Positions 1 through 64,000 of a stretch of DNA of 64,000 nt are shown here, one piece after another. A program made the translations under genes and the position numbers. The DNA comes from Rossellomorea aquimaris (GTDB taxonomy: Bacteria; Bacillota; Bacilli; Bacillales; Bacillaceae_B), in contig NZ_JXZC01000001.1 of the NCBI RefSeq assembly GCF_000935355.1, positions 124,001-188,000 of the forward strand, in the 5' to 3' direction. Below the pieces are notes generated by a model. The model saw nothing but the letters and a program-made list of their open reading frames with translations. It was not told the DNA's origin and made no database searches. Every line of letters begins with the position of its first letter. Positions within the stretch are counted from its first letter, which is position 1.

Positions 1-264
1 GACAAGTATGATGCCGGTTGCGGCTGGCCAAGTTTTACAAAGCCAATTGATGAAGAGGAAATTTTAGAAAAAGAAGATCGAAGTCATTTTATGGTACGAA
101 CGGAAGTGAGAAGTATGGAAGCCGACTCTCACCTGGGTCATGTATTTAATGATGGACCTGGACCAACCAAGCTTCGGTACTGTATCAATTCAGCAGCTCT
201 ACGATTCGTCCCGGTAGAAGAGCTCGAAGAACAAGGATATGGGAAGTACAAAAAGTTATTTTAA
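1..264 (+). CDS. msrB: Peptide-methionine (R)-S-oxide reductase MsrB, C-terminal part
   Basis: Frame 1 is open from the window edge to a TAA at 262-264 and gives the last 87 residues of an MsrB domain. The family signatures CGWPSF, SHLGHVF and [11 protein letters not shown] are visible; the Cys of RYCIN is the catalytic residue that reduces the R-epimer of methionine sulfoxide in proteins. The start lies outside the window, so it is unknown whether this is a free MsrB or an MsrAB fusion. A short gap with its own promoter separates it from the EIIA gene. Confidence 0.93.
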
Positions 265-276
265 AATAATGAATTG

Positions 277-306
277 TTGTGAAACCCTTCACATATGTGC
301 TAAAAT
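277..306 (+). promoter_or_regulatory. Putative sigma-A promoter of the EIIA gene
   Basis: TTGTGA at 277-282 and TAAAAT at 301-306 are 18 bp apart, and the -10 is preceded by TG one base upstream (extended -10). Two copies of the palindromic string ACATATGTG lie nearby, at 290-298 and 332-340, on either side of the expected transcription start. Confidence 0.4.
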
Positions 307-372
307 AGACTTCTCATGTTTACAATGAGTTACATATGTGTATATAAAATATAAATAGGAAGGTGAATGATT

Positions 373-873
373 ATGTTAAAAAAGCTTTTTGGAAAAAAAG
401 AAGAAGCGCCAAAAACCGTTAGTGCAGTTGCACCTTTAACGGGTACATTAAAATCACTTGAAGAGGTTCCAGACCCGGTTTTCTCTCAGAAGATGATGGG
501 AGATGGAATTGCAATCGATCCGACAGAAGGTAAAGTCGTGTCACCTGTAGACGGGGAGATTATGCAGCTTTTCCCAACAAAGCACGCAGTAGGCATCAAA
601 GCGAAAAACGGTGCTGAAATTCTTATCCACATTGGACTTGAAACAGTATCAATGAGCGGTGAAGGCTTTGAAGCACATGTTTCAGAAGGGTCAAAAGTGA
701 GTATGGGAGATGCATTAATTACGTATGACTTAGACCTTGTGAAAGAAAAGGCAAAAAGTACCATCACACCAATCATCATAACAAATGGTGATGACATGGC
801 AGAGCTCGTGAAAAAAGAGCTAACTTCTGTAACAGCAGGACAAGATCAGGTATTTGAAATTTCATCTAAATAA
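373..873 (+). CDS. ypqE: Single-domain PTS glucose-type EIIA protein (YpqE/Crr family)
   Basis: A 166-residue soluble EIIA(Glc)-type phosphocarrier that would take phosphate from HPr and pass it to an EIIB domain or act in regulation. The core of the fold is visible: GKVVSPVDGE, HAVGIKAKNGAEILIHIGLETV with the phosphorylated His in ILIHIG, and the second conserved His in FPTKHAVG. There is no IIB or IIC domain nearby, so it must serve a permease encoded elsewhere. ATG at 373 is preferred over ATG at 367 because AGGAAGGTG at 357-365 is too close to the earlier one. In B. subtilis ypqE also lies near msrB. Confidence 0.88.
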   Translation: MLKKLFGKKEEAPKTVSAVAPLTGTLKSLEEVPDPVFSQKMMGDGIAIDPTEGKVVSPVDGEIMQLFPTKHAVGIKAKNGAEILIHIGLETVSMSGEGFEAHVSEGSKVSMGDALITYDLDLVKEKAKSTITPIIITNGDDMAELVKKELTSVTAGQDQVFEISSK

Positions 874-882
874 TTTAGTAGG

Positions 883-914
883 AAAGGACCGGATTGATTG
901 CCGGTCTTTTTTTT
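883..914 (+). terminator. Rho-independent terminator of the EIIA gene
   Basis: GACCGG at 887-892 pairs with CCGGTC at 901-906, extended by an A-rich/T-rich flank, and is followed by a run of eight T. Confidence 0.85.
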
Positions 915-1081
915 GAGGAATGGCCGTCGCACCTGCTAGAGGGTAATGGATCAATTAACGAAAGAAAATAGACCAAAAAGGAAATATCCGACTAGCCTGT
1001 AGCTATTACCTAATAAACTCTCTTTCTAAAGCCCCGTCCGAACAACGACACAACGTTTGTTTCTAGTCAACATAACAACTA

Positions 1082-1660
1082 TTACTCCTTCTTCGTCGTC
1101 ATTCCACCCGATAAGATAAACTTCATCGCTTCTTCAGATTTAATTTCCAGTATTTCAATATCAGTTTTAGGAATCAAAAAAGTGACCCCGGCTACTTGAA
1201 AGGTTTGTGGTACGTATACAGCCACGTGATCTTGCAGGTCATTATGCAGGTCTGCGAGGTTCTCTGTTGTGATAAAGCCCAGGCATTTCATCGCTGTACC
1301 AGGCATTTTGATGAGAGCCACTTTGGAAAAGGATTTCTTTTCTCCTAAAAAGGAGTGGATGGTATCCTTTATGACCGAGTAAATCGTTTTGACAAAGGGG
1401 ATTTTGTGTAATAGGACGTCTACTATTCGAATGATCGTACCTGTAAAAAACTTGGTTGAAAGAAAGCCCAGGACGGTCAAGAGAACGATGGTGACCAGAA
1501 GTCCGATACCAGGAATATAATTTTCATCGAGGTATGGTTTTAATACATTGCCTAATAAACCGTCTAGAAATAGAAACATTTTATATACAACATAGGCGAC
1601 CAGGCCAATCGGGACTATTGTTAGAACACCGTTAATAAACGACTTTAAAAACCATTTCAT
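1082..1660 (-). CDS. DUF502 family membrane protein
   Basis: A 192-residue protein with two N-terminal membrane segments (about residues 7-33 and 49-74) and a soluble C-terminal domain, matching the DUF502 layout. The family motif region HKIPFVKTIYSVIKD follows the second helix. Its function is not established. The start is set by AGGAGA 9 nt upstream of the ATG. It stands alone on the minus strand; only a weak 5-bp hairpin was seen beyond its stop. Confidence 0.85.
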   Translation of the reverse strand: MKWFLKSFINGVLTIVPIGLVAYVVYKMFLFLDGLLGNVLKPYLDENYIPGIGLLVTIVLLTVLGFLSTKFFTGTIIRIVDVLLHKIPFVKTIYSVIKDTIHSFLGEKKSFSKVALIKMPGTAMKCLGFITTENLADLHNDLQDHVAVYVPQTFQVAGVTFLIPKTDIEILEIKSEEAMKFILSGGMTTKKE

Positions 1661-1824
1661 GCTGTCATTTCTCCTATCTTCGGTTTTAACCTACCCCTAT
1701 TATATAGAAAGGTTAAAGTACAGGAAAGGTGTGTCCTTAAATAAAATAGGCAAATACACAAACCTTTTCTAGGTAAATGACATACAGTGTATTGTAAATA
1801 AATATTTCTTGAGGAGTGATAGGT

Positions 1825-1965
1825 ATGAACTATGGTTATGGTTGTGATCCATGTTATCAAGGTGGATATGCTTATCCAGTTGCCGGTTACAATAATTTTG
1901 CGTTGATTGTTGTGTTATTCATCCTGTTAATTATTATTGGAGCCGTTTGTTTCTGCGGGAAGTGA
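1825..1965 (+). CDS. YjcZ-family small sporulation-type membrane protein
   Basis: A 46-residue protein with a Gly/Tyr/Cys-rich head ([15 protein letters not shown]) and one hydrophobic helix ([19 protein letters not shown]), ending CGK. This is the layout of the YjcZ family of tiny Bacillus proteins linked to sporulation. GAGGAG at 1811-1816 lies 8 nt before the ATG. A CATACAGT box at 1781-1788 resembles the -10 of mother-cell sigma factors, but no convincing -35 was found. Confidence 0.8.
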
Positions 1966-2000
1966 TTCATGATTTCGAAGTGAATCACGAAAATCAAAAA

Positions 2001-2029
2001 GAGCTGTCAATTCGACAGCTCTTTTTTTC
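2001..2029. terminator. Bidirectional terminator between the YjcZ-like gene and the chemoreceptor
   Basis: GAGCTGTC at 2001-2008 and GACAGCTC at 2014-2021 form a perfect 8-bp stem with a 5-nt loop. It is flanked by A runs on the left and T runs on the right, so it can serve both converging genes. Confidence 0.88.
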
Positions 2030-3814
2030 TTAGATTTTAAAACTTGAAATGAGTTCTTTTAATTTTTCCGCTTGTTGGGAAAGGTCTGATGCGCTTGCTG
2101 TTACTTGTTCCATCGCAGCTGATCCTTCCTCAGATGCCGCAGCAGTAGTTTCTGTGTTAGAAGCAGTCGCTTCAGCAATTTCACTGACCAGGGCAAATGA
2201 AATGGCGACTTCCTGACTGAGATTAAGGGTTTCCTGGATATGACTAACCATTTCGTCCACTACAACTGTTGTTTTAGTAGTTTGGCTTAAAATATCTTCA
2301 AGGGATGCGTTTGTTTCGTTTGTCATTTCGACCCCTGCGATTACCTCTTTCACTCCATCTGAATTCTGCCTAATGATTACATTCACTTCTTCTTGAATAC
2401 TGTGTACGATTTCGGTTACCCCTTTTGCCGCTTGTCTGGATTGTTCCGCCAGTTTTCTGACTTCATCCGCCACCACAGCAAAGCCTCTTCCATGTTCCCC
2501 GGCGCGTGCCGCTTCAATAGCAGCATTCAATGCAAGTAGATTGGTTTGTTCTGCAATGTCAGTAATTGTCCCAATTATCGTTGTAATTTGTGAAGAACGC
2601 TGTCCTAACGCCTCAACGGTTTCACTAGTATTTGACATGGTTTCTTCGATGCTCAACATTTTAGATGAGGATGCTTGAACGGTTTTTCCGCCCTTTTCAG
2701 CAACTAATCTCATATCACGAGCGGTTTCTTTTACCTGCCCTGCTTGATTGAATAAGAAACGGGCTGCTTCTTCCAAGCTATTCATTTTGTCTAATGAAGC
2801 AGACATTCGACTTGTTGTCTGATCGCTTCCAGCCGCAATTTCAGTAGATGTTTCGGCAATGGAGGTGATCGTACGTGACGTTTCTTCGGCTGAAGCGAGA
2901 AGCTCCTGACTGCTGGCTGAGACGCTTTCCGCCATTTCCGAAACCTGTTTAACAAGGATTGCAATTCCGGCAATGAGTTGATTAGTATCAGATGCCAGGT
3001 CTGCCAGCTCATCTTTGGATTTTACATGAATTCTTTTCGTTAAATCTCCACCAGCGTTCGCAATTTCTAAAATAGAACGACTGATCTTCTTGGTGTTCGT
3101 TTTAATGGTATGAGATAAGATGATCCCGAAGAAGATGGCTAGTATAACCGCGAATGCTGATAAGCTAATGGTCACGATCTTCGATAGGTAAACTTGTTGG
3201 TTTAGAGAATCAATACGATCATTCAGATCGTTTTGTTGGTCGACTACAATCATATCTACATATGAACGGATACCGTCCAGGTATTTCTTTCCCGTACCCG
3301 ATTCAACAAGGGTTGCTGCTTCCTCGAGCCCTCTATCCTTCCTTGTCTCGATAACCCGATCAACAAATTGCATCCAGAATCCATATTGGGCTTCGATTTT
3401 ATCTAATTTATCAAGCTGTTCCTGATCACCCTGGAAGAGAGTAGTCAAGTCTTCAATATGACTCTCTACCTCACGTTTACCATTTTGATAGGGTGCTAAA
3501 AATCCTGTTGCCCCTGTAATGACAAAACCTTGTTCTCCTATTTCGATTTCATTTAATACCCTTGATAGATCTTTTACCTTTGTATCAACCTTCATATCGT
3601 ATGTAATTAAGGTGGTGATTTCTTTTTCCAGCTTCAGCATATTGAAGTAAGAGGTAGAGGCAAGGACTAAAAGGACAATTGTCAATAACCCGAATGCCAA
3701 AACCACTTTTCCTCTGATGGTCCGTAAATAAGAAAAGCCCCCTTTATTGCTACTAGATATTTCATTCTGTTTTCTATTTTTTTTTGTCTGTTTATCTTTC
3801 GTCTTCTTCACCAT
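2030..3814 (-). CDS. Methyl-accepting chemotaxis protein with CHASE3-like sensor
   Basis: A 594-residue chemoreceptor. Residues 1-30 are Lys-rich and cytoplasmic. A membrane helix ([17 protein letters not shown]) follows, then a CHASE3-like helical sensor containing the GEQGFVITG motif, a second membrane helix ([18 protein letters not shown]), a HAMP linker and a long signalling domain. The CheA/CheW-binding hairpin tip is intact ([20 protein letters not shown]). The start at 3814 follows AGGAGGGG; the open frame extends 21 codons further up without a ribosome site. The ligand cannot be read from the sequence. Confidence 0.92.
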
Positions 3815-3889
3815 TTCCCCTCCTGAAGATAAGTAAAAAGTAGCATCTAAGGATGAACTTACCATTATTTTATACATATAGACCTAATT

Positions 3890-3919
3890 TATCTAGTGAG
3901 TTTATAAACTTTTTGTCGA
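3890..3919 (-). promoter_or_regulatory. Possible promoter of the chemoreceptor gene
   Basis: Read on the minus strand, TCGACA (3919-3914) and TAGATA (3895-3890) are separated by 18 bp. The match to the sigma-A consensus is fair; no sigma-D motif was recognised. The rest of the 3815-4153 gap holds the yodT leader, with a CATACATA box near 4059 that resembles a sigma-E -10 but lacks a clear -35. Confidence 0.3.
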
Positions 3920-4153
3920 ATTTTTGAGAATCTTAGTATATTTCAATCAATAAATGCGGCTAAGAGAAAAAATGGTCCACTCTTTACAAATTCTCCCGAG
4001 GTTTTGCAAAAATCATCTGCATTATTCTTTTTTCTTAAAGAAAAGAAAGATTCCGTTTTTCATACATATGAATAATGGTAGGGAAATCTTTATGCGCAAC
4101 CAGATGAGCGAATCGAAAGAGAGTACGAATCTGATTCTTTCAGGAGGGGGATT

Positions 4154-5461
4154 ATGCCTCATTCGCATTTAATAAAACCATTGATTGGTGAACACTATCC
4201 GACAATTGATTATGGAAAAGGAGTCTATTTGTATGATACCGATGGACGGGAGTATATGGATGCTTGTTCTGGAGCCGTCACGGCAAATGTAGGACATGGC
4301 ATGGAAGAGATTCTTCAGTCTATTGTGAATCAAGGAAATAAGGTAGCATTTGTGTATCGTTCTCAATTCAGTAATCAGCCAGCCGAGGATTTAGCTAGTT
4401 TTCTACATGAGAAGACAGGTTATCCATGGAGTTTCTTCGTGAATAGTGGTTCTGAGGCTGTGGAGACGGCCATCAAGATTGCCATTCAACATTGGCAGGA
4501 ACAGGGGAAACCGATGAAAAGAAAGATTTTATCGCGATGGCTGAGTTACCATGGTATTACATTCGGAGCCTTATCTGCTTCTGGACACCCATCAAGAAGA
4601 GAAAGATTTGATTCCCATCTAGGAGACTGGCCAACGATTGAACCTCCTTATTGTGCTAACTGTCCTTTTGGAAAAACGCATCCATCATGTGATCTTGCTT
4701 GTGCTTCTCAATTAGAAACAATGATCAGCAGAATAGGAGCCGACAATATTGCTGCATTTATGGCGGAACCGATCATCGGTGCCGCAGGTGGGGCGATCAC
4801 TCCCCCAAAAGGTTATTATGAAAGGATAAAATCAATCTGTGAGAGACATGATATTTTGTTTATTTCAGATGAAGTGATGACCGGCTGTGGTCGGACTGGG
4901 ACTTTTTTAGCTTTAGAGCAGTGGAAAGTAAAAGCCGATATTGTAGCGATAGGTAAAGGGCTGAGCGCGGGATATGCCCCTATTGCTGCGACCCTCATTT
5001 CCGACAACGTAATGGACCCGATATTGAATGGATCGAAAGTCATTATGAGCGGTCATACATTCAGTGGGAATCCATTGTCTGCAACAGCAGCACTTGCGGT
5101 TCTAAAACTGATTGATTCAGAAAAGATGATTGAAGGTGTCGATCAAAAAGGAACATACTTAAAAAATCTTTTAGAGAAATTAAAAACGGAATTTTCCTTC
5201 GTAGCCGATGTAAGAGGAAGAGGTCTGATGCTGGGAATGGAGTTTAATTCCCTTGGTACTCCGTTTACTTCTTCGATTGTTCAAGCGGGGGTTGAATGTG
5301 GGATTTTATTGTATCCAGCAGCTGCTGGTATTGATGGGAGGAGAGGCTCTGCCATTATGATTGCCCCCCCATTAAACAGTTCAAAAAGGGAACTCGAGGA
5401 GATGGTTAAAAGACTGAGAAGAACCTTTCAACTAGTAGAAGAGAATTGGAAGGAGATCTAA
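4154..5461 (+). CDS. yodT: Class III (omega) aminotransferase YodT
   Basis: A 435-residue PLP-dependent aminotransferase. The PLP-binding Lys lies in DIVAIGKGLSAGYAP; FISDEVMTGCGRTG supplies the Asp that contacts the cofactor nitrogen; NSGSEAVETA is the phosphate-binding region. It is the first gene of yodT-S-R-Q and by context deaminates a beta-lysine-derived amine. In B. subtilis the homologous cluster is transcribed by sigma-E in the mother cell. AGGAGGGGG at 4142-4150 sets the start. Internal CANCPFGKTHPSCDLAC has four Cys and could bind a metal. Confidence 0.88.
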   Translation: MPHSHLIKPLIGEHYPTIDYGKGVYLYDTDGREYMDACSGAVTANVGHGMEEILQSIVNQGNKVAFVYRSQFSNQPAEDLASFLHEKTGYPWSFFVNSGSEAVETAIKIAIQHWQEQGKPMKRKILSRWLSYHGITFGALSASGHPSRRERFDSHLGDWPTIEPPYCANCPFGKTHPSCDLACASQLETMISRIGADNIAAFMAEPIIGAAGGAITPPKGYYERIKSICERHDILFISDEVMTGCGRTGTFLALEQWKVKADIVAIGKGLSAGYAPIAATLISDNVMDPILNGSKVIMSGHTFSGNPLSATAALAVLKLIDSEKMIEGVDQKGTYLKNLLEKLKTEFSFVADVRGRGLMLGMEFNSLGTPFTSSIVQAGVECGILLYPAAAGIDGRRGSAIMIAPPLNSSKRELEEMVKRLRRTFQLVEENWKEI

Positions 5462-5463
5462 TT

Positions 5464-6162
5464 ATGCCCGGTCTTCAGGATAAGAGAAGCAGCTATGAAA
5501 ATATAAAACATTTTTTTCATGATGAAATGACTTTGATGTTTGGTGGATTCGGAGGGGTTGGGTCCCCTCCTACAATAAGTAAGCATTTATTGGAATGGGG
5601 AATGAAGGATATCACGATTATAGGAAATGATACAGGTTTTCCCCATATCGGGATCGGACAATTAGTTGCACAAAACAGAGTAAAGAAAGTGATTGCTTCC
5701 CATATCGGATCTAACCCGATTGCCGGTCGATTAATGAGTGAAGGGAAGCTTGAGGTCGAATTCTCACCTCAAGGGATATTAGCAGAGAGAATACGGGCAG
5801 GGGGAGTCGGGTTGAAAGGAATCGTAACCGAAATTGGCGTGGATGATCCGTATTTGCATAAAGGAAAACCCATACTGGAGATAGATGGAAACCTATTCTT
5901 ATATGAAACAGCCCTCGTTGCTGAAGTTGGGGTTGTGTTTGCCAAAAAAGCCGACACATTTGGGAATCTTATTTATGATAAAAGTGCCAGAAATACGAAT
6001 CCGCTTGTAGCTATGGCCGCAGATATCACAATTGTAGAGGCAGAAGAAATTGTGAATGTTGGTGAATTAGATCCTGAGGAAATCGTCACGTCAGGAGTTT
6101 TTGTAGATCATATTGTTTTGTCTAAAGGGGTCGACTGGAAATGGGCATGGGAAACGAATTGA
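5464..6162 (+). CDS. yodS: CoA-transferase subunit A (YodS)
   Basis: A 232-residue alpha subunit of a family I CoA-transferase, the 3-oxoacid type. It shows the Gly-rich LMFGGFGGVGSPP near residue 28 and the GNDTG region. It begins 2 nt after the yodT stop, with AAGGAGATC as ribosome site; the TTG at 5446 has no ribosome site. It should pair with the next gene to activate a beta-lysine catabolite as its CoA thioester. The real acid substrate is inferred only from the cluster. Confidence 0.87.
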   Translation: MPGLQDKRSSYENIKHFFHDEMTLMFGGFGGVGSPPTISKHLLEWGMKDITIIGNDTGFPHIGIGQLVAQNRVKKVIASHIGSNPIAGRLMSEGKLEVEFSPQGILAERIRAGGVGLKGIVTEIGVDDPYLHKGKPILEIDGNLFLYETALVAEVGVVFAKKADTFGNLIYDKSARNTNPLVAMAADITIVEAEEIVNVGELDPEEIVTSGVFVDHIVLSKGVDWKWAWETN

Positions 6163-6806
6163 AGGATAAGTTAGCTAAACGTGCGGCTTTGGAAGTGAAA
6201 GAGCATATGATTGTAAATTTAGGGATCGGAATACCGTCCCTTGTTCCGAATCATCTTCCCCCGGGGTTTCCTGTTGTATTTCAATCGGAAAACGGAATTA
6301 TCGGGATGGGGCCTTCACCAGGGGAAGGGAAAGAGGATGAAAATTTGTGTAATGCAGGGGGATTCCCTGTCTCATTGATGAAGGGAGGCTGTTATACAGA
6401 TAGCTCGATAGCATTTGCCATGATTCGTCGTGGCAAGATTGACCTTACGATTTTAGGCTCACTGCAAGTCAGTGAAAAGGGAGATATTGCAAACTGGATC
6501 ATCCCCGGAAAAAAGGTACCGGGAATGGGAGGCGCAACCGAGCTTGCATCAAGGGCAAAGAAAGTCATTGTACTCATGACCCATTTAGATAAAAGTGGTG
6601 AGAGCAAAATCGTGAGGGAATGTACGCTTCCATTGACGGCCAGGTCTTGTGTCTCCATGATTATTACAGACCGGGCTGTATTCACGATTGAAAATGATCA
6701 ATTGATTTTGTGTGAAATATTCAATCCTTACACACTTCAAGACATTAAGGAGTCAACAGATGCCCGTTACACATTAAGCTCTTGCTTGAAATATATTCGC
6801 TTATAG
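6141..6806 (+). CDS. yodR: CoA-transferase subunit B (YodR)
   Basis: A 221-residue beta subunit of the same CoA-transferase. The catalytic Glu lies in FQSENGIIGMGP, the signature of the beta subunit. The gene overlaps yodS by 22 nt, which indicates translational coupling. A second in-frame ATG at 6147 is an equally possible start, because no clear ribosome site separates the two. It completes the heteromeric enzyme with YodS. Confidence 0.87.
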   Translation: MGMGNELKDKLAKRAALEVKEHMIVNLGIGIPSLVPNHLPPGFPVVFQSENGIIGMGPSPGEGKEDENLCNAGGFPVSLMKGGCYTDSSIAFAMIRRGKIDLTILGSLQVSEKGDIANWIIPGKKVPGMGGATELASRAKKVIVLMTHLDKSGESKIVRECTLPLTARSCVSMIITDRAVFTIENDQLILCEIFNPYTLQDIKESTDARYTLSSCLKYIRL

Positions 6807-6817
6807 GAGGGACCCAC

Positions 6818-8083
6818 TTGGAAACTCATAGTCTCATCAGGGAAATCATAGAAGAAAAAAAGAAAAGCACCATTAGATTTCTGCAAAGATTAGTCCAAGA
6901 GGATAGTGTGAGAGGAAATGAATCAAAAGCGCAGGCAATTGTAATAGAGAAGTTGCGTAAACTCGGTTTAGAGTTGGACATTTGGGAGATAAACGAAAAC
7001 GATGTAAAGGATCATCCCTTTTACCGGTGTGATCGAAAGGAATTCAAAGGAAACCCGAACGTGGTCGGGGTGCTGAAAGGCCAGGGTGGTGGAAAGAGTC
7101 TTCTACTAAATGGACACATTGATGTCGTACCAGAAGGTGACAGGAAGGATTGGACCTATGATCCTTATGGTGGTTTAATCAAAGACGGAAAGCTTTATGG
7201 ACGAGGGGCAACGGATATGAAGGGAGGGTCTGTCGCTTTACTACTCGCCATTGAGGTTGTGAAGGAGTTAAAAATCCCTCTAAAAGGTGATATTATCTTT
7301 CAAAGTGTGATTGAAGAGGAAAGTGGTGGAACGGGTACCCTCGCCGCATTGATAAGAGGGTACAAAGCAGATGGTGCAATTATTCCCGAACCTACCAATA
7401 TGAAGATTTTCCCCAAACAGCAAGGTTCCATGTGGTTTCGTCTTAGAGTAAAAGGGAAATCTGCCCATGGAGGAACCAGATATGAAGGTGTAAGCGCCAT
7501 AGATAAAGCATACACAGTCATTCACTCTCTTCAGCAATTGGAAGTATCTCGAAATCAGAAAGTGGAGGATCCATTATATAGCAATATTCCTATTCCGTTA
7601 CCGATTAACATCGGAAAAATAGAAAGCGGGAAATGGCCATCCTCCGTTTCTGATTTGGCTGTTATTGAAGGAAGGGTGGGGGTTGGTCCGTGGGAAACCC
7701 TCCAAGAAGTGGAAGAGGAGTTTGAAGCTGTAATCTCAAGCCTGAAAGAGGTTGATCCATGGTTTGATCATCATCCAGTGGAGATCGAATGGTTTGGTGG
7801 AAGGTGGCAACCGGGCGATCTTTCTTGTGATCACGAAATAGTGGCGAAACTTTGTTATCATGCAAGAGAAGTATTGCAAACCACTCCAATCATTGAAGCC
7901 TCTCCATGGGGAACGGATGGAGGAATCCTTTCTCAGGGAGGGAATATTCCCGTTGTCGTATTTGGTCCAGGTACAACCGAGGTGGCTCATGACGCGGATG
8001 AATACATCGAATTGGATAGAATTTACCAAACTGCTGAAATTCTTACCTTATTTATTATCGATTGGTGCAATAAACAGTCATAA
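6818..8083 (+). CDS. yodQ: M20-family deacylase YodQ
   Basis: A 421-residue zinc amidohydrolase of the M20/ArgE-DapE group. The metal and catalytic motifs are present: NGHIDVVPEG (His, Asp), GRGATDMKGG (bridging Asp) and QSVIEEESGGTG (general-base Glu). The dimerisation insert follows from about residue 205. By position and family it probably removes the acetyl group from N-acetyl-beta-lysine or a similar amide. It starts at TTG 6818, set by AGGAGG 8 nt upstream. It is the last gene before a strong terminator. Confidence 0.85.
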   Translation: METHSLIREIIEEKKKSTIRFLQRLVQEDSVRGNESKAQAIVIEKLRKLGLELDIWEINENDVKDHPFYRCDRKEFKGNPNVVGVLKGQGGGKSLLLNGHIDVVPEGDRKDWTYDPYGGLIKDGKLYGRGATDMKGGSVALLLAIEVVKELKIPLKGDIIFQSVIEEESGGTGTLAALIRGYKADGAIIPEPTNMKIFPKQQGSMWFRLRVKGKSAHGGTRYEGVSAIDKAYTVIHSLQQLEVSRNQKVEDPLYSNIPIPLPINIGKIESGKWPSSVSDLAVIEGRVGVGPWETLQEVEEEFEAVISSLKEVDPWFDHHPVEIEWFGGRWQPGDLSCDHEIVAKLCYHAREVLQTTPIIEASPWGTDGGILSQGGNIPVVVFGPGTTEVAHDADEYIELDRIYQTAEILTLFIIDWCNKQS

Positions 8084-8168
8084 TTTTCTTTTTTAGGGGT
8101 ATAGGAAAACAAATAGAAAACTATTCGGCCGCCTCAATGTAATTCCCTGAACTTCATAACCTCCACAG

Positions 8169-8213
8169 AAGGAACAACTCACTTGATTAAATACAGAGTT
8201 TGTTCCTTTTTTG
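8169..8213 (+). terminator. Terminator of yodT-S-R-Q
   Basis: AAGGAACAA at 8169-8177 pairs with TTTGTTCCTT around 8199-8208 with a small bulge, and is followed by a T run. It separates yodTSRQ from yodP. Confidence 0.85.
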
Positions 8214-8276
8214 TAGTGGTTTGTTTCATAACTTATCCTCTCATTTCATATGTTGGTTAAAAAGGGGCTTATAAGA

Positions 8277-9110
8277 ATGCAAATATACGAATATATAAAA
8301 CAACCGAAGCTGGAAGCTGCCATTTATAAGGATGGCTATAACAGACGCCTGCGGGTAGATGAGTTTAGAGGGAATCCAGGAATGTTATGGGAGTATGTTA
8401 AGAGAGAGACTGAGTCCAGCCTTTATGAAAAGGTGATTGTGAAAGCAAGATGGAATCAATCTCTCTTTTTTTTCGAAAAAGGATTCATATTGGAAGGGGG
8501 AGTAAACGCTTACTTCAATGGTGATAAGGCTTTATTTATGAGTAAGTTTTTAACGAATGAAAGAAGAAATAGTTCGTACTGGAGCAAAGAAGACGAAATT
8601 CTCCAATCGGTTCAGCAGCTGGATAGTCAAACGGTTATAAGTTCTGAAACGATATTTGTCGCAACTGAGGAGCATGCAGGGCAATTAGCCGATCTGTATC
8701 AAGAGGTATTCAAGCTGTATCCTGTACCATTACACAACCCCGACTATGTGAAAGAGTCAATGAAAAGTGGGACAATCTTTGTTTATATCGAGGAGGATGG
8801 CAGAATCATAAGTGCCGCTTCTGCTGAAGTGTCTTTATCCTGTAAGAATGCCGAATTGACGGATTGTGCTACACGCTCTTCACATCGAAAGGGAGGATAT
8901 ATGAAGCATCTGATACGAAAGTTAGAGGGGGAATTACTGGAGAGGGACATTTTCTGTGCCTATACGATTGCGAGAGCACTTTCATTTGGCATGAATGCAG
9001 TATTCCATCAGCTTGGTTATCGATATGGGGGAAGACTGGCGAACAATTGCATCATCTTTGACAAAATGGAAGATATGAACATTTGGGAAAAAGATTTAAG
9101 TGAAATGTAA
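8277..9110 (+). CDS. yodP: Beta-lysine N-acetyltransferase YodP
   Basis: A 277-residue two-part GNAT protein. The C-terminal half carries the acetyl-CoA-binding region after the DCATRSSHRKGGYMKHL segment, and the N-terminal half contains the conserved KDGYNRRLRVDEF. The family (YodP/AblB) acetylates beta-lysine made by KamA, giving N-epsilon-acetyl-beta-lysine, an osmolyte. ATG at 8277 is chosen with AAGGGG 9 nt upstream; the frame is open for 9 more codons. It has its own terminator and no overlap with neighbours. Confidence 0.84.
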   Translation: MQIYEYIKQPKLEAAIYKDGYNRRLRVDEFRGNPGMLWEYVKRETESSLYEKVIVKARWNQSLFFFEKGFILEGGVNAYFNGDKALFMSKFLTNERRNSSYWSKEDEILQSVQQLDSQTVISSETIFVATEEHAGQLADLYQEVFKLYPVPLHNPDYVKESMKSGTIFVYIEEDGRIISAASAEVSLSCKNAELTDCATRSSHRKGGYMKHLIRKLEGELLERDIFCAYTIARALSFGMNAVFHQLGYRYGGRLANNCIIFDKMEDMNIWEKDLSEM

Positions 9111-9142
9111 ATGGATAAAGTCCGAGTGGGGTTCTCATTCAT

Positions 9143-9193
9143 AGGCTAATGTAAAGTGCTGTTATGTGCCGACTGTTTCATATTAGCCTTTTG
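9143..9193 (+). terminator. Stem-loop terminator after yodP
   Basis: AGGCTAAT at 9143-9150 pairs with ATTAGCCT at 9182-9189 across a long loop, followed by TTTTG. The weak T tract may allow read-through into kamA. No decisive promoter was found between 9194 and 9297. Confidence 0.6.
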
Positions 9194-9307
9194 ATAAGGA
9201 AGAAAAGCAAATACATGCTCCTTTCCGCTATCGTATGGTTATTTTTCTTCAAAACTGCGAAGAAGAGAAACGGGTGGAAAGATATTTTTGGAAAGTTGGT
9301 GGAGTAA

Positions 9308-10735
9308 ATGAAAATGAATCTCTATAAACCTAAAAGGGATTGGAAGGATATTGAGCTTTGGAAAGACGTGACGGATGAACAATGGAATAACTGGTTATGG
9401 CAGCTGACCAACACCATCAGGACCCTTGATGACTTGAAGAAAGTAGTGAACCTGACGCCTGAAGAAGAGGAAGGTGTAAAGATTTCGACTAAAACAATCC
9501 CTCTTAATATTACGCCATATTATGCATGGTTAATGAATGAAGATGACCCACGCTGTCCTATTCGGATGCAATCCGTTCCAATTGGTCAGGAAATTCATAA
9601 AACGAAGTACGATCTGGAGGATCCATTACATGAGGATGAGGATTCCCCTGTTCCCGGATTGACACACAGGTACCCGGACAGGGTATTATTTCTCGTGACA
9701 AATCAGTGCTCCATGTACTGCCGTTACTGTACGAGAAGAAGGTTTTCAGGACAAATTGGTATGGGTGTACCAAAGAAACAGCTTGATGCAGCCATAGGAT
9801 ATATTCGAGAGACTCCGAGTGTAAGAGACGTACTGCTATCAGGAGGTGACGGTCTACTGATCAATGACCAGATTCTTGAATACATCTTAAAGAATTTAAG
9901 GGAGATTCCACATGTTGAGATCATCCGAATTGGAACGAGGGCGCCCGTTGTGTTCCCACAAAGGATTACCGAAAACCTTTGCAATATCTTAAAGAAATAT
10001 CATCCAGTGTGGTTAAATACTCACTTTAATACATCAATCGAAATTACGGAAGAGTCCAAGAAAGCGTGCGAGATGCTTGTTAATGCAGGTGTTCCTGTAG
10101 GGAATCAAGCGGTTATTCTCGCTGGTATAAACGACAGTGTTCCAATTATGAAGAAGCTCATGCACGACCTTGTTAAGATTCGCGTACGTCCTTACTATAT
10201 TTATCAATGTGACTTATCAGAAGGAATTGGCCACTTCCGCGCACCGGTTTCTAAAGGTTTGGAGATCATTGAAGGTTTACGGGGACATACATCCGGTTAT
10301 GCCGTACCGACCTTCGTGTTAGACGCGCCTGGTGGTGGAGGGAAAATTTCCCTGCAGCCAAATTATCTTATTTCTCAAAGTGCTTCGAAAGTGGTTGTAC
10401 GTAATTTCGAAGGAGTCATTTCTACTTATCCGGAACCGGAAGAATACGTAGCAGGCAGGGCAGATGATTACTTTAAAGAAGTATATCACGATGAAGAAAT
10501 TAAAGAACCAACCATTGGAATTGCCGGCTTGATGAATCAAACCCATTCTTCCCTCACCCCGAGTGGGCTAAAGCGTTTGGAACGTCGAAAGGAATACGAG
10601 GAAAACCCGGATCACAATTCCCTTAAGGACTTTAGAGGAAAGAGAGATCAGCTTAAGGAGAAGAAGCACAAAGCGATGCTAACGAAAATGAATCAGGATA
10701 AAAATGATGATAAGGAAGAAACCATCAATGGATAA
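9308..10735 (+). CDS. kamA: Lysine 2,3-aminomutase KamA
   Basis: A 475-residue radical-SAM, PLP-dependent enzyme converting L-lysine to L-beta-lysine. The [4Fe-4S] motif is in NQCSMYCRYCTRRR (Cx3Cx2C), and the PLP Lys region is in APGGGGKISLQPNY. The length fits the Bacillus/Clostridium enzyme. GGTGGAG precedes ATG 9308. The charged C-terminal tail after about residue 420 is rich in Lys and Glu. It is the committed step of the cluster and supplies YodP and the yodTSRQ enzymes. Confidence 0.95.
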   Translation: MKMNLYKPKRDWKDIELWKDVTDEQWNNWLWQLTNTIRTLDDLKKVVNLTPEEEEGVKISTKTIPLNITPYYAWLMNEDDPRCPIRMQSVPIGQEIHKTKYDLEDPLHEDEDSPVPGLTHRYPDRVLFLVTNQCSMYCRYCTRRRFSGQIGMGVPKKQLDAAIGYIRETPSVRDVLLSGGDGLLINDQILEYILKNLREIPHVEIIRIGTRAPVVFPQRITENLCNILKKYHPVWLNTHFNTSIEITEESKKACEMLVNAGVPVGNQAVILAGINDSVPIMKKLMHDLVKIRVRPYYIYQCDLSEGIGHFRAPVSKGLEIIEGLRGHTSGYAVPTFVLDAPGGGGKISLQPNYLISQSASKVVVRNFEGVISTYPEPEEYVAGRADDYFKEVYHDEEIKEPTIGIAGLMNQTHSSLTPSGLKRLERRKEYEENPDHNSLKDFRGKRDQLKEKKHKAMLTKMNQDKNDDKEETING

Positions 10736-11012
10736 TACAAAAGTATGTGAGTGGTGTGAAGAGAAGACAGCCCATGAAGATCAATCGAGCGTGTATTGGG
10801 AGCTTCCGGATGGCTCCAGAGCGATTCAAATCGCAGATGTCCCAAGTATGAGTTGCAGCCATTGTGGAATGGAGTACCAGGAAGAAGGTGTCATCAATGA
10901 AATAGAAGATCAGCTTATGCTGATTGACACCAAGTTAATCGATAAAGTGGTCGCCTATAAAGATTTAATGGAACTCCCTCGATTACTAAAGAAAAATTAT
11001 TTTCGATATTAA
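10728..11012 (+). CDS. yokU: YokU-family zinc-finger protein
   Basis: A 94-residue protein with two Cys pairs, CEWC near the N-terminus and CSHCG at mid-length, spaced like the YgiT/MqsA-type zinc ribbon and matching the YokU family. It overlaps the end of kamA by 8 nt, so it is probably co-transcribed. ATG 10728 follows AAGGAAG at 10712-10718; an earlier ATG at 10704 has no good ribosome site. The function is unknown; the zinc ribbon alone does not make it an antitoxin. Confidence 0.75.
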   Translation: MDNTKVCEWCEEKTAHEDQSSVYWELPDGSRAIQIADVPSMSCSHCGMEYQEEGVINEIEDQLMLIDTKLIDKVVAYKDLMELPRLLKKNYFRY

Positions 11013-11123
11013 ATGGGGGGAAGGCTATAAGGGTGATTATGCTCTCTCCAAAGCAATCACTTTACGAAATCATTTTCTTCGGCTATCCTTTTAGAAAAGA
11101 TAGAACAAGGGTAGGTGGAACAG

Positions 11124-11348
11124 ATGAGAAAATCCTTTTATCACTATTTAATGAAGTATAGGCAACCTACAGCCAAGGATGAAATAACTCAATTTGCAAA
11201 CTCAGCTTATGATGACCACAGCTTTCCTAAACAATCCCAACAATACCATGAAATCAGCTCCTACCTTGAAATGAATGGGCACTATCTAGAGAGTATGTCC
11301 ATTTTCGATATGGCATGGGATGCCTATTTATTAGAAGAAAAAGATTAA
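11124..11348 (+). CDS. yozE: YozE family (UPF0346) protein
   Basis: A 74-residue protein closely resembling B. subtilis YozE: the segments [19 protein letters not shown] and YHEISSYLE are characteristic. It is a small helical, sterile-alpha-like protein of unknown function. AGGTGG at 11113-11118 lies before ATG 11124; the GTG at 11115 overlaps this site and is not used as the start here. Confidence 0.88.
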
Positions 11349-11369
11349 CGTGGCTACTTAAAAGCCACC

Positions 11370-11408
11370 GGACCGACGTTTGTTTTAAACTGATGTCGGT
11401 CCTTTTTT
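11370..11408 (+). terminator. Terminator after yozE
   Basis: GGACCGAC at 11370-11377 pairs with GTCGGTCC at 11395-11402 and is followed by seven T. A second small hairpin (GTGGCT/AGCCAC, 11350-11368) precedes it. Confidence 0.88.
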
Positions 11409-11606
11409 TCTCAAGTAGCATGGTCAACATTCAAACTCTCTTTTTGTTGATAAAAACAAAGCCTAAACATCAATTTAATAGTTAAAGTGTCTGACAAGCA
11501 TAGACGATTCCTACTCTAAAGAAAAAAGTGAGTAAGGGATTTCGTGTATACCGTTATGGTTGTTATTGCATATCATATAAAAAAGGCGATTAAGGGTGAG
11601 GGGAGA

Positions 11607-12266
11607 ATGAAGAAACGAAAAGAGCCTAGATTCAGAGTTGGAGAAACAGTTGTCGTAACAATCTATGGTACAGTCGGGAAAATAACCGACATAAAAAAAC
11701 TCGAAGGTGAGTTTTTATATGAAGTAAATGAAAGTGAAGGGCTATTCAAGGAGAAAGCATTAGAATTGCTGGATTCTTATGATGGATACATTTTTGAACA
11801 GGAACAGATTGATATTGAATATAAATTTTTATTTGGAGATCTTGTTATTGTAAAGGGTTATGAAGAGGATCTCTTTAAAGTGGTAGGATTCAGGACGGAA
11901 ATATGGCGCTATAAGGACGATGCCTGGGAAGACGTTATTTATGAGTTAATGAGAATTACAGATGGCGAGTGGTTAGAAGCAGACGAAGATGAAATCACCC
12001 TGGTTGCAGATGAAGAGCAGGCAGAGGCATTTATAAAAAAATATGGATTCGTATTTCCGAACAAAAAAGAAGGCAAAACAAAAATGCTTCATTCGCCTGC
12101 TTACCCGAAGCCAAGTTGGATTGATCAGTTACTGGATCATTATAATGATTACAAAACACTATACCTTCTCTTTCAAGATATTAAATATAAGAATAAGATG
12201 GACTATGTGTTAGAACAGTTGAAAAATCATACAAACTCACCATCCATTGTTAAAGAGAAGGAATAA
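11607..12266 (+). CDS. yodN: YodN-like protein
   Basis: A 219-residue acidic protein. The first half has two SH3-like beta-rich segments (FRVGETVVVTIYGTVGKI and FLFGDLVIVKGY), and the last 45 residues are Lys-rich and helical. Gene order (between yozE and yozD) and overall character match B. subtilis YodN, whose role is unknown. GAGGGGAG ends 1-2 nt before ATG 11607; the open frame upstream lacks a ribosome site. Its 3' end overlaps a convergent small gene by 17 nt. Confidence 0.7.
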   Translation: MKKRKEPRFRVGETVVVTIYGTVGKITDIKKLEGEFLYEVNESEGLFKEKALELLDSYDGYIFEQEQIDIEYKFLFGDLVIVKGYEEDLFKVVGFRTEIWRYKDDAWEDVIYELMRITDGEWLEADEDEITLVADEEQAEAFIKKYGFVFPNKKEGKTKMLHSPAYPKPSWIDQLLDHYNDYKTLYLLFQDIKYKNKMDYVLEQLKNHTNSPSIVKEKE

Positions 12267-12420
12267 GCCACATTATATACAGAAAAACGGGAACGCTTAT
12301 GACTAGGAATGATAGCAGTATGACACGAAGGATCCATTGCATACCTGAAACGATCAACCCTTCTCCATTTTCCAAATCTTTTAACATCGTTTTCGTTTTT
12401 TGGGTGAATGTATGTAACAT
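12250..12420 (-). CDS. Small single-helix membrane protein
   Basis: A 56-residue protein with a hydrophilic N-terminal half and one membrane helix near the C-terminus (ILRVILLSFLVISVPVFLY). GAGGAG lies exactly 7 nt before ATG 12420, which is the main support. It converges on and overlaps the end of yodN. No family was recognised. Confidence 0.6.
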   Translation of the reverse strand: MLHTFTQKTKTMLKDLENGEGLIVSGMQWILRVILLSFLVISVPVFLYIMWLIPSL

Positions 12421-12544
12421 AATATCGCTCCTCAACCTTTGATGATAAATTCTATGCTTGTCTTTAAAGTCTTATGAAAACTTTTTTCTCATAGCATAAC
12501 TCGGATAGTGTTGTCATAAATTGAGAATCAAAGGGGGCGATCAC

Positions 12545-12721
12545 ATGCGGGAGATAGAAGTCTTTATCGACACTGAGGAAATTGCAGAGTTCTTCATGAA
12601 AGAACTCATTCAAAGAGGGTATGTACCATCAGAAGATGAACTGGAAGAAATAGCGGATATAACATTCGAGTATCTGATTGCCAAATGTATTATTGATGAA
12701 GAATGGGAAGAAGATGTCTAG
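12545..12721 (+). CDS. yozD: YozD family protein
   Basis: A 58-residue, strongly acidic protein. The string EVFIDTEEIAEFF, followed by GYVPSEDELEEIADITFEYL, is diagnostic of B. subtilis YozD. Function unknown. AAGGGGG at 12530-12537 sets ATG 12545; the TTG at 12521 is ignored. It ends shortly before a strong terminator. Confidence 0.88.
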   Translation: MREIEVFIDTEEIAEFFMKELIQRGYVPSEDELEEIADITFEYLIAKCIIDEEWEEDV

Positions 12722-12792
12722 GATCTATTCAACCATCCAAATGGAAATCACGTCGTAAGGAATGTCCTTTAACATATTGGGGATTAACTCTT

Positions 12793-12834
12793 AAGTGTCT
12801 GTCATGTTTTTCGAACATGGAGGCACTTTATTTT
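12793..12834 (+). terminator. Terminator after yozD
   Basis: AAGTGTCT (12793-12800) and AGGCACTT (12821-12828) form the outer stem and CATGTT/AACATG the inner stem, followed by TATTTT. It ends just before the stop of the convergent DUF2515 gene. Confidence 0.75.
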
Positions 12835-12837
12835 GAG

Positions 12838-13926
12838 TTAATCCCGCTTTAATTTAACCAGTAAAGCGGTCAACGCTTTCCACTTTTTAGTCATGGAAAA
12901 ACGGCCGGGTACCATTTTCGTCAACAGAGGGGCCATCACTTCAATTGGCTGGTCCGTAAACCAGTCAGCCGAAGAGAGCGTCAAAGGAGGGATGTTACTC
13001 CAAACCGAACGCAGTGTTGGACTATATAGGCGGTTTTTTTTATTTTTTTTCGAATATATATGTGGCCAGTAATCTGCTCTGGATCCGCTATGTGAATGGT
13101 TAATCGCAAATGAGTAGGCTGTTGGAAAGACTGCAGGATGAAATAATATACTATATAACTTCTTGCCTAACAAAATCCTGCGCTTTACCTGTTCAAAGTG
13201 AGATACCGAATGCCCGGCAAGAGAGTAGGGAGATTGTTTTCCATATGGAAAAAGGATGGATGTAAATTCCAGACGATCCTGCAATAGAAAAAGCCATTCT
13301 TCTAGTCCAATGGTTTTTTTCAGATCTGTTAATATTCTTTTTTGGATCATATGCTGTTCATTCATGATGAGTCCAATGGTTAAAACTTGTTCATTACCGG
13401 TAGTAAGAAATTCATCCCAGATATTCATCATGAAAATGGAAACGTTAAATTTTTTTAGGACGTGTAAGGAAGAATGTCCCGTTCTTTTCCATTGTTCATA
13501 GAGTAATAATTGAGGGTAGGCATCGTGAAAGATGGCTGCATTACATAGCTCGAGAAATGAGAATAGCGCTATTTGATCATTTCTGTCCAAGACGTATGAA
13601 AGCAGATTATTTCGTATGTCTGTCATATAATAACCAGCATTTCTTGATACCATATGAGCAAGAAAAGACCAGTGGATTTCAGGGTGTTTCTTGAAAAAGT
13701 CAAGGTAACATGCGGTTCTGGTTACGTTATTGAGGTTTGCATTCTTTACTTTGTTCGTAATCAGTTCATACAGTTTTTGATCCTGTGGGAAGTAGACCGT
13801 GGGAGTGGGGTCATCAATTGCATAGTAGAGCTTGCATATATACTCCTCGCCGAGAAGCGGTCTCGTAAGGTCGTTGCTCCCGGTCTTGATCAGATTTAAA
13901 ATCTTTTGAATCGGTGATGAGGTCAA
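12838..13926 (-). CDS. DUF2515 family protein (YppC-like)
   Basis: A 362-residue, mostly helical soluble protein that I assign to DUF2515 (B. subtilis YppC type) from segments such as NAGYYMTDIRNNLL, LLYEQWKRTG and HPAVFPTAY. Function unknown. The start is taken as TTG 13926 because GTGGAG lies 9 nt upstream; the GTG at 13941 has no ribosome site. It is divergent from the small basic-protein/kinase pair, and its promoter must lie in 13930-14016. Confidence 0.7.
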   Translation of the reverse strand: MTSSPIQKILNLIKTGSNDLTRPLLGEEYICKLYYAIDDPTPTVYFPQDQKLYELITNKVKNANLNNVTRTACYLDFFKKHPEIHWSFLAHMVSRNAGYYMTDIRNNLLSYVLDRNDQIALFSFLELCNAAIFHDAYPQLLLYEQWKRTGHSSLHVLKKFNVSIFMMNIWDEFLTTGNEQVLTIGLIMNEQHMIQKRILTDLKKTIGLEEWLFLLQDRLEFTSILFPYGKQSPYSLAGHSVSHFEQVKRRILLGKKLYSILFHPAVFPTAYSFAINHSHSGSRADYWPHIYSKKNKKNRLYSPTLRSVWSNIPPLTLSSADWFTDQPIEVMAPLLTKMVPGRFSMTKKWKALTALLVKLKRD

Positions 13927-14031
13927 GTGATCACGCTCCACTAAAATATTTTTTTGGGGTTGAAACTAATTTCAAAATGAAACGTATATAGTAATACAAG
14001 TGAAGATGAATCATTAGAGGGAGGTTTGTTT

Positions 14032-14196
14032 ATGTTAAGAAAAATAATCAAAGGTTTGTTAAGCTCGAAACATCATAGATATAGCTCGAGTGATGCGTGG
14101 GGAAAGTATAAATCACCTAAACATAAACATTTTGGACATCAACATTATAAGAAGCATAAAAGTAAAAGCTTTTTTTCCAGCTTTTTCAGCAGCTGA
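14032..14196 (+). CDS. Small Lys/His/Ser-rich basic protein
   Basis: A 54-residue protein, too short for routine gene calling, with a very strong ribosome site (AGAGGGAGG) 7 nt before the ATG. Composition is extreme: Lys, His, Ser and Tyr dominate, with SSKHHRYSSSD, KSPKHKHFGHQHYKKHK and a C-terminal FFSSFFSS. There are no Cys and only one acidic residue. It lies 20 nt upstream of a protein kinase gene, so the two are probably one transcript. Composition recalls spore-coat substrates such as CotG/CotB tails, but no homology is claimed. Confidence 0.7.
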   Translation: MLRKIIKGLLSSKHHRYSSSDAWGKYKSPKHKHFGHQHYKKHKSKSFFSSFFSS

Positions 14197-14216
14197 TGGA
14201 ATGAGTGGAATGTGTT

Positions 14217-15020
14217 ATGATACAGACTCTTTTTCGCAGACTGATCGATGGTTTTGAACAGACTTGGAAACCGGGAGAAAACATCGATGGCTTCCATATC
14301 ATCCGTTTAGTTGGAAAAGGGAGCTATGGAACCACTTACTTGGTTATCAACCCATCAAATGGTAAAGAGGCCATTTTAAAAAGAATACGCCCTTACAAGA
14401 AGGTATTTTCTAATCACGTCCAATATGTTCAAAATGAAATGAATGCATTACAAACTTTATCTCACCCTCAGTTTCCATCCGTATTTACAGCAGGTGAGTA
14501 TAGAAAGACCCCTTATTTCGTTATGGAAAAAATGAACGGTCAAACATTTGAGGAGTTAATCTTCATAGAAGGAAAAACTTACTCCGAAGAAGAATCACTA
14601 AAGTTAGGAGTACAATTAGTTACCTTGGTTCAATGGATTCATGAACAGGGATACGTTCATAGAGATTTAAGGATCCCTAATATTCTTTTGGATCAGGGGA
14701 CTCTTCAAATTATAGACTTTGGCCTTGCTTGTGAAATGAATACAACATCAGAGAGGATTCCTGATAAACTTAAGGGTTACATGAGGGATAAGTCTGTGAA
14801 GAGTGATTTCTACGCAATCGGCCATTTTCTGTTATTTTTACTGTATTCTTCTTATGAACCGACGATGAGAAAGGAAAGAAGCTGGGAAGAAGAACTGGCC
14901 ATTCATCAAAATACCAGGTTGATGCTTCGAAGACTTCTACAAATTGATTTAGGGTTTAGGGACGCTGCAGAGATCCTGGAGGAATTATCCAGAGTGATTA
15001 ACACACTACAAGAACGATAA
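14217..15020 (+). CDS. Soluble Hanks-type Ser/Thr protein kinase
   Basis: A 267-residue kinase domain with no membrane helix or sensor. Visible motifs: Gly loop GKGSYGTTY, ATP Lys in EAILKRI, alpha-C Glu in VQNEMNAL, catalytic loop HRDLRIPN, and IIDFGLA. The catalytic-loop Lys is replaced by Arg (HRDLR), which is atypical for Ser/Thr kinases. It resembles small Bacillus kinases such as YbdM/YabT, linked to sporulation. The start is ambiguous between GTG 14205 and ATG 14217; the ATG is used. spo0M follows 17 nt later. Confidence 0.85.
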   Translation: MIQTLFRRLIDGFEQTWKPGENIDGFHIIRLVGKGSYGTTYLVINPSNGKEAILKRIRPYKKVFSNHVQYVQNEMNALQTLSHPQFPSVFTAGEYRKTPYFVMEKMNGQTFEELIFIEGKTYSEEESLKLGVQLVTLVQWIHEQGYVHRDLRIPNILLDQGTLQIIDFGLACEMNTTSERIPDKLKGYMRDKSVKSDFYAIGHFLLFLLYSSYEPTMRKERSWEEELAIHQNTRLMLRRLLQIDLGFRDAAEILEELSRVINTLQER

Positions 15021-15037
15021 TCAAGGAGGAATTTCAC

Positions 15038-15808
15038 ATGTCTTTTTTTAACAAAGTATTTGCTTCAATTGGAATCGGATCAGCGACGGTAGATACAAAA
15101 TTAGAGAAATCAAGCTATCATGCAGGGGAAGCAGCAAAGGGTATAGTAGAAATTACCGGAGGGAGCGCAGATCAAAACATCGATGCAATTTATTTAACTC
15201 TCTTTACTACATATATTCGAGAATCAGACGACAAGAAATACACTGATTATGCTCCTATACAAAAAGTACAGATTTCCGAGCCTTTTACCATTGGCGAAAA
15301 TGAAACAAAAGAGTTCCCTTTTACCTTTACATTGCCATTTGAAACCCCGATCACCTATGGGAACACAAGGGTGTGGGTGGCCACGGGCTTAGACATTAAA
15401 AATGCAGTGGATCCCAAAGACAAAGATTATATTGAAATCGTCCCGAATGAATTGACGAATGCGGTGCTCACATCTGTTCAGGAGCTTGGCTTCAGGATTC
15501 GTAAGGTTGAATGTGAGCAAGCACCACGTCGCTACAGAGGTCGCTACCCCTTCATACAGGAATTTGAATTTGTACCGGTAAATGGTCCGTACCAACGAAA
15601 ATTAGATGAACTTGAAGTGATGTTCATGAATCAATCGGAAGAACAAGTGGATCTTCTCATAGAAGTGGATCGACGTGCTAGAGGGTTAGGTGGATTTTTA
15701 GCGGAAGCTCTTGAAATGGACGAATCCATGGTGAAAATGACGATAAGTAAGTCGGATATTCCCCTTCTCTCATCTAAACTGCGAGAAGTGATTAATAAAT
15801 TCGCTTAA
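15038..15808 (+). CDS. spo0M: Sporulation-control protein Spo0M
   Basis: A 256-residue arrestin-like protein. N-terminal residues 1-130 form the beta-sandwich (SFFNKVFASIGIGSATVDT, then TFTLPFETPITYGNTRVWV), followed by a basic segment CEQAPRRYRGRYPFIQEFEF and a C-terminal domain. In B. subtilis Spo0M affects entry into sporulation and cytoskeletal partners. AAGGAGG sets the ATG. It sits directly behind the kinase, suggesting co-expression. Confidence 0.93.
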   Translation: MSFFNKVFASIGIGSATVDTKLEKSSYHAGEAAKGIVEITGGSADQNIDAIYLTLFTTYIRESDDKKYTDYAPIQKVQISEPFTIGENETKEFPFTFTLPFETPITYGNTRVWVATGLDIKNAVDPKDKDYIEIVPNELTNAVLTSVQELGFRIRKVECEQAPRRYRGRYPFIQEFEFVPVNGPYQRKLDELEVMFMNQSEEQVDLLIEVDRRARGLGGFLAEALEMDESMVKMTISKSDIPLLSSKLREVINKFA

Positions 15809-15904
15809 TGGATTGATTCGACAAACATTCCTATGTTTAGATGAAGGATTCGACAAGGTCTATGTGTAATAGTATGAGTACAACATAATGACGGAGGGGT
15901 GCTC

Positions 15905-16225
15905 ATGCCTTTACTTGAAAAAATCATTCGTCCTAAGCTTTTGAGATCGACCTACGATATGACCATTTTCCAAACTCCTAGGTATGGGGAGGATAAGGGA
16001 TATGAAAAGGTATATCGAATCTCTGTTCAAGCAAATAATCATGAAGAGGCCCTGTATGAAACGTTCAGGACATTTAACGTGCCAGATCTAGTTCCTAAAG
16101 ATTATCAGGGCAGATACATTGCTACACGTGATATCATCTTTATTGACGAGGGACGGAGAGGTCATTATTATTATCGCCTTCAGCCAAATGGGTGGAAAAG
16201 AGTTAATCGGATCGTAATTCATTAA
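15905..16225 (+). CDS. yodL: YodL-like sporulation protein
   Basis: A 106-residue protein with MTIFQTPRYGEDKGYEKVYR, NNHEEALYETFRTFNV and IIFIDEGRRG, which fit B. subtilis YodL; gene order next to deoD agrees. In B. subtilis YodL is a sigma-E-dependent protein whose overproduction rounds cells through an effect on MreB. GGAGGGGT lies just before ATG 15905; the GTG at 15899 sits in that site. Confidence 0.75.
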   Translation: MPLLEKIIRPKLLRSTYDMTIFQTPRYGEDKGYEKVYRISVQANNHEEALYETFRTFNVPDLVPKDYQGRYIATRDIIFIDEGRRGHYYYRLQPNGWKRVNRIVIH

Positions 16226-16240
16226 ATAAGCAACGAATAA

Positions 16241-16287
16241 AAAAGGAAAGAATCTTCCATGGTGGTTAGATCCTTTCCTTTTTTTAT
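16241..16287. terminator. Shared terminator of yodL and the two small minus-strand genes
   Basis: AAAAGGAAAG at 16241-16250 pairs with CTTTCCTTTT near 16273-16282, with an inner ATC/GAT pairing; A and T runs on the two sides allow termination in both directions. Confidence 0.8.
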
Positions 16288-16293
16288 TGTCTT

Positions 16294-16437
16294 TTATATG
16301 TGATTTCCCGGACCGTTTTTTCGATTCTGGGCTGAATTTTCTTTAGCATGCGCATTATGCTCAGCATCTAGTGCTTCTTTGGATATATGGTTATTTTTCT
16401 TCGGAGCATTAATTCTGTTTCGGTGTTTTTTACCCAT
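16294..16437 (-). CDS. Small hydrophilic protein, candidate minor spore protein
   Basis: A 47-residue protein beginning MGKKHRNRINAPKKNN and ending QNRKNGPGNHI: very hydrophilic, Asn/Lys/His-rich, no Cys and no hydrophobic core. The GGGGAGG ribosome site lies 9 nt upstream of the ATG. Composition and size resemble minor small acid-soluble spore proteins (SspP/SspO-like), but I cannot assign it to a named family. It follows a second small gene by 17 nt and ends at the shared terminator. Confidence 0.7.
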   Translation of the reverse strand: MGKKHRNRINAPKKNNHISKEALDAEHNAHAKENSAQNRKNGPGNHI

Positions 16438-16454
16438 ACCAATTTTCCTCCCCG

Positions 16455-16577
16455 TTATGATTTAAGTCTTTCGGTTCTTGAAGAGTTAGGTTGTGTCCCG
16501 GAGCGGGTAGAAGGGTTTGTTTCATTTGCATGTTGTACTGCTTGCTTCAGTTTTTTACTCATTTTTTCTTTAGTCAT
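16455..16577 (-). CDS. Small hydrophilic protein, upstream partner
   Basis: A 40-residue protein, MTKEKMSKKLKQAVQHAN followed by a Ser/Thr/Arg-rich tail (STRSGTQPNSSRTERLKS). AAGGAGGG is placed 6 nt before the ATG, an excellent ribosome site. With the 47-residue gene it forms a two-gene minus-strand unit, divergent from deoD. No named family recognised; minor spore protein is a guess from composition and neighbourhood. Confidence 0.68.
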   Translation of the reverse strand: MTKEKMSKKLKQAVQHANETNPSTRSGTQPNSSRTERLKS

Positions 16578-16706
16578 CTGTATCCCTCCTTCTGAAGTTA
16601 GTTTGACCCCATGCATCGCTTTCTATCCTTCCATTTTCCAGCGTTGCATAAGAAATAAAAAAGGATTACAATGGTGTTTCAACAGTCTTGTAAGGAGGAA
16701 AAGTAA

Positions 16707-17411
16707 TTGAGTATACATATTAATGCAAAAGAAAATGAAATAGCTGAAACGGTTTTACTACCAGGAGATCCCCTTAGAGCAAAGTACATTGCAGAAACAT
16801 TTCTTGAAAATCCAACCTGTTATAACGAAGTCCGTAATATGTTTGGATACACAGGAACATATAAAGGGAAAAGAATTTCCGTTCAAGGAACAGGAATGGG
16901 TGTTCCGTCTATTTCCATCTATATTAACGAACTAATGCAAAGCTATAACCTCCAAAATCTAATCCGTGTCGGTACTTGTGGGGCTATCCAAAAGGATGTT
17001 AAAGTGCGTGATGTCATCCTCGCTATGACCTCATCCACTGATTCTCAAATGAACCGATTAACATTTAACGGTATTGACTATGCACCGACAGCTAACTTTG
17101 ACTTGCTTAAACGGGCATATGATGCCGGAGTGGAAAAAGGGCTTAACTTAAAGGTCGGAAATGTGTTTACTGCCGACATGTTCTATAATGACAATGCCGA
17201 GCATGAAAAATGGGCACAATATGGAATTCTGGCAATTGAAATGGAAACTTCGGCTCTATACACGCTAGCAGCTAAATATGGACGAAATGCACTATCCGTT
17301 CTGACAGTTAGCGATCATATTTTGACAGGTGAAGAAACGACTGCAGAAGAGCGTCAAACAACTTTTAATGAAATGATAGAAGTTGCATTGGAAGCTGCCA
17401 TTGGGGAGTAG
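16707..17411 (+). CDS. deoD: Purine nucleoside phosphorylase DeoD
   Basis: A 234-residue hexameric-type PNP. The family signature [16 protein letters not shown] and the substrate site [12 protein letters not shown] are present, with Asp in VSDHILTGE for purine protonation. It cleaves purine (deoxy)nucleosides to base and pentose-1-phosphate. It starts at TTG 16707, 8 nt after AAGGAGG; there is no nearby in-frame ATG. In B. subtilis deoD also lies between yodL and yodJ. Confidence 0.96.
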
Positions 17412-17430
17412 ATCCATCTATTATCAAAAG

Positions 17431-17473
17431 AAACTGCTTACATTCCCTTCCCCGGGTTTATAAGCAGTTTTTC
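17431..17473 (+). terminator. Terminator of deoD
   Basis: AAACTGCTTA (17431-17440) pairs with TAAGCAGTTT (17461-17470) across a 20-nt loop, followed by T residues. Confidence 0.82.
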
Positions 17474-17560
17474 ATTTTTATGAAGAATGTCCTGCTTACA
17501 TAAATCCTGATACATGGTAAGATGAAGGATGGAACCATTATAGAGAAACTAGGTGAAAGT

Positions 17561-18412
17561 ATGAAAAAGATCATCTTCGTAACTGCTGCTTCCTTGATTA
17601 TATTATCGGGATGTTCGCAAGTACAAGATTGGTCAGAGAATTTATTTGGCCAAAAACAGCAAGAAACGAAAGAAGAGAAACCGAAGGAACAAACTCCAGA
17701 GGATCAACCGGATGAACAAATTGAAGAAGAACAATCCGCTCCGTCAGAGGAAGAATCGGTTCCTCCAGAACTACAATTAGAGTCCCAATACTTTAATGAA
17801 GTAAAAGTGGTGGACGGAAAACAAATCATCCAAAATCCCTCCAACCTTTTAGCCCTTGTGAATAAGGATTATGCATTAGATGAATACAAACCGACTGATT
17901 TGGTTCGCCCCGATGTTCCATTCGTATTTGGTAATCAAGAACTAGAAAAGGCATATCTTCGGAAAGAAGCGGCAGAGCAGCTGGAGATAATGTTCACTTC
18001 CGCTAAAGCAGAAGGAGTTATGCTGACAGCTATTTCAGGCTATCGTTCGTATGAATATCAAAAAATGCTGCTGGAAAGAGAAATTGCTCAGTTCGGAAAA
18101 GAAAAAGCCGTAATGGCCGTGGCACCGCCGGGACAAAGTGAGCATCAATCCGGTTTGGCTATGGACATCTCAAGTCAAAGTAATAACTTCCAGGTAAACA
18201 TTGAATTTGCCGATACAAAGGAAGGCAAGTGGCTTGCAGAGAACGCCTATAAATATGGATTCATTCTCCGTTATCCTGAAGACAAGGTTTCGATTACTCA
18301 GTATCAATATGAGCCTTGGCATTTCAGATATGTAGGTAAGGATGCGGCTAAAGTCATTTATGAAAATGATTGGTCTTTAGAAGAATTTTTTAATAATGTG
18401 AAAAAGATTTAA
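17561..18412 (+). CDS. yodJ: D-alanyl-D-alanine carboxypeptidase lipoprotein (YodJ, VanY family)
   Basis: A 283-residue exported peptidase. A lipoprotein signal is clear (MKKIIFVTAASLIILSGC), followed by an acidic Glu/Gln/Pro-rich linker to about residue 70. The VanY/LdcB zinc site is visible in SEHQSGLAMDIS and EPWHFRYVG, with SGYRSYEYQ before it. It trims the terminal D-Ala of peptidoglycan stem peptides outside the membrane. ATG 17561 follows AGGTGA; the open frame reaches 13 codons further without a signal peptide. Confidence 0.9.
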   Translation: MKKIIFVTAASLIILSGCSQVQDWSENLFGQKQQETKEEKPKEQTPEDQPDEQIEEEQSAPSEEESVPPELQLESQYFNEVKVVDGKQIIQNPSNLLALVNKDYALDEYKPTDLVRPDVPFVFGNQELEKAYLRKEAAEQLEIMFTSAKAEGVMLTAISGYRSYEYQKMLLEREIAQFGKEKAVMAVAPPGQSEHQSGLAMDISSQSNNFQVNIEFADTKEGKWLAENAYKYGFILRYPEDKVSITQYQYEPWHFRYVGKDAAKVIYENDWSLEEFFNNVKKI

Positions 18413-18418
18413 TAATTT

Positions 18419-18455
18419 TAAGGGGTCAGGAGCTTTGGGTTTCTGGCCCTTTTGG
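18419..18455 (+). terminator. Weak terminator after yodJ
   Basis: AAGGGGTCAG pairs with CTGGCCCTTT (one G-T wobble) with a GGAGCTTTGGGTTT-like loop; the T tract is interrupted by GG. Confidence 0.5.
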
Positions 18456-18581
18456 TGTTTATCATTTGTAATATTGCCTTTAAGGAAACTCGCACCTGCC
18501 CAATCGCTCGCCACTTTTGTTCTGTTTTCTCACACTCTCACATACAACAATAATAAGGGCTGTCCAATTTGAGGTGAGCGG

Positions 18582-19178
18582 GTGAAACGGATGTTTAGGA
18601 CATTTAGCATTATTATTATAGGAAGTGTGTTTGTAGGGATCGGGATTGATCTTTTTTTCGTACCTCATCATTTCCTGGATGGGGGCATGATTGGGATTGG
18701 GCTAATTGCCCATTATTGGTTTGGTTTTAAGCCGGGACTTACGATCATCCTATTGAGTGTCCCATTATATATGCTGGCTTTTTTCGTGGACAGAAAGCTT
18801 TTCTATAATAGTATCCATGGCCTCTGGTTATCCTCATTAATGATAGATTTTTTTTATCAATGGAAAAATATTTTCACTTTTCCTCCTCTTATGAGCGCCT
18901 TTTTAGGCGGGACCTTCGTTGGAATTGGGATCGGCCTTATGCTGAAAGGAAACTCTGCAACAGGCGGATCCGATTTACTGGCTCAATTGATTGGAAAAAG
19001 CTTTCACTTTAATGTGGGGAAATTAATTTTTCTCTTTGATAGCATAGTGCTGGTGGTGGGCTGGCCGATCATCGGTATGGAGTCTTTCTTATATTCTTTA
19101 TTTGCTGTCAGTACAGTAGGGTTTTTTACAACCATTTTGACACATCATAATCATGACAATGGATTTTCCTTTCGTTAA
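18582..19178 (+). CDS. YitT-family membrane protein without the C-terminal domain
   Basis: A 198-residue protein with about five to six membrane helices. PHHFLDGGMIGIGLIAHYWFG and GNSATGGSDLLAQLI are YitT/DUF161 signatures. Typical YitT proteins run to about 280 residues and end in a soluble DUF2179 domain; this one stops after the membrane part. GTG 18582 follows GAGGTG; ATG 18591 is an alternative. Transport function is suspected in the family but not proven. Confidence 0.8.
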   Translation: MKRMFRTFSIIIIGSVFVGIGIDLFFVPHHFLDGGMIGIGLIAHYWFGFKPGLTIILLSVPLYMLAFFVDRKLFYNSIHGLWLSSLMIDFFYQWKNIFTFPPLMSAFLGGTFVGIGIGLMLKGNSATGGSDLLAQLIGKSFHFNVGKLIFLFDSIVLVVGWPIIGMESFLYSLFAVSTVGFFTTILTHHNHDNGFSFR

Positions 19179-19296
19179 TATTGAAAAGCTGATAGAATAA
19201 AGAAGTTATGAGCTCAAGATTGCTCATATAGATGATTCATGATATTGTAAACGATAAATTCACACAAGATACATAGCAACGAAAGTGGTGGAAGCT

Positions 19297-20757
19297 TTGG
19301 AACAAGATAAGACGGATCAGTCACAACAAGAAACCCATTCAAATTTTATAAAAATTAAGAAGTTTAAATTTGTTATGCTCCTGTTCTTCCTTGTATTTGC
19401 AACTGCAGGGATTACAACATTTGCACTGGCATTCGGGGATGAAAAAGCAGTCAATGTAGGGGTTACAGAACGTTCAGAATTTCAAAAACTTTACGAAGCC
19501 TATGATAAGTTAAATGAAAACTATTATAAAGACCTTGATCAGGACACTTTAGTAAATGGTGCTATCAATGGAATGCTTGATAGTGTCGGTGATCCATATT
19601 CTGATTATATGAATGTAGAGGAAGCGGAAAAGTTCCAGGAAAGCATCTCCTCTTCATTTGAGGGAATTGGCGCAGAAATACAGGAGAAAGAAGGGTATAT
19701 ATCCATCGTTTCCCCTATAAAAGGCTCACCTGCAGAGAAAGCTGGTTTACAACCGAATGATACAATCACTAAAGTGGATGACAAAAGTATTCAAGGAATG
19801 TCTGTGACCGATGCGGTTCTCCTCATACGTGGTGAAAAAGGGACAAAGGTTACACTGACCATTCAGAGGCCGGGTCAGGAAAAACCAATGCAAGTTACCA
19901 TCACCAGGGATGAGATCCCGATTGAAACGGTTTATGCGGAAATGAAAGAAAATGGCGTAGCTGAAATTCAAATTACGAGCTTTTCAGAGAATACGTATAA
20001 AGAATTGACCGAAGCATTAAATGAAATGAACGATAAGGGTATGAAAAAGCTTGTTCTTGATTTAAGGCAAAATCCAGGTGGCTTGCTGGATCAAGCCGTT
20101 AAAATTTCTAACTTGTTTGTACCTGAAGGCGAAGTTCTATTCCAAGTGGAAGACAGCAACGGGAAAGTGGAAAAGTATGTGTCCGAATCGGGGCAGAAAA
20201 TAGACGTGCCTACAGCCGTTCTCGTTGATGGGGGAAGCGCAAGTGCTGCAGAAATCTTGGCAGCAGCTGTAAGTGAGTCAAACGATATTCCTCTTGTCGG
20301 GACAAAAACCTTTGGTAAGGGAACGGTTCAAACAGCTGAAACCTTCAAAGATGGTTCTAACATGAAATTCACAACGGCAAAATGGTTAACGCCTGATGGC
20401 AATTGGATTCATGAAAAAGGAATCACACCTGATATTGAAGCGAAGATGCCGGATTATGCACAGCTTCCATATATCAATCCTGAAAAAGAACTGAAGGAAT
20501 CAGATTTATCGGATCAGGTGAAAACAGCAGAGCAAATGCTCAATGCACTGGACTTGAATCCAGGAAACGTTGATGGATACTATGATGAAGACACAACAAA
20601 AGCGGTTAAGCAGTTCCAGGAAAAGAATGAACTGAAGGTGACAGGAACGTTAAATGCTGAAACGACGGTTAAGCTTATGTCTAATCTTAGAGAAAAACTA
20701 AAAGAAAACGATCCTCAAGTGAAAAAAGCGATCGAAGAATTAAACAAAAATAACTAA
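19297..20757 (+). CDS. ctpA: C-terminal processing protease CtpA-like (S41)
   Basis: A 486-residue membrane-anchored serine protease. An N-terminal helix (FVMLLFFLVFATAGITTFAL) is followed by a PDZ domain (about 110-190) and the S41 domain. The catalytic Ser lies in DGGSASAAEIL and the Lys in VGTKTFGKGTVQ. The last 70 residues form a peptidoglycan-binding domain (VDGYYDEDTTKAVKQFQ). TTG 19297 is chosen because GTGGTGG lies 5 nt upstream. It would cleave extracytoplasmic substrates. Close to yodJ, as in B. subtilis. Confidence 0.93.
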   Translation: MEQDKTDQSQQETHSNFIKIKKFKFVMLLFFLVFATAGITTFALAFGDEKAVNVGVTERSEFQKLYEAYDKLNENYYKDLDQDTLVNGAINGMLDSVGDPYSDYMNVEEAEKFQESISSSFEGIGAEIQEKEGYISIVSPIKGSPAEKAGLQPNDTITKVDDKSIQGMSVTDAVLLIRGEKGTKVTLTIQRPGQEKPMQVTITRDEIPIETVYAEMKENGVAEIQITSFSENTYKELTEALNEMNDKGMKKLVLDLRQNPGGLLDQAVKISNLFVPEGEVLFQVEDSNGKVEKYVSESGQKIDVPTAVLVDGGSASAAEILAAAVSESNDIPLVGTKTFGKGTVQTAETFKDGSNMKFTTAKWLTPDGNWIHEKGITPDIEAKMPDYAQLPYINPEKELKESDLSDQVKTAEQMLNALDLNPGNVDGYYDEDTTKAVKQFQEKNELKVTGTLNAETTVKLMSNLREKLKENDPQVKKAIEELNKNN

Positions 20758-20761
20758 ATGT

Positions 20762-20797
20762 AAGATCTCAGGTGAAATCACCTGAGATCTTTTTTGA
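20762..20797 (+). terminator. Terminator of ctpA
   Basis: AAGATCTCAGGTG and CACCTGAGATCTT form a perfect 13-bp stem with loop AAAT, followed by T. Confidence 0.92.
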
Positions 20798-20870
20798 TGA
20801 TTGGTTTCTTCTTACTCGTATAGAATGCTGGAGCTTTACCAACAATGAGGGTATATATGAGGTGATTTTT

Positions 20871-21806
20871 ATGAAAAAAACGGGGTTACTATTGGCTCTA
20901 TTATTTTCTGTATTCATTGTTGTAAGTTGTTCGCCTTTCTGGGGTGAAAGAGAGCAACCGGTACCAAAAGAAGAGGTTCAATCGCAAAAGCGTTTCTTAA
21001 GTGAAAAGGATGAATCGATTTTCCCTTTAGTCCCGCAGGATAAAAAATTTCCTGTCAATGTTCTTCTGATCGGTTCTGATAAACGTAAAAACGAACCCGC
21101 CCGAGCAGATGTCTTAATGGTTGCTCAGTATACCCCACAATCATCTTCCATTAAGATGGTTTCAATCATGAGGGATACATACGTAAACATCCCTGGATAT
21201 GAAAAGAGTAAAATAAATCATGCGTATTCGTGGGGGGGAGAGGAGCTCCTCGCTGAAACGATTAAGAAAAATTTCAACATAGATGTTCACCATACCGTCA
21301 AAGTAGACTTTAATGATTTCATTAATGTGATGGACCTCGTTTTTCCGGAAGGTGTCGGGGTTACAGTGTCTGAACCTATGATAAAGTATTGGAAATGGTC
21401 GAAGGACCCCGGGAAGCAAGTGTTAAGAGGAGAAGAAATCTTACAATATGTGAGGTTTAGGGGAGACATAAAAAGCGATTTTGGACGAGTGGAGCGGCAG
21501 CAGGAGATCATGGCATTAGCGGAAAAAAGTCTTATGGATCTATTGCAGTCCGGAGAAGGAATTACAACCGTCGTTTCCCTAATGAGAGAAGGTTTGAAAA
21601 ACGTAGAAACCTCTACGCCAATTAGTGAAGTGATTAAGTATGGTATGTCATTAATGCTCGACCCCGTGAACAGGGTGGAAACCCTGCGTGTACCGATAGA
21701 AGGGAGCTTTACGGACCTTTCGACTGTGAATGCAGGACTGGTTTTAGATATGGACGAACAGAAGAATCAAGAAGCCATCAGGGATTTTCTGAAAACGGTT
21801 GAATGA
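20871..21806 (+). CDS. LytR-CpsA-Psr family protein with a possible lipobox
   Basis: A 311-residue LCP protein. The domain shows NVLLIGSDKR, the conserved Arg in MVSIMRDTYVNIPG, KINHAYSWGG, and the late Arg pair in YVRFRGDIKSDFGRVERQ. LCP enzymes attach undecaprenyl-linked polymers such as teichoic acids to peptidoglycan. Unusually, the short N-terminus (LLFSVFIVVSC) ends with a Cys in a lipobox-like position rather than a plain anchor helix. GAGGTGA sets ATG 20871. Confidence 0.88.
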   Translation: MKKTGLLLALLFSVFIVVSCSPFWGEREQPVPKEEVQSQKRFLSEKDESIFPLVPQDKKFPVNVLLIGSDKRKNEPARADVLMVAQYTPQSSSIKMVSIMRDTYVNIPGYEKSKINHAYSWGGEELLAETIKKNFNIDVHHTVKVDFNDFINVMDLVFPEGVGVTVSEPMIKYWKWSKDPGKQVLRGEEILQYVRFRGDIKSDFGRVERQQEIMALAEKSLMDLLQSGEGITTVVSLMREGLKNVETSTPISEVIKYGMSLMLDPVNRVETLRVPIEGSFTDLSTVNAGLVLDMDEQKNQEAIRDFLKTVE

Positions 21807-21807
21807 T

Positions 21808-22533
21808 TCACCAAGAGTGAAATTCAGAAGAATCCAAGTCAAGAAAGTTTTCTATCTTCTTCATTTTTCTTACAATTAAATCATGAAGATAATTTTTGTA
21901 CTTCAGATCCTCAGCTTGGTTATGTTCCAAATGCAGGATTTTAAGATGTTCAAGATGCTCTTTTAATGTACGCTCGTCACTATCAGATCCACCTGACTGG
22001 ACTTTGCGAAGAATCACGTCCACCAACTTTTCGTGTGTAGCTTCGATTGTTTTCGTTCCTTGTCTTGCATATATGGCCCCATATCTTAATTCACCTCTTG
22101 TCACAATAGAGGTATAGGGAACGTAACGTGGATCATAGTCAATGATGAGAACCTGGAACCGCTTTACGTCCAACAATGGATGAATACCTTTAGGGAAAAT
22201 GAAGTCCTCCGTCCTATACCGTAAATATTTTGGAAGCAGATGTTGTAGTTTATTATCAACATCTGCTTTATCTAAAAATTCCTCATCCGACAAACCCTTT
22301 AAATCTAACGAGCCATCATCATATTGCATCACACCTACAATGATGCATCCGCCCCCCGTATTGGAGATAGCCAGAATATGCTTCGCCATTTTTGTGAATT
22401 CAATCCAATCTGATTTAAAATCCACATAATCTGTTTCGCCCGTATTATGAAGCAACAGTTCCTTCAATGTTTCATGAGAAGGATTCTTCAAAAAATCTCT
22501 AAGTTTAAGGGGAACAATCTTCTCGTAGTACAA
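21808..22533 (-). CDS. AlbA_2 (Schlafen-type) putative DNA/nucleotide-binding protein
   Basis: A 241-residue protein. ETDYVDFKSDWI followed by FTKMAKHILAISNTGGGCIIVGV is the AlbA_2/divergent AAA-4 core (E-x-K, then SNTGGG). The last 60 residues are highly charged and probably coiled coil. Such proteins are often annotated as putative transcriptional regulators or ATP-binding proteins; the function is open. TTG 22533 is the best-spaced start after AGGTGGGG; GTG 22545 would add four residues. It ends one base after the LCP stop on the opposite strand. Confidence 0.78.
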   Translation of the reverse strand: MYYEKIVPLKLRDFLKNPSHETLKELLLHNTGETDYVDFKSDWIEFTKMAKHILAISNTGGGCIIVGVMQYDDGSLDLKGLSDEEFLDKADVDNKLQHLLPKYLRYRTEDFIFPKGIHPLLDVKRFQVLIIDYDPRYVPYTSIVTRGELRYGAIYARQGTKTIEATHEKLVDVILRKVQSGGSDSDERTLKEHLEHLKILHLEHNQAEDLKYKNYLHDLIVRKMKKIENFLDLDSSEFHSW

Positions 22534-22812
22534 TGACAACCCCACCTTTAAAGTTTTAACTGGTTTATAATTGCAGCTGCAATGATGCAGTTTTTATTAA
22601 AAGTTACTCAAAGATCCAGATCTAATCTTGACTGACACGGTTCCTGTCTATTCATTCTATGCGTATGAAAATAAGAAAACGCTTTATTAGGAAAGAATCT
22701 TCATCCCTATTTCCCCTATGTACACAAATAGTTGAGGTGAATGATGTGGTTCGTTGTGTTCATGAGCACTTTCTAATAGAATATGTATAGGATCTATAGA
22801 GAGGAAGATTAA

Positions 22813-23733
22813 ATGAAGAAAGATGTTTATATACTATCCGGATTTCTTGGAAGTGGAAAAACGACCTTATTAAAGAATTTGCTGGAGTCCTTAAAGGAAC
22901 AGAATAAAAAACCGGCTGTCCTAATGAATGAACTAGGAAGTGTATCCATCGATAGTGATGAAGTTGATCAAGATACAGCTTTAAGAGAGTTGCTTGATGG
23001 ATGTATATGCTGCACCATATCAGAAAAGCTGGAGTCCCAACTTCAGGAACTGTTAATGAACGAAGATTTCGATGTATTAGTGATAGAAACGACAGGAGCT
23101 GCACACCCTGTTGAAGTGGTCGATTCAATCCTATCCCCACTGTTTGCTGATCAGTTCGAATTTAGGGGGATCGTTACTGTGGTGGATGGTCTACAGTGGA
23201 GAAGAAGGGATGAATTCAGCCCTGCTGTTTTACATTTGATGAGAGAACAGATTCGTCATGCTCAATATATTGTGGCAAATAAAATGGATTTGCTTTCAGA
23301 AATGGAGCAAGGGACATTCTCATATGAACTTCAGCAAATTAACCCGAGAGCAAAGGTATATTTAACGAACTATTCAAAGGTGTCAATGAAAGATTTATTT
23401 TCTATGAGAGCGGATGACAGAAGCGATTCTTATGAGAAAGCATCCCTCGGTGAACATTTATCATTACAAGCCATCATATACTCCTTTAAAGGAACAGTAA
23501 GGGGAGAAGCATTTGAGGAATGGGTGAAACAACAACCTGATAGCATTTATAGAATGAAGGGTTATGTTCCGTTACAGGGACGGAAAAACCCGACCTTGTT
23601 TCAATATTCATATGGCATGCCCCTGTTTATGCCCGGAGACATGAAGTATCCAACCAATTTTGTAATAATTGGAGAAAATTTACATAAATCAGAGATAATA
23701 CGTTCACTGGAAAAGATAGACATAGCGGAATAA
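22813..23733 (+). CDS. CobW/COG0523 family GTPase (metal chaperone)
   Basis: A 306-residue G3E GTPase. Motifs in order: Walker A GFLGSGKTTL, NELGSVSID, the metal-binding GCICC, Walker B region VLVIETTGAAHP, and the base-specific NKMD. A CobW C-terminal domain follows from about residue 210. The family inserts zinc, cobalt or other metals into client proteins; ZagA/YciC is the B. subtilis zinc example. No Zur-like operator was recognised in the 267-nt upstream gap. Two small membrane protein genes follow closely. Confidence 0.9.
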   Translation: MKKDVYILSGFLGSGKTTLLKNLLESLKEQNKKPAVLMNELGSVSIDSDEVDQDTALRELLDGCICCTISEKLESQLQELLMNEDFDVLVIETTGAAHPVEVVDSILSPLFADQFEFRGIVTVVDGLQWRRRDEFSPAVLHLMREQIRHAQYIVANKMDLLSEMEQGTFSYELQQINPRAKVYLTNYSKVSMKDLFSMRADDRSDSYEKASLGEHLSLQAIIYSFKGTVRGEAFEEWVKQQPDSIYRMKGYVPLQGRKNPTLFQYSYGMPLFMPGDMKYPTNFVIIGENLHKSEIIRSLEKIDIAE

Positions 23734-23756
23734 CCTAAAGTGGGGAGAAACTTAAT

Positions 23757-24053
23757 ATGGTGTTTCTTTTGTTTAGTATAGAATTAATCTTATTTATCAG
23801 TGGCATCTACGGTTTAAGTATGTATGAAACGAACCTCCAATTCATTATCTTTATTGGATTAATAGGAATCAGTGTAATCATGTTTATTACAACGATCGTG
23901 TATTATCAGCGGAAAAAACAAAAGAGGGATCAAGCATATGACTGCTGGGACTGTGCAATCTATTCACCTGACTGTATGCCTTTTCCACGCTTAGGAAAGA
24001 AATTTGACTGTGATTCACCGGACTGTGACTGCACTCCGGACTGCAGTCCATAG
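23757..24053 (+). CDS. Membrane protein with a Cys/Asp-rich tail
   Basis: A 98-residue protein with two membrane helices (about 2-22 and 28-50), a Lys-rich turn (YYQRKKQKRDQ) and a tail holding eight Cys: YDCWDCAIYSPDCMPF and then DCDSPDCDCTPDC. The tail could bind metal or an Fe-S cluster. It starts 23 nt after the CobW gene and 10 nt before the DUF2085 gene, so all three are probably one operon. No family recognised. Confidence 0.8.
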   Translation: MVFLLFSIELILFISGIYGLSMYETNLQFIIFIGLIGISVIMFITTIVYYQRKKQKRDQAYDCWDCAIYSPDCMPFPRLGKKFDCDSPDCDCTPDCSP

Positions 24054-24063
24054 GGGGGATAGA

Positions 24064-24426
24064 GTGAAAGACATCCTTACATTATCCTTTATGCCCTGTC
24101 ATAGAATACCTGAACGCTCACTCGTCGTCAGGGGGAAACAATTTCCCTTATGTTTCCGCTGTATGGGTATTCTCGTGGGAATGCTCATCGGGATCCCGTT
24201 CGTTTGGCTGTACTTCCCCTCGGTAACATTCGTTCATTTCGTTTATGCGGGGATTCTCATCATCCCTCTTCTGGCAGATGGATACACGCAGAAGTGGATG
24301 TGGAGAACCAGTACGAATTCGTTACGGTTACTGACCGGACTCCTATGCGGGATTGGGTTAGCGATCAGTATCATTCTAATTTCCAAAGTTGCAGTCAGAG
24401 CCCTCATGGTATTGACCGGTTCATAA
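24064..24426 (+). CDS. DUF2085 family membrane protein
   Basis: A 120-residue protein. The family signature is complete: MPCHRIPERSLVVRG and FPLCFRCMGILVG, with conserved Cys/His at the membrane surface, followed by three membrane helices. Function unknown in the family. GTG 24064 is set by AGGGGGG 5 nt upstream. Third gene behind the CobW GTPase. Confidence 0.82.
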   Translation: MKDILTLSFMPCHRIPERSLVVRGKQFPLCFRCMGILVGMLIGIPFVWLYFPSVTFVHFVYAGILIIPLLADGYTQKWMWRTSTNSLRLLTGLLCGIGLAISIILISKVAVRALMVLTGS

Positions 24427-24461
24427 CCATTGACAGATCATAAGAAAATGTTTAAACTATA

Positions 24462-24483
24462 ATAGTTAACTTAGTGAACTATT
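24462..24483. promoter_or_regulatory. Inverted-repeat operator candidate upstream of marR
   Basis: ATAGTTAACT and AGTGAACTAT flank a single T at 24462-24482, matching as an inverted repeat at 9 of 10 positions. AACTTAGTGAACTATT (24468-24483) recurs with 13 of 16 matches at 25009-25024 before the transporter gene. Confidence 0.6.
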
Positions 24484-24518
24484 TATTTAGTGCAAGAAGT
24501 GAGAAAGGTCGATTTTTA

Positions 24519-24941
24519 GTGGGAAAAGAAATGTACGAGTTAGAGGGATTATTCAGATCCGTTTTTAGAATGATGAAATCAGATATCCGGACCATCTTTG
24601 GTGAGTTCATTTCCAATGGTGAATTCCGTGTACTTCAGCTCATTAAAGAGAATGGGGCGTTGAAATCTTCTGAAATATCCAAACGTATGGAAGTATCGGC
24701 AAGTCACATTACTTCGATTACAGATACTTTAGTAGAAAAAGGGTACATCACAAGAATGCGTTCGAACGAAGATCGTAGAGTAGTAGAGTTAGCCCTGACA
24801 CCCCAGGGCGAAGAAATGCTTTCTCAATGTGAAGAAAAAAAGACTCAATACTTTCAGGAATTATTTGTGAAATTTGATAAAGAAGAGATAAATCACCTGA
24901 TTGAACTGTTTGAAAAACTATTAGCATCAAATCGCAGGTAA
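24519..24941 (+). CDS. MarR family transcriptional regulator
   Basis: A 140-residue winged-helix regulator. The recognition region is LKSSEISKRMEVSASHITSITDTLVEKGYI and the wing contains RSNEDRRVVELALT, typical MarR. GTG 24519 is used because AAAGGT lies 9 nt before it; ATG 24531 is a shorter option. It lies 113 nt upstream of an MFS drug pump, and both share an operator-like sequence, so it probably represses itself and the pump. Confidence 0.87.
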   Translation: MGKEMYELEGLFRSVFRMMKSDIRTIFGEFISNGEFRVLQLIKENGALKSSEISKRMEVSASHITSITDTLVEKGYITRMRSNEDRRVVELALTPQGEEMLSQCEEKKTQYFQELFVKFDKEEINHLIELFEKLLASNRR

Positions 24942-25002
24942 CAAGCGTGAGGTTACAAAGCAAGGGTTGACCGGGATGGGTCATCCCTTCTATTATGCTT
25001 AA

Positions 25003-25024
25003 TTACTTAAGTAAGTGAATTATT
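25003..25024. promoter_or_regulatory. Second operator candidate upstream of the MFS gene
   Basis: TTACTTAAGTAA at 25003-25014 is a perfect 12-bp palindrome overlapping AAGTAAGTGAATTATT (25009-25024), which resembles the marR upstream site. Confidence 0.5.
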
Positions 25025-25054
25025 CTTATTATAAATATTAAGGGAGACTTATAA

Positions 25055-26674
25055 ATGGAGCACTTAGAACATCGTAAAAAAGTAATGATCATGATAGCCA
25101 TCATGTCAGCCATGTTATTCGCAGCATTGAATCAAACAATAGTAGGGACCGCTTTACCAAGGATCATTTCCGAGATTGGTGGGATTGACTACTATAGCTG
25201 GGTATTTACAATCTTTATGCTAACCAGTTCGGTAACTGCCATATTAGTAGGGAAATTATCTGATATGTATGGAAGGAAACCATTCATCCTCCTAGGTATA
25301 GGAGTCTTTATGATCGGGTCATTCTTGAATGGACTTTCTTCATCAATCATTCAATTAATCATCTTCCGGGGGATACAAGGCTTTGGAGCCGGGATGATCA
25401 TGTCTACTGCGTTTACGGCTGTAGGAGACTTATTTTCGCCTCGGGAAAGAGGGAAATGGCAAGGTTTAATGAGTAGTGTATTTGGTCTCGCAAGTGTGTT
25501 CGGACCTACATTGGGAGGCTGGATCGTTGATAATGCAGATTGGCATTGGGTATTCTGGGTCTTCCTGCCAGTAGGTTTCGTCGCCTTTGGGATGATTTAT
25601 AAAATGTTCCCTTCACAGAAACCAAATAGAGGACTGAAAGTGGATTATTTGGGCTCTGTTATGCTTACTCTGACGATTATTCCATTATTATTGGCCTTTA
25701 CATGGGGTGGAAATGACTATGAATGGGTTTCCCTTCCGATTATTGGGTTACTGTCAGCAACGGTGATATTCTTTGTCTTATTTATCATTACGGAAAAGAA
25801 AGCAAGTAATCCCGTTCTTCCACTTCAATTGTTCAAGAATAAAATTTTCACCTTATCCAATATCATTGGATTTATCCTGGGTGCCGGGATGTTTGGAGCC
25901 ATCATGTATATGCCGTTCTTTATTCAAGGTGTCATGGGGACATCTGCCACTAAGTCGGGCTTGGTGATGATGCCTATGACAGTGAGTATGGTGATTGCAA
26001 GTACAGTTGGTGGGCAGATCATCACGAAGACAGGCAGATATAAATTTCTAGCCCTGATCGGTTTGTTCGTAATGAGTGCAGGAATGATTCTTTTATCCTT
26101 TATGGATACGAACACTACCAATACAACGGCCCTTATCAATATTATTATAGTAGGAACAGGTCTTGGGCTGAGCTTCCCTGTTTTCACTTTAACGGTTCAG
26201 AACGCTGTTCAGCATAAGTTCTTAGGTGTGGCTACCGCTGCCACCCAATTATTCAGACAAATCGGCGGTACGATTGGGGTAGCCATCATGGGTACCGTGA
26301 TGAATACCTCCATGTCTTCAAAGATGACTGAGAAAATGTCAGAAGTGAAAGACTCACCTCTTCTAACAAATCCTGAAACATCAGGAGTGTTGAAGCAGCT
26401 TCAGGATCCTCAAAACATAATGAATGGTGAGAAATTAAAAGAATTACAATCAATATTACCTGAAGAATACCAAGGGATTTACGCAACCATTCTCGAAGGG
26501 GTGAGAGAGTCGTTAAGTTTCGCTTTAACGAATGTCTTCTTTATTGGTGCTATGATACTTCTTGTTGGTTTTGTATTAACGTTCTTTATGAAAGAAATCC
26601 CATTACGTATGTCGAATAAAGATGTAACGGAAGAAGAAAAAGAAACAAAACTTAAAGAAGCTTCCAATCATTGA
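25055..26674 (+). CDS. MFS multidrug efflux transporter (DHA2, 14-TM type)
   Basis: A 539-residue EmrB/QacA-type H+ antiporter. Motif A appears as GKLSDMYGRKPFIL, motif C-like LASVFGPTLGGWIVD marks antiporters, and about 14 hydrophobic segments are present. There is a large extracytoplasmic loop near residues 420-470 before the last helix. AAGGGAG precedes the ATG. Regulated probably by the adjacent MarR protein; substrates are unknown. Confidence 0.93.
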   Translation: MEHLEHRKKVMIMIAIMSAMLFAALNQTIVGTALPRIISEIGGIDYYSWVFTIFMLTSSVTAILVGKLSDMYGRKPFILLGIGVFMIGSFLNGLSSSIIQLIIFRGIQGFGAGMIMSTAFTAVGDLFSPRERGKWQGLMSSVFGLASVFGPTLGGWIVDNADWHWVFWVFLPVGFVAFGMIYKMFPSQKPNRGLKVDYLGSVMLTLTIIPLLLAFTWGGNDYEWVSLPIIGLLSATVIFFVLFIITEKKASNPVLPLQLFKNKIFTLSNIIGFILGAGMFGAIMYMPFFIQGVMGTSATKSGLVMMPMTVSMVIASTVGGQIITKTGRYKFLALIGLFVMSAGMILLSFMDTNTTNTTALINIIIVGTGLGLSFPVFTLTVQNAVQHKFLGVATAATQLFRQIGGTIGVAIMGTVMNTSMSSKMTEKMSEVKDSPLLTNPETSGVLKQLQDPQNIMNGEKLKELQSILPEEYQGIYATILEGVRESLSFALTNVFFIGAMILLVGFVLTFFMKEIPLRMSNKDVTEEEKETKLKEASNH

Positions 26675-26695
26675 TTGGCTCCAGTTTTAAATAAG

Positions 26696-26755
26696 AAAAG
26701 GGGTAACCGGGTGGATCTGTTTACGATTACAGTGCCAACCAGTTACCCTTTTTCA
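26696..26755. terminator. Terminator between the MFS gene and the zinc-ribbon gene
   Basis: AAAAGGGGTAAC pairs with GTTACCCTTTTT across a 30-nt region that contains further CCGGGTGG/CCAACC pairing. A and T runs on both sides suggest bidirectional use. Confidence 0.8.
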
Positions 26756-26761
26756 TTTGAA

Positions 26762-27007
26762 TTACATCGTACTTTCTCCAAATTTCTTAAACGTCATCTC
26801 ATCCTCTACTAAACCGCAAGCGGCACATTGAACTTTTAAATCCGGCCCATTATAAGCAAGATGAAACGGCTCGAGCTGCCCTTCTTCATAACTCTGAACA
26901 ACTTCTCCAGAGGCGGGATCGAGTTTCACACTCTGAGATACTTGTTGTATAATATTAAACCGGGTGCGATTTGTTTTACAGCTGGGACAGCGATAGGGTG
27001 TAGTCAT
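26762..27007 (-). CDS. Small zinc-ribbon protein
   Basis: An 81-residue protein with CPSCKTNRT near the N-terminus and CAACGLVEDE near the C-terminus, which together look like a zinc ribbon. The middle (VSQSVKLDPASGEVVQSYEEG) is beta-rich. The start is ATG 27007, with AGGTG 6 nt upstream; 36 further open codons lack a signal. Function unknown. Confidence 0.75.
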   Translation of the reverse strand: MTTPYRCPSCKTNRTRFNIIQQVSQSVKLDPASGEVVQSYEEGQLEPFHLAYNGPDLKVQCAACGLVEDEMTFKKFGESTM

Positions 27008-27078
27008 GTACATCACCTTTCTTTGTTTTTTTCTAGTATGCTTTATAAATAAACTTTTTATGTAAGGGTTGATTGAAC

Positions 27079-27360
27079 ATGAGATTAGAATCATTCGATG
27101 CTTTATTAGAGGCATACAGACAGATATGGAAAAACAGATTATTAATAAGTGAGGATACTTCTTCAGAAAAGATCCTGAAGGAAACCATCAAACGTGAATT
27201 ATTGGACGGCAATAGTCATCCAAGAGTGCGTAAATCTAAAGAAGAAAAATATCTATCAGCTACAAAGAGAATTATTGAATCGGAACTGACGGGTGAAGAG
27301 AAAGTTGCATTAATAAAAGTACATCTTGAAATGATGTCAGAACTGAATGGAGATACATAA
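27079..27360 (+). CDS. Hypothetical charged helical protein
   Basis: A 93-residue Lys/Glu-rich protein (RLESFDALLEAYRQIWKNRL, then repeated KEEK/EEK stretches), predicted helical, no Cys, no membrane segment. AAGGG lies 10 nt before ATG 27079; TTG 27073 is possible. Divergent from the zinc-ribbon gene. I do not recognise it. Confidence 0.6.
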   Translation: MRLESFDALLEAYRQIWKNRLLISEDTSSEKILKETIKRELLDGNSHPRVRKSKEEKYLSATKRIIESELTGEEKVALIKVHLEMMSELNGDT

Positions 27361-27518
27361 AGACATTTAATTGTCTAGGAACCGAGGACAGACATACCTT
27401 TTCACTCATGATGAGTTAACAGAAATAAGCAAATCTATTCATTCTGAGCATTTTGCTTTTATTAATACCCATATAGGTATATAATGATGATTAGATTATT
27501 AAAAAGGATGATGCCAGC

Positions 27519-27878
27519 ATGCTAGTGATTAGCTTACTTCTACTTAGTGTACTTACTTATATGATGTACTATCGGTATTTCCCTGTTAGGACAAAACGAT
27601 TGTCTTCTCCTGAGGTAACTTCCCGACATGTAGTGGTGGATGTCCGTGATTATCAGGATTCTGCAAAAGAAGATTGCCATAACATTATAGCTATCCCCTG
27701 TGGATATATAAGAAGGCACTCACACGATATTCCCAATGGTCCTGTCGTAGTAATGGGAAGCAATCTTATAGAATGCAATGTAGGTGTTAGACAACTAAAA
27801 CGTCTTGGATTTAAAGTAAAAGGATATATTATCCTTGAATCTGATAAAAAATGTAAAGAATACCTATCTTTAGGGTAA
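27519..27878 (+). CDS. Membrane-anchored rhodanese-like protein with an atypical active loop
   Basis: A 119-residue protein with one N-terminal helix (LVISLLLLSVLTYMMYY) and a small rhodanese-like domain: HVVVDVRDYQDS, then VVVMGSNLIECNVGVRQLKRLGF. The sequence CNVGVR resembles the CxxGxR active loop, but lies seven residues later than usual after the VVV strand. Whether it transfers sulfur is uncertain. AAAGGATGATG precedes ATG 27519. Confidence 0.6.
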   Translation: MLVISLLLLSVLTYMMYYRYFPVRTKRLSSPEVTSRHVVVDVRDYQDSAKEDCHNIIAIPCGYIRRHSHDIPNGPVVVMGSNLIECNVGVRQLKRLGFKVKGYIILESDKKCKEYLSLG

Positions 27879-27902
27879 AATCGCTTTTTCAATGAAATGC
27901 TA

Positions 27903-27920
27903 TTGTAACATCCGTTACAA
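27903..27920. repeat. 18-bp palindrome, operator candidate
   Basis: TTGTAACATCCGTTACAA: 7-bp arms around ATCC, in the 318-nt gap before the CAP gene. No T run follows, so it is not a terminator. Apart from this and an A/T-rich stretch, nothing else was recognised in 27879-28178. Confidence 0.4.
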
Positions 27921-28196
27921 AATTGGGTGCGCTAAAAAGCTGTCAATACTGATAAACAGGTAATAATTAGTTTCCCAAGCTAAATAATACAACCACTGGA
28001 AATGTAAGTTAATCATTTTAAAAGTACTTTCTCCCTACTAGAATCAATGATTACTATAGTAATATAGGAAAATTGTCTTTCATAATTGAACAATTGATTT
28101 CTAGTTACCAAGATCTCCCGTAAATATAACAAAAACAGGGTGGTATGATGAATGTGCAGCAAGGAAAACACATTCACTAAGGAGGAATTCATTTTT

Positions 28197-29015
28197 ATGA
28201 ACAAGAAAATGATGGTTTCAACAGCAACAGCATTTACACTATTAGCAGCACCATTTGCAGCAGGGAAAGCTGATGCTGCCGCACCATGTCCAACTCCAGA
28301 TAAGGTTTCACAGCAGGTGAATACTTTTAAATATAATGGTAATCAAGAAGATTTAAATAAATTTGTACAAGATACTCTATCAAAATACCAAATTGATGGT
28401 AAGAACATTAACGTACAAGATTTGTTAAAAGGACAGGCTCCTGAAGCTCAGGCAGCACCAGCTCCTGCTAAGGAAGCTCCAAAAGCTGAAGCTCCAAAAG
28501 CAGAAGCGCCAGCACCAGCACCAGCACCAGCTCCTGAAAAACAAGAAGCGCCAAAAGCAGAAGCTCAAGCTCCGGCTCCTGCACCAAAAGAACAGCAACA
28601 ACAACCAGAACAAAAGGCCAGTGAAGAAACAGGTCAATTAAGTCAATATGAGCAAAAAGTAGTGGAATTAACGAACCAAGAGCGTGCGAAGCAGGGTCTT
28701 CCAGCGCTTAAAGTAGATACTGAGCTAAGTAAAGTTGCACGTGAAAAGTCTCGTGATATGCAAGCGAATAACTACTTCTCCCATGATAGCCCGACGTATG
28801 GCTCACCATTCGACATGATGAAGCAGTTCGGTATTCAATACAGTTCTGCCGGTGAAAATATCGCTATGGGTCAACCTACTCCTGAAGAAGTAGTGCAAGC
28901 ATGGATGGATAGTGAAGGTCACCGTAAAAATATCTTAAGCTCAAACTACACTCACATCGGTGTGGGACATGTAGAAAACGGTAACTACTGGACTCAACAG
29001 TTCATTGGTAAATAA
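28197..29015 (+). CDS. Secreted CAP-domain protein (YkwD-like)
   Basis: A 272-residue exported protein. Signal peptide MNKKMMVSTATAFTLLAAP...KADA, an N-terminal helical segment with one Cys, an Ala/Pro/Lys/Gln-rich linker (about residues 83-140) with repeated EAPKAEAP units, then a CAP/SCP domain with LTNQERAKQGLPALK, NYFSHDSP, GENIAMGQ and GHRKNILSSNYTHIGVG. AAGGAGG at 28179-28185 is 11 nt from ATG 28197. CAP proteins in Bacillus are spore- or wall-associated; the biochemical role is unknown. Confidence 0.9.
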   Translation: MNKKMMVSTATAFTLLAAPFAAGKADAAAPCPTPDKVSQQVNTFKYNGNQEDLNKFVQDTLSKYQIDGKNINVQDLLKGQAPEAQAAPAPAKEAPKAEAPKAEAPAPAPAPAPEKQEAPKAEAQAPAPAPKEQQQQPEQKASEETGQLSQYEQKVVELTNQERAKQGLPALKVDTELSKVAREKSRDMQANNYFSHDSPTYGSPFDMMKQFGIQYSSAGENIAMGQPTPEEVVQAWMDSEGHRKNILSSNYTHIGVGHVENGNYWTQQFIGK

Positions 29016-29032
29016 TAGAATACAATCATAAA

Positions 29033-29069
29033 AGCAGCCTCTCTTTCTTGGAGAGGTTGTTTTTTTTAT
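29033..29069 (+). terminator. Terminator of the CAP gene
   Basis: CCTCTC pairs with GAGAGG around loop TTTCTTG, within GCAGCC/GGTTGT flanks, followed by eight or more T. Confidence 0.85.
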
Positions 29070-29228
29070 TTTTGAATCATGTCTGAGGTTAGTTTTCTCG
29101 AACCTAAGGAAGTTATACGTAAAATAGTGGTCTTGACGAGCATGAACGGATTATTTAAGAGCTTACATTTGCATTTCATCATAATCATTCTTAGTATTGA
29201 GTTATAACGAGTACGTGGAGTGAGCTTG

Positions 29229-30002
29229 ATGAAAGAAAAAGTTGTGTTTATAACGGGAGGATCGAAGGGAATCGGACGGCGAACGGTAGAGGAATTCTCG
29301 AAACAAGGACATACCATTATCATTAACTACAGACAAAACAGTCAAATTGTTGAGGATCTGATTTCCCATTTGAAGGGGAAATATAACAATAAATTAATAG
29401 CCGTCGAGGGTGATATCTCCGTACCTGAAGAATGTGAGCGAATGGTAACAGAAATTCTGAATGAAGTGGAAAGTGTCGATATCTTAATTCATAATGCAGG
29501 TCCCTACGTTAAAGAGCGGAAGTCATTTGCTGATTATTCCCCAGAAGAATGGAACTACATAGTAAATGGAAATTTAAATAGTGTTTTCTACTTATCAAGG
29601 TTGATTATTCCTAAAATGAGGGAAAAGAAATGGGGGAGAATTATCACATTTGGCTATGATCGAGTTGAAACATCACCAGGCTGGATCTATCGTTCCGCGT
29701 TTGCGGCAGCTAAAGCAGGACTCGCTTCGTTTACGAAAACCATCTCAGTGGAAGAAGCACGAAATGGAATAACGGCGAATATGGTCTGCCCCGGGGACAT
29801 CGTTGGGGAATGGAAAGAAGAAGAGATCCATAAAGCGAAAGAACATCATGATCCGGACACACCGGTGGGGCGTCCTGGAACGGGTGAAGATCTTTCAAGA
29901 ATCATCTCTTTTCTATGTCAGGAAGAATCTGATTTTATTACCGGTTCCATTATTCCTGTTACTGGGGGCAAGGATGTACTGGGAAAGGTATTCCGTCAGT
30001 GA
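29229..30002 (+). CDS. SDR-fold protein lacking the catalytic Tyr and Ser
   Basis: A 257-residue Rossmann-fold protein of the FabG-like SDR family. The cofactor site is intact (TGGSKGIG, IHNAGPY, NGNLNSVF). In the active-site region, the usual YxxxK reads FAAAK (in RSAFAAAKAGL), so the Tyr is Phe, and no Ser aligns in RIITFGYDRVE where the catalytic Ser should be. It may have a displaced active site or be a binding protein. ATG 29229 is set by GTGGAG 8 nt upstream. Confidence 0.85.
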   Translation: MKEKVVFITGGSKGIGRRTVEEFSKQGHTIIINYRQNSQIVEDLISHLKGKYNNKLIAVEGDISVPEECERMVTEILNEVESVDILIHNAGPYVKERKSFADYSPEEWNYIVNGNLNSVFYLSRLIIPKMREKKWGRIITFGYDRVETSPGWIYRSAFAAAKAGLASFTKTISVEEARNGITANMVCPGDIVGEWKEEEIHKAKEHHDPDTPVGRPGTGEDLSRIISFLCQEESDFITGSIIPVTGGKDVLGKVFRQ

Positions 30003-30011
30003 AGGTGTAAA

Positions 30012-30042
30012 TAGACACAGCAGAAAAGAATCTGCCGTGTCT
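30012..30042. terminator. Hairpin between convergent genes
   Basis: AGACACAGCAGA pairs with TCTGCCGTGTCT (one A-C mismatch). Only a short ATTTT follows, so termination strength is doubtful. Confidence 0.45.
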
Positions 30043-30063
30043 AATGGATTTTACATTATGAGT

Positions 30064-31431
30064 TTATTGTTTAATAAGACTATATTGCTTTCTATACATT
30101 TTTTGAATGAATAGGAGCCTGCCTGATAACGTAAGTGCTCCTGCCGTTAAGCCGGATGTCAGGCCGAGCCAATATCCGTATGGACCAAATTCAGTGTAGT
30201 TGGCTAGAACATAACCAAGCGGTAATCCAATCACCCAGTAGGATATGAGTGCCATCATAAAGGTGATATTAACATCCTTATACCCTCTTAGTGCTCCTTG
30301 TACTGGAGCTTGAATGGCATCTGATAGCTGAAAGAATACGGCATACAATAAAAAATGAGCCGTTAATTCCAATACATATGGATCATCAGAATAGAGGTGT
30401 GAGATTTCTGATCGGAACACAAGCAAAATCACACCATATATGACTGCCAATAGTAATGCAAAGCTTACTCCCATCCAACTATAAATCTTTGCGTCACGCA
30501 GCCTTTTCGCTCCCACCTCAAACCCTACAACGATGGTTAATGCCATGGAAATACTGAGCGGGATCATATAGAGGAAGGATGCAAAATTGATCGCTGCCTG
30601 ATGAGCTGCGATCACGACTGTGTCATAATTGCTCATTAACAAAGTGACAGCAGAAAAGATGCTTACTTCAAAGAAAATGGATAGACCTATCGGAATCCCG
30701 ATTTGAAAGAGCTCTTTCCATTTGGAGATGTCAGGCTTATGGATGGCTTTGAAGATAAAGTATTGGTCAAATGGCCTTTTCGTATGCACAACCCAAAATG
30801 CAATGATTGTAATGACCCAATATGTGATAGCTGATGCATAACCAGCACCGACTCCTCCTAATGCAGGGAAACCGAGTTTTCCAAATATCAATAAATAATT
30901 GAATACCACATTTATCGGAAGAGAAAGCAATGTAATAAACATGGTGACCCTTGTCATTCCCAGGGCATCAATAAATGATCTCAGCACATTATAGATGAAT
31001 AAGGGAATCATCCCGAATGAAAGGGCAATGAGATAATCTTTCGCAACTGTACGGACCTCTGCTTCTATATTCATTCCATTTAGAATAGGATGTAGGACAG
31101 TTGCGCCCACGATCATGACGAAAGTAGATAATGCAATGGCGGCATATACTCCTTGAAGCACAGTGTGAGGAACATCTTTCTTATTACCTCCTCCAATTAG
31201 TTGAGCGACGATCGGCGTAACCGCGAGGAGGATGCCGCTTAAACCTGTAAACACCGGGACCCAAAGGGAGGACCCTATGGCAACACCGGCCAGGTCTATC
31301 GGAGAATACTTCCCTGACATGATGGTGTCGAAAAAATTCATTGCAAACATTCCAAGCTGGGTGACCAGAATGGGAATGAGTATAACGGATAATTGTTTGA
31401 TTTTATCTTTGATAGTATGGGTTTCTCTCAT
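30064..31431 (-). CDS. MATE family efflux transporter
   Basis: A 455-residue, 12-helix transporter. MFAMNFFDTIMSGKYSP and the second-half VSIFSAVTLLMSNYD/AAHQAAIN motifs are typical of NorM/YeeO-type MATE pumps, which exchange Na+ or H+ for cationic drugs. AAAGGAG lies 8 nt before ATG 31431; the open frame extends 34 codons upstream without support. Confidence 0.92.
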   Translation of the reverse strand: MRETHTIKDKIKQLSVILIPILVTQLGMFAMNFFDTIMSGKYSPIDLAGVAIGSSLWVPVFTGLSGILLAVTPIVAQLIGGGNKKDVPHTVLQGVYAAIALSTFVMIVGATVLHPILNGMNIEAEVRTVAKDYLIALSFGMIPLFIYNVLRSFIDALGMTRVTMFITLLSLPINVVFNYLLIFGKLGFPALGGVGAGYASAITYWVITIIAFWVVHTKRPFDQYFIFKAIHKPDISKWKELFQIGIPIGLSIFFEVSIFSAVTLLMSNYDTVVIAAHQAAINFASFLYMIPLSISMALTIVVGFEVGAKRLRDAKIYSWMGVSFALLLAVIYGVILLVFRSEISHLYSDDPYVLELTAHFLLYAVFFQLSDAIQAPVQGALRGYKDVNITFMMALISYWVIGLPLGYVLANYTEFGPYGYWLGLTSGLTAGALTLSGRLLFIQKMYRKQYSLIKQ

Positions 31432-31587
31432 AATATGAACTCCTTTAAATAACTTCATTGAGCGTATCATAAATTCACTATCATACTGTATCACATTTTT
31501 GAGAGACAGAGAGTTAAAAATGCTTTTATACATATCACTCTTATATAATGGGTGTTGAAAAGAATGAGCATGGCGGGGAGGAAGAGA

Positions 31588-32355
31588 ATGACTAAAGAAT
31601 GGCAGGACTGGATTTGGATTGTATTTCTTATTTGGTACGGAGTGGGGATTATCCTTGTTTCTCTTGACTGGCTACCTCCTGCTCTTCAATGGGCGAATGC
31701 CGTTTTCTTATATCTAGCCGGCTTTTTGGCTATTCTTTATGCAATGAAGAAATTTAGAGGACAATATGGGATCATCATCGCTTTAGGGATTATGCTGCTA
31801 ACGATTTTTGCTGAGTCTTTAGGCGTTCATTACGGTTTGATCTTTGGTTCTTATCATTATGAAAAAGATTTTGGCTTTCAATTGGCAGGGGTGCCCATCA
31901 CAATCGGCTTTGCTTGGGTCATGGTCATCTATACGAGTATGGCACACTATGAATTTTTATTGCATCGAAGAAAGACTGTAATAGGTGGGATCATTTATAG
32001 CACGGCTTCGTCCCTTATGGCTGTTACGATGGATTTAATCATTGATCCCGTCGCATTCAAGGGACGGGAGTACTGGATATGGGATGAGGGTGGGATGTAT
32101 TATGATATTCCAACTCAAAATTTTCTGGGCTGGTTTTTTGTATCGTTCTTCATTCAATTTTTCCTGTATTATTTGATCAAACACGATGGGGTTTCTTCAC
32201 ATTGGAGCTCTCGGATGAGACGGTTGTATCTCCTCGTGATCTTAATGTTTATCGTGACAGCGATCGTGGAAGGCCTGTGGTTGGCTGTCTGGGTTACGTT
32301 GGCATTTTACGGTGTTTCTTTCTTACTTAGAAAACGATTGGAGAAAGCAGTATGA
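31588..32355 (+). CDS. cruF: CruF-like carotenoid 1,2-hydratase family membrane protein
   Basis: A 255-residue polytopic protein of the CruF/DUF422 carotenoid biosynthesis family; FAESLGVHYGLIFGSYHY and MDLIIDPVAFKGREYWIWD are the family signatures. CruF enzymes hydrate lycopene-type ends. GGAGG lies 7 nt before ATG 31588. First of four genes joined by 4-nt stop/start overlaps or a 12-nt gap. The exact carotenoid substrate cannot be inferred. Confidence 0.85.
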   Translation: MTKEWQDWIWIVFLIWYGVGIILVSLDWLPPALQWANAVFLYLAGFLAILYAMKKFRGQYGIIIALGIMLLTIFAESLGVHYGLIFGSYHYEKDFGFQLAGVPITIGFAWVMVIYTSMAHYEFLLHRRKTVIGGIIYSTASSLMAVTMDLIIDPVAFKGREYWIWDEGGMYYDIPTQNFLGWFFVSFFIQFFLYYLIKHDGVSSHWSSRMRRLYLLVILMFIVTAIVEGLWLAVWVTLAFYGVSFLLRKRLEKAV

Positions 32356-33068
32356 TCGAACCTAAAAAAAGCAAAAGATTTCAGCGAATCTTGGCCCACT
32401 ACCTTACCTACCAGCTCAAAAAACATTTTTATCGTGTATGGATCGATGATCGGAGGGAGGCTGGAAAATCTTCTTCCGGACACTTGATACTCGCGAATCA
32501 CTCAAGCTGGTGGGATGGATTGATGGTCTTTTACTTGAATCATTATGTTGTAAAAGAAGATAGCTACGCCATGATGAGCCAGAAAGGGATGGAGGATTTC
32601 TCTTTTTTTCGTAAAATCGGAGCATTCTCTGTTAATCCCGATTCGCCCAAAGACTTGGTCACTTCCTTAAAGTTTGCTGAAAAATGCCTGCAAGAGAAGA
32701 AGACAGTCTGGATTTTTCCACAGGGTAAGGAAGAGCATCTTGAGAAGAGGCCAATTTCATTCATGAGTGGGCCAAGCTTCTTAAGTGAACGTAATCCTGA
32801 AATAAGTGTTTCGCTGGTCACTTTCTACTACACATTTCGTCATGACCAAAGGCCTGAATTATTTATCCGGATTTGTGATGAGCGTGTAGATCACAATCAG
32901 CATCAATCAAGAAAAGAGCTTACAGACATTCTAAGAACCGTTATGGAAAAAAAGATCGAATCCCTAAAAGCCGATATTATTAATGAAGACATTACAAGCT
33001 TTGATTTATTACTCAAAGGATTTCCAACGAATAGTGAATGGTTGACCTTTTGGAAAAGAAGGAAGTAG
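32352..33068 (+). CDS. PlsC-type acyltransferase, carotenoid cluster
   Basis: A 238-residue acyltransferase with the catalytic HX4D in ANHSSWWDG and a FPQGKEE in place of the usual FPEG. It overlaps cruF by 4 nt (ATGA). Similar acyltransferases (CrtO in staphyloxanthin synthesis) esterify glycosylated carotenoids with a fatty acid; phospholipid synthesis is the alternative but context favours carotenoid tailoring. Confidence 0.82.
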   Translation: MIEPKKSKRFQRILAHYLTYQLKKHFYRVWIDDRREAGKSSSGHLILANHSSWWDGLMVFYLNHYVVKEDSYAMMSQKGMEDFSFFRKIGAFSVNPDSPKDLVTSLKFAEKCLQEKKTVWIFPQGKEEHLEKRPISFMSGPSFLSERNPEISVSLVTFYYTFRHDQRPELFIRICDERVDHNQHQSRKELTDILRTVMEKKIESLKADIINEDITSFDLLLKGFPTNSEWLTFWKRRK

Positions 33069-33080
33069 AGGTGTAAAATA

Positions 33081-34175
33081 ATGAATTATTATATCCTCAT
33101 TACTATTATGTTTGCTATAATCACGTTCATCAATCTACTCTTTTTACCGAAGCTTTCTAATAAATTATCTTCGAAAGAACTTGTTTCTGTACTCATTCCT
33201 ATGAGGAATGAAGAAAGAAATGTGGAAGGATTAATTGAGAGTATGAGGAAAATTACCCATTCGCCTGTTGAATTCATCATATTAGATGATGGATCAACGG
33301 ACCGGACCCCTGAACTCCTCTCCCGATCGACGAAAGGGGATTCCCGGTTTAAAATCGTCAGCGGAAAGCCTCTCCCAAAAGGATGGGTGGGGAAGGTCCA
33401 TGCTTGCAAGGAGCTTAGTCTGCATGCCCGCGGAACGTATTATTTGTTCCTCGATGCAGATGTCAGGGTCTCCCCGTCCGTCATTGAGAAGGTATTATTC
33501 CAGATGAACCACTACGATGCAGGGCTTGTAACGGGATTTCCCCAATTTCCCATTCCTACATTACTCAGTAAAATGCTGGTTCCGTTTCAGCACTTCCTGG
33601 TTTATTTTCATTTACCCATTGCGGTAGCCAATCATACGACTAAAAAAGCATTCACGGCTGCTCATGGGGCCTTTATGTTTTTTAAGACGGAAGCTTATGA
33701 GGAGTGCGGTGGTCATGAAGCTGTGAAATCGTCTTTATTAGAGGATGTGCATATTGCGAGGAAAGTGAAAGAAAAAGGTTGGAAGGTAACGATCGTCAAC
33801 AATACAAATGACGTGACATGTCATATGTATGACACCAATAGGGAAGTATGGTCAGGTTTCTTAAAGAATATTTATATAGGCTTAGGGAGGAATCCCATTT
33901 CTGTTTTGCTTCTTTCCCTTTTTTATTTCGTATTTTACATAATGCCGCTTCCCTTTTTCCTATATGGATTCATTGCAGGTGAATGGAGCTATTGTATACC
34001 GTTGGTTGCGATATGGGTACAAACCCTCATGATTGATATCGCATCCAATCAATCCAGGTGGCATTTTCTCATCATGCCGATTGCTTCTATAAGCTTTATC
34101 ATCATTATGTGGGCTTCGATGTTGAGGGGAATGAAGAACAAAGGTTACGCTTGGAAAGGAAGGACCTATTCATGA
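33081..34175 (+). CDS. Family 2 glycosyltransferase, carotenoid cluster (CrtQ-like)
   Basis: A 364-residue GT-A glycosyltransferase: N-terminal helix, SVLIPMRNEERNVEGLI, ILDDGSTDRTPEL, LFLDADVRVSP (DXD) and LLEDVHIARKVKEKG (catalytic ED). Three C-terminal membrane helices follow. By analogy with CrtQ it would glycosylate a carotenoid carboxylate. It starts 12 nt after the acyltransferase, near GGTG. Its stop overlaps the next start. Confidence 0.83.
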   Translation: MNYYILITIMFAIITFINLLFLPKLSNKLSSKELVSVLIPMRNEERNVEGLIESMRKITHSPVEFIILDDGSTDRTPELLSRSTKGDSRFKIVSGKPLPKGWVGKVHACKELSLHARGTYYLFLDADVRVSPSVIEKVLFQMNHYDAGLVTGFPQFPIPTLLSKMLVPFQHFLVYFHLPIAVANHTTKKAFTAAHGAFMFFKTEAYEECGGHEAVKSSLLEDVHIARKVKEKGWKVTIVNNTNDVTCHMYDTNREVWSGFLKNIYIGLGRNPISVLLLSLFYFVFYIMPLPFFLYGFIAGEWSYCIPLVAIWVQTLMIDIASNQSRWHFLIMPIASISFIIIMWASMLRGMKNKGYAWKGRTYS

Positions 34176-35647
34176 AAGATATCATCATCATTGGTGGCGG
34201 ATTAGGGGGATTGTCTGCCGGTATTTCACTCCAAAGCAAAGGTTATAACGTAACGATCTTAGAAGAGAACCTTCATCCCGGGGGTAAAATGATGCCTGTT
34301 GAAATAGAGGGGTATTCCTTTGATTTTGGTCCGAATACCATTACAATGCCTGAAGTGTTTCAATCGGTGATCAATGATGCAGGAGGAGACTCATCCGAAT
34401 ATTTCCAGTTCGAAAGGTTAGTAAGACATACTAAAAATGTCTTTCACAATGGGAGGATACTTTACCAATCAGCGGACCCACAGGAAATGATGACGGAACT
34501 TGAAAAGCTTGATCCTTACGGGGCAGTCCATTACAAAGAGTATTTAAGGGAAGTGGAAAAGCTATACATATTAGCTCAGCGGGGGTTTTTCTACCGGGTT
34601 TTTGGTTCATGGAAGGATTACCTCGCTCCACAGCTATCCTATAGCTTTTTGAAGGTCCGTCCCTTTGAGAAGATGGATCATTTTCACCGACGATTCTTTC
34701 AAGATGAAGATGTGTTGAAGGTTTTTAATCGTTATGCAACGTATATTGGATCATCACCGTTTGAGTGCCCGGCGACCTTTGCGTTGATCGGGCATCTCGA
34801 GATGAAAGAAGGGGTGTATTATACGAAAGGTGGAAACCCAAAGATTGCAAAAGGCTTCTACCGTTTCTTTAAAGAACTGGGAGGCAAGGTGCATCTGGGC
34901 AAAAGGGTTAAAGAGATATTAGTTGAGGAAAAAAGAGCGGTGGGTGTTGTAACAGAAGATGGTGAAACGGTAACGGCCCACGATGTGATTGTGAATGGGG
35001 ATTTTATCACGGCTACGAAGAATCTTATTAATGAGAAAGATCGACCAAGCCATCATGATAGGAAGCTGGACTCCTATGAACCTTCGATTTCCGCTTTTGT
35101 CATATTGGCAGGGTTAAGGTCCTATCAGGATTCCGTTCATCATCACCAAGTGTATTTTACAGAGGATTATCAAAAGGAGTTCTCAGAGATTTTCATGAAG
35201 AAAGAGCTGCCCAGCGACCCGACGATCTATATCAGCCATTCAGCTGCCACAGATCCTGATATAACAAAGGGAAGCAATTTATTCATTCTTGTGAATGCTC
35301 CAGCCGTTGATGTGACTGGTGAACAAGCCGAGGCATATAAAGAGAAGATTTATCAGAAACTAGTAGAAAAAGGGCTCCCGATCCGGGACTCACTAGAAGT
35401 AGAGAGGGTATACACACCGAATGCGATCAAACAAAAATTCTCCGCCTATAAGGGCTCCCTTTATGGCCTGGCTTCCCACCGGATGACAGAAGCGTTTCTT
35501 CGCCCTTCCAACGTTAGCAAGGACATTGATCACCTCTTCTATGTGGGAGGGACAACTCATCCTGGTGGAGGATCTCCAATGGTTACAATCAGCGGAAGAA
35601 ATGTGGCCAATTATATATTGAGAAGAGATAAGGCCTTATCTAATTAA
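34172..35647 (+). CDS. CrtI/CrtN-type carotenoid desaturase or oxidase
   Basis: A 491-residue FAD enzyme. N-terminal dinucleotide site IIIIGGGLGGLSAGI...EENLHPGGKM and C-terminal YVGGTTHPGGGSPMVTISG are the phytoene desaturase signatures. In such clusters members act as diapophytoene desaturases (CrtN) or terminal oxidases (CrtP); sequence alone does not decide. It overlaps the glycosyltransferase by 4 nt. No phytoene/diapophytoene synthase (crtM/crtB) is in the window. Confidence 0.88.
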   Translation: MKDIIIIGGGLGGLSAGISLQSKGYNVTILEENLHPGGKMMPVEIEGYSFDFGPNTITMPEVFQSVINDAGGDSSEYFQFERLVRHTKNVFHNGRILYQSADPQEMMTELEKLDPYGAVHYKEYLREVEKLYILAQRGFFYRVFGSWKDYLAPQLSYSFLKVRPFEKMDHFHRRFFQDEDVLKVFNRYATYIGSSPFECPATFALIGHLEMKEGVYYTKGGNPKIAKGFYRFFKELGGKVHLGKRVKEILVEEKRAVGVVTEDGETVTAHDVIVNGDFITATKNLINEKDRPSHHDRKLDSYEPSISAFVILAGLRSYQDSVHHHQVYFTEDYQKEFSEIFMKKELPSDPTIYISHSAATDPDITKGSNLFILVNAPAVDVTGEQAEAYKEKIYQKLVEKGLPIRDSLEVERVYTPNAIKQKFSAYKGSLYGLASHRMTEAFLRPSNVSKDIDHLFYVGGTTHPGGGSPMVTISGRNVANYILRRDKALSN

Positions 35648-35800
35648 ATTTCACCTCGATTGTTTTTGGAATTGAAAGGGGTTCCGGTTGACGGACCCTA
35701 TTCTTTTGTCAATTTTTCGTAGTTCTATCCCCAAGGCATTTTTGGTAAAGTGTATAATGATAAAAGATAAAGTAGAAAATTGAGTTAGGAGTTAATACAT

Positions 35801-36871
35801 ATGAGTAAACGTATATTATTTACAGGCGGTGGATCGGCAGGACACGTTACGGTTAATACCGCTTTGATTCCACACTTTGAAAAAGAAGGTTGGAAGATAA
35901 CGTATATAGGATCAGAAGACGGAATTGAAAAGGAAATCATAACAGAACAATTTCCCCATATCCCATATGAAAGCATCTCAAGTGGAAAGCTCAGAAGATA
36001 TTTTTCGTGGAAAAACTTTTCAGATCCATTTCGAGTGATGAAAGGTGTGTTTGATGCTTTAAACGTCATTCGTAAGACGAAACCAGATATCATCTTTTCA
36101 AAAGGGGGGTTTGTTTCCGTTCCCGTCGTCATGGCTGCTAAGATTGCAAAGGTCCCTGTAGCGATTCATGAATCGGATGTAACACCGGGTCTCGCGAACA
36201 AATTAGCTGTTCCCTTTGCCACCAAAATCTTCACCACTTTTCCTGAAACGGTTCAGTCACTTCCTAGTGATAAATCATTGTGTGCTGGAGCCATCATTCG
36301 TGAAGAGCTATTTTCAGGGGATGCACGTGAAGGAAAGCGGCTTACCGGTTATTATGAAGAAAAGCCTGTGTTAATGATTATGGGAGGCAGTCTTGGTGCG
36401 AGAAAAATTAATGAAGCGGTAAGAGGGAACCTGGATGAACTACTTTCCGTTTTCCAAATCCTGCACATCTGCGGCAAAGGAAATATCGATGAAACCTATA
36501 CTCAAAAAGGTTATCGACAATATGAATTCATAAAAGGTGATCTTCCTCACTATTTAGCGATGACGGACTATGTGATTTCACGAGCTGGGTCTAATTCGAT
36601 CTTTGAGTTTCTTGCGTTGAAGAAACCAATGTTACTGATACCCCTATCAAGAGAAGCGAGCCGTGGAGATCAGATCTTAAACGCCAACAGCTTTGTAAAG
36701 CATGGATATGCATTGAAGCTTGAAGAGGAAGAGCTGACCCAAGAAAGCTTCCTCAAGAAGGTCAATGAGTTGAAGGATCACAGAGATACCTATATCCACA
36801 ACATGGAAAAAGGTCAAAAAGCCTATACCATACAAGACATGTATGAGGAACTTTCATCAATGTCCCGATAA
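35801..36871 (+). CDS. murG: MurG-like UDP-GlcNAc transferase paralogue
   Basis: A 356-residue GT-B enzyme with the Gly loops FTGGGSAGHVTVN and MGGSLGARKINEAV and the donor-site SRAGSNSIFEFLALKKPMLLIPLS, matching MurG, which adds GlcNAc to lipid I. A nearby -10 (TATAAT at 35753-35758) and AGGAG give it its own promoter. It lies outside any division cluster, so it is likely a second MurG as in the B. cereus group; a carotenoid role is possible but unsupported. Confidence 0.88.
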   Translation: MSKRILFTGGGSAGHVTVNTALIPHFEKEGWKITYIGSEDGIEKEIITEQFPHIPYESISSGKLRRYFSWKNFSDPFRVMKGVFDALNVIRKTKPDIIFSKGGFVSVPVVMAAKIAKVPVAIHESDVTPGLANKLAVPFATKIFTTFPETVQSLPSDKSLCAGAIIREELFSGDAREGKRLTGYYEEKPVLMIMGGSLGARKINEAVRGNLDELLSVFQILHICGKGNIDETYTQKGYRQYEFIKGDLPHYLAMTDYVISRAGSNSIFEFLALKKPMLLIPLSREASRGDQILNANSFVKHGYALKLEEEELTQESFLKKVNELKDHRDTYIHNMEKGQKAYTIQDMYEELSSMSR

Positions 36872-36931
36872 TAAGTCATCGTACCCTCCTTTAAGCATAT
36901 AGTATATAAATGGTTGAAGGGGAGAAAGACT

Positions 36932-37081
36932 ATGGCTTATCAATTTTCAAAAGGTTGGTACCTTCAAGAGCTTAAGAAGATGGGGATCAGTCATCATCCG
37001 TTAGAAAAAAGAAAATTGGAAAACTATAAAACCTTTGTCGTAAGAAATCTGTATTTCGAGAAAGCAGCGAAAAAGAAATAA
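36932..37081 (+). CDS. DUF2639 (YflJ-like) small protein
   Basis: A 49-residue protein: KGWYLQELKKMGISHHPLE followed by RKLENYKTFVVRNLYF, the DUF2639 pattern of Bacillus YflJ. Function unknown. AAGGGGAG sits about 8 nt before the ATG. Confidence 0.82.
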   Translation: MAYQFSKGWYLQELKKMGISHHPLEKRKLENYKTFVVRNLYFEKAAKKK

Positions 37082-37083
37082 TA

Positions 37084-37158
37084 TAGGGAGCTGCCTGTAG
37101 TGTGTGCTTATCTTTTATGAAAAAAAGATAAGATGGCAATTATGAGCAGCTCCTATTT
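37084..37158 (+). terminator. Composite stem-loop terminator
   Basis: GGAGCTGC near 37087 pairs with GCAGCTCC near 37145, enclosing a second stem (CTTATCTTTT/AAAAGATAAG), then TATTTTT. The nested form is larger than an ordinary terminator. Confidence 0.65.
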
Positions 37159-37166
37159 TTAATGAG

Positions 37167-37682
37167 CTATAATAATTTTTCGGCGATAATATCGTTCGTT
37201 TTTTCGCTGAATCTGTGAGGGGATAGGTCTTCATTTTTGTTCGTGAATTTATTTTCAATAAGGGATTGATACCAATAAATAATAATAGAATAGCTGACCG
37301 TAAGCATGTACATATAGTGGTTCTTCATCCGTTTTAATTTATAAATGCCTTTTTTCTCAAAAAATGAGGTAAGGGGATAGGCAAATACATAATTAATGGA
37401 GAGGTTCAATAGCATATAGAGCGGGAAGGATCTAAAGGTCAATCTGAAAACCCAAAGTGTAGCAGAAAAAAACGGTCCAAGAATAAATGATAAATCACCA
37501 AGCAATTTTTCTTGTTTGCTACCTCGTATCTCCCAAAACTTCAGAATCGAATTACATAATGTGATGGTTGTTAGAATGAAGCTCACTAAAATCGCAGAAG
37601 GAGAAAAGCGTATGATCGTTTCCTTCTTGAGGAACAGCAGGCTTCCCCAAGATAGTACGACCAAGATAATTCGAATAGGCAT
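37167..37682 (-). CDS. Polytopic membrane protein of unknown function
   Basis: A 171-residue protein with about four to five membrane helices and a basic/acidic C-terminal tail (NKFTNKNEDLSPHRFSEKTN). GGAGGG lies 8 nt before ATG 37682. No family recognised. Transcribed toward the DUF2639 gene, which is convergent. Confidence 0.65.
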   Translation of the reverse strand: MPIRIILVVLSWGSLLFLKKETIIRFSPSAILVSFILTTITLCNSILKFWEIRGSKQEKLLGDLSFILGPFFSATLWVFRLTFRSFPLYMLLNLSINYVFAYPLTSFFEKKGIYKLKRMKNHYMYMLTVSYSIIIYWYQSLIENKFTNKNEDLSPHRFSEKTNDIIAEKLL

Positions 37683-37784
37683 CGTGACAGCCCTCCTATA
37701 AACCTTGTTCTTCACTATAGCTTTCCCGGATGTAACTTGAATTTATGTATGAAAGAAGAGATGGGAAATCTTTAGATTTATAAC

Positions 37785-37819
37785 AAAAAACCGATTTCTC
37801 GTGTGGAAATCGGTTTTTA
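37785..37819. terminator. Terminator of the GNAT gene, bidirectional
   Basis: AAAAAACCGATTTC and GAAATCGGTTTTT form an 11-bp-plus stem with loop TCGTGTG. It lies just past the stop of the minus-strand GNAT gene, whose strand has a T tract after the hairpin. Confidence 0.85.
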
Positions 37820-37821
37820 TT

Positions 37822-38379
37822 CTAAGCTTCCATAGCCTGCTCTTCTTCTTGGGAATGTTGAAGCTGATATAGATAAAGTGTATATAAGTCTTTAGGAATT
37901 TCATATAGGTCATAAACCTCTTCTTGAGCATTTAATTGTTCGTAAAGAGATCTTCTTGTTTCGTTTGCCTTTAGTACATACGGAAGTTTTTCTGCTGCTT
38001 TTTGGGAGCGGGTATTCAGTTTACGGATTCTCATGAAGATGGTTTCCATTCCTAATTCGAAGAAAAGTTCAGCGAAGAATGCATCTTTGGCTGGTTGATT
38101 GTATCCTTTTCCATGATAAGGTTTGCCGAGCCAGGTTCCCAGGAATCCAGCATTTTCTTGAATATCAAATAAGTTTATCGTTCCGATAGGGCTGCCCCAT
38201 TCGTCTAAAATTGTGCGTGAAATGAGCTCTCCACGTTCCTCTGCTTCAATGGTTTGTTTTGTTAAGAATAGAAGTTCCTCATAGGAATGAGCTTTTTGAC
38301 GCACAAAAGGGAAGACATCCGGGTGCACCATCAGGTCATAGAGCTCATGACACTCATGTAATTCACGTTTCTTGATCAT
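37822..38379 (-). CDS. RimJ/RimL-like GNAT acetyltransferase
   Basis: A 185-residue acetyltransferase-fold protein. IGTINLFDIQENAGFLGTWLGKPYHGKGYNQPAKDAF contains the strand-4 and acetyl-CoA P-loop-like region (GKGYN). The C-terminal 40 residues are Glu/Gln-rich. Similar proteins acetylate protein N-termini or small molecules. The AAGGAGG ribosome site is inside a hairpin that could hide it, and a tRNA-like element lies further up the leader, suggesting post-transcriptional control. Confidence 0.8.
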   Translation of the reverse strand: MIKKRELHECHELYDLMVHPDVFPFVRQKAHSYEELLFLTKQTIEAEERGELISRTILDEWGSPIGTINLFDIQENAGFLGTWLGKPYHGKGYNQPAKDAFFAELFFELGMETIFMRIRKLNTRSQKAAEKLPYVLKANETRRSLYEQLNAQEEVYDLYEIPKDLYTLYLYQLQHSQEEEQAMEA

Positions 38380-38380
38380 A

Positions 38381-38406
38381 GTAGACCCTCCTTGAGGGCA
38401 GTCTAC
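38381..38406 (-). promoter_or_regulatory. Hairpin sequestering the GNAT ribosome binding site
   Basis: On the minus strand GTAGAC...CCCTC pairs with GAGGG...TCTAC around AAG, placing GGAGGG in the stem immediately before ATG 38379. Confidence 0.65.
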
Positions 38407-38414
38407 TTGCGTAC

Positions 38415-38468
38415 GATCCCACCCTCGAAATTTTTAAATGGTAACTAAAAAATTTCGGGGTGGGAATC
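38415..38468 (-). promoter_or_regulatory. Long leader hairpin, mutually exclusive with the tRNA-like T-arm
   Basis: On the minus strand CCCACCCCGAAATTTTT (38463-38447) pairs with AAAAATTTCGAGGGTGGG (near 38435-38418) with one bulged base, extended by GAT/ATC. Its left strand is also the 3' strand of the tRNA-like T-arm. Confidence 0.6.
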
Positions 38469-38522
38469 GAACCCACTAAGACCAGTCAAGAAACTGGTGG
38501 CGCACCTTTTGCCTTCCCTTCA
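38453..38522 (-). ncRNA. tRNA-like element in the GNAT leader
   Basis: About 70 nt on the minus strand with cloverleaf spacing: a 7-nt acceptor strand, AA, a D-arm-like GGC...GCC with GG in the loop, one A, an anticodon-like hairpin CCAGT-TTCTTG-ACTGG, a 5-nt variable region, and a perfect T-arm GTGGG-TTCGATT-CCCAC. Only three acceptor base pairs form (GGG/CCC), the anticodon loop is 6 (or 8) nt and no CCA follows. It is not a normal tRNA. Confidence 0.55.
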
Positions 38523-38656
38523 TTACAGTCGCTCAATATTTAAATAAATCGCGTCTTTGTAACCGGAAATATATTATCCATCTGTATCATATACGAAATA
38601 TCTCAAAAAGGAAATAGGTAAAATGCTAAATTTTGATGAAAATTTTTAACAAATTT

Positions 38657-39787
38657 CTACACGTTTTGATAAGCGACTTCTCCATTCACCAACGTTACAA
38701 TCGGCTTGGCCATAAAATGAAATGGATGGTGGCTCCAAAGTACTAGATCGGCATCCTTGTTTACTTCGATACTACCGATGCGGTCAGAAACACCAAGGTT
38801 CCTGGCAGGGAGGATGGTAATTCCTTCAAGGGCTTTATGTTCATCCAACCCTTCCCGAACAGCGATAGCCGCGCACATATTTAAGTACTGAATCGGAGTG
38901 TACGGGTGGTCTGTCGTAATGGATACTTCGACACCAGCCTCCGTCAATTTTTGATACGTGATCCAGCTTTTGTTTTTTAGTTCTACTTTTGATCTTCTCG
39001 TAAAGGTTGGGCCTACTGAAACCTTTAAATTCTTACCATTAAATTCCTCAGAAATGAGGTGGCCTTCTGTACAATGCTCGATGCGTAAATCCAAATTGAA
39101 CTCATCGGCAAACCGGACAGCAGACAGGATATCATCTGCACGGTGAGCGTGGATGCGAACCGGGATTTCACGTTTTAATGCAGATACTAAAGGTGCTACC
39201 CTGAGCTCTTCGGGTTGATCGCAATATTTAGCTGAGAAAAATGCCTCTCTAAGCATTCCCATAATGCCCATTCTCGTTATGGAATCGTTGTTTCCATTGC
39301 TATGAATCCGCTTCGGGTTCTCCCCAAGGGCGATTTTCAAACCGGACGTTTCCTTAATCAGCATCGAACGAATCGTTGATCCATAGGTTTTGATCACAGA
39401 AGTCGTTCCACCGATTACGTTTGCGCTCCCAGGCATGACATTAACTGTTGTGACACCGTACTTCAGAGCATCCTTAAAACCGGGATCCAATGGATATACT
39501 CCGTCAAAAGCCCTGATATGAGGCGTCATCGGTTCAATGGTTTCATTGGCATCATTCCCCGCCCAGCCGGTGCCTTCGTCATACAGCCCTAGGTGGGTAT
39601 GGGAGTCAATGAAGCCGGGGAAGAGAAAATTGCCCTGGCAATCATATACGGAAACATCCCGGGATGATTCTACGTTATGGGAGTATATCTGTTTGATTTT
39701 TCCGTCTTTTATGAGTACAGAACCGTTTTGAATGGGCTTGGATGTGATGGGGTATATGGTTGCGTTTTTTAATAGTATGGAATTCAT
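38657..39787 (-). CDS. Metal-dependent amidohydrolase (imidazolonepropionase-like)
   Basis: A 376-residue TIM-barrel amidohydrolase. Metal ligands appear in FIDSHTHLGL, RIHAHRADD, RIEHCTEG and TTDHPYT; the N- and C-terminal strands form the usual beta-sandwich (QNGSVLIKDGKIKQI; ADLVLWSHHPF). The substrate is unknown; similar proteins are annotated as prolidase-like or imidazolonepropionase-like. AAAGGA lies 7 nt before the ATG. Confidence 0.88.
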   Translation of the reverse strand: MNSILLKNATIYPITSKPIQNGSVLIKDGKIKQIYSHNVESSRDVSVYDCQGNFLFPGFIDSHTHLGLYDEGTGWAGNDANETIEPMTPHIRAFDGVYPLDPGFKDALKYGVTTVNVMPGSANVIGGTTSVIKTYGSTIRSMLIKETSGLKIALGENPKRIHSNGNNDSITRMGIMGMLREAFFSAKYCDQPEELRVAPLVSALKREIPVRIHAHRADDILSAVRFADEFNLDLRIEHCTEGHLISEEFNGKNLKVSVGPTFTRRSKVELKNKSWITYQKLTEAGVEVSITTDHPYTPIQYLNMCAAIAVREGLDEHKALEGITILPARNLGVSDRIGSIEVNKDADLVLWSHHPFHFMAKPIVTLVNGEVAYQNV

Positions 39788-39850
39788 AATTAATCCTTTC
39801 GTGGGACATGTTTCCTTCTTATTTTAAACAATTTCATGAAAAAAAAGAAG

Positions 39851-40453
39851 TTAATCCTTCCTTTTGTTCCTCCAACTTGAAAAAAATAGATAAAGGAATG
39901 TGCCGAGCACCGCTATTAAACTCAAAGGTTTGATATAACGGACTCCGATTACTTCTATATGCTCCCAATGTGTGCCAAGTTCCATTCCAATGACCATAAA
40001 TAATAATGTCCATGGGAGCATGGCTGCAAAGGTATAAAGACTAAAAGTAGAAAGGGGCATACGGGTGATGCCGGCCGGGATACTGATGGCATGACGAACA
40101 ATCGGAATGAATCGTGCAGTGAAAATCACAATGGTACCATGCTTCTCAAACCAATTCTCAGCTGCATTCAAATGTTTAGGATGGATAAGGAGATACTTAC
40201 CATATTTTTCGAAGAATGGTCTGCCACCATAATAGCCTAGCCAGTATAGAAATAATTGAGCAAGTGTTCCGCCAATGACACCGCTAAGGAACGCACCAAT
40301 AAATGAGATTTTTCCAGCGCTCACCATAAAGCCGGCGTAGCTTAATACAAGCTCACTAGGAATCACTTCTATCATGAGAGCAAGTGCGATTCCGGCGTAA
40401 CCCATATCAGTTAATTGTGTAAGGATGTGTACAATCGATTCATGGTTCATCAT
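39851..40453 (-). CDS. DedA family membrane protein
   Basis: A 200-residue DedA/SNARE-associated protein. EVIPSELVLSYAGFMVSAGK, GGRPFFEKYGKYLLIHPKHL and FTARFIPIVRHAISIPAGITRMP carry the conserved Glu and the Phe-x-x-Arg-x-x-Pro motif. One DedA protein of B. subtilis (UptA) returns undecaprenyl phosphate across the membrane; this gene starts 7 nt after uppP and is probably co-transcribed. Two adjacent ATGs (40453, 40450) are possible starts. Confidence 0.9.
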   Translation of the reverse strand: MMNHESIVHILTQLTDMGYAGIALALMIEVIPSELVLSYAGFMVSAGKISFIGAFLSGVIGGTLAQLFLYWLGYYGGRPFFEKYGKYLLIHPKHLNAAENWFEKHGTIVIFTARFIPIVRHAISIPAGITRMPLSTFSLYTFAAMLPWTLLFMVIGMELGTHWEHIEVIGVRYIKPLSLIAVLGTFLYLFFSSWRNKRKD

Positions 40454-40460
40454 TTTCCTC

Positions 40461-41246
40461 CTACATGATCCCTGAGTATTGAAGAAAGAGAATCAATAGT
40501 CCCAAAGCCCAAACATAGTAGGAGAAAATTTTCAGCGAGTGCTTTTTCAAGAAATTTACCATTGTAAGGATGGCGAAGTAACCGAAAACCGCAGCACTTA
40601 TTGTTCCGATGGCTAAACTTGAAAAAGAAATCGCTTCAACAGTCCCTCCTATCATTTCTTTTCCTTGTAGTACGATCCCACCAAGTATGGCAGGGGTAGA
40701 GAGAAGAAAAGAAAAATAAGCCGCCGTTTCCCTGTCAAGCTTCCTGAATAAACCTGCCGCAATGGTTAAGCCTGACCTTGATAATGCCGGGAATATGGCT
40801 GCTGCTTGAAAGCTTCCGATCACCACTGCATCTGCGTAAGTAAGATCATCCAGTTTTTTGTAGCCATTTTTCACTCCATCTGCCAAATACATGATACATC
40901 CCGTTGCAAGAAACTCCCATCCGATCGTAGCACCCGTCTTTGAGATTGAGTCAAAGAAATCCTCGAACAAAAAGCCCACGACCACAGCCGGGATCGTTCC
41001 AATAATAAGAATCCATGATAGTTTACTAAAGGGGTGCCTCAGCATGTAGAGAAGTTCCTTTTGATACACAACGAGAACAGCAATCAATGTTCCGATATGA
41101 AGCATCGTATCCAAGAATAGTCCAGCTTCCTGGAGTCCAAAGGTAAGCCTTCCTAGATAAAGGTGACCAGTGCTTGAAATTGGAAGGAACTCTGTTAAAC
41201 CTTGTATGATTCCCAGAATAAAGGCTTCAAATTTATTCAAATCCAT
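40461..41246 (-). CDS. uppP: Undecaprenyl-diphosphatase UppP (BacA)
   Basis: A 261-residue polytopic phosphatase that converts undecaprenyl diphosphate to the monophosphate carrier for wall synthesis and confers bacitracin tolerance. The active-site motifs QGLTEFLPISSTGHL and PALSRSGLTI are intact. ATG 41246 lies 5 nt after AAAGG; GTG 41249 is the other candidate. Followed within 7 nt by a DedA gene. Confidence 0.95.
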   Translation of the reverse strand: MDLNKFEAFILGIIQGLTEFLPISSTGHLYLGRLTFGLQEAGLFLDTMLHIGTLIAVLVVYQKELLYMLRHPFSKLSWILIIGTIPAVVVGFLFEDFFDSISKTGATIGWEFLATGCIMYLADGVKNGYKKLDDLTYADAVVIGSFQAAAIFPALSRSGLTIAAGLFRKLDRETAAYFSFLLSTPAILGGIVLQGKEMIGGTVEAISFSSLAIGTISAAVFGYFAILTMVNFLKKHSLKIFSYYVWALGLLILFLQYSGIM

Positions 41247-41382
41247 CACTACCTTTCTGCAAGTCCACTAAGGACAAACTCCTCTTTTAACTTATATTCC
41301 ATCCTTTCACGTTTCATGAGGACTGTCCTGAAGTTTGAAGAATTTCTCTTAAAGGGTTCTCAAAAAAAAATTCATGCCGGGA

Positions 41383-41408
41383 TGAAACTTTCTGATAAAA
41401 TGCACGTA
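41383..41408 (+). promoter_or_regulatory. ECF sigma factor promoter (sigma-W/M/X type)
   Basis: TGAAAC at 41383-41388 and CGTA at 41405-41408 are separated by exactly 16 bp, the consensus for Bacillus cell-envelope-stress ECF sigma factors. It lies about 75 nt upstream of the DUF4870 gene. Confidence 0.65.
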
Positions 41409-41483
41409 AGTATAGAGGAGGATATAATCTAACAGTCTGTTTACTCCAGTCTAGGGTGAGCAGTGAAAAGGAGGAATTTCAAT

Positions 41484-41807
41484 ATGCCTACAAAAGATGA
41501 AAGAATGATGGCTGCCCTTATTTATATATTAAGCTTCTTCACAGCATTCATCGGACCATTGATCATCTGGCTAATCAAAAAGGATGATTCAGAATTTGTG
41601 GACTATCATGGAAAGGAATACTTCAACTTTCTTATTTCATATGCCATTTATGGTTTGGTGAGCACCATTTTGATGGTGGTGCTGATTGGATTTATTCTAG
41701 CTCCCGTAGTGGGAGTCATGGCCTTGATCTTTACGATACTGGGAGCGATCAGAGCCTACGAGGGAGAGCAATATAGAATCCCGACGGTCTTTCGTTTACT
41801 TAAATAA
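41484..41807 (+). CDS. DUF4870 family membrane protein
   Basis: A 107-residue protein: DERMMAALIYILSFFTAFIGPLIIWLIKK, VDYHGKEYFNFLISY and two further helices, the DUF4870/TIC20-like pattern. Function unknown. AGGAGG lies 9 nt before ATG 41484; the GTG at 41463 is upstream of that site. An ECF-type promoter precedes it, suggesting induction by envelope stress. Confidence 0.82.
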   Translation: MPTKDERMMAALIYILSFFTAFIGPLIIWLIKKDDSEFVDYHGKEYFNFLISYAIYGLVSTILMVVLIGFILAPVVGVMALIFTILGAIRAYEGEQYRIPTVFRLLK

Positions 41808-41813
41808 TCAATT

Positions 41814-41846
41814 GGGAACCCATGAGTATTCGTGGGTTCTCTTTTT
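41814..41846 (+). terminator. Terminator of the DUF4870 gene
   Basis: GAACCCA (41816-41822) pairs with TGGGTTC (41833-41839), followed by CTCTTTTT. Confidence 0.82.
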
Positions 41847-41871
41847 CTGTTGAAATAAAAAGAATAAAGTG

Positions 41872-41901
41872 TTGACAAAATTATCGGAATATTGATAGTT
41901 T
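41872..41901 (+). promoter_or_regulatory. Putative sigma-A promoter of the WYL regulator
   Basis: Consensus TTGACA at 41872-41877 and TAGTTT at 41896-41901 with an 18-bp spacer. Confidence 0.5.
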
Positions 41902-41956
41902 TATAAAAATGTCTCTGCGATTAGGATGGGTCTATCCATAGAAGGAGCGTGTCAAA

Positions 41957-42949
41957 ATGACGAGGGTGGATAATAAAGAGAGAGTGCTCAGGTTGATGAG
42001 TATTTTGAGTGAAGAAACGGATGAGGATCATGAGTTGAGTTTGGATGATATAATTCTGCGTTTTAAGCAGATGTTTGGCCCTGACGTGAAATTGAACAAG
42101 AATTCATTAAAAGATGACCTTGAGCACCTTATTAGAAATAATTTTGATGTCACTATAAACCAGGAAAAAGAAGGGCTGCCTAAATATTATAGTCATCAAT
42201 ATCGTTTGTTCGAGTTATATGAACTTCGCATGCTCATCGATGCAGTCGTTTCGGCCAAATTTATATCAAAGAAGGAAACGAGACAGCTGACTGGAAAAAT
42301 AAAGCGGCTCACGAGTATTCATCAAGGGAAAAAGCTCCATAATGAAATTCAAATCGATTCCTCCATTAAAAGTGAAAGTCCTTATATTCGTCTCGCTATC
42401 CATGATATTCATGAAGCAATAGCAGAACGTAGAATGATTACGTTCCAATATGGTCGATACGATGTGACAAAACAATTTAATTTGAGCCATGAAGGAAAAC
42501 TATATAAAGTAAAGCCCCATGCCCTTGCATGGGCAAATGATTTCTACTATCTCATTGCCTATTATTTTGAAGCAGATGAAATTCGACACTACCGCGTGGA
42601 TCGATTAAGAAATGTAGAACCCCTTTCAGAAACCTTTCCATACGAACCCTTTGATGTATCCAAGTATGTACAGTCCACCTTTCACATGTTTGCAGGTGAT
42701 GAAGAATGGATTAAAGTTTCATTTCAAAACCACCTCATCAATGTTGTCATCGATAAGTTCGGAAAGGATGTAAACATTCAAAGAGATGGTGAAAACCATT
42801 TTATTCTAACAACAAAAGCCCGTGTCAGTAGTGGACTGGTGAACTGGATCTTAAATTTTGGCAGTCAGGCGAGAGTCATATCTCCTCCTACCCTGGTGGA
42901 CACCGTTAAAACGGAAGTGACTAAGCTGTATTCCTTATATCATCAATAA
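41957..42949 (+). CDS. WYL-domain transcriptional regulator
   Basis: A 330-residue protein: N-terminal winged helix (about 1-75), then a WYL domain with RRMITFQYGRYDV, KVKPHALAWANDFYYLIAYY and IRHYRVDRLRNV, and a C-terminal WCX extension. WYL proteins sense ligands such as nucleic acids; some guard defence systems, but no defence gene is adjacent here. AAGGAG precedes the ATG. Confidence 0.88.
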   Translation: MTRVDNKERVLRLMSILSEETDEDHELSLDDIILRFKQMFGPDVKLNKNSLKDDLEHLIRNNFDVTINQEKEGLPKYYSHQYRLFELYELRMLIDAVVSAKFISKKETRQLTGKIKRLTSIHQGKKLHNEIQIDSSIKSESPYIRLAIHDIHEAIAERRMITFQYGRYDVTKQFNLSHEGKLYKVKPHALAWANDFYYLIAYYFEADEIRHYRVDRLRNVEPLSETFPYEPFDVSKYVQSTFHMFAGDEEWIKVSFQNHLINVVIDKFGKDVNIQRDGENHFILTTKARVSSGLVNWILNFGSQARVISPPTLVDTVKTEVTKLYSLYHQ

Positions 42950-42951
42950 TG

Positions 42952-42994
42952 AAGCACTGAACCTCATTGAATGGGGCTCAGTGCTTTTTATTGT
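42952..42994 (+). terminator. Terminator of the WYL gene
   Basis: AAGCACTGA (42952-42960) pairs with TCAGTGCTT around 42978-42986, followed by TTTATT. Confidence 0.82.
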
Positions 42995-43074
42995 TTCAGA
43001 GTTTATTTGAAAGAAAAATGAACGATTTTCATTTTCCTCCGTCTTATATTTGAATACAAAAGGAGGAATCGGAT

Positions 43075-43290
43075 ATGAACGAATTACAAGAAACATTCCA
43101 GTCTATAAATTGGGGGCTTATTGCTCCTGTCATCCTTATTCAAGTCATACTAATGGTGGTTGCAGTGATTGATGTGATCCGTATTAAAGCAACGAATGGG
43201 CCTAAATGGTTATGGGTTCTCATTATCCTGTTTATCAATATTATCGGACCGGTTGTGTATTTCATTTTTGGAAGGAGGCAAGATGGATGA
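43075..43290 (+). CDS. yxlE: PLD_N domain membrane protein YxlE
   Basis: A 71-residue protein with two helices and the PLDc_N pattern VIDVIRIKATNGPKWLWVLIILFINIIGPVVYFIFGR. In B. subtilis YxlE precedes the YxlF/YxlG ABC transporter in the sigY operon, where YxlC-YxlG restrain sigma-Y. Here sigY, yxlC and yxlD are absent. AAGGAGG precedes the ATG; the stop overlaps the next start. Confidence 0.84.
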   Translation: MNELQETFQSINWGLIAPVILIQVILMVVAVIDVIRIKATNGPKWLWVLIILFINIIGPVVYFIFGRRQDG

Positions 43291-44189
43291 ACGTATTGGA
43301 AGTAACGTCTTTAGAAAAGAAGTATAGGGAAAAGCCTGCTGTGAAGAATCTTTCTTTTCAATTAGAACAAGGTCGTTGTACAGCTCTTCTGGGTCCCAAT
43401 GGAGCGGGGAAAACCACTACTTTAAATATGCTTGCAGGGTTGATTACACCTACTAATGGATTGATTTCAACCAGGGAACCCTCTCGGGATATACGGGAAA
43501 TGATCGGCTACCTGCCCCAATATCCTTCCTTTTTTGAATGGATGAAAGGAAAAGAATTTCTCATCTTTTCAGGTGAAATAGCTGGATTAACGAGGAAATC
43601 ATCTCAAAATCGAAGTGAAGAACTTCTAGAGCTAGTCGGTTTGCAGGAAGGAAAGGACCGGATAATTGGCCATTATTCTGGTGGAATGAAGCAGCGATTA
43701 GGGATAGCTCAAGCTCTTATTCATCAGCCGAAGCTATTAATCCTTGATGAACCTGTCTCTGCCCTAGATCCTTTCGGGAGAAGAGAAGTGCTGGAGCTGT
43801 TAAAAAAGTTAAAGAAGGAAACGACGATCCTTTTTTCTACCCATATTTTGAATGATGCAGAACAAGTTTGTGATGACGTGTTGTTCTTGCACGGTGGTGT
43901 GCTGATTGAAGAAGGGCCTCTAGTAGAAGTGAAAAAAAGACACCAGACACCGAGATTGAACCTGTATTTTAACGAAGATAGCGAAAAGTATAAACCGTAT
44001 CTGCTGCAAAAAGATTGGGTCCATCATCTGATAGCAGACAGAAATCGACTCTCTTTCGAAGTAAGTGAACTGGAGAGGGATAGAGCAAGAATCTTTTCTT
44101 TGATCTCAGAAAACCATTGGGGAGTGACTAGATTTGAAACAAGTGAACAAAGCCTTGAAGAGCTATTCATGGAGGTGATTAAAAAATGA
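43287..44189 (+). CDS. yxlF: ABC transporter ATP-binding protein YxlF
   Basis: A 300-residue ATPase: Walker A GPNGAGKTT, Q-loop YLPQYPS, signature YSGGMKQRLG (variant of LSGGQ), Walker B LLILDEPVSALDP and switch His in FSTHIL. ATG 43287 overlaps the yxlE stop and has AAGGAGG 8 nt upstream. It powers the permease encoded next. The exported substrate is unknown. Confidence 0.93.
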   Translation: MNVLEVTSLEKKYREKPAVKNLSFQLEQGRCTALLGPNGAGKTTTLNMLAGLITPTNGLISTREPSRDIREMIGYLPQYPSFFEWMKGKEFLIFSGEIAGLTRKSSQNRSEELLELVGLQEGKDRIIGHYSGGMKQRLGIAQALIHQPKLLILDEPVSALDPFGRREVLELLKKLKKETTILFSTHILNDAEQVCDDVLFLHGGVLIEEGPLVEVKKRHQTPRLNLYFNEDSEKYKPYLLQKDWVHHLIADRNRLSFEVSELERDRARIFSLISENHWGVTRFETSEQSLEELFMEVIKK

Positions 44190-44962
44190 AAACATTCTGG
44201 GTTTTATTCAGAAAAGAAATGCTGGAACTAATACGGAATTATAAGATGATTTGGATGCCTATCGTATTCATCTTATTCGGCTTAACGGAGCCATTGACGG
44301 CATTTTATTTACCAGACATTATTAATTCAGTAGGGGATCTGCCGGAAGGAACGGTCATCAGCATTCCAACGCCATCATCTGAAGAAGTGTTATTATCGAC
44401 TATCAGCCAGTTCAGTACCTTTGGTGTCCTCATCATCGTGTTAGGTTTCATGGGAACGATTGCAGGAGAGAGAAAGAGCGGAAATGCTGTTATGGTATTG
44501 GTAAAGCCCGTATCATACGCAGCTTATATATATTCAAAATGGATGGCTGCATTTGTTCTGGTGTGGATCTCCTATGGACTGGGGATGATATCCAGCTGGT
44601 ATTATATTCAAGTATTATTTAACGGAATAGGCTATACATCATTCCTACAGGGATTCCTCGTTTATGGCTTGTGGCTTACCTTTATCTTAACATTGGTCGT
44701 CTTCATGAGCAGTTTAGTAAAAACTTCTGGCCTTGCAGGGTTCTTTACGTTTGGGATCGCCATAGTATTAACCTTTGTCTCAGGATACATGACCAAAACC
44801 TTAAAGTGGTCTCCAGGGCAGCTATCCAACTATGTAAATGAAATCGTTCATTACAGCACGTGGCCGGATCACCTGACAGGAACCATTATCTTCACTATCA
44901 TCCTTTGCCTGGCTATCCTGCTCATAGCACCACCACTCTACAAGAAAAAAGATTTGATCTGA
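44186..44962 (+). CDS. yxlG: ABC-2 type permease YxlG
   Basis: A 258-residue membrane protein with six hydrophobic segments; the N-terminal KEMLELIRNYKMIWMPI is characteristic of ABC-2 permeases of the NosY/YxlG group, and GERKSGNAVMVLVKP follows helix 2. The 4-nt ATGA overlap with yxlF indicates coupling. Confidence 0.9.
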   Translation: MKTFWVLFRKEMLELIRNYKMIWMPIVFILFGLTEPLTAFYLPDIINSVGDLPEGTVISIPTPSSEEVLLSTISQFSTFGVLIIVLGFMGTIAGERKSGNAVMVLVKPVSYAAYIYSKWMAAFVLVWISYGLGMISSWYYIQVLFNGIGYTSFLQGFLVYGLWLTFILTLVVFMSSLVKTSGLAGFFTFGIAIVLTFVSGYMTKTLKWSPGQLSNYVNEIVHYSTWPDHLTGTIIFTIILCLAILLIAPPLYKKKDLI

Positions 44963-44976
44963 CCAACTCAGCTCCC

Positions 44977-45000
44977 TTTTTTGAGGGACGGACCTGGGGA
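44977..45000. repeat. Short dispersed repeat, copy 1
   Basis: A 24-nt sequence, six T followed by GAGGGACGGACCTGGGGA, is identical to 51630-51653. Here it abuts the start of a GNAT reading frame and replaces any ribosome binding site. Confidence 0.75.
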
Positions 45001-45394
45001 CCCTGCTGTTCAAATCAGCCCTGTCCAGGCTGAAGATGAAAATGAGTTATTGATGTGGGTTGAGGGGCATTTTGGAAAACCATGGTCAAAAACGTTGTTA
45101 CAAGCCTTTCAATCATCAGGGGATTCCATCCCGATTATCAAAGCGAAAGAAAAAGGTGAATTGATTGGATTTGCAGCATTTGATGTTTATAAAAATAAAA
45201 AAGGGATATACGGACCGATGGGGGTCCTCCAGGCCACTCGCCATAAGGGAGTGGGAAAGGGTCTCCTTTATCATGCATTGCAGGGCATGCAAGAGAAAGG
45301 GTATATGTACGCCGTATTAAAAGAAGCCGGACCCATCGAATTCTATGAGAAAATGTGTAACGCCAAGCTTATTCCCCTGATGACCGATGAATGA
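44981..45394 (+). pseudogene. GNAT acetyltransferase with displaced or lost 5' end
   Basis: Up to 137 residues of a GNAT fold: GPMGVLQATRHKGVGKGLLYHALQGMQEKGY contains the acetyl-CoA site RxxGxG. The only upstream in-frame start is a TTG inside the dispersed repeat, with no ribosome site; the next in-frame ATG (45053) is inside the domain and also lacks one. The first codons encoded by the repeat (RDGPGDP) are unlikely to be original. It may be a broken gene or be expressed by read-through from yxlG. Confidence 0.55.
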
Positions 45395-45544
45395 GAGACC
45401 GAGAGGGAATCATAAGGAATGAAATCAATAAGTGGCTTGATCATTGAGCAAGTTAGTACACATTCTTACTGCTTTGTGGGAAAATATAGTGGTTTATTCG
45501 ATACCGGTGACGATAATGCTTGCATCATTAAGGAGGTATACAAG

Positions 45545-46420
45545 ATGATGATTGAACACACTGGCCTCGTTCTCGAAGGCGGAGGAATGAGGGGGATATA
45601 CACGGCAGGAGCATTGGAATACTTCCTGGAAAGAGGCATTGAATTTCCTTATGTGATCGGAGTATCTGCCGGGGCATGTAATGCGGCATCCTATTTATCT
45701 AAGCAAAATGGACGAAATAAAAAAGTGAATGTAGATTTTATCCGTGATCCAAAATATTTATCCTGGAGGAACTATTGGAAAACGGGAGAACTATTTGGAA
45801 TGGATTATGTGTTTGATGAAATACCAAATAAGCTGGTCCCTTTTGATTATGAAGCTTTTCACTCTAATTCAACGGAATTTATTGTCGGCACCACAGATTG
45901 TCATACAGGTAAACCGGCGTATTTCTCGAGAAGAGACTATGGGGACGAGCTTCTTACGGTTATCCGGGCGTCGAGTTCCCTGCCATTTGTCGCTCCGATC
46001 GTTGAGTTTGAATCCCGTCATCTCCTCGATGGAGGGATAAGTGACCCAGTTCCCATCGAAAAAGCTGAGCGGGACGGGTTTAAGAAAAATGTAGTCATTC
46101 TAACTAGAAACAGGGGCTATTATAAAAAGCCTTCACGTTTTTCTTTCCTTCTGAAAAGAAAGTATCCTCAATATCCTGAATTACATAAAACGATGATGAA
46201 CCGTTACTTGCGTTACAATCAAACGATCAAGGAATTAGAAACGAGAGAAAAGAAAGGGGATGTCCTGATCATTCAACCCCAATACCCGTTAAAAGTAAGC
46301 CGTATTGAAAAAAATCCACAAAGGCTGGATGAATTGTACTGGCAGGGGTACCTTGATGCAGAGGCAAAAGAGAAAAAGATAATTGAATGGAATCGCTCAG
46401 CGGCTCCAGTTCACTCATAA
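45545..46420 (+). CDS. Patatin-like phospholipase
   Basis: A 291-residue hydrolase with the Ser-Asp dyad: oxyanion loop EGGGMRGIYTAG, nucleophile GVSAG and Asp in LLDGGISDPVP. It resembles YchK/YlbK-RssA type bacterial patatins acting on phospholipid acyl esters. AAGGAGG lies 8 nt before ATG 45545; the longer open frame (to 45419) has no site. Confidence 0.9.
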   Translation: MMIEHTGLVLEGGGMRGIYTAGALEYFLERGIEFPYVIGVSAGACNAASYLSKQNGRNKKVNVDFIRDPKYLSWRNYWKTGELFGMDYVFDEIPNKLVPFDYEAFHSNSTEFIVGTTDCHTGKPAYFSRRDYGDELLTVIRASSSLPFVAPIVEFESRHLLDGGISDPVPIEKAERDGFKKNVVILTRNRGYYKKPSRFSFLLKRKYPQYPELHKTMMNRYLRYNQTIKELETREKKGDVLIIQPQYPLKVSRIEKNPQRLDELYWQGYLDAEAKEKKIIEWNRSAAPVHS

Positions 46421-46425
46421 CATAT

Positions 46426-46483
46426 AAGCCAACGATTGTCAGAAAATCTTCTCATGAGGGTTCTGTATGCGTTGGCTTTTTCC
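46426..46483 (+). terminator. Long-loop terminator of the patatin gene
   Basis: AAGCCAACG (46426-46434) pairs with CGTTGGCTT (46470-46478) followed by TTTCC. Confidence 0.65.
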
Positions 46484-46552
46484 TGTTGATTGGTCTAATT
46501 AAGGGATTTTCACATACATATGATAGAGATTCCTTGAAAGGACGAGCATTTC

Positions 46553-47248
46553 ATGAACCTCTATCAAATCTACAAAAATGAACAATATACGTTGCTTTAT
46601 CGCAGTACCATGTATTTTCTTATAGGTGTAGGAATGCTGATGGTGACTCAACAACTATATTATTTTCCCCTGCTGATTTTTATACCTGCGTTTTCAAATC
46701 TTTATCTCAGCTTTAGTATGAAGAAGGAGCTAAAGAAAGCGAACCGACTATTTTATGAGAATATCCCTGTTTCCGAGCATGCATTAATCGGGGTTCAGAC
46801 GAAAGAAGGTTCATATTACGTAAAAACGAATGGATGGTCAGAATACTTTATTCAAAGAACGTCCTTGATCAACAAACCGAAGCATTACATGCTTCACCGG
46901 AAAAATAAACACCCGATGGCAATTTCCAAATGGAGCAGAACCATGAAAATTGATCAAGGAGGAGCCGGAAAGATTTTTCACTTGAAATATCAGAGCTCTA
47001 CTGCTATCGAATGGAGAAGTGACGAGGGTGACACGATTATCGTTTATAAAGGAAACAAAAGATGGATTTTGAATTATAACAAAAAAAATTATTTATCCTT
47101 ACAAAAAGGATATCTTCCTCAAAGTGTTCAACAACTTTTCGATTATCATCATAGCTATGTTTCATTTTATGAAGCATATAGCGAAGAACTTGATTGGCTT
47201 CTTATTTTTCTATGGTATGTAGACAGCGATTATTTTCTTACAGCATAG
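46553..47248 (+). CDS. Membrane-anchored protein of unknown function
   Basis: A 231-residue protein with two adjacent N-terminal helices (about 20-57) and a beta-rich soluble part with many Tyr and Lys (GSYYVKTNGWSEYFIQ, GKIFHLKYQSS). The soluble part might be a tubby-like fold, but this is a weak impression. AAAGGACG lies about 10 nt before the ATG. No family assigned. Confidence 0.6.
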   Translation: MNLYQIYKNEQYTLLYRSTMYFLIGVGMLMVTQQLYYFPLLIFIPAFSNLYLSFSMKKELKKANRLFYENIPVSEHALIGVQTKEGSYYVKTNGWSEYFIQRTSLINKPKHYMLHRKNKHPMAISKWSRTMKIDQGGAGKIFHLKYQSSTAIEWRSDEGDTIIVYKGNKRWILNYNKKNYLSLQKGYLPQSVQQLFDYHHSYVSFYEAYSEELDWLLIFLWYVDSDYFLTA

Positions 47249-47304
47249 TCATCCTTTTCCCCCAGTTGGGAAAGCTAAATAGGAATGTTCGTGGAGGTGA
47301 GATG

Positions 47305-47625
47305 ATGAATGCCGATTACAAACCATGTTTAACGGCTTTGCAACGATGTCTTGAAGCATGTAATATTTGCTACCATGCATCCCTGAAGGAAGAAAAAGCG
47401 ATGATGATGTGCATAGAGCTGGACCGGGAATGCGCAGGTATCTGTTCATATGCTATTAACGCCATGCAGCGAAGCAGTAAATTTGTTCAACAAATTCTGG
47501 TCGTCTGTGCAGATATCTGTGATGCATGCGGAACAGAATGCAATTCTCATGACCAGCAACATTGTAAGGACTGCGCAAAAGCCTGTTTTGAATGTGCGGA
47601 AGAATGCAGGAAGCTATTAGCATAA
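47305..47625 (+). CDS. Four-helix-bundle copper-storage-like protein (Csp/DUF326)
   Basis: A 106-residue Cys-rich protein: CLTALQRCLEACNICYHAS, MCIELDRECAGICSYA, CADICDACGTECNSH and CKDCAKACFECAEECRK place many Cys inside predicted helices, as in Csp3/YhjQ proteins that hold Cu(I) within the bundle. No signal peptide, so cytosolic. GGAGGTGA favours ATG 47305 over ATG 47302. Confidence 0.85.
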   Translation: MNADYKPCLTALQRCLEACNICYHASLKEEKAMMMCIELDRECAGICSYAINAMQRSSKFVQQILVVCADICDACGTECNSHDQQHCKDCAKACFECAEECRKLLA

Positions 47626-47631
47626 TAAATG

Positions 47632-47666
47632 GAGGATGCTTCTATTAAGTAGAGGCATTCTTTTTA
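47632..47666 (+). terminator. Terminator of the Csp-like gene
   Basis: GGATGCTTCTA pairs with TAGAGGCATTC (wobbles included) around TTAAG, followed by TTTTT. Confidence 0.75.
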
Positions 47667-47814
47667 TCCTTGTAGCATTTTCTTGGTGCTTGCAGTCAGG
47701 AATAGAGAGATATTTTTACTATTATATTCAAAAAATCAGTACAAAAATAAATTTTTAGAGCTCCTTACATGATTTCATTTAGAAAACTATGATAGAATAA
47801 TGATAATCGAATAG

Positions 47815-47955
47815 GTTTCCTTCGGGGCAGGGTGAAATTCCCTACCGGCGGTGATGAGCGCATGCTCTCAGTCCGTGACCCGTCTAATGAAAATTAGACG
47901 GTGGATTTGGTGGAATTCCAAAGCCGACAGTGAAAGTCTGGATGGGAGAAGGAAC
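47815..47955 (+). promoter_or_regulatory. FMN riboswitch (RFN element)
   Basis: The conserved core is present: CTTCGGGGCAGGGTGAAATT, CCCTACCGGCGGTGAT, GGATTTGGTGGAATTCC, AAAGCCGACAGT and GTCTGGATGGGAGAAGG, closed by TTCCTTC/GAAGGAA as P1. FMN binding would favour the terminator at 48059 and switch off the rib operon. The variable arm is a CGTCTAAT/ATTAGACG hairpin. Confidence 0.97.
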
Positions 47956-48058
47956 GGCAGTATTTACTTGATGCAGACGCGAGAAGTCTCTCTTTTTTGG
48001 GAGTTGTGTTTCCAAAAAAAGAAATCATGTAGATGCTTTATTTAGTCATGCCAACTTC

Positions 48059-48090
48059 CCCCAAGTAAAAACTTACTTGGGGTTATTTAT
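48059..48090 (+). terminator. Riboswitch-controlled terminator before ribD
   Basis: CCCCAAGTAA (48059-48068) and TTACTTGGGG (48073-48082) form a perfect 10-bp stem with loop AAAC, followed by TTATTTATTTT. It lies between the FMN aptamer and ribD. Confidence 0.85.
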
Positions 48091-48128
48091 TTTAAAATAA
48101 TAGTGATTATAGAGGGGAGGTACAATGC

Positions 48129-49214
48129 TTGAACCATTCACAATATATGAAGCTTGCCCTCTCAATGGCAAAGACCACCCAAGGTCAAACATCACCCAAT
48201 CCTGCCGTTGGAGCGGTCGTGGTGAGAAATGGTGAAGTCGTTGGGATGGGTGCACACCTCAAAGCAGGAGAAGATCACGCAGAGGTTCATGCCATAAAGA
48301 TGGCAGGAGACAAGGCGCAGGGGAGTGACGTCTATGTCACGCTGGAACCATGTTCTCATTACGGTAAAACACCTCCCTGTTCAGAGCTTCTGATTTCTAG
48401 CGGAGTGAGTCGGGTCCATATTGCAAGTACAGATCCAAATCCCCTAGTCGCGGGAAGAGGAATTCAACAGTTGAGGGATGCTGGCATAGAAGTAAGGGTT
48501 GGAGAGCTTGAAGAAGAAGCCCTCGAACTAAATAAGCACTTTTTCCATTTCATCCAATACGGCACGCCTTATATAACCCTAAAGACAGCAGTTACATTAG
48601 ACGGGAAAACAGCTTCAGCTTCAGGGGATAGTAAATGGATCACCTCAGAAGCTTCACGCACAGATGTCCACTATGATCGTCACCGGCATGACGCGATATT
48701 AGTAGGAGTCAATACCGTTATTCAGGACAACCCACACCTTACCACCCGTTTGCCCCAAGGTGGAAAAAACCCCATTCGAATTATATTAGATACCTTTTTA
48801 CGGACACCTCTCCACTCCCATGTAGTGGAAGACCCAGAAAGCAGGACGCTCATCTTCACGGGCAGTTCTGTCAATGAAGAACAGAAGAAGCCATATATGG
48901 AATCAGGCTGTGAAATCATCACCCTTTCAGAGGAAAGGATAGACATTCACACAGTATTAAAAGAACTGGGTGCCCGGCATATCGGATCCCTTTATGTAGA
49001 AGGTGGATCCACTATTCATTCCTCTTTTTTAAAGGAAAAAGCCTTTCAGGAATTGGTTATGTACATGTCTCCCAAGCTTGTAGGCGGAAGCTCTGCCTTC
49101 ACCAGTTTTGGAGGGGAAGGTTTCCCGACCATTGCAGAAGGTCTTGAAGTGGAGATTAAGAGCCTTGAACGGGTAGGAGAGGACATTAAAATTGTTGCTC
49201 TGCCTAAGAGTTAA
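48129..49214 (+). CDS. ribD: Riboflavin biosynthesis deaminase/reductase RibD
   Basis: A 361-residue bifunctional enzyme. The N-terminal deaminase has the zinc motif HAEVHAIKMAG and PCSHYGKTPPCSE; the C-terminal reductase has KTAVTLDGKTAS, GDSKWITS and YVEGGSTIHSSF. It converts the first pyrimidine intermediate of the GTP branch. TTG 48129 lies 8-9 nt after GGGGAGG; the next in-frame ATG would remove conserved residues NHSQY only. Confidence 0.95.
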   Translation: MNHSQYMKLALSMAKTTQGQTSPNPAVGAVVVRNGEVVGMGAHLKAGEDHAEVHAIKMAGDKAQGSDVYVTLEPCSHYGKTPPCSELLISSGVSRVHIASTDPNPLVAGRGIQQLRDAGIEVRVGELEEEALELNKHFFHFIQYGTPYITLKTAVTLDGKTASASGDSKWITSEASRTDVHYDRHRHDAILVGVNTVIQDNPHLTTRLPQGGKNPIRIILDTFLRTPLHSHVVEDPESRTLIFTGSSVNEEQKKPYMESGCEIITLSEERIDIHTVLKELGARHIGSLYVEGGSTIHSSFLKEKAFQELVMYMSPKLVGGSSAFTSFGGEGFPTIAEGLEVEIKSLERVGEDIKIVALPKS

Positions 49215-49238
49215 CCTTTTTGAAAGGAGGAGAAAGGG

Positions 49239-49895
49239 ATGTTTACTGGAATCATTGAAGAAATCGGATCAGTTGAACGCATGAAAAAATCCTCCTCATC
49301 CATGGAACTGACGATAACAGCAGGGCGTGTTCTGGAAGACGTTCATATTGGAGATAGCATCAGTGTGAATGGTGTCTGTTTAACGGTTACTTCATTCACC
49401 TCCAGGCAATTTCAAGTGGATGTGATGCCTGAAACCTTTGAAGGTACAACGCTCAGAAACCTGTCCCACGGTTCTAAAGTCAACCTGGAGAGGGCGATGG
49501 CTGCAAATGGTCGTTTCGGAGGGCATTTCGTTAATGGGCATGTCGATGGAGTAGGGACGATTGTGAGGGTAGAGAAAGTTGAAAATGCCTGGTATATGGA
49601 TATTACCATTCCGGAAAATCAAAGCCATTTATTTATCATGAAGGGCTCTGTTGCAATAGACGGCACTTCCCTTACTGTGTTTGATGTGAAAAATAACACC
49701 ATTACGATTTCGTTGATCCCACAAACGAGAGGTGATACGGTTCTTGGCGAAAAGAAAGTAGGGGACCGCGTCAACATCGAATGTGACGTAATGGCGAAAT
49801 ATTTTCATCGCTTCTATGAAGCAAAGGAACAATCTAAGAGTACTTCAAGCGGCATCAGCTATGATTTTTTAACTCAAAATGGTTTCGCTGACTAA
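49239..49895 (+). CDS. ribE: Riboflavin synthase alpha subunit RibE
   Basis: A 218-residue protein made of two homologous beta-barrels, each starting [10 protein letters not shown]-like and [14 protein letters not shown]-like; SVNGVCLTV and AIDGTSLTV are the paired lumazine-site motifs. It dismutates two lumazines to riboflavin. Strong AAAGGAGG before the ATG, 24 nt after ribD. Confidence 0.95.
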
Positions 49896-49911
49896 TAGGA
49901 GGGGTTGCCCC

Positions 49912-51105
49912 ATGTTTAATAAGATTGAAGAAGCTCTGGAAGATTTACAAGCAGGTAAAGTTGTCATCGTTGTGGATGATGAAAACCGTGAAAATGAGGG
50001 GGACTTTGTCGCCCTAGCGGATAAGGCTACTCCTGAAGTCATTAATTTTATGGCTAAAGAAGGAAGAGGCTTAATTTGTGCCCCTATAACAGAGGAGATT
50101 GCACAAAAACTAAAGCTTGCACCGATGACGATGTCAAATACGGATCCTCATGGAACGGCCTTTACGATTTCTGTCGATCATAAATCAGCTACTACTGGAA
50201 TTAGTGCATTTGAGAGATCGAATACCATACAGGAATTATTGAACCCGGTCTCCATGCCCGAGGACTTTAAAAGACCTGGTCACGTCTTTCCCCTTGTCGC
50301 TAAAAAAGGAGGAGTACTAAAACGGGCAGGACATACAGAAGCGGCCATCGATTTGGCTGTTCTGTCAGGGGCACAGCCATCAGGCGTCATTTGTGAAATC
50401 ATGAATGAAGACGGCACGATGGCAAGGGTACCTGAATTGATGAAACTCGCTGATAAATGGAATCTTAAAATCATCTCAATTGAAGACCTGATCAGATACA
50501 GACGCAAAAAAGAAAAGCTTGTGACGAGGGAAGTTGAAATTGAACTTCCAACCGAATACGGAAATTTCAAAGCGGTAGCTTACACAGAAGACCTTACGGG
50601 AAAAGAGCATATCGCACTTGTGAAGGGACAATGGACTGAGGATGAAGACGTGCTAGTGCGTGTACATTCAGAATGCCTGACAGGGGATGTATTCGGTTCC
50701 AACCGCTGTGATTGTGGACCTCAGCTTGCCACAGCATTGACACAGATTGAAGAAGAGGGTAAAGGTGTACTCCTCTATATGAGGCAGGAAGGCCGTGGAA
50801 TTGGCCTGATCAACAAATTGAAAGCATATAAGCTTCAGGAACAGGGCTATGATACGGTTGAAGCCAATCACAAATTGGGTTTTGGCGCTGACTTGCGGGA
50901 GTATGGAATCGGCGCACAAATCCTCAGAGACCTAAATATAGAAAAAATTAGACTGCTCACCAACAATCCAAGGAAAATTGCCGGCATCAATGGATATGGA
51001 TTGGAAATTGTGGATCGTGTGCCGATTCAATTGCCGGCCAAATTTGAAAATGAAAAGTATTTGAAAACAAAGCATGCCAAGCTTGGACATTTACTTAAAT
51101 TTTAA
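49912..51105 (+). CDS. ribBA: Bifunctional DHBP synthase/GTP cyclohydrolase II RibBA
   Basis: A 397-residue fusion. Residues 1-200 are DHBP synthase ([25 protein letters not shown]); residues 205-397 are GTP cyclohydrolase II with the zinc Cys set in [18 protein letters not shown] and [21 protein letters not shown] sets ATG 49912, 16 nt after ribE. Confidence 0.96.
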
Positions 51106-51121
51106 TTAGGAGGAATATACA

Positions 51122-51592
51122 ATGAAAACAATTTATGAAGGTAATTTAGTCGGATCAGGATTAAGGGTTGCAATTGTCGTATCCCGTTTCAATGAGTTCA
51201 TTACATCAAAACTTCTGGGTGGGGCTGAAGATGCGTTAAAGCGACACGGTGTGGAAGAAGGAAATGTTTCTGTCACTTGGGTTCCGGGGGCGTTTGAAAT
51301 TCCTATGATCGCCAAAAAGCTTGCCCGTTCAGGGAAATATGATGCCGTTGTTACACTTGGAACGGTCATCCGCGGAGCAACCGCTCATTTTGAATACGTA
51401 AGCGGAGAAGTTGCAAAAGGAGTGGCCAATCTAAGCCTGCAGGAAGATGTACCCGTCATCTTTGGAGTACTGACAACAGATACAATCGAACAGGCCATCG
51501 AAAGAGCCGGCACAAAGGCTGGGAACAAAGGATGGGAAGCAGCGGTCTCAGCCATTGAAATGGCCAATTTGATCCGTGAGATAGATAAATAA
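51122..51592 (+). CDS. ribH: Lumazine synthase RibH
   Basis: A 156-residue 6,7-dimethyl-8-ribityllumazine synthase, the icosahedral-capsid type: [42 protein letters not shown] and [19 protein letters not shown]. Last gene of the operon before a terminator; no ribT follows. Confidence 0.96.
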
Positions 51593-51605
51593 AATCGTAT
51601 TGACG

Positions 51606-51635
51606 AGTCTCCTATTATGGGAGACTTCTTTTTTT
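51606..51635 (+). terminator. Terminator of the rib operon
   Basis: AGTCTCC pairs with GGAGACT around TATTATG, followed by CTTCTTTTTTT. The dispersed repeat begins inside its T tract. Confidence 0.85.
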
Positions 51636-51653
51636 GAGGGACGGACCTGGGGA
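51630..51653. repeat. Short dispersed repeat, copy 2
   Basis: Identical over 24 nt to 44977-45000. It begins in the T tract of the rib terminator and is followed 18 nt later by the 21-bp periodic repeat. Confidence 0.75.
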
Positions 51654-51671
51654 ATATGTGGGTAAATTTGT

Positions 51672-51797
51672 AAATCGGCTGGATTATTCTCCAAATCGGC
51701 TGGATTCCTGGTGATTTCGGCTGGATTAAGCCAGAAAACGGCAGGATTTTTCACAAAAGCCGCTGGATTATGCAACTTTTCGGCCGTATTCTCGATA
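51672..51797. repeat. 21-bp periodic repeat, six degenerate units
   Basis: Six consecutive 21-bp units begin at 51672, 51693, 51714, 51735, 51756 and 51777. The core AAATCGGCTGGATT is best kept in units 1-3 and decays in 4-6 (ACGGCAGGATT, GCCGCTGGATT, TCGGCCGTATT); the last 7-8 bases vary. The 347-nt gap around it (51593-51939) contains no supported gene. Confidence 0.85.
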
Positions 51798-51939
51798 AAC
51801 TAGCAAAAATTCCGCCGCCTGTACCCATCAAAATACATATTGGCAAACGTCAGACCTTTTGCTAAAATAGTATTTTGTGGCTCCCCTTAATATGGGAGGA
51901 GCGGGTAGGGAGAGGGCAGTTTTATAGGAAGATTATAAT

Positions 51940-53229
51940 ATGAAAGCACGTGGAGATATTTTTCAGTTAAAGGATCACGGCACCACGATGAAGCAGGAGA
52001 TGATGGCTGGAGCAATCGGTTATTTCACGATTGTGTACATCATCGCTGTGAATGCTTTAATTCTTTCTGAAGCTGGAATTCCATTTGAAGGAGCGGTCTT
52101 GGCAACGATACTGGCTTCCTTCGTAGGGTGTTTGGTGATGGCCTTTTGGGCAAATGCGCCGATCCTTCTGGTTCCAGGCATGGGAATTAATGCGATGTTT
52201 ACGTTTACACTCGTAAAATCATCCGGTTTAACGTGGCAGGAAGCTCTTGCTGTCGTAGTGATCTCAGGAATACTCTTTATGATCATTGCATTTACAAAGC
52301 TTTCAAAAGTATTATCAGAAGCCATACCCAAAACATTAAAAGAAGCCATTACTGTAGGATTAGGGATGTTTTTAATGTTTATCGGTCTTGAAAAAGGCGG
52401 TCTCATTCAAAGAGGAGAGAGTGCCATTATCATGATTGGTGATTTTGGGGAATTAAAGGTGTTGGCCACTGTGCTGACTTTCCTGGTTACGATATTTCTT
52501 TTCATACGCAATGTGAAAGGTCAATTTTTATGGAGTATTGCTTTCGGGACAATGCTGGGATTCATTTTTGGAATTGAGCCATCCATTCAATCGAGCTCTT
52601 TCCAATTAAGTGAATACAGTCAGGTTTTCGGTCAAATATCTTTTAGTGCCATTTTGGAAATCCCGTTTTGGATTGCGGTTTTTTCCGTCACGATGGTGCT
52701 CGTATTTGAAAACATTGGTCTCGTTCATGGACATACGGATATGATCGATCAACCACATAAATACTCTAAGGCGTTTCAAGCAAATGCTTTTTCTGCATTT
52801 ACATCAGGTTTCTTCGGAACGAGTCCGACAGTTTCGACGGTGGAAAGTGCTGCAGCCATGACAGCGGGTGGTCGAACAGGATTAACATCTTTGACTACTG
52901 GAGTATTATTTTTAGGATCCGTATTATTTATTCCATATTTGAAGTGGATTCCTGACCATGCCATCGCGCCCATACTGATCATCATTGGCGGCCTTATGAT
53001 TCAAAATATAAGACATATGGATCTTCGTGATTTAACAGAGGCATTTCCTGCAATCTTCATTATTGCAATGATTCCGTTTACGTACAGTATTGCTGACGGA
53101 ATTGCCATCGGTTTTATTCTTTATCCAGTTTTGAAATTGGCTACGGGTAAAGCGAGAGAAGTATCCATTCCTCTATATATTATTGCTGCATTGTTCCTTA
53201 TGAACTTTTTTGTTCATTCGATTCATTAA
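51940..53229 (+). CDS. NCS2 (AzgA-type) purine permease
   Basis: A 429-residue transporter with about 12-14 helices: GAIGYFTIVYIIAVNALIL, LVPGMGINAMFTFTL, VFENIGLVHGHTDM and FGTSPTVSTVESAAAM are the AzgA/PbuG/PbuO signatures. Likely takes up guanine, hypoxanthine or adenine. AGGAAGA precedes the ATG. No purine riboswitch was found upstream; only a GCTCC/GGAGC inverted repeat at about 51880-51902. Confidence 0.9.
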   Translation: MKARGDIFQLKDHGTTMKQEMMAGAIGYFTIVYIIAVNALILSEAGIPFEGAVLATILASFVGCLVMAFWANAPILLVPGMGINAMFTFTLVKSSGLTWQEALAVVVISGILFMIIAFTKLSKVLSEAIPKTLKEAITVGLGMFLMFIGLEKGGLIQRGESAIIMIGDFGELKVLATVLTFLVTIFLFIRNVKGQFLWSIAFGTMLGFIFGIEPSIQSSSFQLSEYSQVFGQISFSAILEIPFWIAVFSVTMVLVFENIGLVHGHTDMIDQPHKYSKAFQANAFSAFTSGFFGTSPTVSTVESAAAMTAGGRTGLTSLTTGVLFLGSVLFIPYLKWIPDHAIAPILIIIGGLMIQNIRHMDLRDLTEAFPAIFIIAMIPFTYSIADGIAIGFILYPVLKLATGKAREVSIPLYIIAALFLMNFFVHSIH

Positions 53230-53240
53230 AGCAGAAAACG

Positions 53241-53307
53241 ACTCAAGTAGAATTGTACATCATGACGATTTTAATCGTATGTGATGGTAATTCTGCTTGA
53301 GTTTTTC
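53241..53307 (+). terminator. Exceptionally long terminator hairpin
   Basis: ACTCAAGTAGAATT pairs with AATTCTGCTTGAGT, and the inner part continues to ACGATT/AATCGT, giving roughly 27 of 32 positions paired before TTTTT. Confidence 0.8.
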
Positions 53308-53366
53308 TATTGGAAATTGTAAATGGTCACCCTAAACCATAATGAAGGAGAAAAAATAAAAGTCAG

Positions 53367-53663
53367 TTACCACACAGGTTTATATTCCCCTGGAGACAGA
53401 TATTTTCTTTGAGGCTTTATATATCTTTTTAATTCAACGATGATTAAACGCTGGAGATGTTTTGAATATATCTGGCGGGCTACGTCTGCAGGAAATGGAT
53501 AGATTCCGATCTGATTGAAACGCACACGAAAGAGACCTTCATGTACAAGGTCTTTTTTGTCATTCAGTACACGGCCCAATACCGTCACGACCCGTGACTG
53601 GTATTCGTCATACGCTTCTTCAACTTTTTGAACTTGAAATCGAAAAGTATACTCATCCTTCAT
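53367..53663 (-). CDS. Hypothetical soluble protein
   Basis: A 98-residue basic protein (YTFRFQVQKVEEAYDEYQSR, then VELKRYIKPQRKY). AGGTG lies 6 nt before ATG 53663. No membrane helix, no Cys. I do not recognise the family. Confidence 0.6.
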   Translation of the reverse strand: MKDEYTFRFQVQKVEEAYDEYQSRVVTVLGRVLNDKKDLVHEGLFRVRFNQIGIYPFPADVARQIYSKHLQRLIIVELKRYIKPQRKYLSPGEYKPVW

Positions 53664-53846
53664 AAACATCACCTATCTCATTGTCTCTAAATGGACGAAA
53701 CAATTCAACTTTTAAGTTGCCTGAAGTCACACAATGGGGATTACTTTCAATAAAATAGGGTGATATGATTGCGAAAAGAGCTTGTTTGTGGCAAGCTAAG
53801 ACTATTAAGAATAGTTTACTAGTAAATTACCGTGGAGGGATTCACG

Positions 53847-54842
53847 ATGAACTTGAATCTAATTAAATGTCATGGCTCAGGAAATGATTTTTTACTGATT
53901 GATGAGATGACGAATGGATACGAATTTACGGAAGAAGCGAGACAAAACCTTGCTCTTTCATTATGTGATCGAAAAACGGGTCTTGGAGCGGATGGGATCC
54001 TGTTTGTGCTTTCGAGTGAACGTTGCGATGCGCAAATGAGGGTATTCAATGCAGATGGTTCTGAAGCATCCATGTGCGGGAATGGCCTTCGGTGTGTGGG
54101 ACGATATGTATGTGAGCTTCTCGACAAAACAACGATTGTGATCCAGACGATGAAAGCGGATCTGCGTGTTTCAGCTCAAGAGGCTATTTATGAAAATATC
54201 CCAACGTATAATGTTGAAATCTCGCCTGTATTATTTGAATTGGACAAATTACCGATGAATATGGATCGTGAAACATTAGTGGATGAGAGTATTCCTGAAA
54301 TTTCAGATCGATTAACATTCACTGCCTTAGCGGTGCCCAACCCTCATTTGATCAGTGTCGTTAATACAGAACACATTCTTTCAAATGAGCAGAAGACGAT
54401 TGCTGAAACGGTGAATGGCCCCAATAATTTCTTTCCTGATGGTGTGAACGTGAGCTTTGTTCATCCATTGGAGGAAGGTGCCATCTATGTCAGGACCTTC
54501 GAAAGAGGAGTGGGCTTTACAAATGCTTGTGGAACGGCTATGTCTGCCTCCAGTCTTGTAACGTGCTTACTCAACCAGAATGAGTTTGGTAAGGAAATTG
54601 ATGTCTATAATAATGGCGGAAAAGTACGGGTGGTCGTGAACCGATTAAGTGATGGGCAATACAATATGGAGCTGATCGGAAATGCAACGTATCTGTATCA
54701 ATCTCAAATCGAATTGTCTATCTCACATCCGGAAAGCTTTCGTGAATTATCCAGACAGGACTTCACTGAAGAAGGAACATACGAACTACTCCAAAATCAT
54801 GCGAAATCAATTGTTGATAGTAAAGTATTTATGAGTGCCTAA
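53847..54842 (+). CDS. dapF: Diaminopimelate epimerase DapF
   Basis: A 331-residue PLP-independent racemase interconverting LL- and meso-diaminopimelate for lysine and wall synthesis. The two catalytic Cys are in MCGNGLRCVGRY and ACGTAMSASS; KCHGSGNDF starts the fold. About 45 residues extend beyond the usual domain end (after LIGNATYLYQ). GGAGGG lies 7 nt before ATG 53847. Confidence 0.92.
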   Translation: MNLNLIKCHGSGNDFLLIDEMTNGYEFTEEARQNLALSLCDRKTGLGADGILFVLSSERCDAQMRVFNADGSEASMCGNGLRCVGRYVCELLDKTTIVIQTMKADLRVSAQEAIYENIPTYNVEISPVLFELDKLPMNMDRETLVDESIPEISDRLTFTALAVPNPHLISVVNTEHILSNEQKTIAETVNGPNNFFPDGVNVSFVHPLEEGAIYVRTFERGVGFTNACGTAMSASSLVTCLLNQNEFGKEIDVYNNGGKVRVVVNRLSDGQYNMELIGNATYLYQSQIELSISHPESFRELSRQDFTEEGTYELLQNHAKSIVDSKVFMSA

Positions 54843-54878
54843 AGGAGCAAAAGCCTGAGCTTGTGTAAGCGCAGGCCA

Positions 54879-54918
54879 GGGTGTCCCAAAAGCTAAGCTT
54901 TTGGGACACCCTTTTTTT
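54879..54918 (+). terminator. Terminator of dapF
   Basis: GGGTGTCCCAAAAGC and GCTTTTGGGACACCC form a perfect 15-bp stem with loop TAA, followed by eight T. The ligD stop codon lies in this loop. Confidence 0.95.
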
Positions 54919-56752
54919 CTTTAGATTGCTGTTTCAAAAAATCAATCACGTTATCAAAGGGCTGGAGTTCTTTTACCCATTCGAATTTTGCAAAGGGACA
55001 ACCCATCTGCTTGAATCTCTGCAAAACAACATCTATTGTAAAATGTTCTGGATGAAGGTCCTCATTTACTTCATTCCACCAAAGGGGAGTAGCGACCAAA
55101 GCATCTTCATTCCCTCTCAAGGAATATGGAGCAATGATGGTTTTTCCTTCTCCGTGCTGAATGTAGTCCACGTATAATCTGCCTTTTCGGTTCTTTTTTA
55201 AACGCTCGATCGTAAAATCATCTGGATAATTGGTCACAAGGTAGTGAGCGATGAATTCAGTAAACAAACCGGTGTCCTTCCATGTGTATCCCGGTGGTAT
55301 GGGAATATACACTTGCAGTCCCTTATTCCCCGACGTTTTAACAAAACTATGCAGGTTGAGTCGGTCGAATAGTTCCTTAATAATGACAGCCGCTTTAACC
55401 GCCAGGGAGAATTGATCCCTGCCTGGTGGATCTAAGTCAAAGACCACTTCATTGACGGATGTATCCTTTGTCCTTTGGAAAGGAACGTGAAATTCTAATG
55501 CAAGCTGATTTCCAAGCCAAATCAATGTCTCCAGGTTATTGCATATCGTATAGTCGATGTTGTCTTCCTTGTAGGTTTCAATAAATGAAGGGGCATAATC
55601 AGGCGTGTTCTTTTGATAAAATGATTCACCAAAGATCCCGTGAGGAAAACGAATACATGTCAATGGCCTATCTTTCAAGAAAGGCAAAATAGCGACGGAC
55701 ATTTTCCGAAGGTACCGAACGTAATCAAGCTTAGTCATTGAGACTTTCTGAAACAATTCCTTATCTGGATGAGTGATTTCAACCCCATTTGGAAGGGATG
55801 CTTCGTCCAGCTTGAATTGCTCCAATGTGCAGGATTCTGGAGAAGTGGAGAAAAGAAATCGATGAAAATGTGGTTCTCTCAATTGCCCCTCATACCAGTT
55901 TAAATATGAAATTTCCACAGTTATAGCCGGGTCTATGTAATAAAGGGAGTGCTCTTTCTTGGTACTATTCTTTTTAATCATTGCTTTTAGTGTTTTTTTC
56001 TCTTCTGGAGAGAGACCAAACTGAAATAAGCCAACAGGCATTATCTGTTCATTTTCGAATACCCCAATATGAAAATAATCGTTCGTTTCATCCAGGGCAG
56101 TGATGAAACACTGACAGTTCTTCCAATTCTTGATTTTTATCCAGCTTGTACTTCGTTTGCCCGATTCCCATTTACTATGTTTCCTCTTGGCGATGACCCC
56201 CTCAGCCTCTTCCTTCTCTACTACCTCCCATATCTCCCTGCAATCCTTGAAATAGGGAACCATTTGCAGGGTAGATGGGTGAGAAGGAGTAGGTTCTAAC
56301 GGTAATTGAAAAAGAGTAAATGCTTCTTTCAATTTTTCTTTCCTTGAAATATAAGGTAGTTGGATAAATGATTTTTTCTCATATTGAAGTAAGTCAAATG
56401 CCACAAATTTCACTGGCCTCTTTGTCGCTGCAAGATGGATCTTTTGCTTGTTTCGCATTCTGCCTCTTACCTGCAGCTCAAAGAATTCACTGCTGCAGGA
56501 GGAGCGTAATAGCACAACCTCCCCATCCAATACGAGAGGGGTGGGAACGTTTTTTTCATTGAATAATGCGTTAATCTGTTCTTCAATTTCCGGGAAGTGT
56601 GGAAGCAATTCCTTCCCGTTTCGACTTAGTAAGCTTATCTTATCCTGAGAATGGATGGAGAGAATGGCGCGAAATCCATCATATTTCACTTCATAAACCC
56701 AATCCCCTTCTGCAGGGCACTCGTCATATAAGGTAGGAAGCATCGGTTTCAT
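54893..56752 (-). CDS. ligD: ATP-dependent DNA ligase LigD (ligase-polymerase)
   Basis: A 619-residue NHEJ protein. The N-terminal ligase has the nucleotidyl Lys in YEVKYDGFRAIL and VLDGEVVLL; an OB-fold follows (to about 305); the C-terminal polymerase domain starts near ITHPDKELF and includes NEVVFDLDPPG (metal Asp pair). There is no phosphoesterase domain, as is usual in Bacillus. It is divergent from ku. Its last residues (GVPKA) are encoded by the dapF terminator. Confidence 0.95.
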   Translation of the reverse strand: MKPMLPTLYDECPAEGDWVYEVKYDGFRAILSIHSQDKISLLSRNGKELLPHFPEIEEQINALFNEKNVPTPLVLDGEVVLLRSSCSSEFFELQVRGRMRNKQKIHLAATKRPVKFVAFDLLQYEKKSFIQLPYISRKEKLKEAFTLFQLPLEPTPSHPSTLQMVPYFKDCREIWEVVEKEEAEGVIAKRKHSKWESGKRSTSWIKIKNWKNCQCFITALDETNDYFHIGVFENEQIMPVGLFQFGLSPEEKKTLKAMIKKNSTKKEHSLYYIDPAITVEISYLNWYEGQLREPHFHRFLFSTSPESCTLEQFKLDEASLPNGVEITHPDKELFQKVSMTKLDYVRYLRKMSVAILPFLKDRPLTCIRFPHGIFGESFYQKNTPDYAPSFIETYKEDNIDYTICNNLETLIWLGNQLALEFHVPFQRTKDTSVNEVVFDLDPPGRDQFSLAVKAAVIIKELFDRLNLHSFVKTSGNKGLQVYIPIPPGYTWKDTGLFTEFIAHYLVTNYPDDFTIERLKKNRKGRLYVDYIQHGEGKTIIAPYSLRGNEDALVATPLWWNEVNEDLHPEHFTIDVVLQRFKQMGCPFAKFEWVKELQPFDNVIDFLKQQSKEKKGVPKA

Positions 56753-56891
56753 ATCTATTCACCTAAGATTTTTAGTATTAGTGTGACCAATGGATGCTGT
56801 TTTATTTCCAAATGTTTAAAGGGATGGGGAAAGTATGACAACTAAATGATAAAGATAAGGGATTAGTTTATGTGAAGGAGGGTATTGATAT

Positions 56892-57722
56892 ATGCATACG
56901 ATTTGGAAAGGCTCTATCAGTTTTGGACTTGTGAACATCCCCATTAAACTTCATTCTGCTACAGAAGATCGAGATATAAAGCTGCGTTCACTTCATAAAG
57001 AGTGTCATACACCGATTAAATATGAAAAGGTTTGTCCCGCTTGTGAAAAAGAAATCGACCATGATGACATTGTAAAAGGTTATGAAGTAACGAAGGGGAA
57101 ATTTGTCGTTCTTGAAGAGGAAGAATTAAAGGAATTAAAGGAAGCGAACGGGGATAAAGCTGTGGAAATAGTAGACTTTATCAAAATGGAGGAAATCGAC
57201 CCGATATTCTTTGATCGAAGTTATTTCGTTTCACCTAATGATGGAGGGAAAAAAGCTTATTCATTATTACGAAAAGCCCTTCAGGAATCAGGGAAAGTAG
57301 GTATCGCCAAAATCACGATGAGGTCGAAAGAACAACTCTCGATTGTTCGGGTGTATGAAAATACTCTTGTAATGGAAACCATACATTACCCAGATGAAGT
57401 AAGAGGCACCGGTGATGTTCCGAATGTTCCAGAAGAAGATGAAATAACGAACAAAGAATTAGAAACGGCGACGATGCTGATCGATCAATTAACCACTGAA
57501 TTCCAACCGGAAAACTATAAAGATCAATACCGTGAACGCTTAAGTCAATTGATTGAATCGAAGCAAACAGGGGAAAAGGTTGTAACAGCGAAAGAAAAAG
57601 AGCCTAGGGAAAATGTTACAGATTTAATGGCCGCACTTCAGGCCTCTATTGATTCATCCAAGCCGAAAAAGGCGAAGAAACAAACCAAAAAGAAAACGAC
57701 GTCAAAGAAAAAAGCTCAATAG
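56892..57722 (+). CDS. ku: Non-homologous end-joining protein Ku
   Basis: A 276-residue Ku homologue: MHTIWKGSISFGLVNIPIKLH opens the beta-barrel core and CHTPIKYEKVCPACEKE is the small zinc-like loop. The last 40 residues are Lys-rich and would bind DNA. It binds broken ends and recruits LigD, encoded 139 nt away on the other strand. AAGGAGGG precedes the ATG. Confidence 0.96.
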   Translation: MHTIWKGSISFGLVNIPIKLHSATEDRDIKLRSLHKECHTPIKYEKVCPACEKEIDHDDIVKGYEVTKGKFVVLEEEELKELKEANGDKAVEIVDFIKMEEIDPIFFDRSYFVSPNDGGKKAYSLLRKALQESGKVGIAKITMRSKEQLSIVRVYENTLVMETIHYPDEVRGTGDVPNVPEEDEITNKELETATMLIDQLTTEFQPENYKDQYRERLSQLIESKQTGEKVVTAKEKEPRENVTDLMAALQASIDSSKPKKAKKQTKKKTTSKKKAQ

Positions 57723-57747
57723 TCGTTAATAAAGAGAGGGACAAGTT

Positions 57748-58416
57748 TTGGAGGAGAAACATATAAAACAAGGAGTATTCATTGCGGTATCACTCATTTG
57801 TTTGATTGCATTTACATGGGGATTCGTCACTATTGTCGAGGAGTGGAAGGAGAATGAAATCGCCCAGTTTGACAATGGTGTTTTTGAGATTGTAAGAGGG
57901 TTCATCTCCCCTAAATTGACAACCTTTATGACGTCGATTACATTTTTAGGGGGCGTGAAAGGAATCACAATTTTTACAATCAGTGTGGTGGTCATACTTT
58001 TGTATCTCAAGAAGTATCCACTTGCTCTATTTGTAGCAATAACCATCACTACAGGGGCAGGGTTTAATTGGCTGCTTAAATGGATTTTTAAACGTGAGCG
58101 CCCAGATATTGAAGCACTGATCGAGCAAGGCGGCTATAGCTTTCCAAGTGGTCATTCCATGAGTTCCTTTATTTTCTACGGGACCCTTGCATTTATATTG
58201 TTTCGGGCATTGGATTATAAACGGTATAAGTGGGCAAGTGTCATTGCGGTCAGCTTTCTTGTATTACTGATTGGGCTCAGCCGGGTATATTTAGGAGTCC
58301 ATTATCCCAGTGACATTCTTGGAGGGTTTACTGCGGGAGGTGCATGGTTGACGCTTTGTATCGTCATTTATGCTTACTTTCATAAACGAAAACATTGGAA
58401 AGAAAATAAGAATTGA
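57748..58416 (+). CDS. PAP2-family membrane phosphatase
   Basis: A 222-residue protein with six helices and all three PAP2 motifs: KWIFKRERP, YSFPSGHSMS and SRVYLGVHYPSDILGG. Likely acts on lipid phosphates such as undecaprenyl diphosphate or phosphatidic/PG-phosphate. TTG 57748 lies 7 nt after AGAGAGGG; no in-frame ATG is near. It follows ku by 25 nt. Confidence 0.88.
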   Translation: MEEKHIKQGVFIAVSLICLIAFTWGFVTIVEEWKENEIAQFDNGVFEIVRGFISPKLTTFMTSITFLGGVKGITIFTISVVVILLYLKKYPLALFVAITITTGAGFNWLLKWIFKRERPDIEALIEQGGYSFPSGHSMSSFIFYGTLAFILFRALDYKRYKWASVIAVSFLVLLIGLSRVYLGVHYPSDILGGFTAGGAWLTLCIVIYAYFHKRKHWKENKN

Positions 58417-58420
58417 ATGT

Positions 58421-58458
58421 AAACAAAGCGCCCTGAAATTCTTCTGGGCGCTTTGTTT
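58421..58458. terminator. Hairpin between PAP2 and the convergent membrane-protein gene
   Basis: AAACAAAGCGCCC pairs perfectly with GGGCGCTTTGTTT around a 12-nt loop. U tracts are short on both strands. Confidence 0.7.
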
Positions 58459-58465
58459 ACTAACA

Positions 58466-60010
58466 TTAAAACAAATTAAAAATATAGGGTCCAATGGAAG
58501 TGGCATAAAGAAGAATGTAAATACCCATGAAATAGAACACTCCACCGAAAGTACCCCAGTCAGGGTCTCTTCCAAATTTCCATAGAAATGTAGTAATGAC
58601 GCTGATCACGAGTAATAGTACATACTCACTTCCTGAAAACATCAGGTATCCGGGTGCAGCAAAGTGGAAGTAATCGCCCATCGCTTTAGTGATAAAGGTT
58701 AGTGGCATTACTAGAAACATAATGATGGAAGCATATTCGACCCAGTTGATTTCTTCCTTCTCAAATATATTGGGTTTAAAAATATAAAGCAGAATTAAAA
58801 GAAATAGAGATGGAAGTACCCAATAGAATGAAACCATGATTGTGATTAAGCTGCTGAATATCATAAGAACGGAATTGTTTACGGCTTCTTTGACACTTCG
58901 TTTCGACCATTCGGTGCTTTTGGCGATAACCTGTGCATCCTGTGAAGCACCAAATAATTCATAAGAATCCCCATCATAATCCAACCAGGCAATGCTATAC
59001 TTGGTAAGCTGAACTGGAGAATAAGAAAAATGTTTGGTTGTACTGACTGGAGCCGCTTTTAATTGATCAGAGTCACTGAAAGGTGCTACATATAGACTAA
59101 TTGCATTATCATCCCCGACCCGATGACCTTCAGCTGTGAAGAGGATGGATTTTTCTCCATTAATAGAAAGAAGTTGTGCGGTTCTTGGACTTTCAAGTTT
59201 ACCCCCTGACATTTCGTTCGTAAAATCAATTTTTGTAGGCTTCAAAATAGAAGATCCTATTTCATCTATCGTTGTTTGCAGCTTGAAAATTTTATATGAC
59301 AATGTTCCCTGGGCTCGCAACTCTTCATTGTAAAGAAGAGTTAATTGATTATTTTCTGTGGTAAATGTCAATCCATTAATTTGATGATTCGTTGCTGTGT
59401 TTACGATGGCAAAGGGATCTTTCACTACTTGTAACGTATCATCCATATAGTACAGGTGAGAGTGACCGTCATCCTGTCTTACCTGTACTACGGCATTGCC
59501 ATTATTTCCAATATAGACGTCCTGGATTTCATTAGAAAAGCTGAAAACCTCCTTCATTGATAACTCAATGGGATTAAGAGAAAAAAGGTTTTCTTTATTC
59601 CAGAAATACACAGAGTTCATTGCCGTGCTGATTCCTGTTGCTTCCTCAGCAATCGTCGTTACTTCATTACTCACTGTAGAGATTAACTTGTCATCTTTGA
59701 TCTGAATGACTTTTGTAGCGTCTGTCCAAAAAGGATGGCCACGTGTAACGCTGGTGTTTAGAGTTGTTTCTTTGATAGAACCCAATGATCCCTTAAACCC
59801 CGTTATTTTCCCTTTGCTGGCCAAGAAGAGTCCTTCCTCTCCATTAAAGATGACAGGACGTTCTTCAGAAGTGTAGTTTAACGGGATGGATCTGCTCCAG
59901 TCAGGCTGTGGTAGTTGTTTCACTTGTAACAGCTGGTGGAGAAATAATGCTCCTATAAACAGAACGATTAACACTAAAGGTATTCCAAATGATTTGAATT
60001 TCGCTTTCAA
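58466..60010 (-). CDS. Large membrane protein with extracytoplasmic beta-rich domain
   Basis: A 514-residue protein: an N-terminal helix (FGIPLVLIVLFIGALFLHQLL), about 350 residues of repeating beta-rich sequence that could be a propeller-like domain (several NxxYxWN/LYYMDD-type strands), then four or five C-terminal helices. TTG 60010 has AGAGGGGG 7 nt upstream. No family recognised. Confidence 0.7.
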   Translation of the reverse strand: MKAKFKSFGIPLVLIVLFIGALFLHQLLQVKQLPQPDWSRSIPLNYTSEERPVIFNGEEGLFLASKGKITGFKGSLGSIKETTLNTSVTRGHPFWTDATKVIQIKDDKLISTVSNEVTTIAEEATGISTAMNSVYFWNKENLFSLNPIELSMKEVFSFSNEIQDVYIGNNGNAVVQVRQDDGHSHLYYMDDTLQVVKDPFAIVNTATNHQINGLTFTTENNQLTLLYNEELRAQGTLSYKIFKLQTTIDEIGSSILKPTKIDFTNEMSGGKLESPRTAQLLSINGEKSILFTAEGHRVGDDNAISLYVAPFSDSDQLKAAPVSTTKHFSYSPVQLTKYSIAWLDYDGDSYELFGASQDAQVIAKSTEWSKRSVKEAVNNSVLMIFSSLITIMVSFYWVLPSLFLLILLYIFKPNIFEKEEINWVEYASIIMFLVMPLTFITKAMGDYFHFAAPGYLMFSGSEYVLLLVISVITTFLWKFGRDPDWGTFGGVFYFMGIYILLYATSIGPYIFNLF

Positions 60011-60120
60011 ACGTATCCCCCTCTATTCTCTATCTCTATAATATGAGCTCAATTTAGAATTTTACCACAATTCACATTTGGAGGCACCAAATATTTCCTT
60101 CGGTAAATAAGAGTATTATG

Positions 60121-60149
60121 TTGACATTTAATAAAAGAGGGATTACAAT
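60121..60149 (+). promoter_or_regulatory. Strong sigma-A promoter of the Fur-regulated RNA
   Basis: Consensus TTGACA at 60121-60126, a 17-bp spacer and TACAAT at 60144-60149. No gene starts on this strand for 200 bp. Confidence 0.75.
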
Positions 60150-60169
60150 GATATTGAAAATCATTCTCA
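60149..60169. promoter_or_regulatory. Fur box
   Basis: TGAAAATCATTCTCA at 60155-60169 matches the 7-1-7 Fur consensus at 13 of 15 positions. An overlapping element at 60149-60163 (12 of 15) is offset by 6 bp, as in classical Fur boxes. It covers the transcription start of the promoter. Confidence 0.75.
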
Positions 60170-60285
60170 TTTGAACAAAAGAGTTTCCCCCTCTTTCAAT
60201 AGAGAGAATGGTTCATGAAAAACCCCCTTTATTAGATATAAAAAGACAGACCCGAAGCATTTGCTTCGGGTCTGTCTTTTTATAT
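60156..60285 (+). ncRNA. Fur-regulated small RNA candidate, FsrA-like
   Basis: A transcript from about 60156 would run about 130 nt to a very strong terminator. It carries two unpaired C-rich patches, TTTCCCCCTCTTTC (about 60185-60198) and ACCCCCTTT (about 60221-60229), which could pair with ribosome sites. No open frame with a ribosome site lies in it. B. subtilis FsrA is likewise Fur-repressed, short and C-rich. Length and exact ends are inferred. Confidence 0.65.
60241..60285 (+). terminator. Terminator of the small RNA
   Basis: AAAAGACAGACCCGAAGCA (60241-60259) and its exact complement (60262-60280) form a perfect 19-bp stem with a 2-nt apex, ending in TTTTTAT. Confidence 0.92.
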
Positions 60286-60349
60286 TGCATTTCATTTCTT
60301 CCTGTCGTAAATTGTTAAAGAATGTGTTATTTAAGGAGGGGAAATGTAA

Positions 60350-60625
60350 GTGGATCATAAAGAAGATAAACGGTTCAGGGTTGCACGTCACGAGGCACTG
60401 ATAGGAGTAGCACTTGTTCTTATAAATTTCTTATGGTGGTATGGTTTTGCGTTCGGATTAGGTGGTCAACCGGTTTCAGATTACGATTGGATCCTCGGGA
60501 TGCCTGAGTGGTTTTTTTACAGCTGCATCGTTGGCTTTTTCCTTATGGTATTTTTAGTGATTATCGTCGTAAAGTATCTGCTTACTGATATACCTTTTGA
60601 CGAGGAGGGGGAGGATCATGAATAG
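60350..60625 (+). CDS. yhdT: YhdT/DUF997 family membrane protein
   Basis: A 91-residue protein with two helices and the DUF997 string LINFLWWYGFAFGLG followed by ILGMPEWFFYSCIVGF. It is the standard companion of PanF. GTG 60350 lies 8 nt after AAGGAGGGG. The stop overlaps the panF start by 8 nt. Confidence 0.87.
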   Translation: MDHKEDKRFRVARHEALIGVALVLINFLWWYGFAFGLGGQPVSDYDWILGMPEWFFYSCIVGFFLMVFLVIIVVKYLLTDIPFDEEGEDHE

Positions 60626-62060
60626 TGTGGCATTAGTTCCCTTATTTGCTTTTTTGATCTTGATCTTTGTTGTGGGAATATATGCAGCTCGAAATGTAAG
60701 TAGAGCAGATTCATTCGTCCAGGAATACTTCTTGGGGAGCCGTCAGCTTGGTGGATTTATTTTGGCGATGACCATGATAGCGACCTATGGAAGTGCCAGC
60801 AGTTTCATCGGGGGACCCGGCGCAGCATATACATATGGTTTATCGTGGGTTCTTTTAGCCATGTCACAAGTGGCAACAGGCTACTTTGTCCTCCTTATAC
60901 TCGGGAAAAAGTTTGCGATTATGGCCCGCAAGTACAGGGCTGTTACTTTGATCGATTATTTACAAGGAAGATATGGCAGCAATAAGATTACCATCCTATC
61001 TGCCATTAGTATCATCATCTTTTTATTCTCAGCCATGATTGCTCAATGGGTAGGTGGAGCACGGCTCATTGAATCATTGACCGGGTTAACCTACGAGAGT
61101 GCTCTTTTCCTGTTTGCCGTATCGGTTCTTGTTTACGTCATTATCGGAGGCTTTCGTGCGGTTGCCATCACGGATGCGATCCAAGGGGTGGTCATGCTTG
61201 GGGGAACCATTATTCTATTGATTGCCACCATTATAGCCGGAGGTGGAATGGAGAACATCATGACGGGATTGAAAGCGGAAAATCCTGACTTATTAAGTCC
61301 TCATGGTCATGATGGAGAATTAAGTGCCCGCTACATTTCGTCTTTCTGGATTTTAGTGGGTGTGGGTGTGGTCGGATTGCCTCAAGTCGCAGTCAGGGCC
61401 ATGAGCTATAAGAATTCCAGGTCCTTGCACAGAGCCATCATAATCGGAACAATTGTCGTCGGTTCCATTATGCTCGGTATGCACTTAATCGGTGTGCTTG
61501 CAAGGGTCGTGGTCCCGGGAATAGAAGTGGCTGATAAAGTCATGCCCCTTCTCGCTTTAGAAGTTCTTCCACCATGGCTTGCAGGGATGGTCCTGGCAGC
61601 TCCGATGGCAGCGATCATGTCGACAGTGGATTCATTATTATTGATTGTATCCTCGGCTATTGTGAAAGATGTATATATGAATTTCATCAATAAGGATGCA
61701 AAGGAAAAACAAGTAAAAAGAATTAGCTTTTGGGTGACAAGTATAACGGGAATTCTCGTTTTTCTTATGGCGTTAAGTCCTCCTGAATTAATTATCTGGC
61801 TTAACTTATTTTCATTTGGAGGCCTTGAAGCTGTATTTATTTGGCCAATTGTATTAGGTCTGTATTGGAAAAAAGGAAATGCCCATGGTGCCATTGCTTC
61901 TATGATCTCAGGACTGGTAGCGTACATCTTATTTCACAGTTTCGCACCTAACTTTCTGGATATGCACACGGTCATCTTTCCAATTGTCATTTCTTTTTTC
62001 ATGTATGTACTCGTTTCCCTGTTTACTCAAGCACAATATCGACAAGATGGATGGGTTTAA
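60618..62060 (+). CDS. panF: Sodium/pantothenate symporter PanF
   Basis: A 480-residue SSS-family symporter with about 13 helices: EYFLGSRQLGGFILAMTMIATYGSASSFIGGPG, RMSYKNSRSLHRA-like loop (AVRAMSYKNSRSLHRA) and the Na+ site MAAIMSTVDSLLLIVSS. It imports pantothenate with Na+. GAGGAGGGGGAGG precedes ATG 60618, inside the end of yhdT. Confidence 0.92.
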   Translation: MNSVALVPLFAFLILIFVVGIYAARNVSRADSFVQEYFLGSRQLGGFILAMTMIATYGSASSFIGGPGAAYTYGLSWVLLAMSQVATGYFVLLILGKKFAIMARKYRAVTLIDYLQGRYGSNKITILSAISIIIFLFSAMIAQWVGGARLIESLTGLTYESALFLFAVSVLVYVIIGGFRAVAITDAIQGVVMLGGTIILLIATIIAGGGMENIMTGLKAENPDLLSPHGHDGELSARYISSFWILVGVGVVGLPQVAVRAMSYKNSRSLHRAIIIGTIVVGSIMLGMHLIGVLARVVVPGIEVADKVMPLLALEVLPPWLAGMVLAAPMAAIMSTVDSLLLIVSSAIVKDVYMNFINKDAKEKQVKRISFWVTSITGILVFLMALSPPELIIWLNLFSFGGLEAVFIWPIVLGLYWKKGNAHGAIASMISGLVAYILFHSFAPNFLDMHTVIFPIVISFFMYVLVSLFTQAQYRQDGWV

Positions 62061-62080
62061 CCCATCCATCTTTGTTTTTA
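62044..62080 (+). terminator. Terminator overlapping the panF stop codon
   Basis: CAAGATGGATGGGTT pairs with AACCCATCCATCTTTG, then TTTTT. The panF TAA stop is at the hairpin apex (62058-62060). Confidence 0.88.
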
Positions 62081-62135
62081 TGAGGTGAAAAGAGTACATT
62101 GTATGGTAAGAATGAATGGATAGGGTGACGGAATC

Positions 62136-63632
62136 ATGAAAAATTCAGTAGTTGTAATAGGTGGGGGGATTGGAGGGCTGACGGCAGCTGCACTCCTTGG
62201 ACGTGAGGGTTACAGTGTCAGGATTATTGAAGCTTCAAGGGAGTGGGGAGGCTGCGCGGGTAAATTCCAAAGGGGGAAAGCCTTATTTCCTGTTGGAGCC
62301 ACTCTTGGCATGGGGTTTGAAAAAGGAGGCATCCATCAGCGTATTTTTGACTATTTAGGGATAGAACCGCCTAAGTCTCTTATGCTTGATCAGGTTATGG
62401 ATATTCACCTTTCTGATAAGACCCTGATATTCTACCGAGATAGGGAAACACATGTGAATGAGTTGAAGAAAGCGTATCCAGAAATACAGGAAAAGCTGAG
62501 CGCTTTTTATGAAGAAGTGTACAGGATAGCTGCAGAAATACGAAAGCTGATGGTCGCGTTGCCCATACTCCCGCCTAAAACGGTGAAAGACTGGCTGGAG
62601 CTCACGTTAAGTTTAAAACCCGGATCTCTGACACTACTCCCTGCCTTTCAGAAAACAATGCTTGATTTATTAAAGAAACATAGACTCAGCGAACACTCTT
62701 CATTTAAGCATTTTATCGATGGACAACTGATAGATAGTATGCAGGTGACCAGCGAGCAGTGTTCATTATTGATGGGATGCCTGGCTATGGATGTTTATCA
62801 TGAAGGTGCATTCTATTTGGAAGGTGGATTATTCCAAATAGCTCAAAGCCTGGTCGGATTTTCAGAGTCTATAGGGGTTAAAGCCACGTTAGGCAGAAAG
62901 GCAGTTCGCATCGAGCGTGATGATCATGAACTAGAATGGATCATACTTGATCATAGGGGTAATGAATATCGTGCAAATCATGTTATATGCAACTTTCCGG
63001 TGCAGTCTTTAAAAAATCTTTTTCCCCTCCGCTACAAAACAAATCTTGATAAGTATTTAAGTGTAAAAGAAAATGAAGCTATTTGGGGAACCATGTCCCT
63101 TTATATGTTGCTGAAAGATGAATCACTCCCAGATTCCTACCCCTTGTATTCCCAAATTTGTACAAGTCCAAATGGAAATATGACAGAAGGGGATCATCTC
63201 TTCTTATCGCTATCCCATCCAAATGACCGTCAACGTGCACCGGAAGGATTCCGTACCTTAACGGTATCAACCCATACAAAATTAGAAAAATGGCAAACAA
63301 AAGAAAGATATGATTCTTACAAGGAGAATCTTATGGAGAAGATGCTCGATTCCATAGAGTCGGTCATTCCCACTATAAGAGATGGCGTCGTAGACATTTA
63401 CCCTGGAGCACCTAAAGCCTGGGAACGGTATACGGGTAGGCCCGGGGGCATTGTCGGTGGATTTCCTCAATCTAATGACCATGCTCTCTTCAAAAGTCTT
63501 TCCCACAGAACCACATTGGAAAACGTGTGGGTATGTGGTGACTCAGTCTTTCCAGGAGCAGGGACCATCGGTGTATCTGTAAGTGCTTACCATGTATTTC
63601 ATTCCATAACAGGCAGAAAACTTCAGAAGTAA
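62136..63632 (+). CDS. CrtI/RetSat-like FAD oxidoreductase
   Basis: A 498-residue flavoprotein: VVVIGGGIGGLTAAALL, EASREWGGCAGKFQ, and C-terminal VWVCGDSVFPGAGTIGVSVSA. It belongs to the phytoene desaturase superfamily but lacks the THPGGGxP motif seen in the 34-kb enzyme (here DSVFPGAGTIGV). It could act on a carotenoid or another polyene. It lies 27 kb from the carotenoid cluster and beside panF. Confidence 0.82.
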   Translation: MKNSVVVIGGGIGGLTAAALLGREGYSVRIIEASREWGGCAGKFQRGKALFPVGATLGMGFEKGGIHQRIFDYLGIEPPKSLMLDQVMDIHLSDKTLIFYRDRETHVNELKKAYPEIQEKLSAFYEEVYRIAAEIRKLMVALPILPPKTVKDWLELTLSLKPGSLTLLPAFQKTMLDLLKKHRLSEHSSFKHFIDGQLIDSMQVTSEQCSLLMGCLAMDVYHEGAFYLEGGLFQIAQSLVGFSESIGVKATLGRKAVRIERDDHELEWIILDHRGNEYRANHVICNFPVQSLKNLFPLRYKTNLDKYLSVKENEAIWGTMSLYMLLKDESLPDSYPLYSQICTSPNGNMTEGDHLFLSLSHPNDRQRAPEGFRTLTVSTHTKLEKWQTKERYDSYKENLMEKMLDSIESVIPTIRDGVVDIYPGAPKAWERYTGRPGGIVGGFPQSNDHALFKSLSHRTTLENVWVCGDSVFPGAGTIGVSVSAYHVFHSITGRKLQK

Positions 63633-63680
63633 GGAGGAAAGTTAAATGATGATGTAGAATTCTGGGAATGGGGTGATAAT

Positions 63681-64000
63681 ATGTATAAGCTGACACAGTA
63701 TAAGGACCCGACAGCCTTCCATGATAAGGTCAATTCGCTTTTAATGGAAGATGAAGCAGCGAATAACCTGCCATTGGGTTTGTTGAACACGATGAAAACG
63801 AGTGACAAGTATAAAGATCCGCTTCTTCTTTTAGTGGAAAATGGGGATGGTATGGTAGCGGGATCATTCATCATGACTCCTCCTCACTACCTTGTCAGTA
63901 CACTGAAAGTAGGAAGGGAAGAGATTCAAGGAATAGCTGAACAGCTCATAACGTTTTGCAAGAATACCAATATCACAATTCCCGGTTTTGTTGCTGAAAA
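63681..64000 (+). CDS. GNAT-family protein, 5' part
   Basis: The first 106 residues (MYKLTQYKDPTAFHDKVNS...ITIPGFVAE) run off the window without a stop. The pattern LLLVENGDGMVAGSFIMTPPHYLVST resembles the N-terminal half of YkwB-type GNAT acetyltransferases. GGGGTGATA lies just before the ATG. A three-codon reading frame with its own AAGGAGG (63631-63657) precedes it. Confidence 0.7.
   Translation, partial: MYKLTQYKDPTAFHDKVNSLLMEDEAANNLPLGLLNTMKTSDKYKDPLLLLVENGDGMVAGSFIMTPPHYLVSTLKVGREEIQGIAEQLITFCKNTNITIPGFVAE

Follow-up and report, generated by a model that had tools for sequence, protein, structure and literature searches.

Rossellomorea aquimaris carries, at 60156–60286 of the window (the whole 64,000-nt stretch of DNA that was analysed), a segment with the appearance of a small RNA gene under iron control. 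This raises the questions of whether such an RNA would spare iron, which mRNAs it would be aimed at, and how it is related to FsrA, the RNA of Bacillus subtilis with which a first-pass annotation had compared it. Judged from sequence comparisons, the locus is likely to encode a Fur-repressed, trans-acting iron-sparing small RNA aimed at citB and sdhC. It is apparently FsrA/IsrR-like in kind and a separate sequence family, IsrR having been compared by description. The features of the locus are collected in Table 1.

Table 1. Features at the small RNA locus (window positions)
Feature	Position	Strand	Remarks
Promoter	60121–60149	+	−35 TTGACA 60121–60126, 17-nt spacer, −10 TACAAT 60144–60149
Fur box TGATATTGAAAATCATTCTCA	60149–60169	+	21 bp; two overlapping 7-1-7 motifs offset by 6, on the inferred start site
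Small RNA	60156–60286	+	About 130 nt; start placed from the promoter, end from the terminator
Outer helix (predicted)	60159–60213	+	60159–60168 (transcribed Fur half-site) with 60204–60213
Patch 1	60178–60196	+	CCCCC 60187–60191; predicted hairpin AAAGAG/CUCUUU, 4 of 5 C in the loop
Patch 1 seed UUCCCCCUCU	60185–60194	+	Complement of the citB ribosome-binding site
Patch 2 GGUUCAUGAAAAACCCCCUU	60210–60229	+	CCCCC 60223–60227; mostly unpaired in the predicted fold
Intrinsic terminator	60235–60286	+	Perfect 24-bp stem 60235–60258/60263–60286, 4-nt loop, U-rich 3′ arm

Promoter and Fur box

The promoter matches 11 of 12 consensus positions and is the best of six promoter-like sites between 59500 and 61000, which bears out its earlier description as near-consensus. 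Both hexamers are matched in all 36 Rossellomorea loci when permissive patterns are used. The double Fur-box match previously noted on the start site also holds. Its two motifs have 3 and 2 mismatches to what we take to be the 7-1-7 consensus; the site is the sole 2-mismatch Fur site of the entire window, and nowhere else in the window does an overlapping pair occur. At up to three mismatches the window has 13 Fur motifs, a number not above chance (mean 9.15).

The 20-nt core of the box (GATATTGAAAATCATTCTCA) is identical in 35 of the 36 loci. Elsewhere in the same genome, boxes that differ from it by one to three letters adjoin genes for a FecCD permease, a siderophore-type binding protein and a second permease (two of the three named through Pfam), while in three stretches of relatives similar boxes adjoin similar permease genes (two cases) and an unassigned lipoprotein gene (one case). 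Because such boxes lie beside siderophore and FecCD permease genes, the box at the small RNA is very probably read by Fur in this genome, and the gene is very probably switched on when iron is scarce. The Fur control originally proposed is thus strengthened both by the constancy of the box and by the company that similar boxes keep.

The RNA and its coding potential

The RNA begins with a predicted non-coding part of about 80 nt, which contains the two C-rich patches described earlier, each with its CCCCC run, and ends in a perfect terminator. That the terminator hairpin is perfect had been recognized; its stem is 24 bp rather than the 19 bp first given. The folding z-score of the whole RNA is −10.9, with the terminator as the largest helix. 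In an alignment of 25 sequences the arms of the terminator covary between species, pairing being kept through changes on both sides. The outer helix of the consensus fold (25 sequences) consists mostly of invariant pairs with few one-sided changes, and so has little covariation support.

The segment had been described as free of any supported gene, and both ORFs found there were rejected: that on the minus strand (74 aa, 60167–60391) because its length is not constant in the 7 relatives examined, and that on the plus strand (60208–60318) because its frame continues through the terminator and C runs differ in length by single bases from one species to another. A Fur-controlled short mRNA, or a dual-function RNA encoding a small protein, would fit the position of the AUG codons at 60208 and 60215, which lie after a purine-rich stretch, but with the 60208 frame entering the terminator and the second C run varying by single bases, such a product is highly improbable.

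Conservation in Rossellomorea

The locus is present in all 36 Rossellomorea genomes searched. Patch 1 (AAGAG, 0–3 nt, five or six C, T) occurs at every one, a second run of at least four C follows it at 30 (the other 6 are without), and the terminator was recovered by pattern scan at 34. This conserved arrangement is beyond chance. The surroundings are also partly kept, with a 514-residue membrane protein (mem514) beside 28 loci and a DUF997 protein beside 28. At least one known neighbour was found at 33 of the 36, and none within the fetched stretch at L034, L035 and L044. Pfam named the DUF997 protein and a sodium:solute symporter among the neighbours, and gave no match for the 514-residue protein. 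In one Rossellomorea lineage (L036–L039 and L043) the RNA is shortened and has just one C patch; at L037 a downstream segment, GAGUGAUGA, pairs with the sdhC leader instead of patch 2.

In a pattern search of named genomes, 27 of 31 matches fell on Rossellomorea or Bacillus contigs, and the other four on unrelated organisms (Desulfosporosinus twice, Parablautia, and an archaeon bin). The two Desulfosporosinus genomes (L070, L078) match the Fur box plus CCCCCTC pattern, which may be chance.

Homologues in other genera

For a wider search, 24 sequences of the RNA, trimmed of the terminator, were made into a covariance model, and 84 of 397 genomes of the order gave a match to it at E 0.01 or better. 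The model's sensitivity is incomplete, one member of the genus (G011) having been missed. Sixteen of the loci outside the genus were viewed: four are free-standing homologues, four are leader-type, and eight were rejected by eye. The clear free-standing homologues (G061, G137, G111 and G053, from four other genera) have a Fur box, C patches and a terminator, and score from 65.9 down to 33.9 bits. None of the genus neighbours was found within 1.5 kb of them, and such different surroundings are as expected of a trans-acting RNA.

The leader-type loci (L095, L097, L100 and L108, from G103, G237, G341 and G187, respectively, each near position 1500) come from one other bacterial family. They consist of a Fur-box stem with a C-rich loop, lying upstream of genes that were assigned by eye to nitroreductase-like proteins or ferritin. 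In place of a free small RNA, they show a CCCCCUC loop with an inverted Fur-like partner.

Complementarity to citB and sdhC leaders

The two patches had been read as separate seeds, to be compared with the 5′ regions of genes such as sdhC and the aconitase gene. Each patch complements a different mRNA, patch 1 that of citB and patch 2 that of sdhC. The citB ribosome-binding site, AGAGGGGGAA, is exact in all 35 readable starts of the genus, and in 31 of 35 cases the genome's own RNA contains the exact complement, UUCCCCCUCU. The four exceptions are a single lineage, in which 9 or 10 consecutive citB pairs still form; overall, patch 1 makes at least 10 consecutive pairs with citB in 34 of 35 genomes and 9 in the remaining one. 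In the sdhC leaders, AAGGGGGG is likewise exact in 35 of 35 genomes. In the window genome, patch 2 forms 7 consecutive pairs with the sdhC Shine-Dalgarno sequence and then, after an internal loop, pairs with the start codon. Runs of 7 are found in 15 genomes (this one included), of 8 in 7, of 9 in 7, of 11 in 5 and of 6 in one. Pairing across the sdhC start codon involves the RNA element UUCAUGA, present at 25 of 36 loci. These counts leave out citB of G013, G137 and G038 (start unreadable) and sdhC of G009 (contig end) and G137; leaders of sdhA were read in 34 genomes, 31 of them of the genus. Since the sdhA Shine-Dalgarno sequence is equally conserved, conservation of these sites alone does not discriminate between targets.

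Energies were ranked in the window genome among 70 leaders (65 window genes and five candidates). By duplex energy, sdhC was first for patch 2, while for patch 1 citB was 7th and sdhB 10th; when both partners were allowed to fold, sdhC came first, sdhB second, citB 11th and sdhA 24th. The G-rich site of sdhB, AAAAAGGGGGAAAT (L259 3007–3020, contig C5 of the same genome), is the one that ranks second in this structure-aware comparison, which suggests two contacts of the RNA on one operon. The two best partners of patch 1 are the leaders of mem514 and of the SSF symporter, at window positions 59990–60040 and 60590–60620. Many genomes of the genus keep the G run of the mem514 leader; the G run of the symporter leader is not conserved.

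Taken alone, the energy ranks of citB and sdhC are modest evidence, given how often ribosome-binding sites are G-rich. The window genome has 389 cases of AGGGGG placed 4–11 nt before an ATG, against 185 for the reversed pattern, and the citB and sdhC leaders are G-rich even in most sampled relatives that are without the RNA. With sites of this kind so frequent, complementarity within a single genome does not settle the targets. The energy test performs poorly on published pairs as well: FsrA in G077 ranks its own citB leader 6th of 28 and its own sdhC leader 23rd of 29.

AGAGGGGGAA itself occurs at 28 places in the window genome (19 for the reversed control). At 17 of these, some ORF of at least 60 aa begins just downstream; few of the products are iron-protein-like by eye, with Pfam applied to two of them. 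Target lists drawn from 14-mer complements (30 loci per search) and from all 28 places were set aside, as they consist mostly of genes that are not iron-protein-like. Besides citB, the metal-protein matches singled out were hmgA, for homogentisate 1,2-dioxygenase, and a gene for a cupredoxin-like protein. The hmgA gene (L294, C33:141230, same genome), which encodes an iron enzyme, has the same AGAGGGGGAA site as citB and is a possible extra target; it was picked by pattern, so that its rank is biased.

Co-variation of the RNA and its predicted targets

A swap test compared the duplex energy of each RNA with leaders of its own lineage and with those of other lineages, after removal of row and column effects. 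It covered nine lineages with at most 5 or 6 genomes each: six within the genus (A to F, grouped by us) together with G061, G111 and G053. The measure is duplex energy without accessibility, and the lineages are not independent draws. For citB the diagonal residual was −3.44 kcal (permutation p 0.001, the same in a second run), and for sdhC it was −1.35 to −1.39 kcal (p 0.010 and 0.008 in two runs), while the control, sdhA, gave p 0.5 with 8 lineages. Without G053 the values were p 0.010 for citB and 0.07 for sdhC; with the R. marisflavi lineage removed as well, they were 0.040 for both. Permutations within the genus gave 10/720 for citB and 140/720 for sdhC, and for the neighbours 5/24 (SSS487), 22/24 (DUF997) and 3/6 (mem514). 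Before the row and column correction, same-lineage citB pairs were not the stronger ones (−23.8 vs −26.3, genus).

A related view comes from ranking each lineage's own leader against others. Among 26 citB leaders, the other 25 drawn from genomes that have no free-standing homologue, a lineage's own leader came first in C, D, E and G053; its rank was 3rd in G111, 4th in F, 5th in B, 8th in A (the lineage of the window) and 13th in G061. For sdhC, with 26 other leaders, the own leader took rank 1 in A, B and D, rank 2 in F, rank 3 in G053, G061 and G111, and ranks 15 and 20 of 27 in C and E. Two cases are the clearest. In G053 the duplex between the RNA and the citB leader of that genome runs almost unbroken for about 20 bp, at −37.1 kcal, where the 25 other leaders have a median of −19.4. 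In the R. marisflavi lineage there are 14 consecutive pairs with the own citB leader, and these include positions that changed on both sides. Where the RNA has changed, the targets tend to have changed along with it. A few lineages contribute much of this co-variation, of which there is little in the lineage of the window itself.

These results bear on the reading of the locus as a Fur-regulated RNA with generic anti-Shine-Dalgarno seeds, acting on many mRNAs in the manner of RoxS/RsaE or serving as a sponge, with no special iron-sparing set. Hundreds of AGGGGG–ATG arrangements are available in the genome, citB is equalled in pairing by several window genes, and the mem514 and symporter leaders head the patch-1 ranking. 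Yet the citB and sdhC pairings follow lineage changes while that of sdhA does not, pairing reaches the sdhC start codon, and the structure-aware ranking of the 70 leaders is headed by sdhC and sdhB, all of which makes generic targeting distinctly unlikely.

Relation to FsrA, IsrR and other small RNAs

FsrA is 84 nt long and has sdhCAB and citB as published targets (PMC12871923). In FsrA of the relative G077 (locus L045), as at the present locus, there is a Fur box at the promoter, a C-rich patch and a terminator. The Fur box overlaps the promoter in the window sequence, and by computation there are C-rich seeds complementary to the citB and sdhC ribosome-binding sites; the pairing with iron-enzyme mRNAs that marks an iron-sparing RNA is likewise a computed one. 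The first-pass annotation had called the RNA a functional counterpart of FsrA and longer than it. Its patches complement two FsrA targets through pairings that track lineage changes, which favours the former, and the lengths of about 130 and 84 nt agree with the latter. Unlike FsrA, the window RNA has one patch in a loop and the other free, apparently with one main target each.

The likeness does not extend to the sequence family, and a proposed check against the Rfam FsrA model (RF02273) came out negative, with 18.7 bits at 60208–60275 against a gathering score of 80. The best score of this model in the same genome, 22.3 bits, lies elsewhere. Among 101 relatives it has three matches at E 0.001, one of them over the cut-off and none in Rossellomorea; two weaker matches in relatives, L046 and L047, look like terminators without a Fur box and were discarded. 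An orthologue of FsrA that has drifted beyond the Rfam model would be compatible with the same mechanism, and the common layout (TTGAC promoter element, Fur box, C-rich patch, terminator) and identical predicted targets speak for it. Besides the low Rfam score, however, a run of the genus model on L045 with the filters turned off and E values as high as 10 allowed gave no match to FsrA on the plus strand. The neighbours differ too: for four proteins encoded beside the window RNA, the best match within 1.5 kb of FsrA in L045, the one genome compared, had an unconvincing E of 0.096. Hairpins and patches are also arranged differently by eye. We regard descent from FsrA as unlikely, and the RNA as apparently a separate family.

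IsrR of Staphylococcus is Fur-repressed and found throughout its genus, has single-stranded C-rich regions, and pairs with mRNAs of TCA-cycle and Fe-S enzymes including citB (PMC9410917, PMC11257911). The window RNA is similarly genus-wide, with predicted Fur repression, C-rich single-stranded regions and citB pairing. Compared by these descriptions, IsrR has three C-rich regions and two Fur boxes, and the window RNA two patches and one overlapping double box. Aconitase and succinate dehydrogenase are published targets of both FsrA and IsrR (PMC12871923, PMC9410917, PMC11257911).

The window RNA resembles RsaE/RoxS in being a C-rich RNA aimed at G-rich ribosome-binding sites, as that RNA is described in PMC12871923. 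Its score with the corresponding model (RF01820) is 28.6 bits, below the gathering score of 79. RsaE/RoxS is controlled by other regulators and is not known to be under Fur. Among Gram-negative bacteria, RyhB, PrrF and similar RNAs follow an iron-sparing logic and have some targets in common with the window RNA; no Rfam match to them reached the gathering score in the window. The same held for small RNAs in general in the Rfam scan of the window. A further 43 matches below gathering score (STnc370, MicC and others; three viewed as alignments) were taken as terminator or chance. An FMN riboswitch is located at 47814–47957 (115.3 bits).

Proposed mechanism and significance

When iron is present, Fur bound to the box over the start site would block transcription. 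When iron is short, the RNA of about 130 nt would be made, and patch 1 (UUCCCCCUCU), largely in its hairpin loop, would pair with AGAGGGGGAA, the ribosome-binding site of citB (aconitase), while patch 2 (GGUUCAUGA...ACCCCCUU), being predicted as single-stranded, would pair with the ribosome-binding site and start codon of sdhC. A further pairing site at sdhB is plausible. Pairing would block ribosomes and probably speed mRNA decay, and with ribosomes blocked iron would not be spent on aconitase and succinate dehydrogenase. Occluded ribosome binding on citB and sdhCAB under iron limitation has been published for FsrA and IsrR (PMC12871923, PMC9410917 and PMC11257911). By analogy, the RNA most likely saves iron by stopping production of these enzymes, as do the RNAs of Bacillus subtilis and Staphylococcus.

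A wider interpretation is more tentative, and we rate it somewhat below an even chance: that the Bacilli have in this RNA a third iron-sparing family, with an origin independent of FsrA and IsrR, a dedicated aconitase seed and a dedicated succinate dehydrogenase seed, each co-evolving with its target. In it, the transcribed Fur operator would double as a strand of a stem, and the leader stems at L095, L097, L100 and L108 may be a source or an offshoot. In the open-licence literature no paper was on this RNA by title for Rossellomorea, and the genus is absent among the iron, Fur and small RNA matches listed.

If the proposed reading is correct, the locus would add a natural example of RNAs that are apparently unrelated and belong to different Gram-positive lineages, yet share a regulator, a C-rich chemistry and two target enzymes. 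Co-variation of RNA and target across lineages offers a computational way to support targets, and predicts which compensatory mutations should work.
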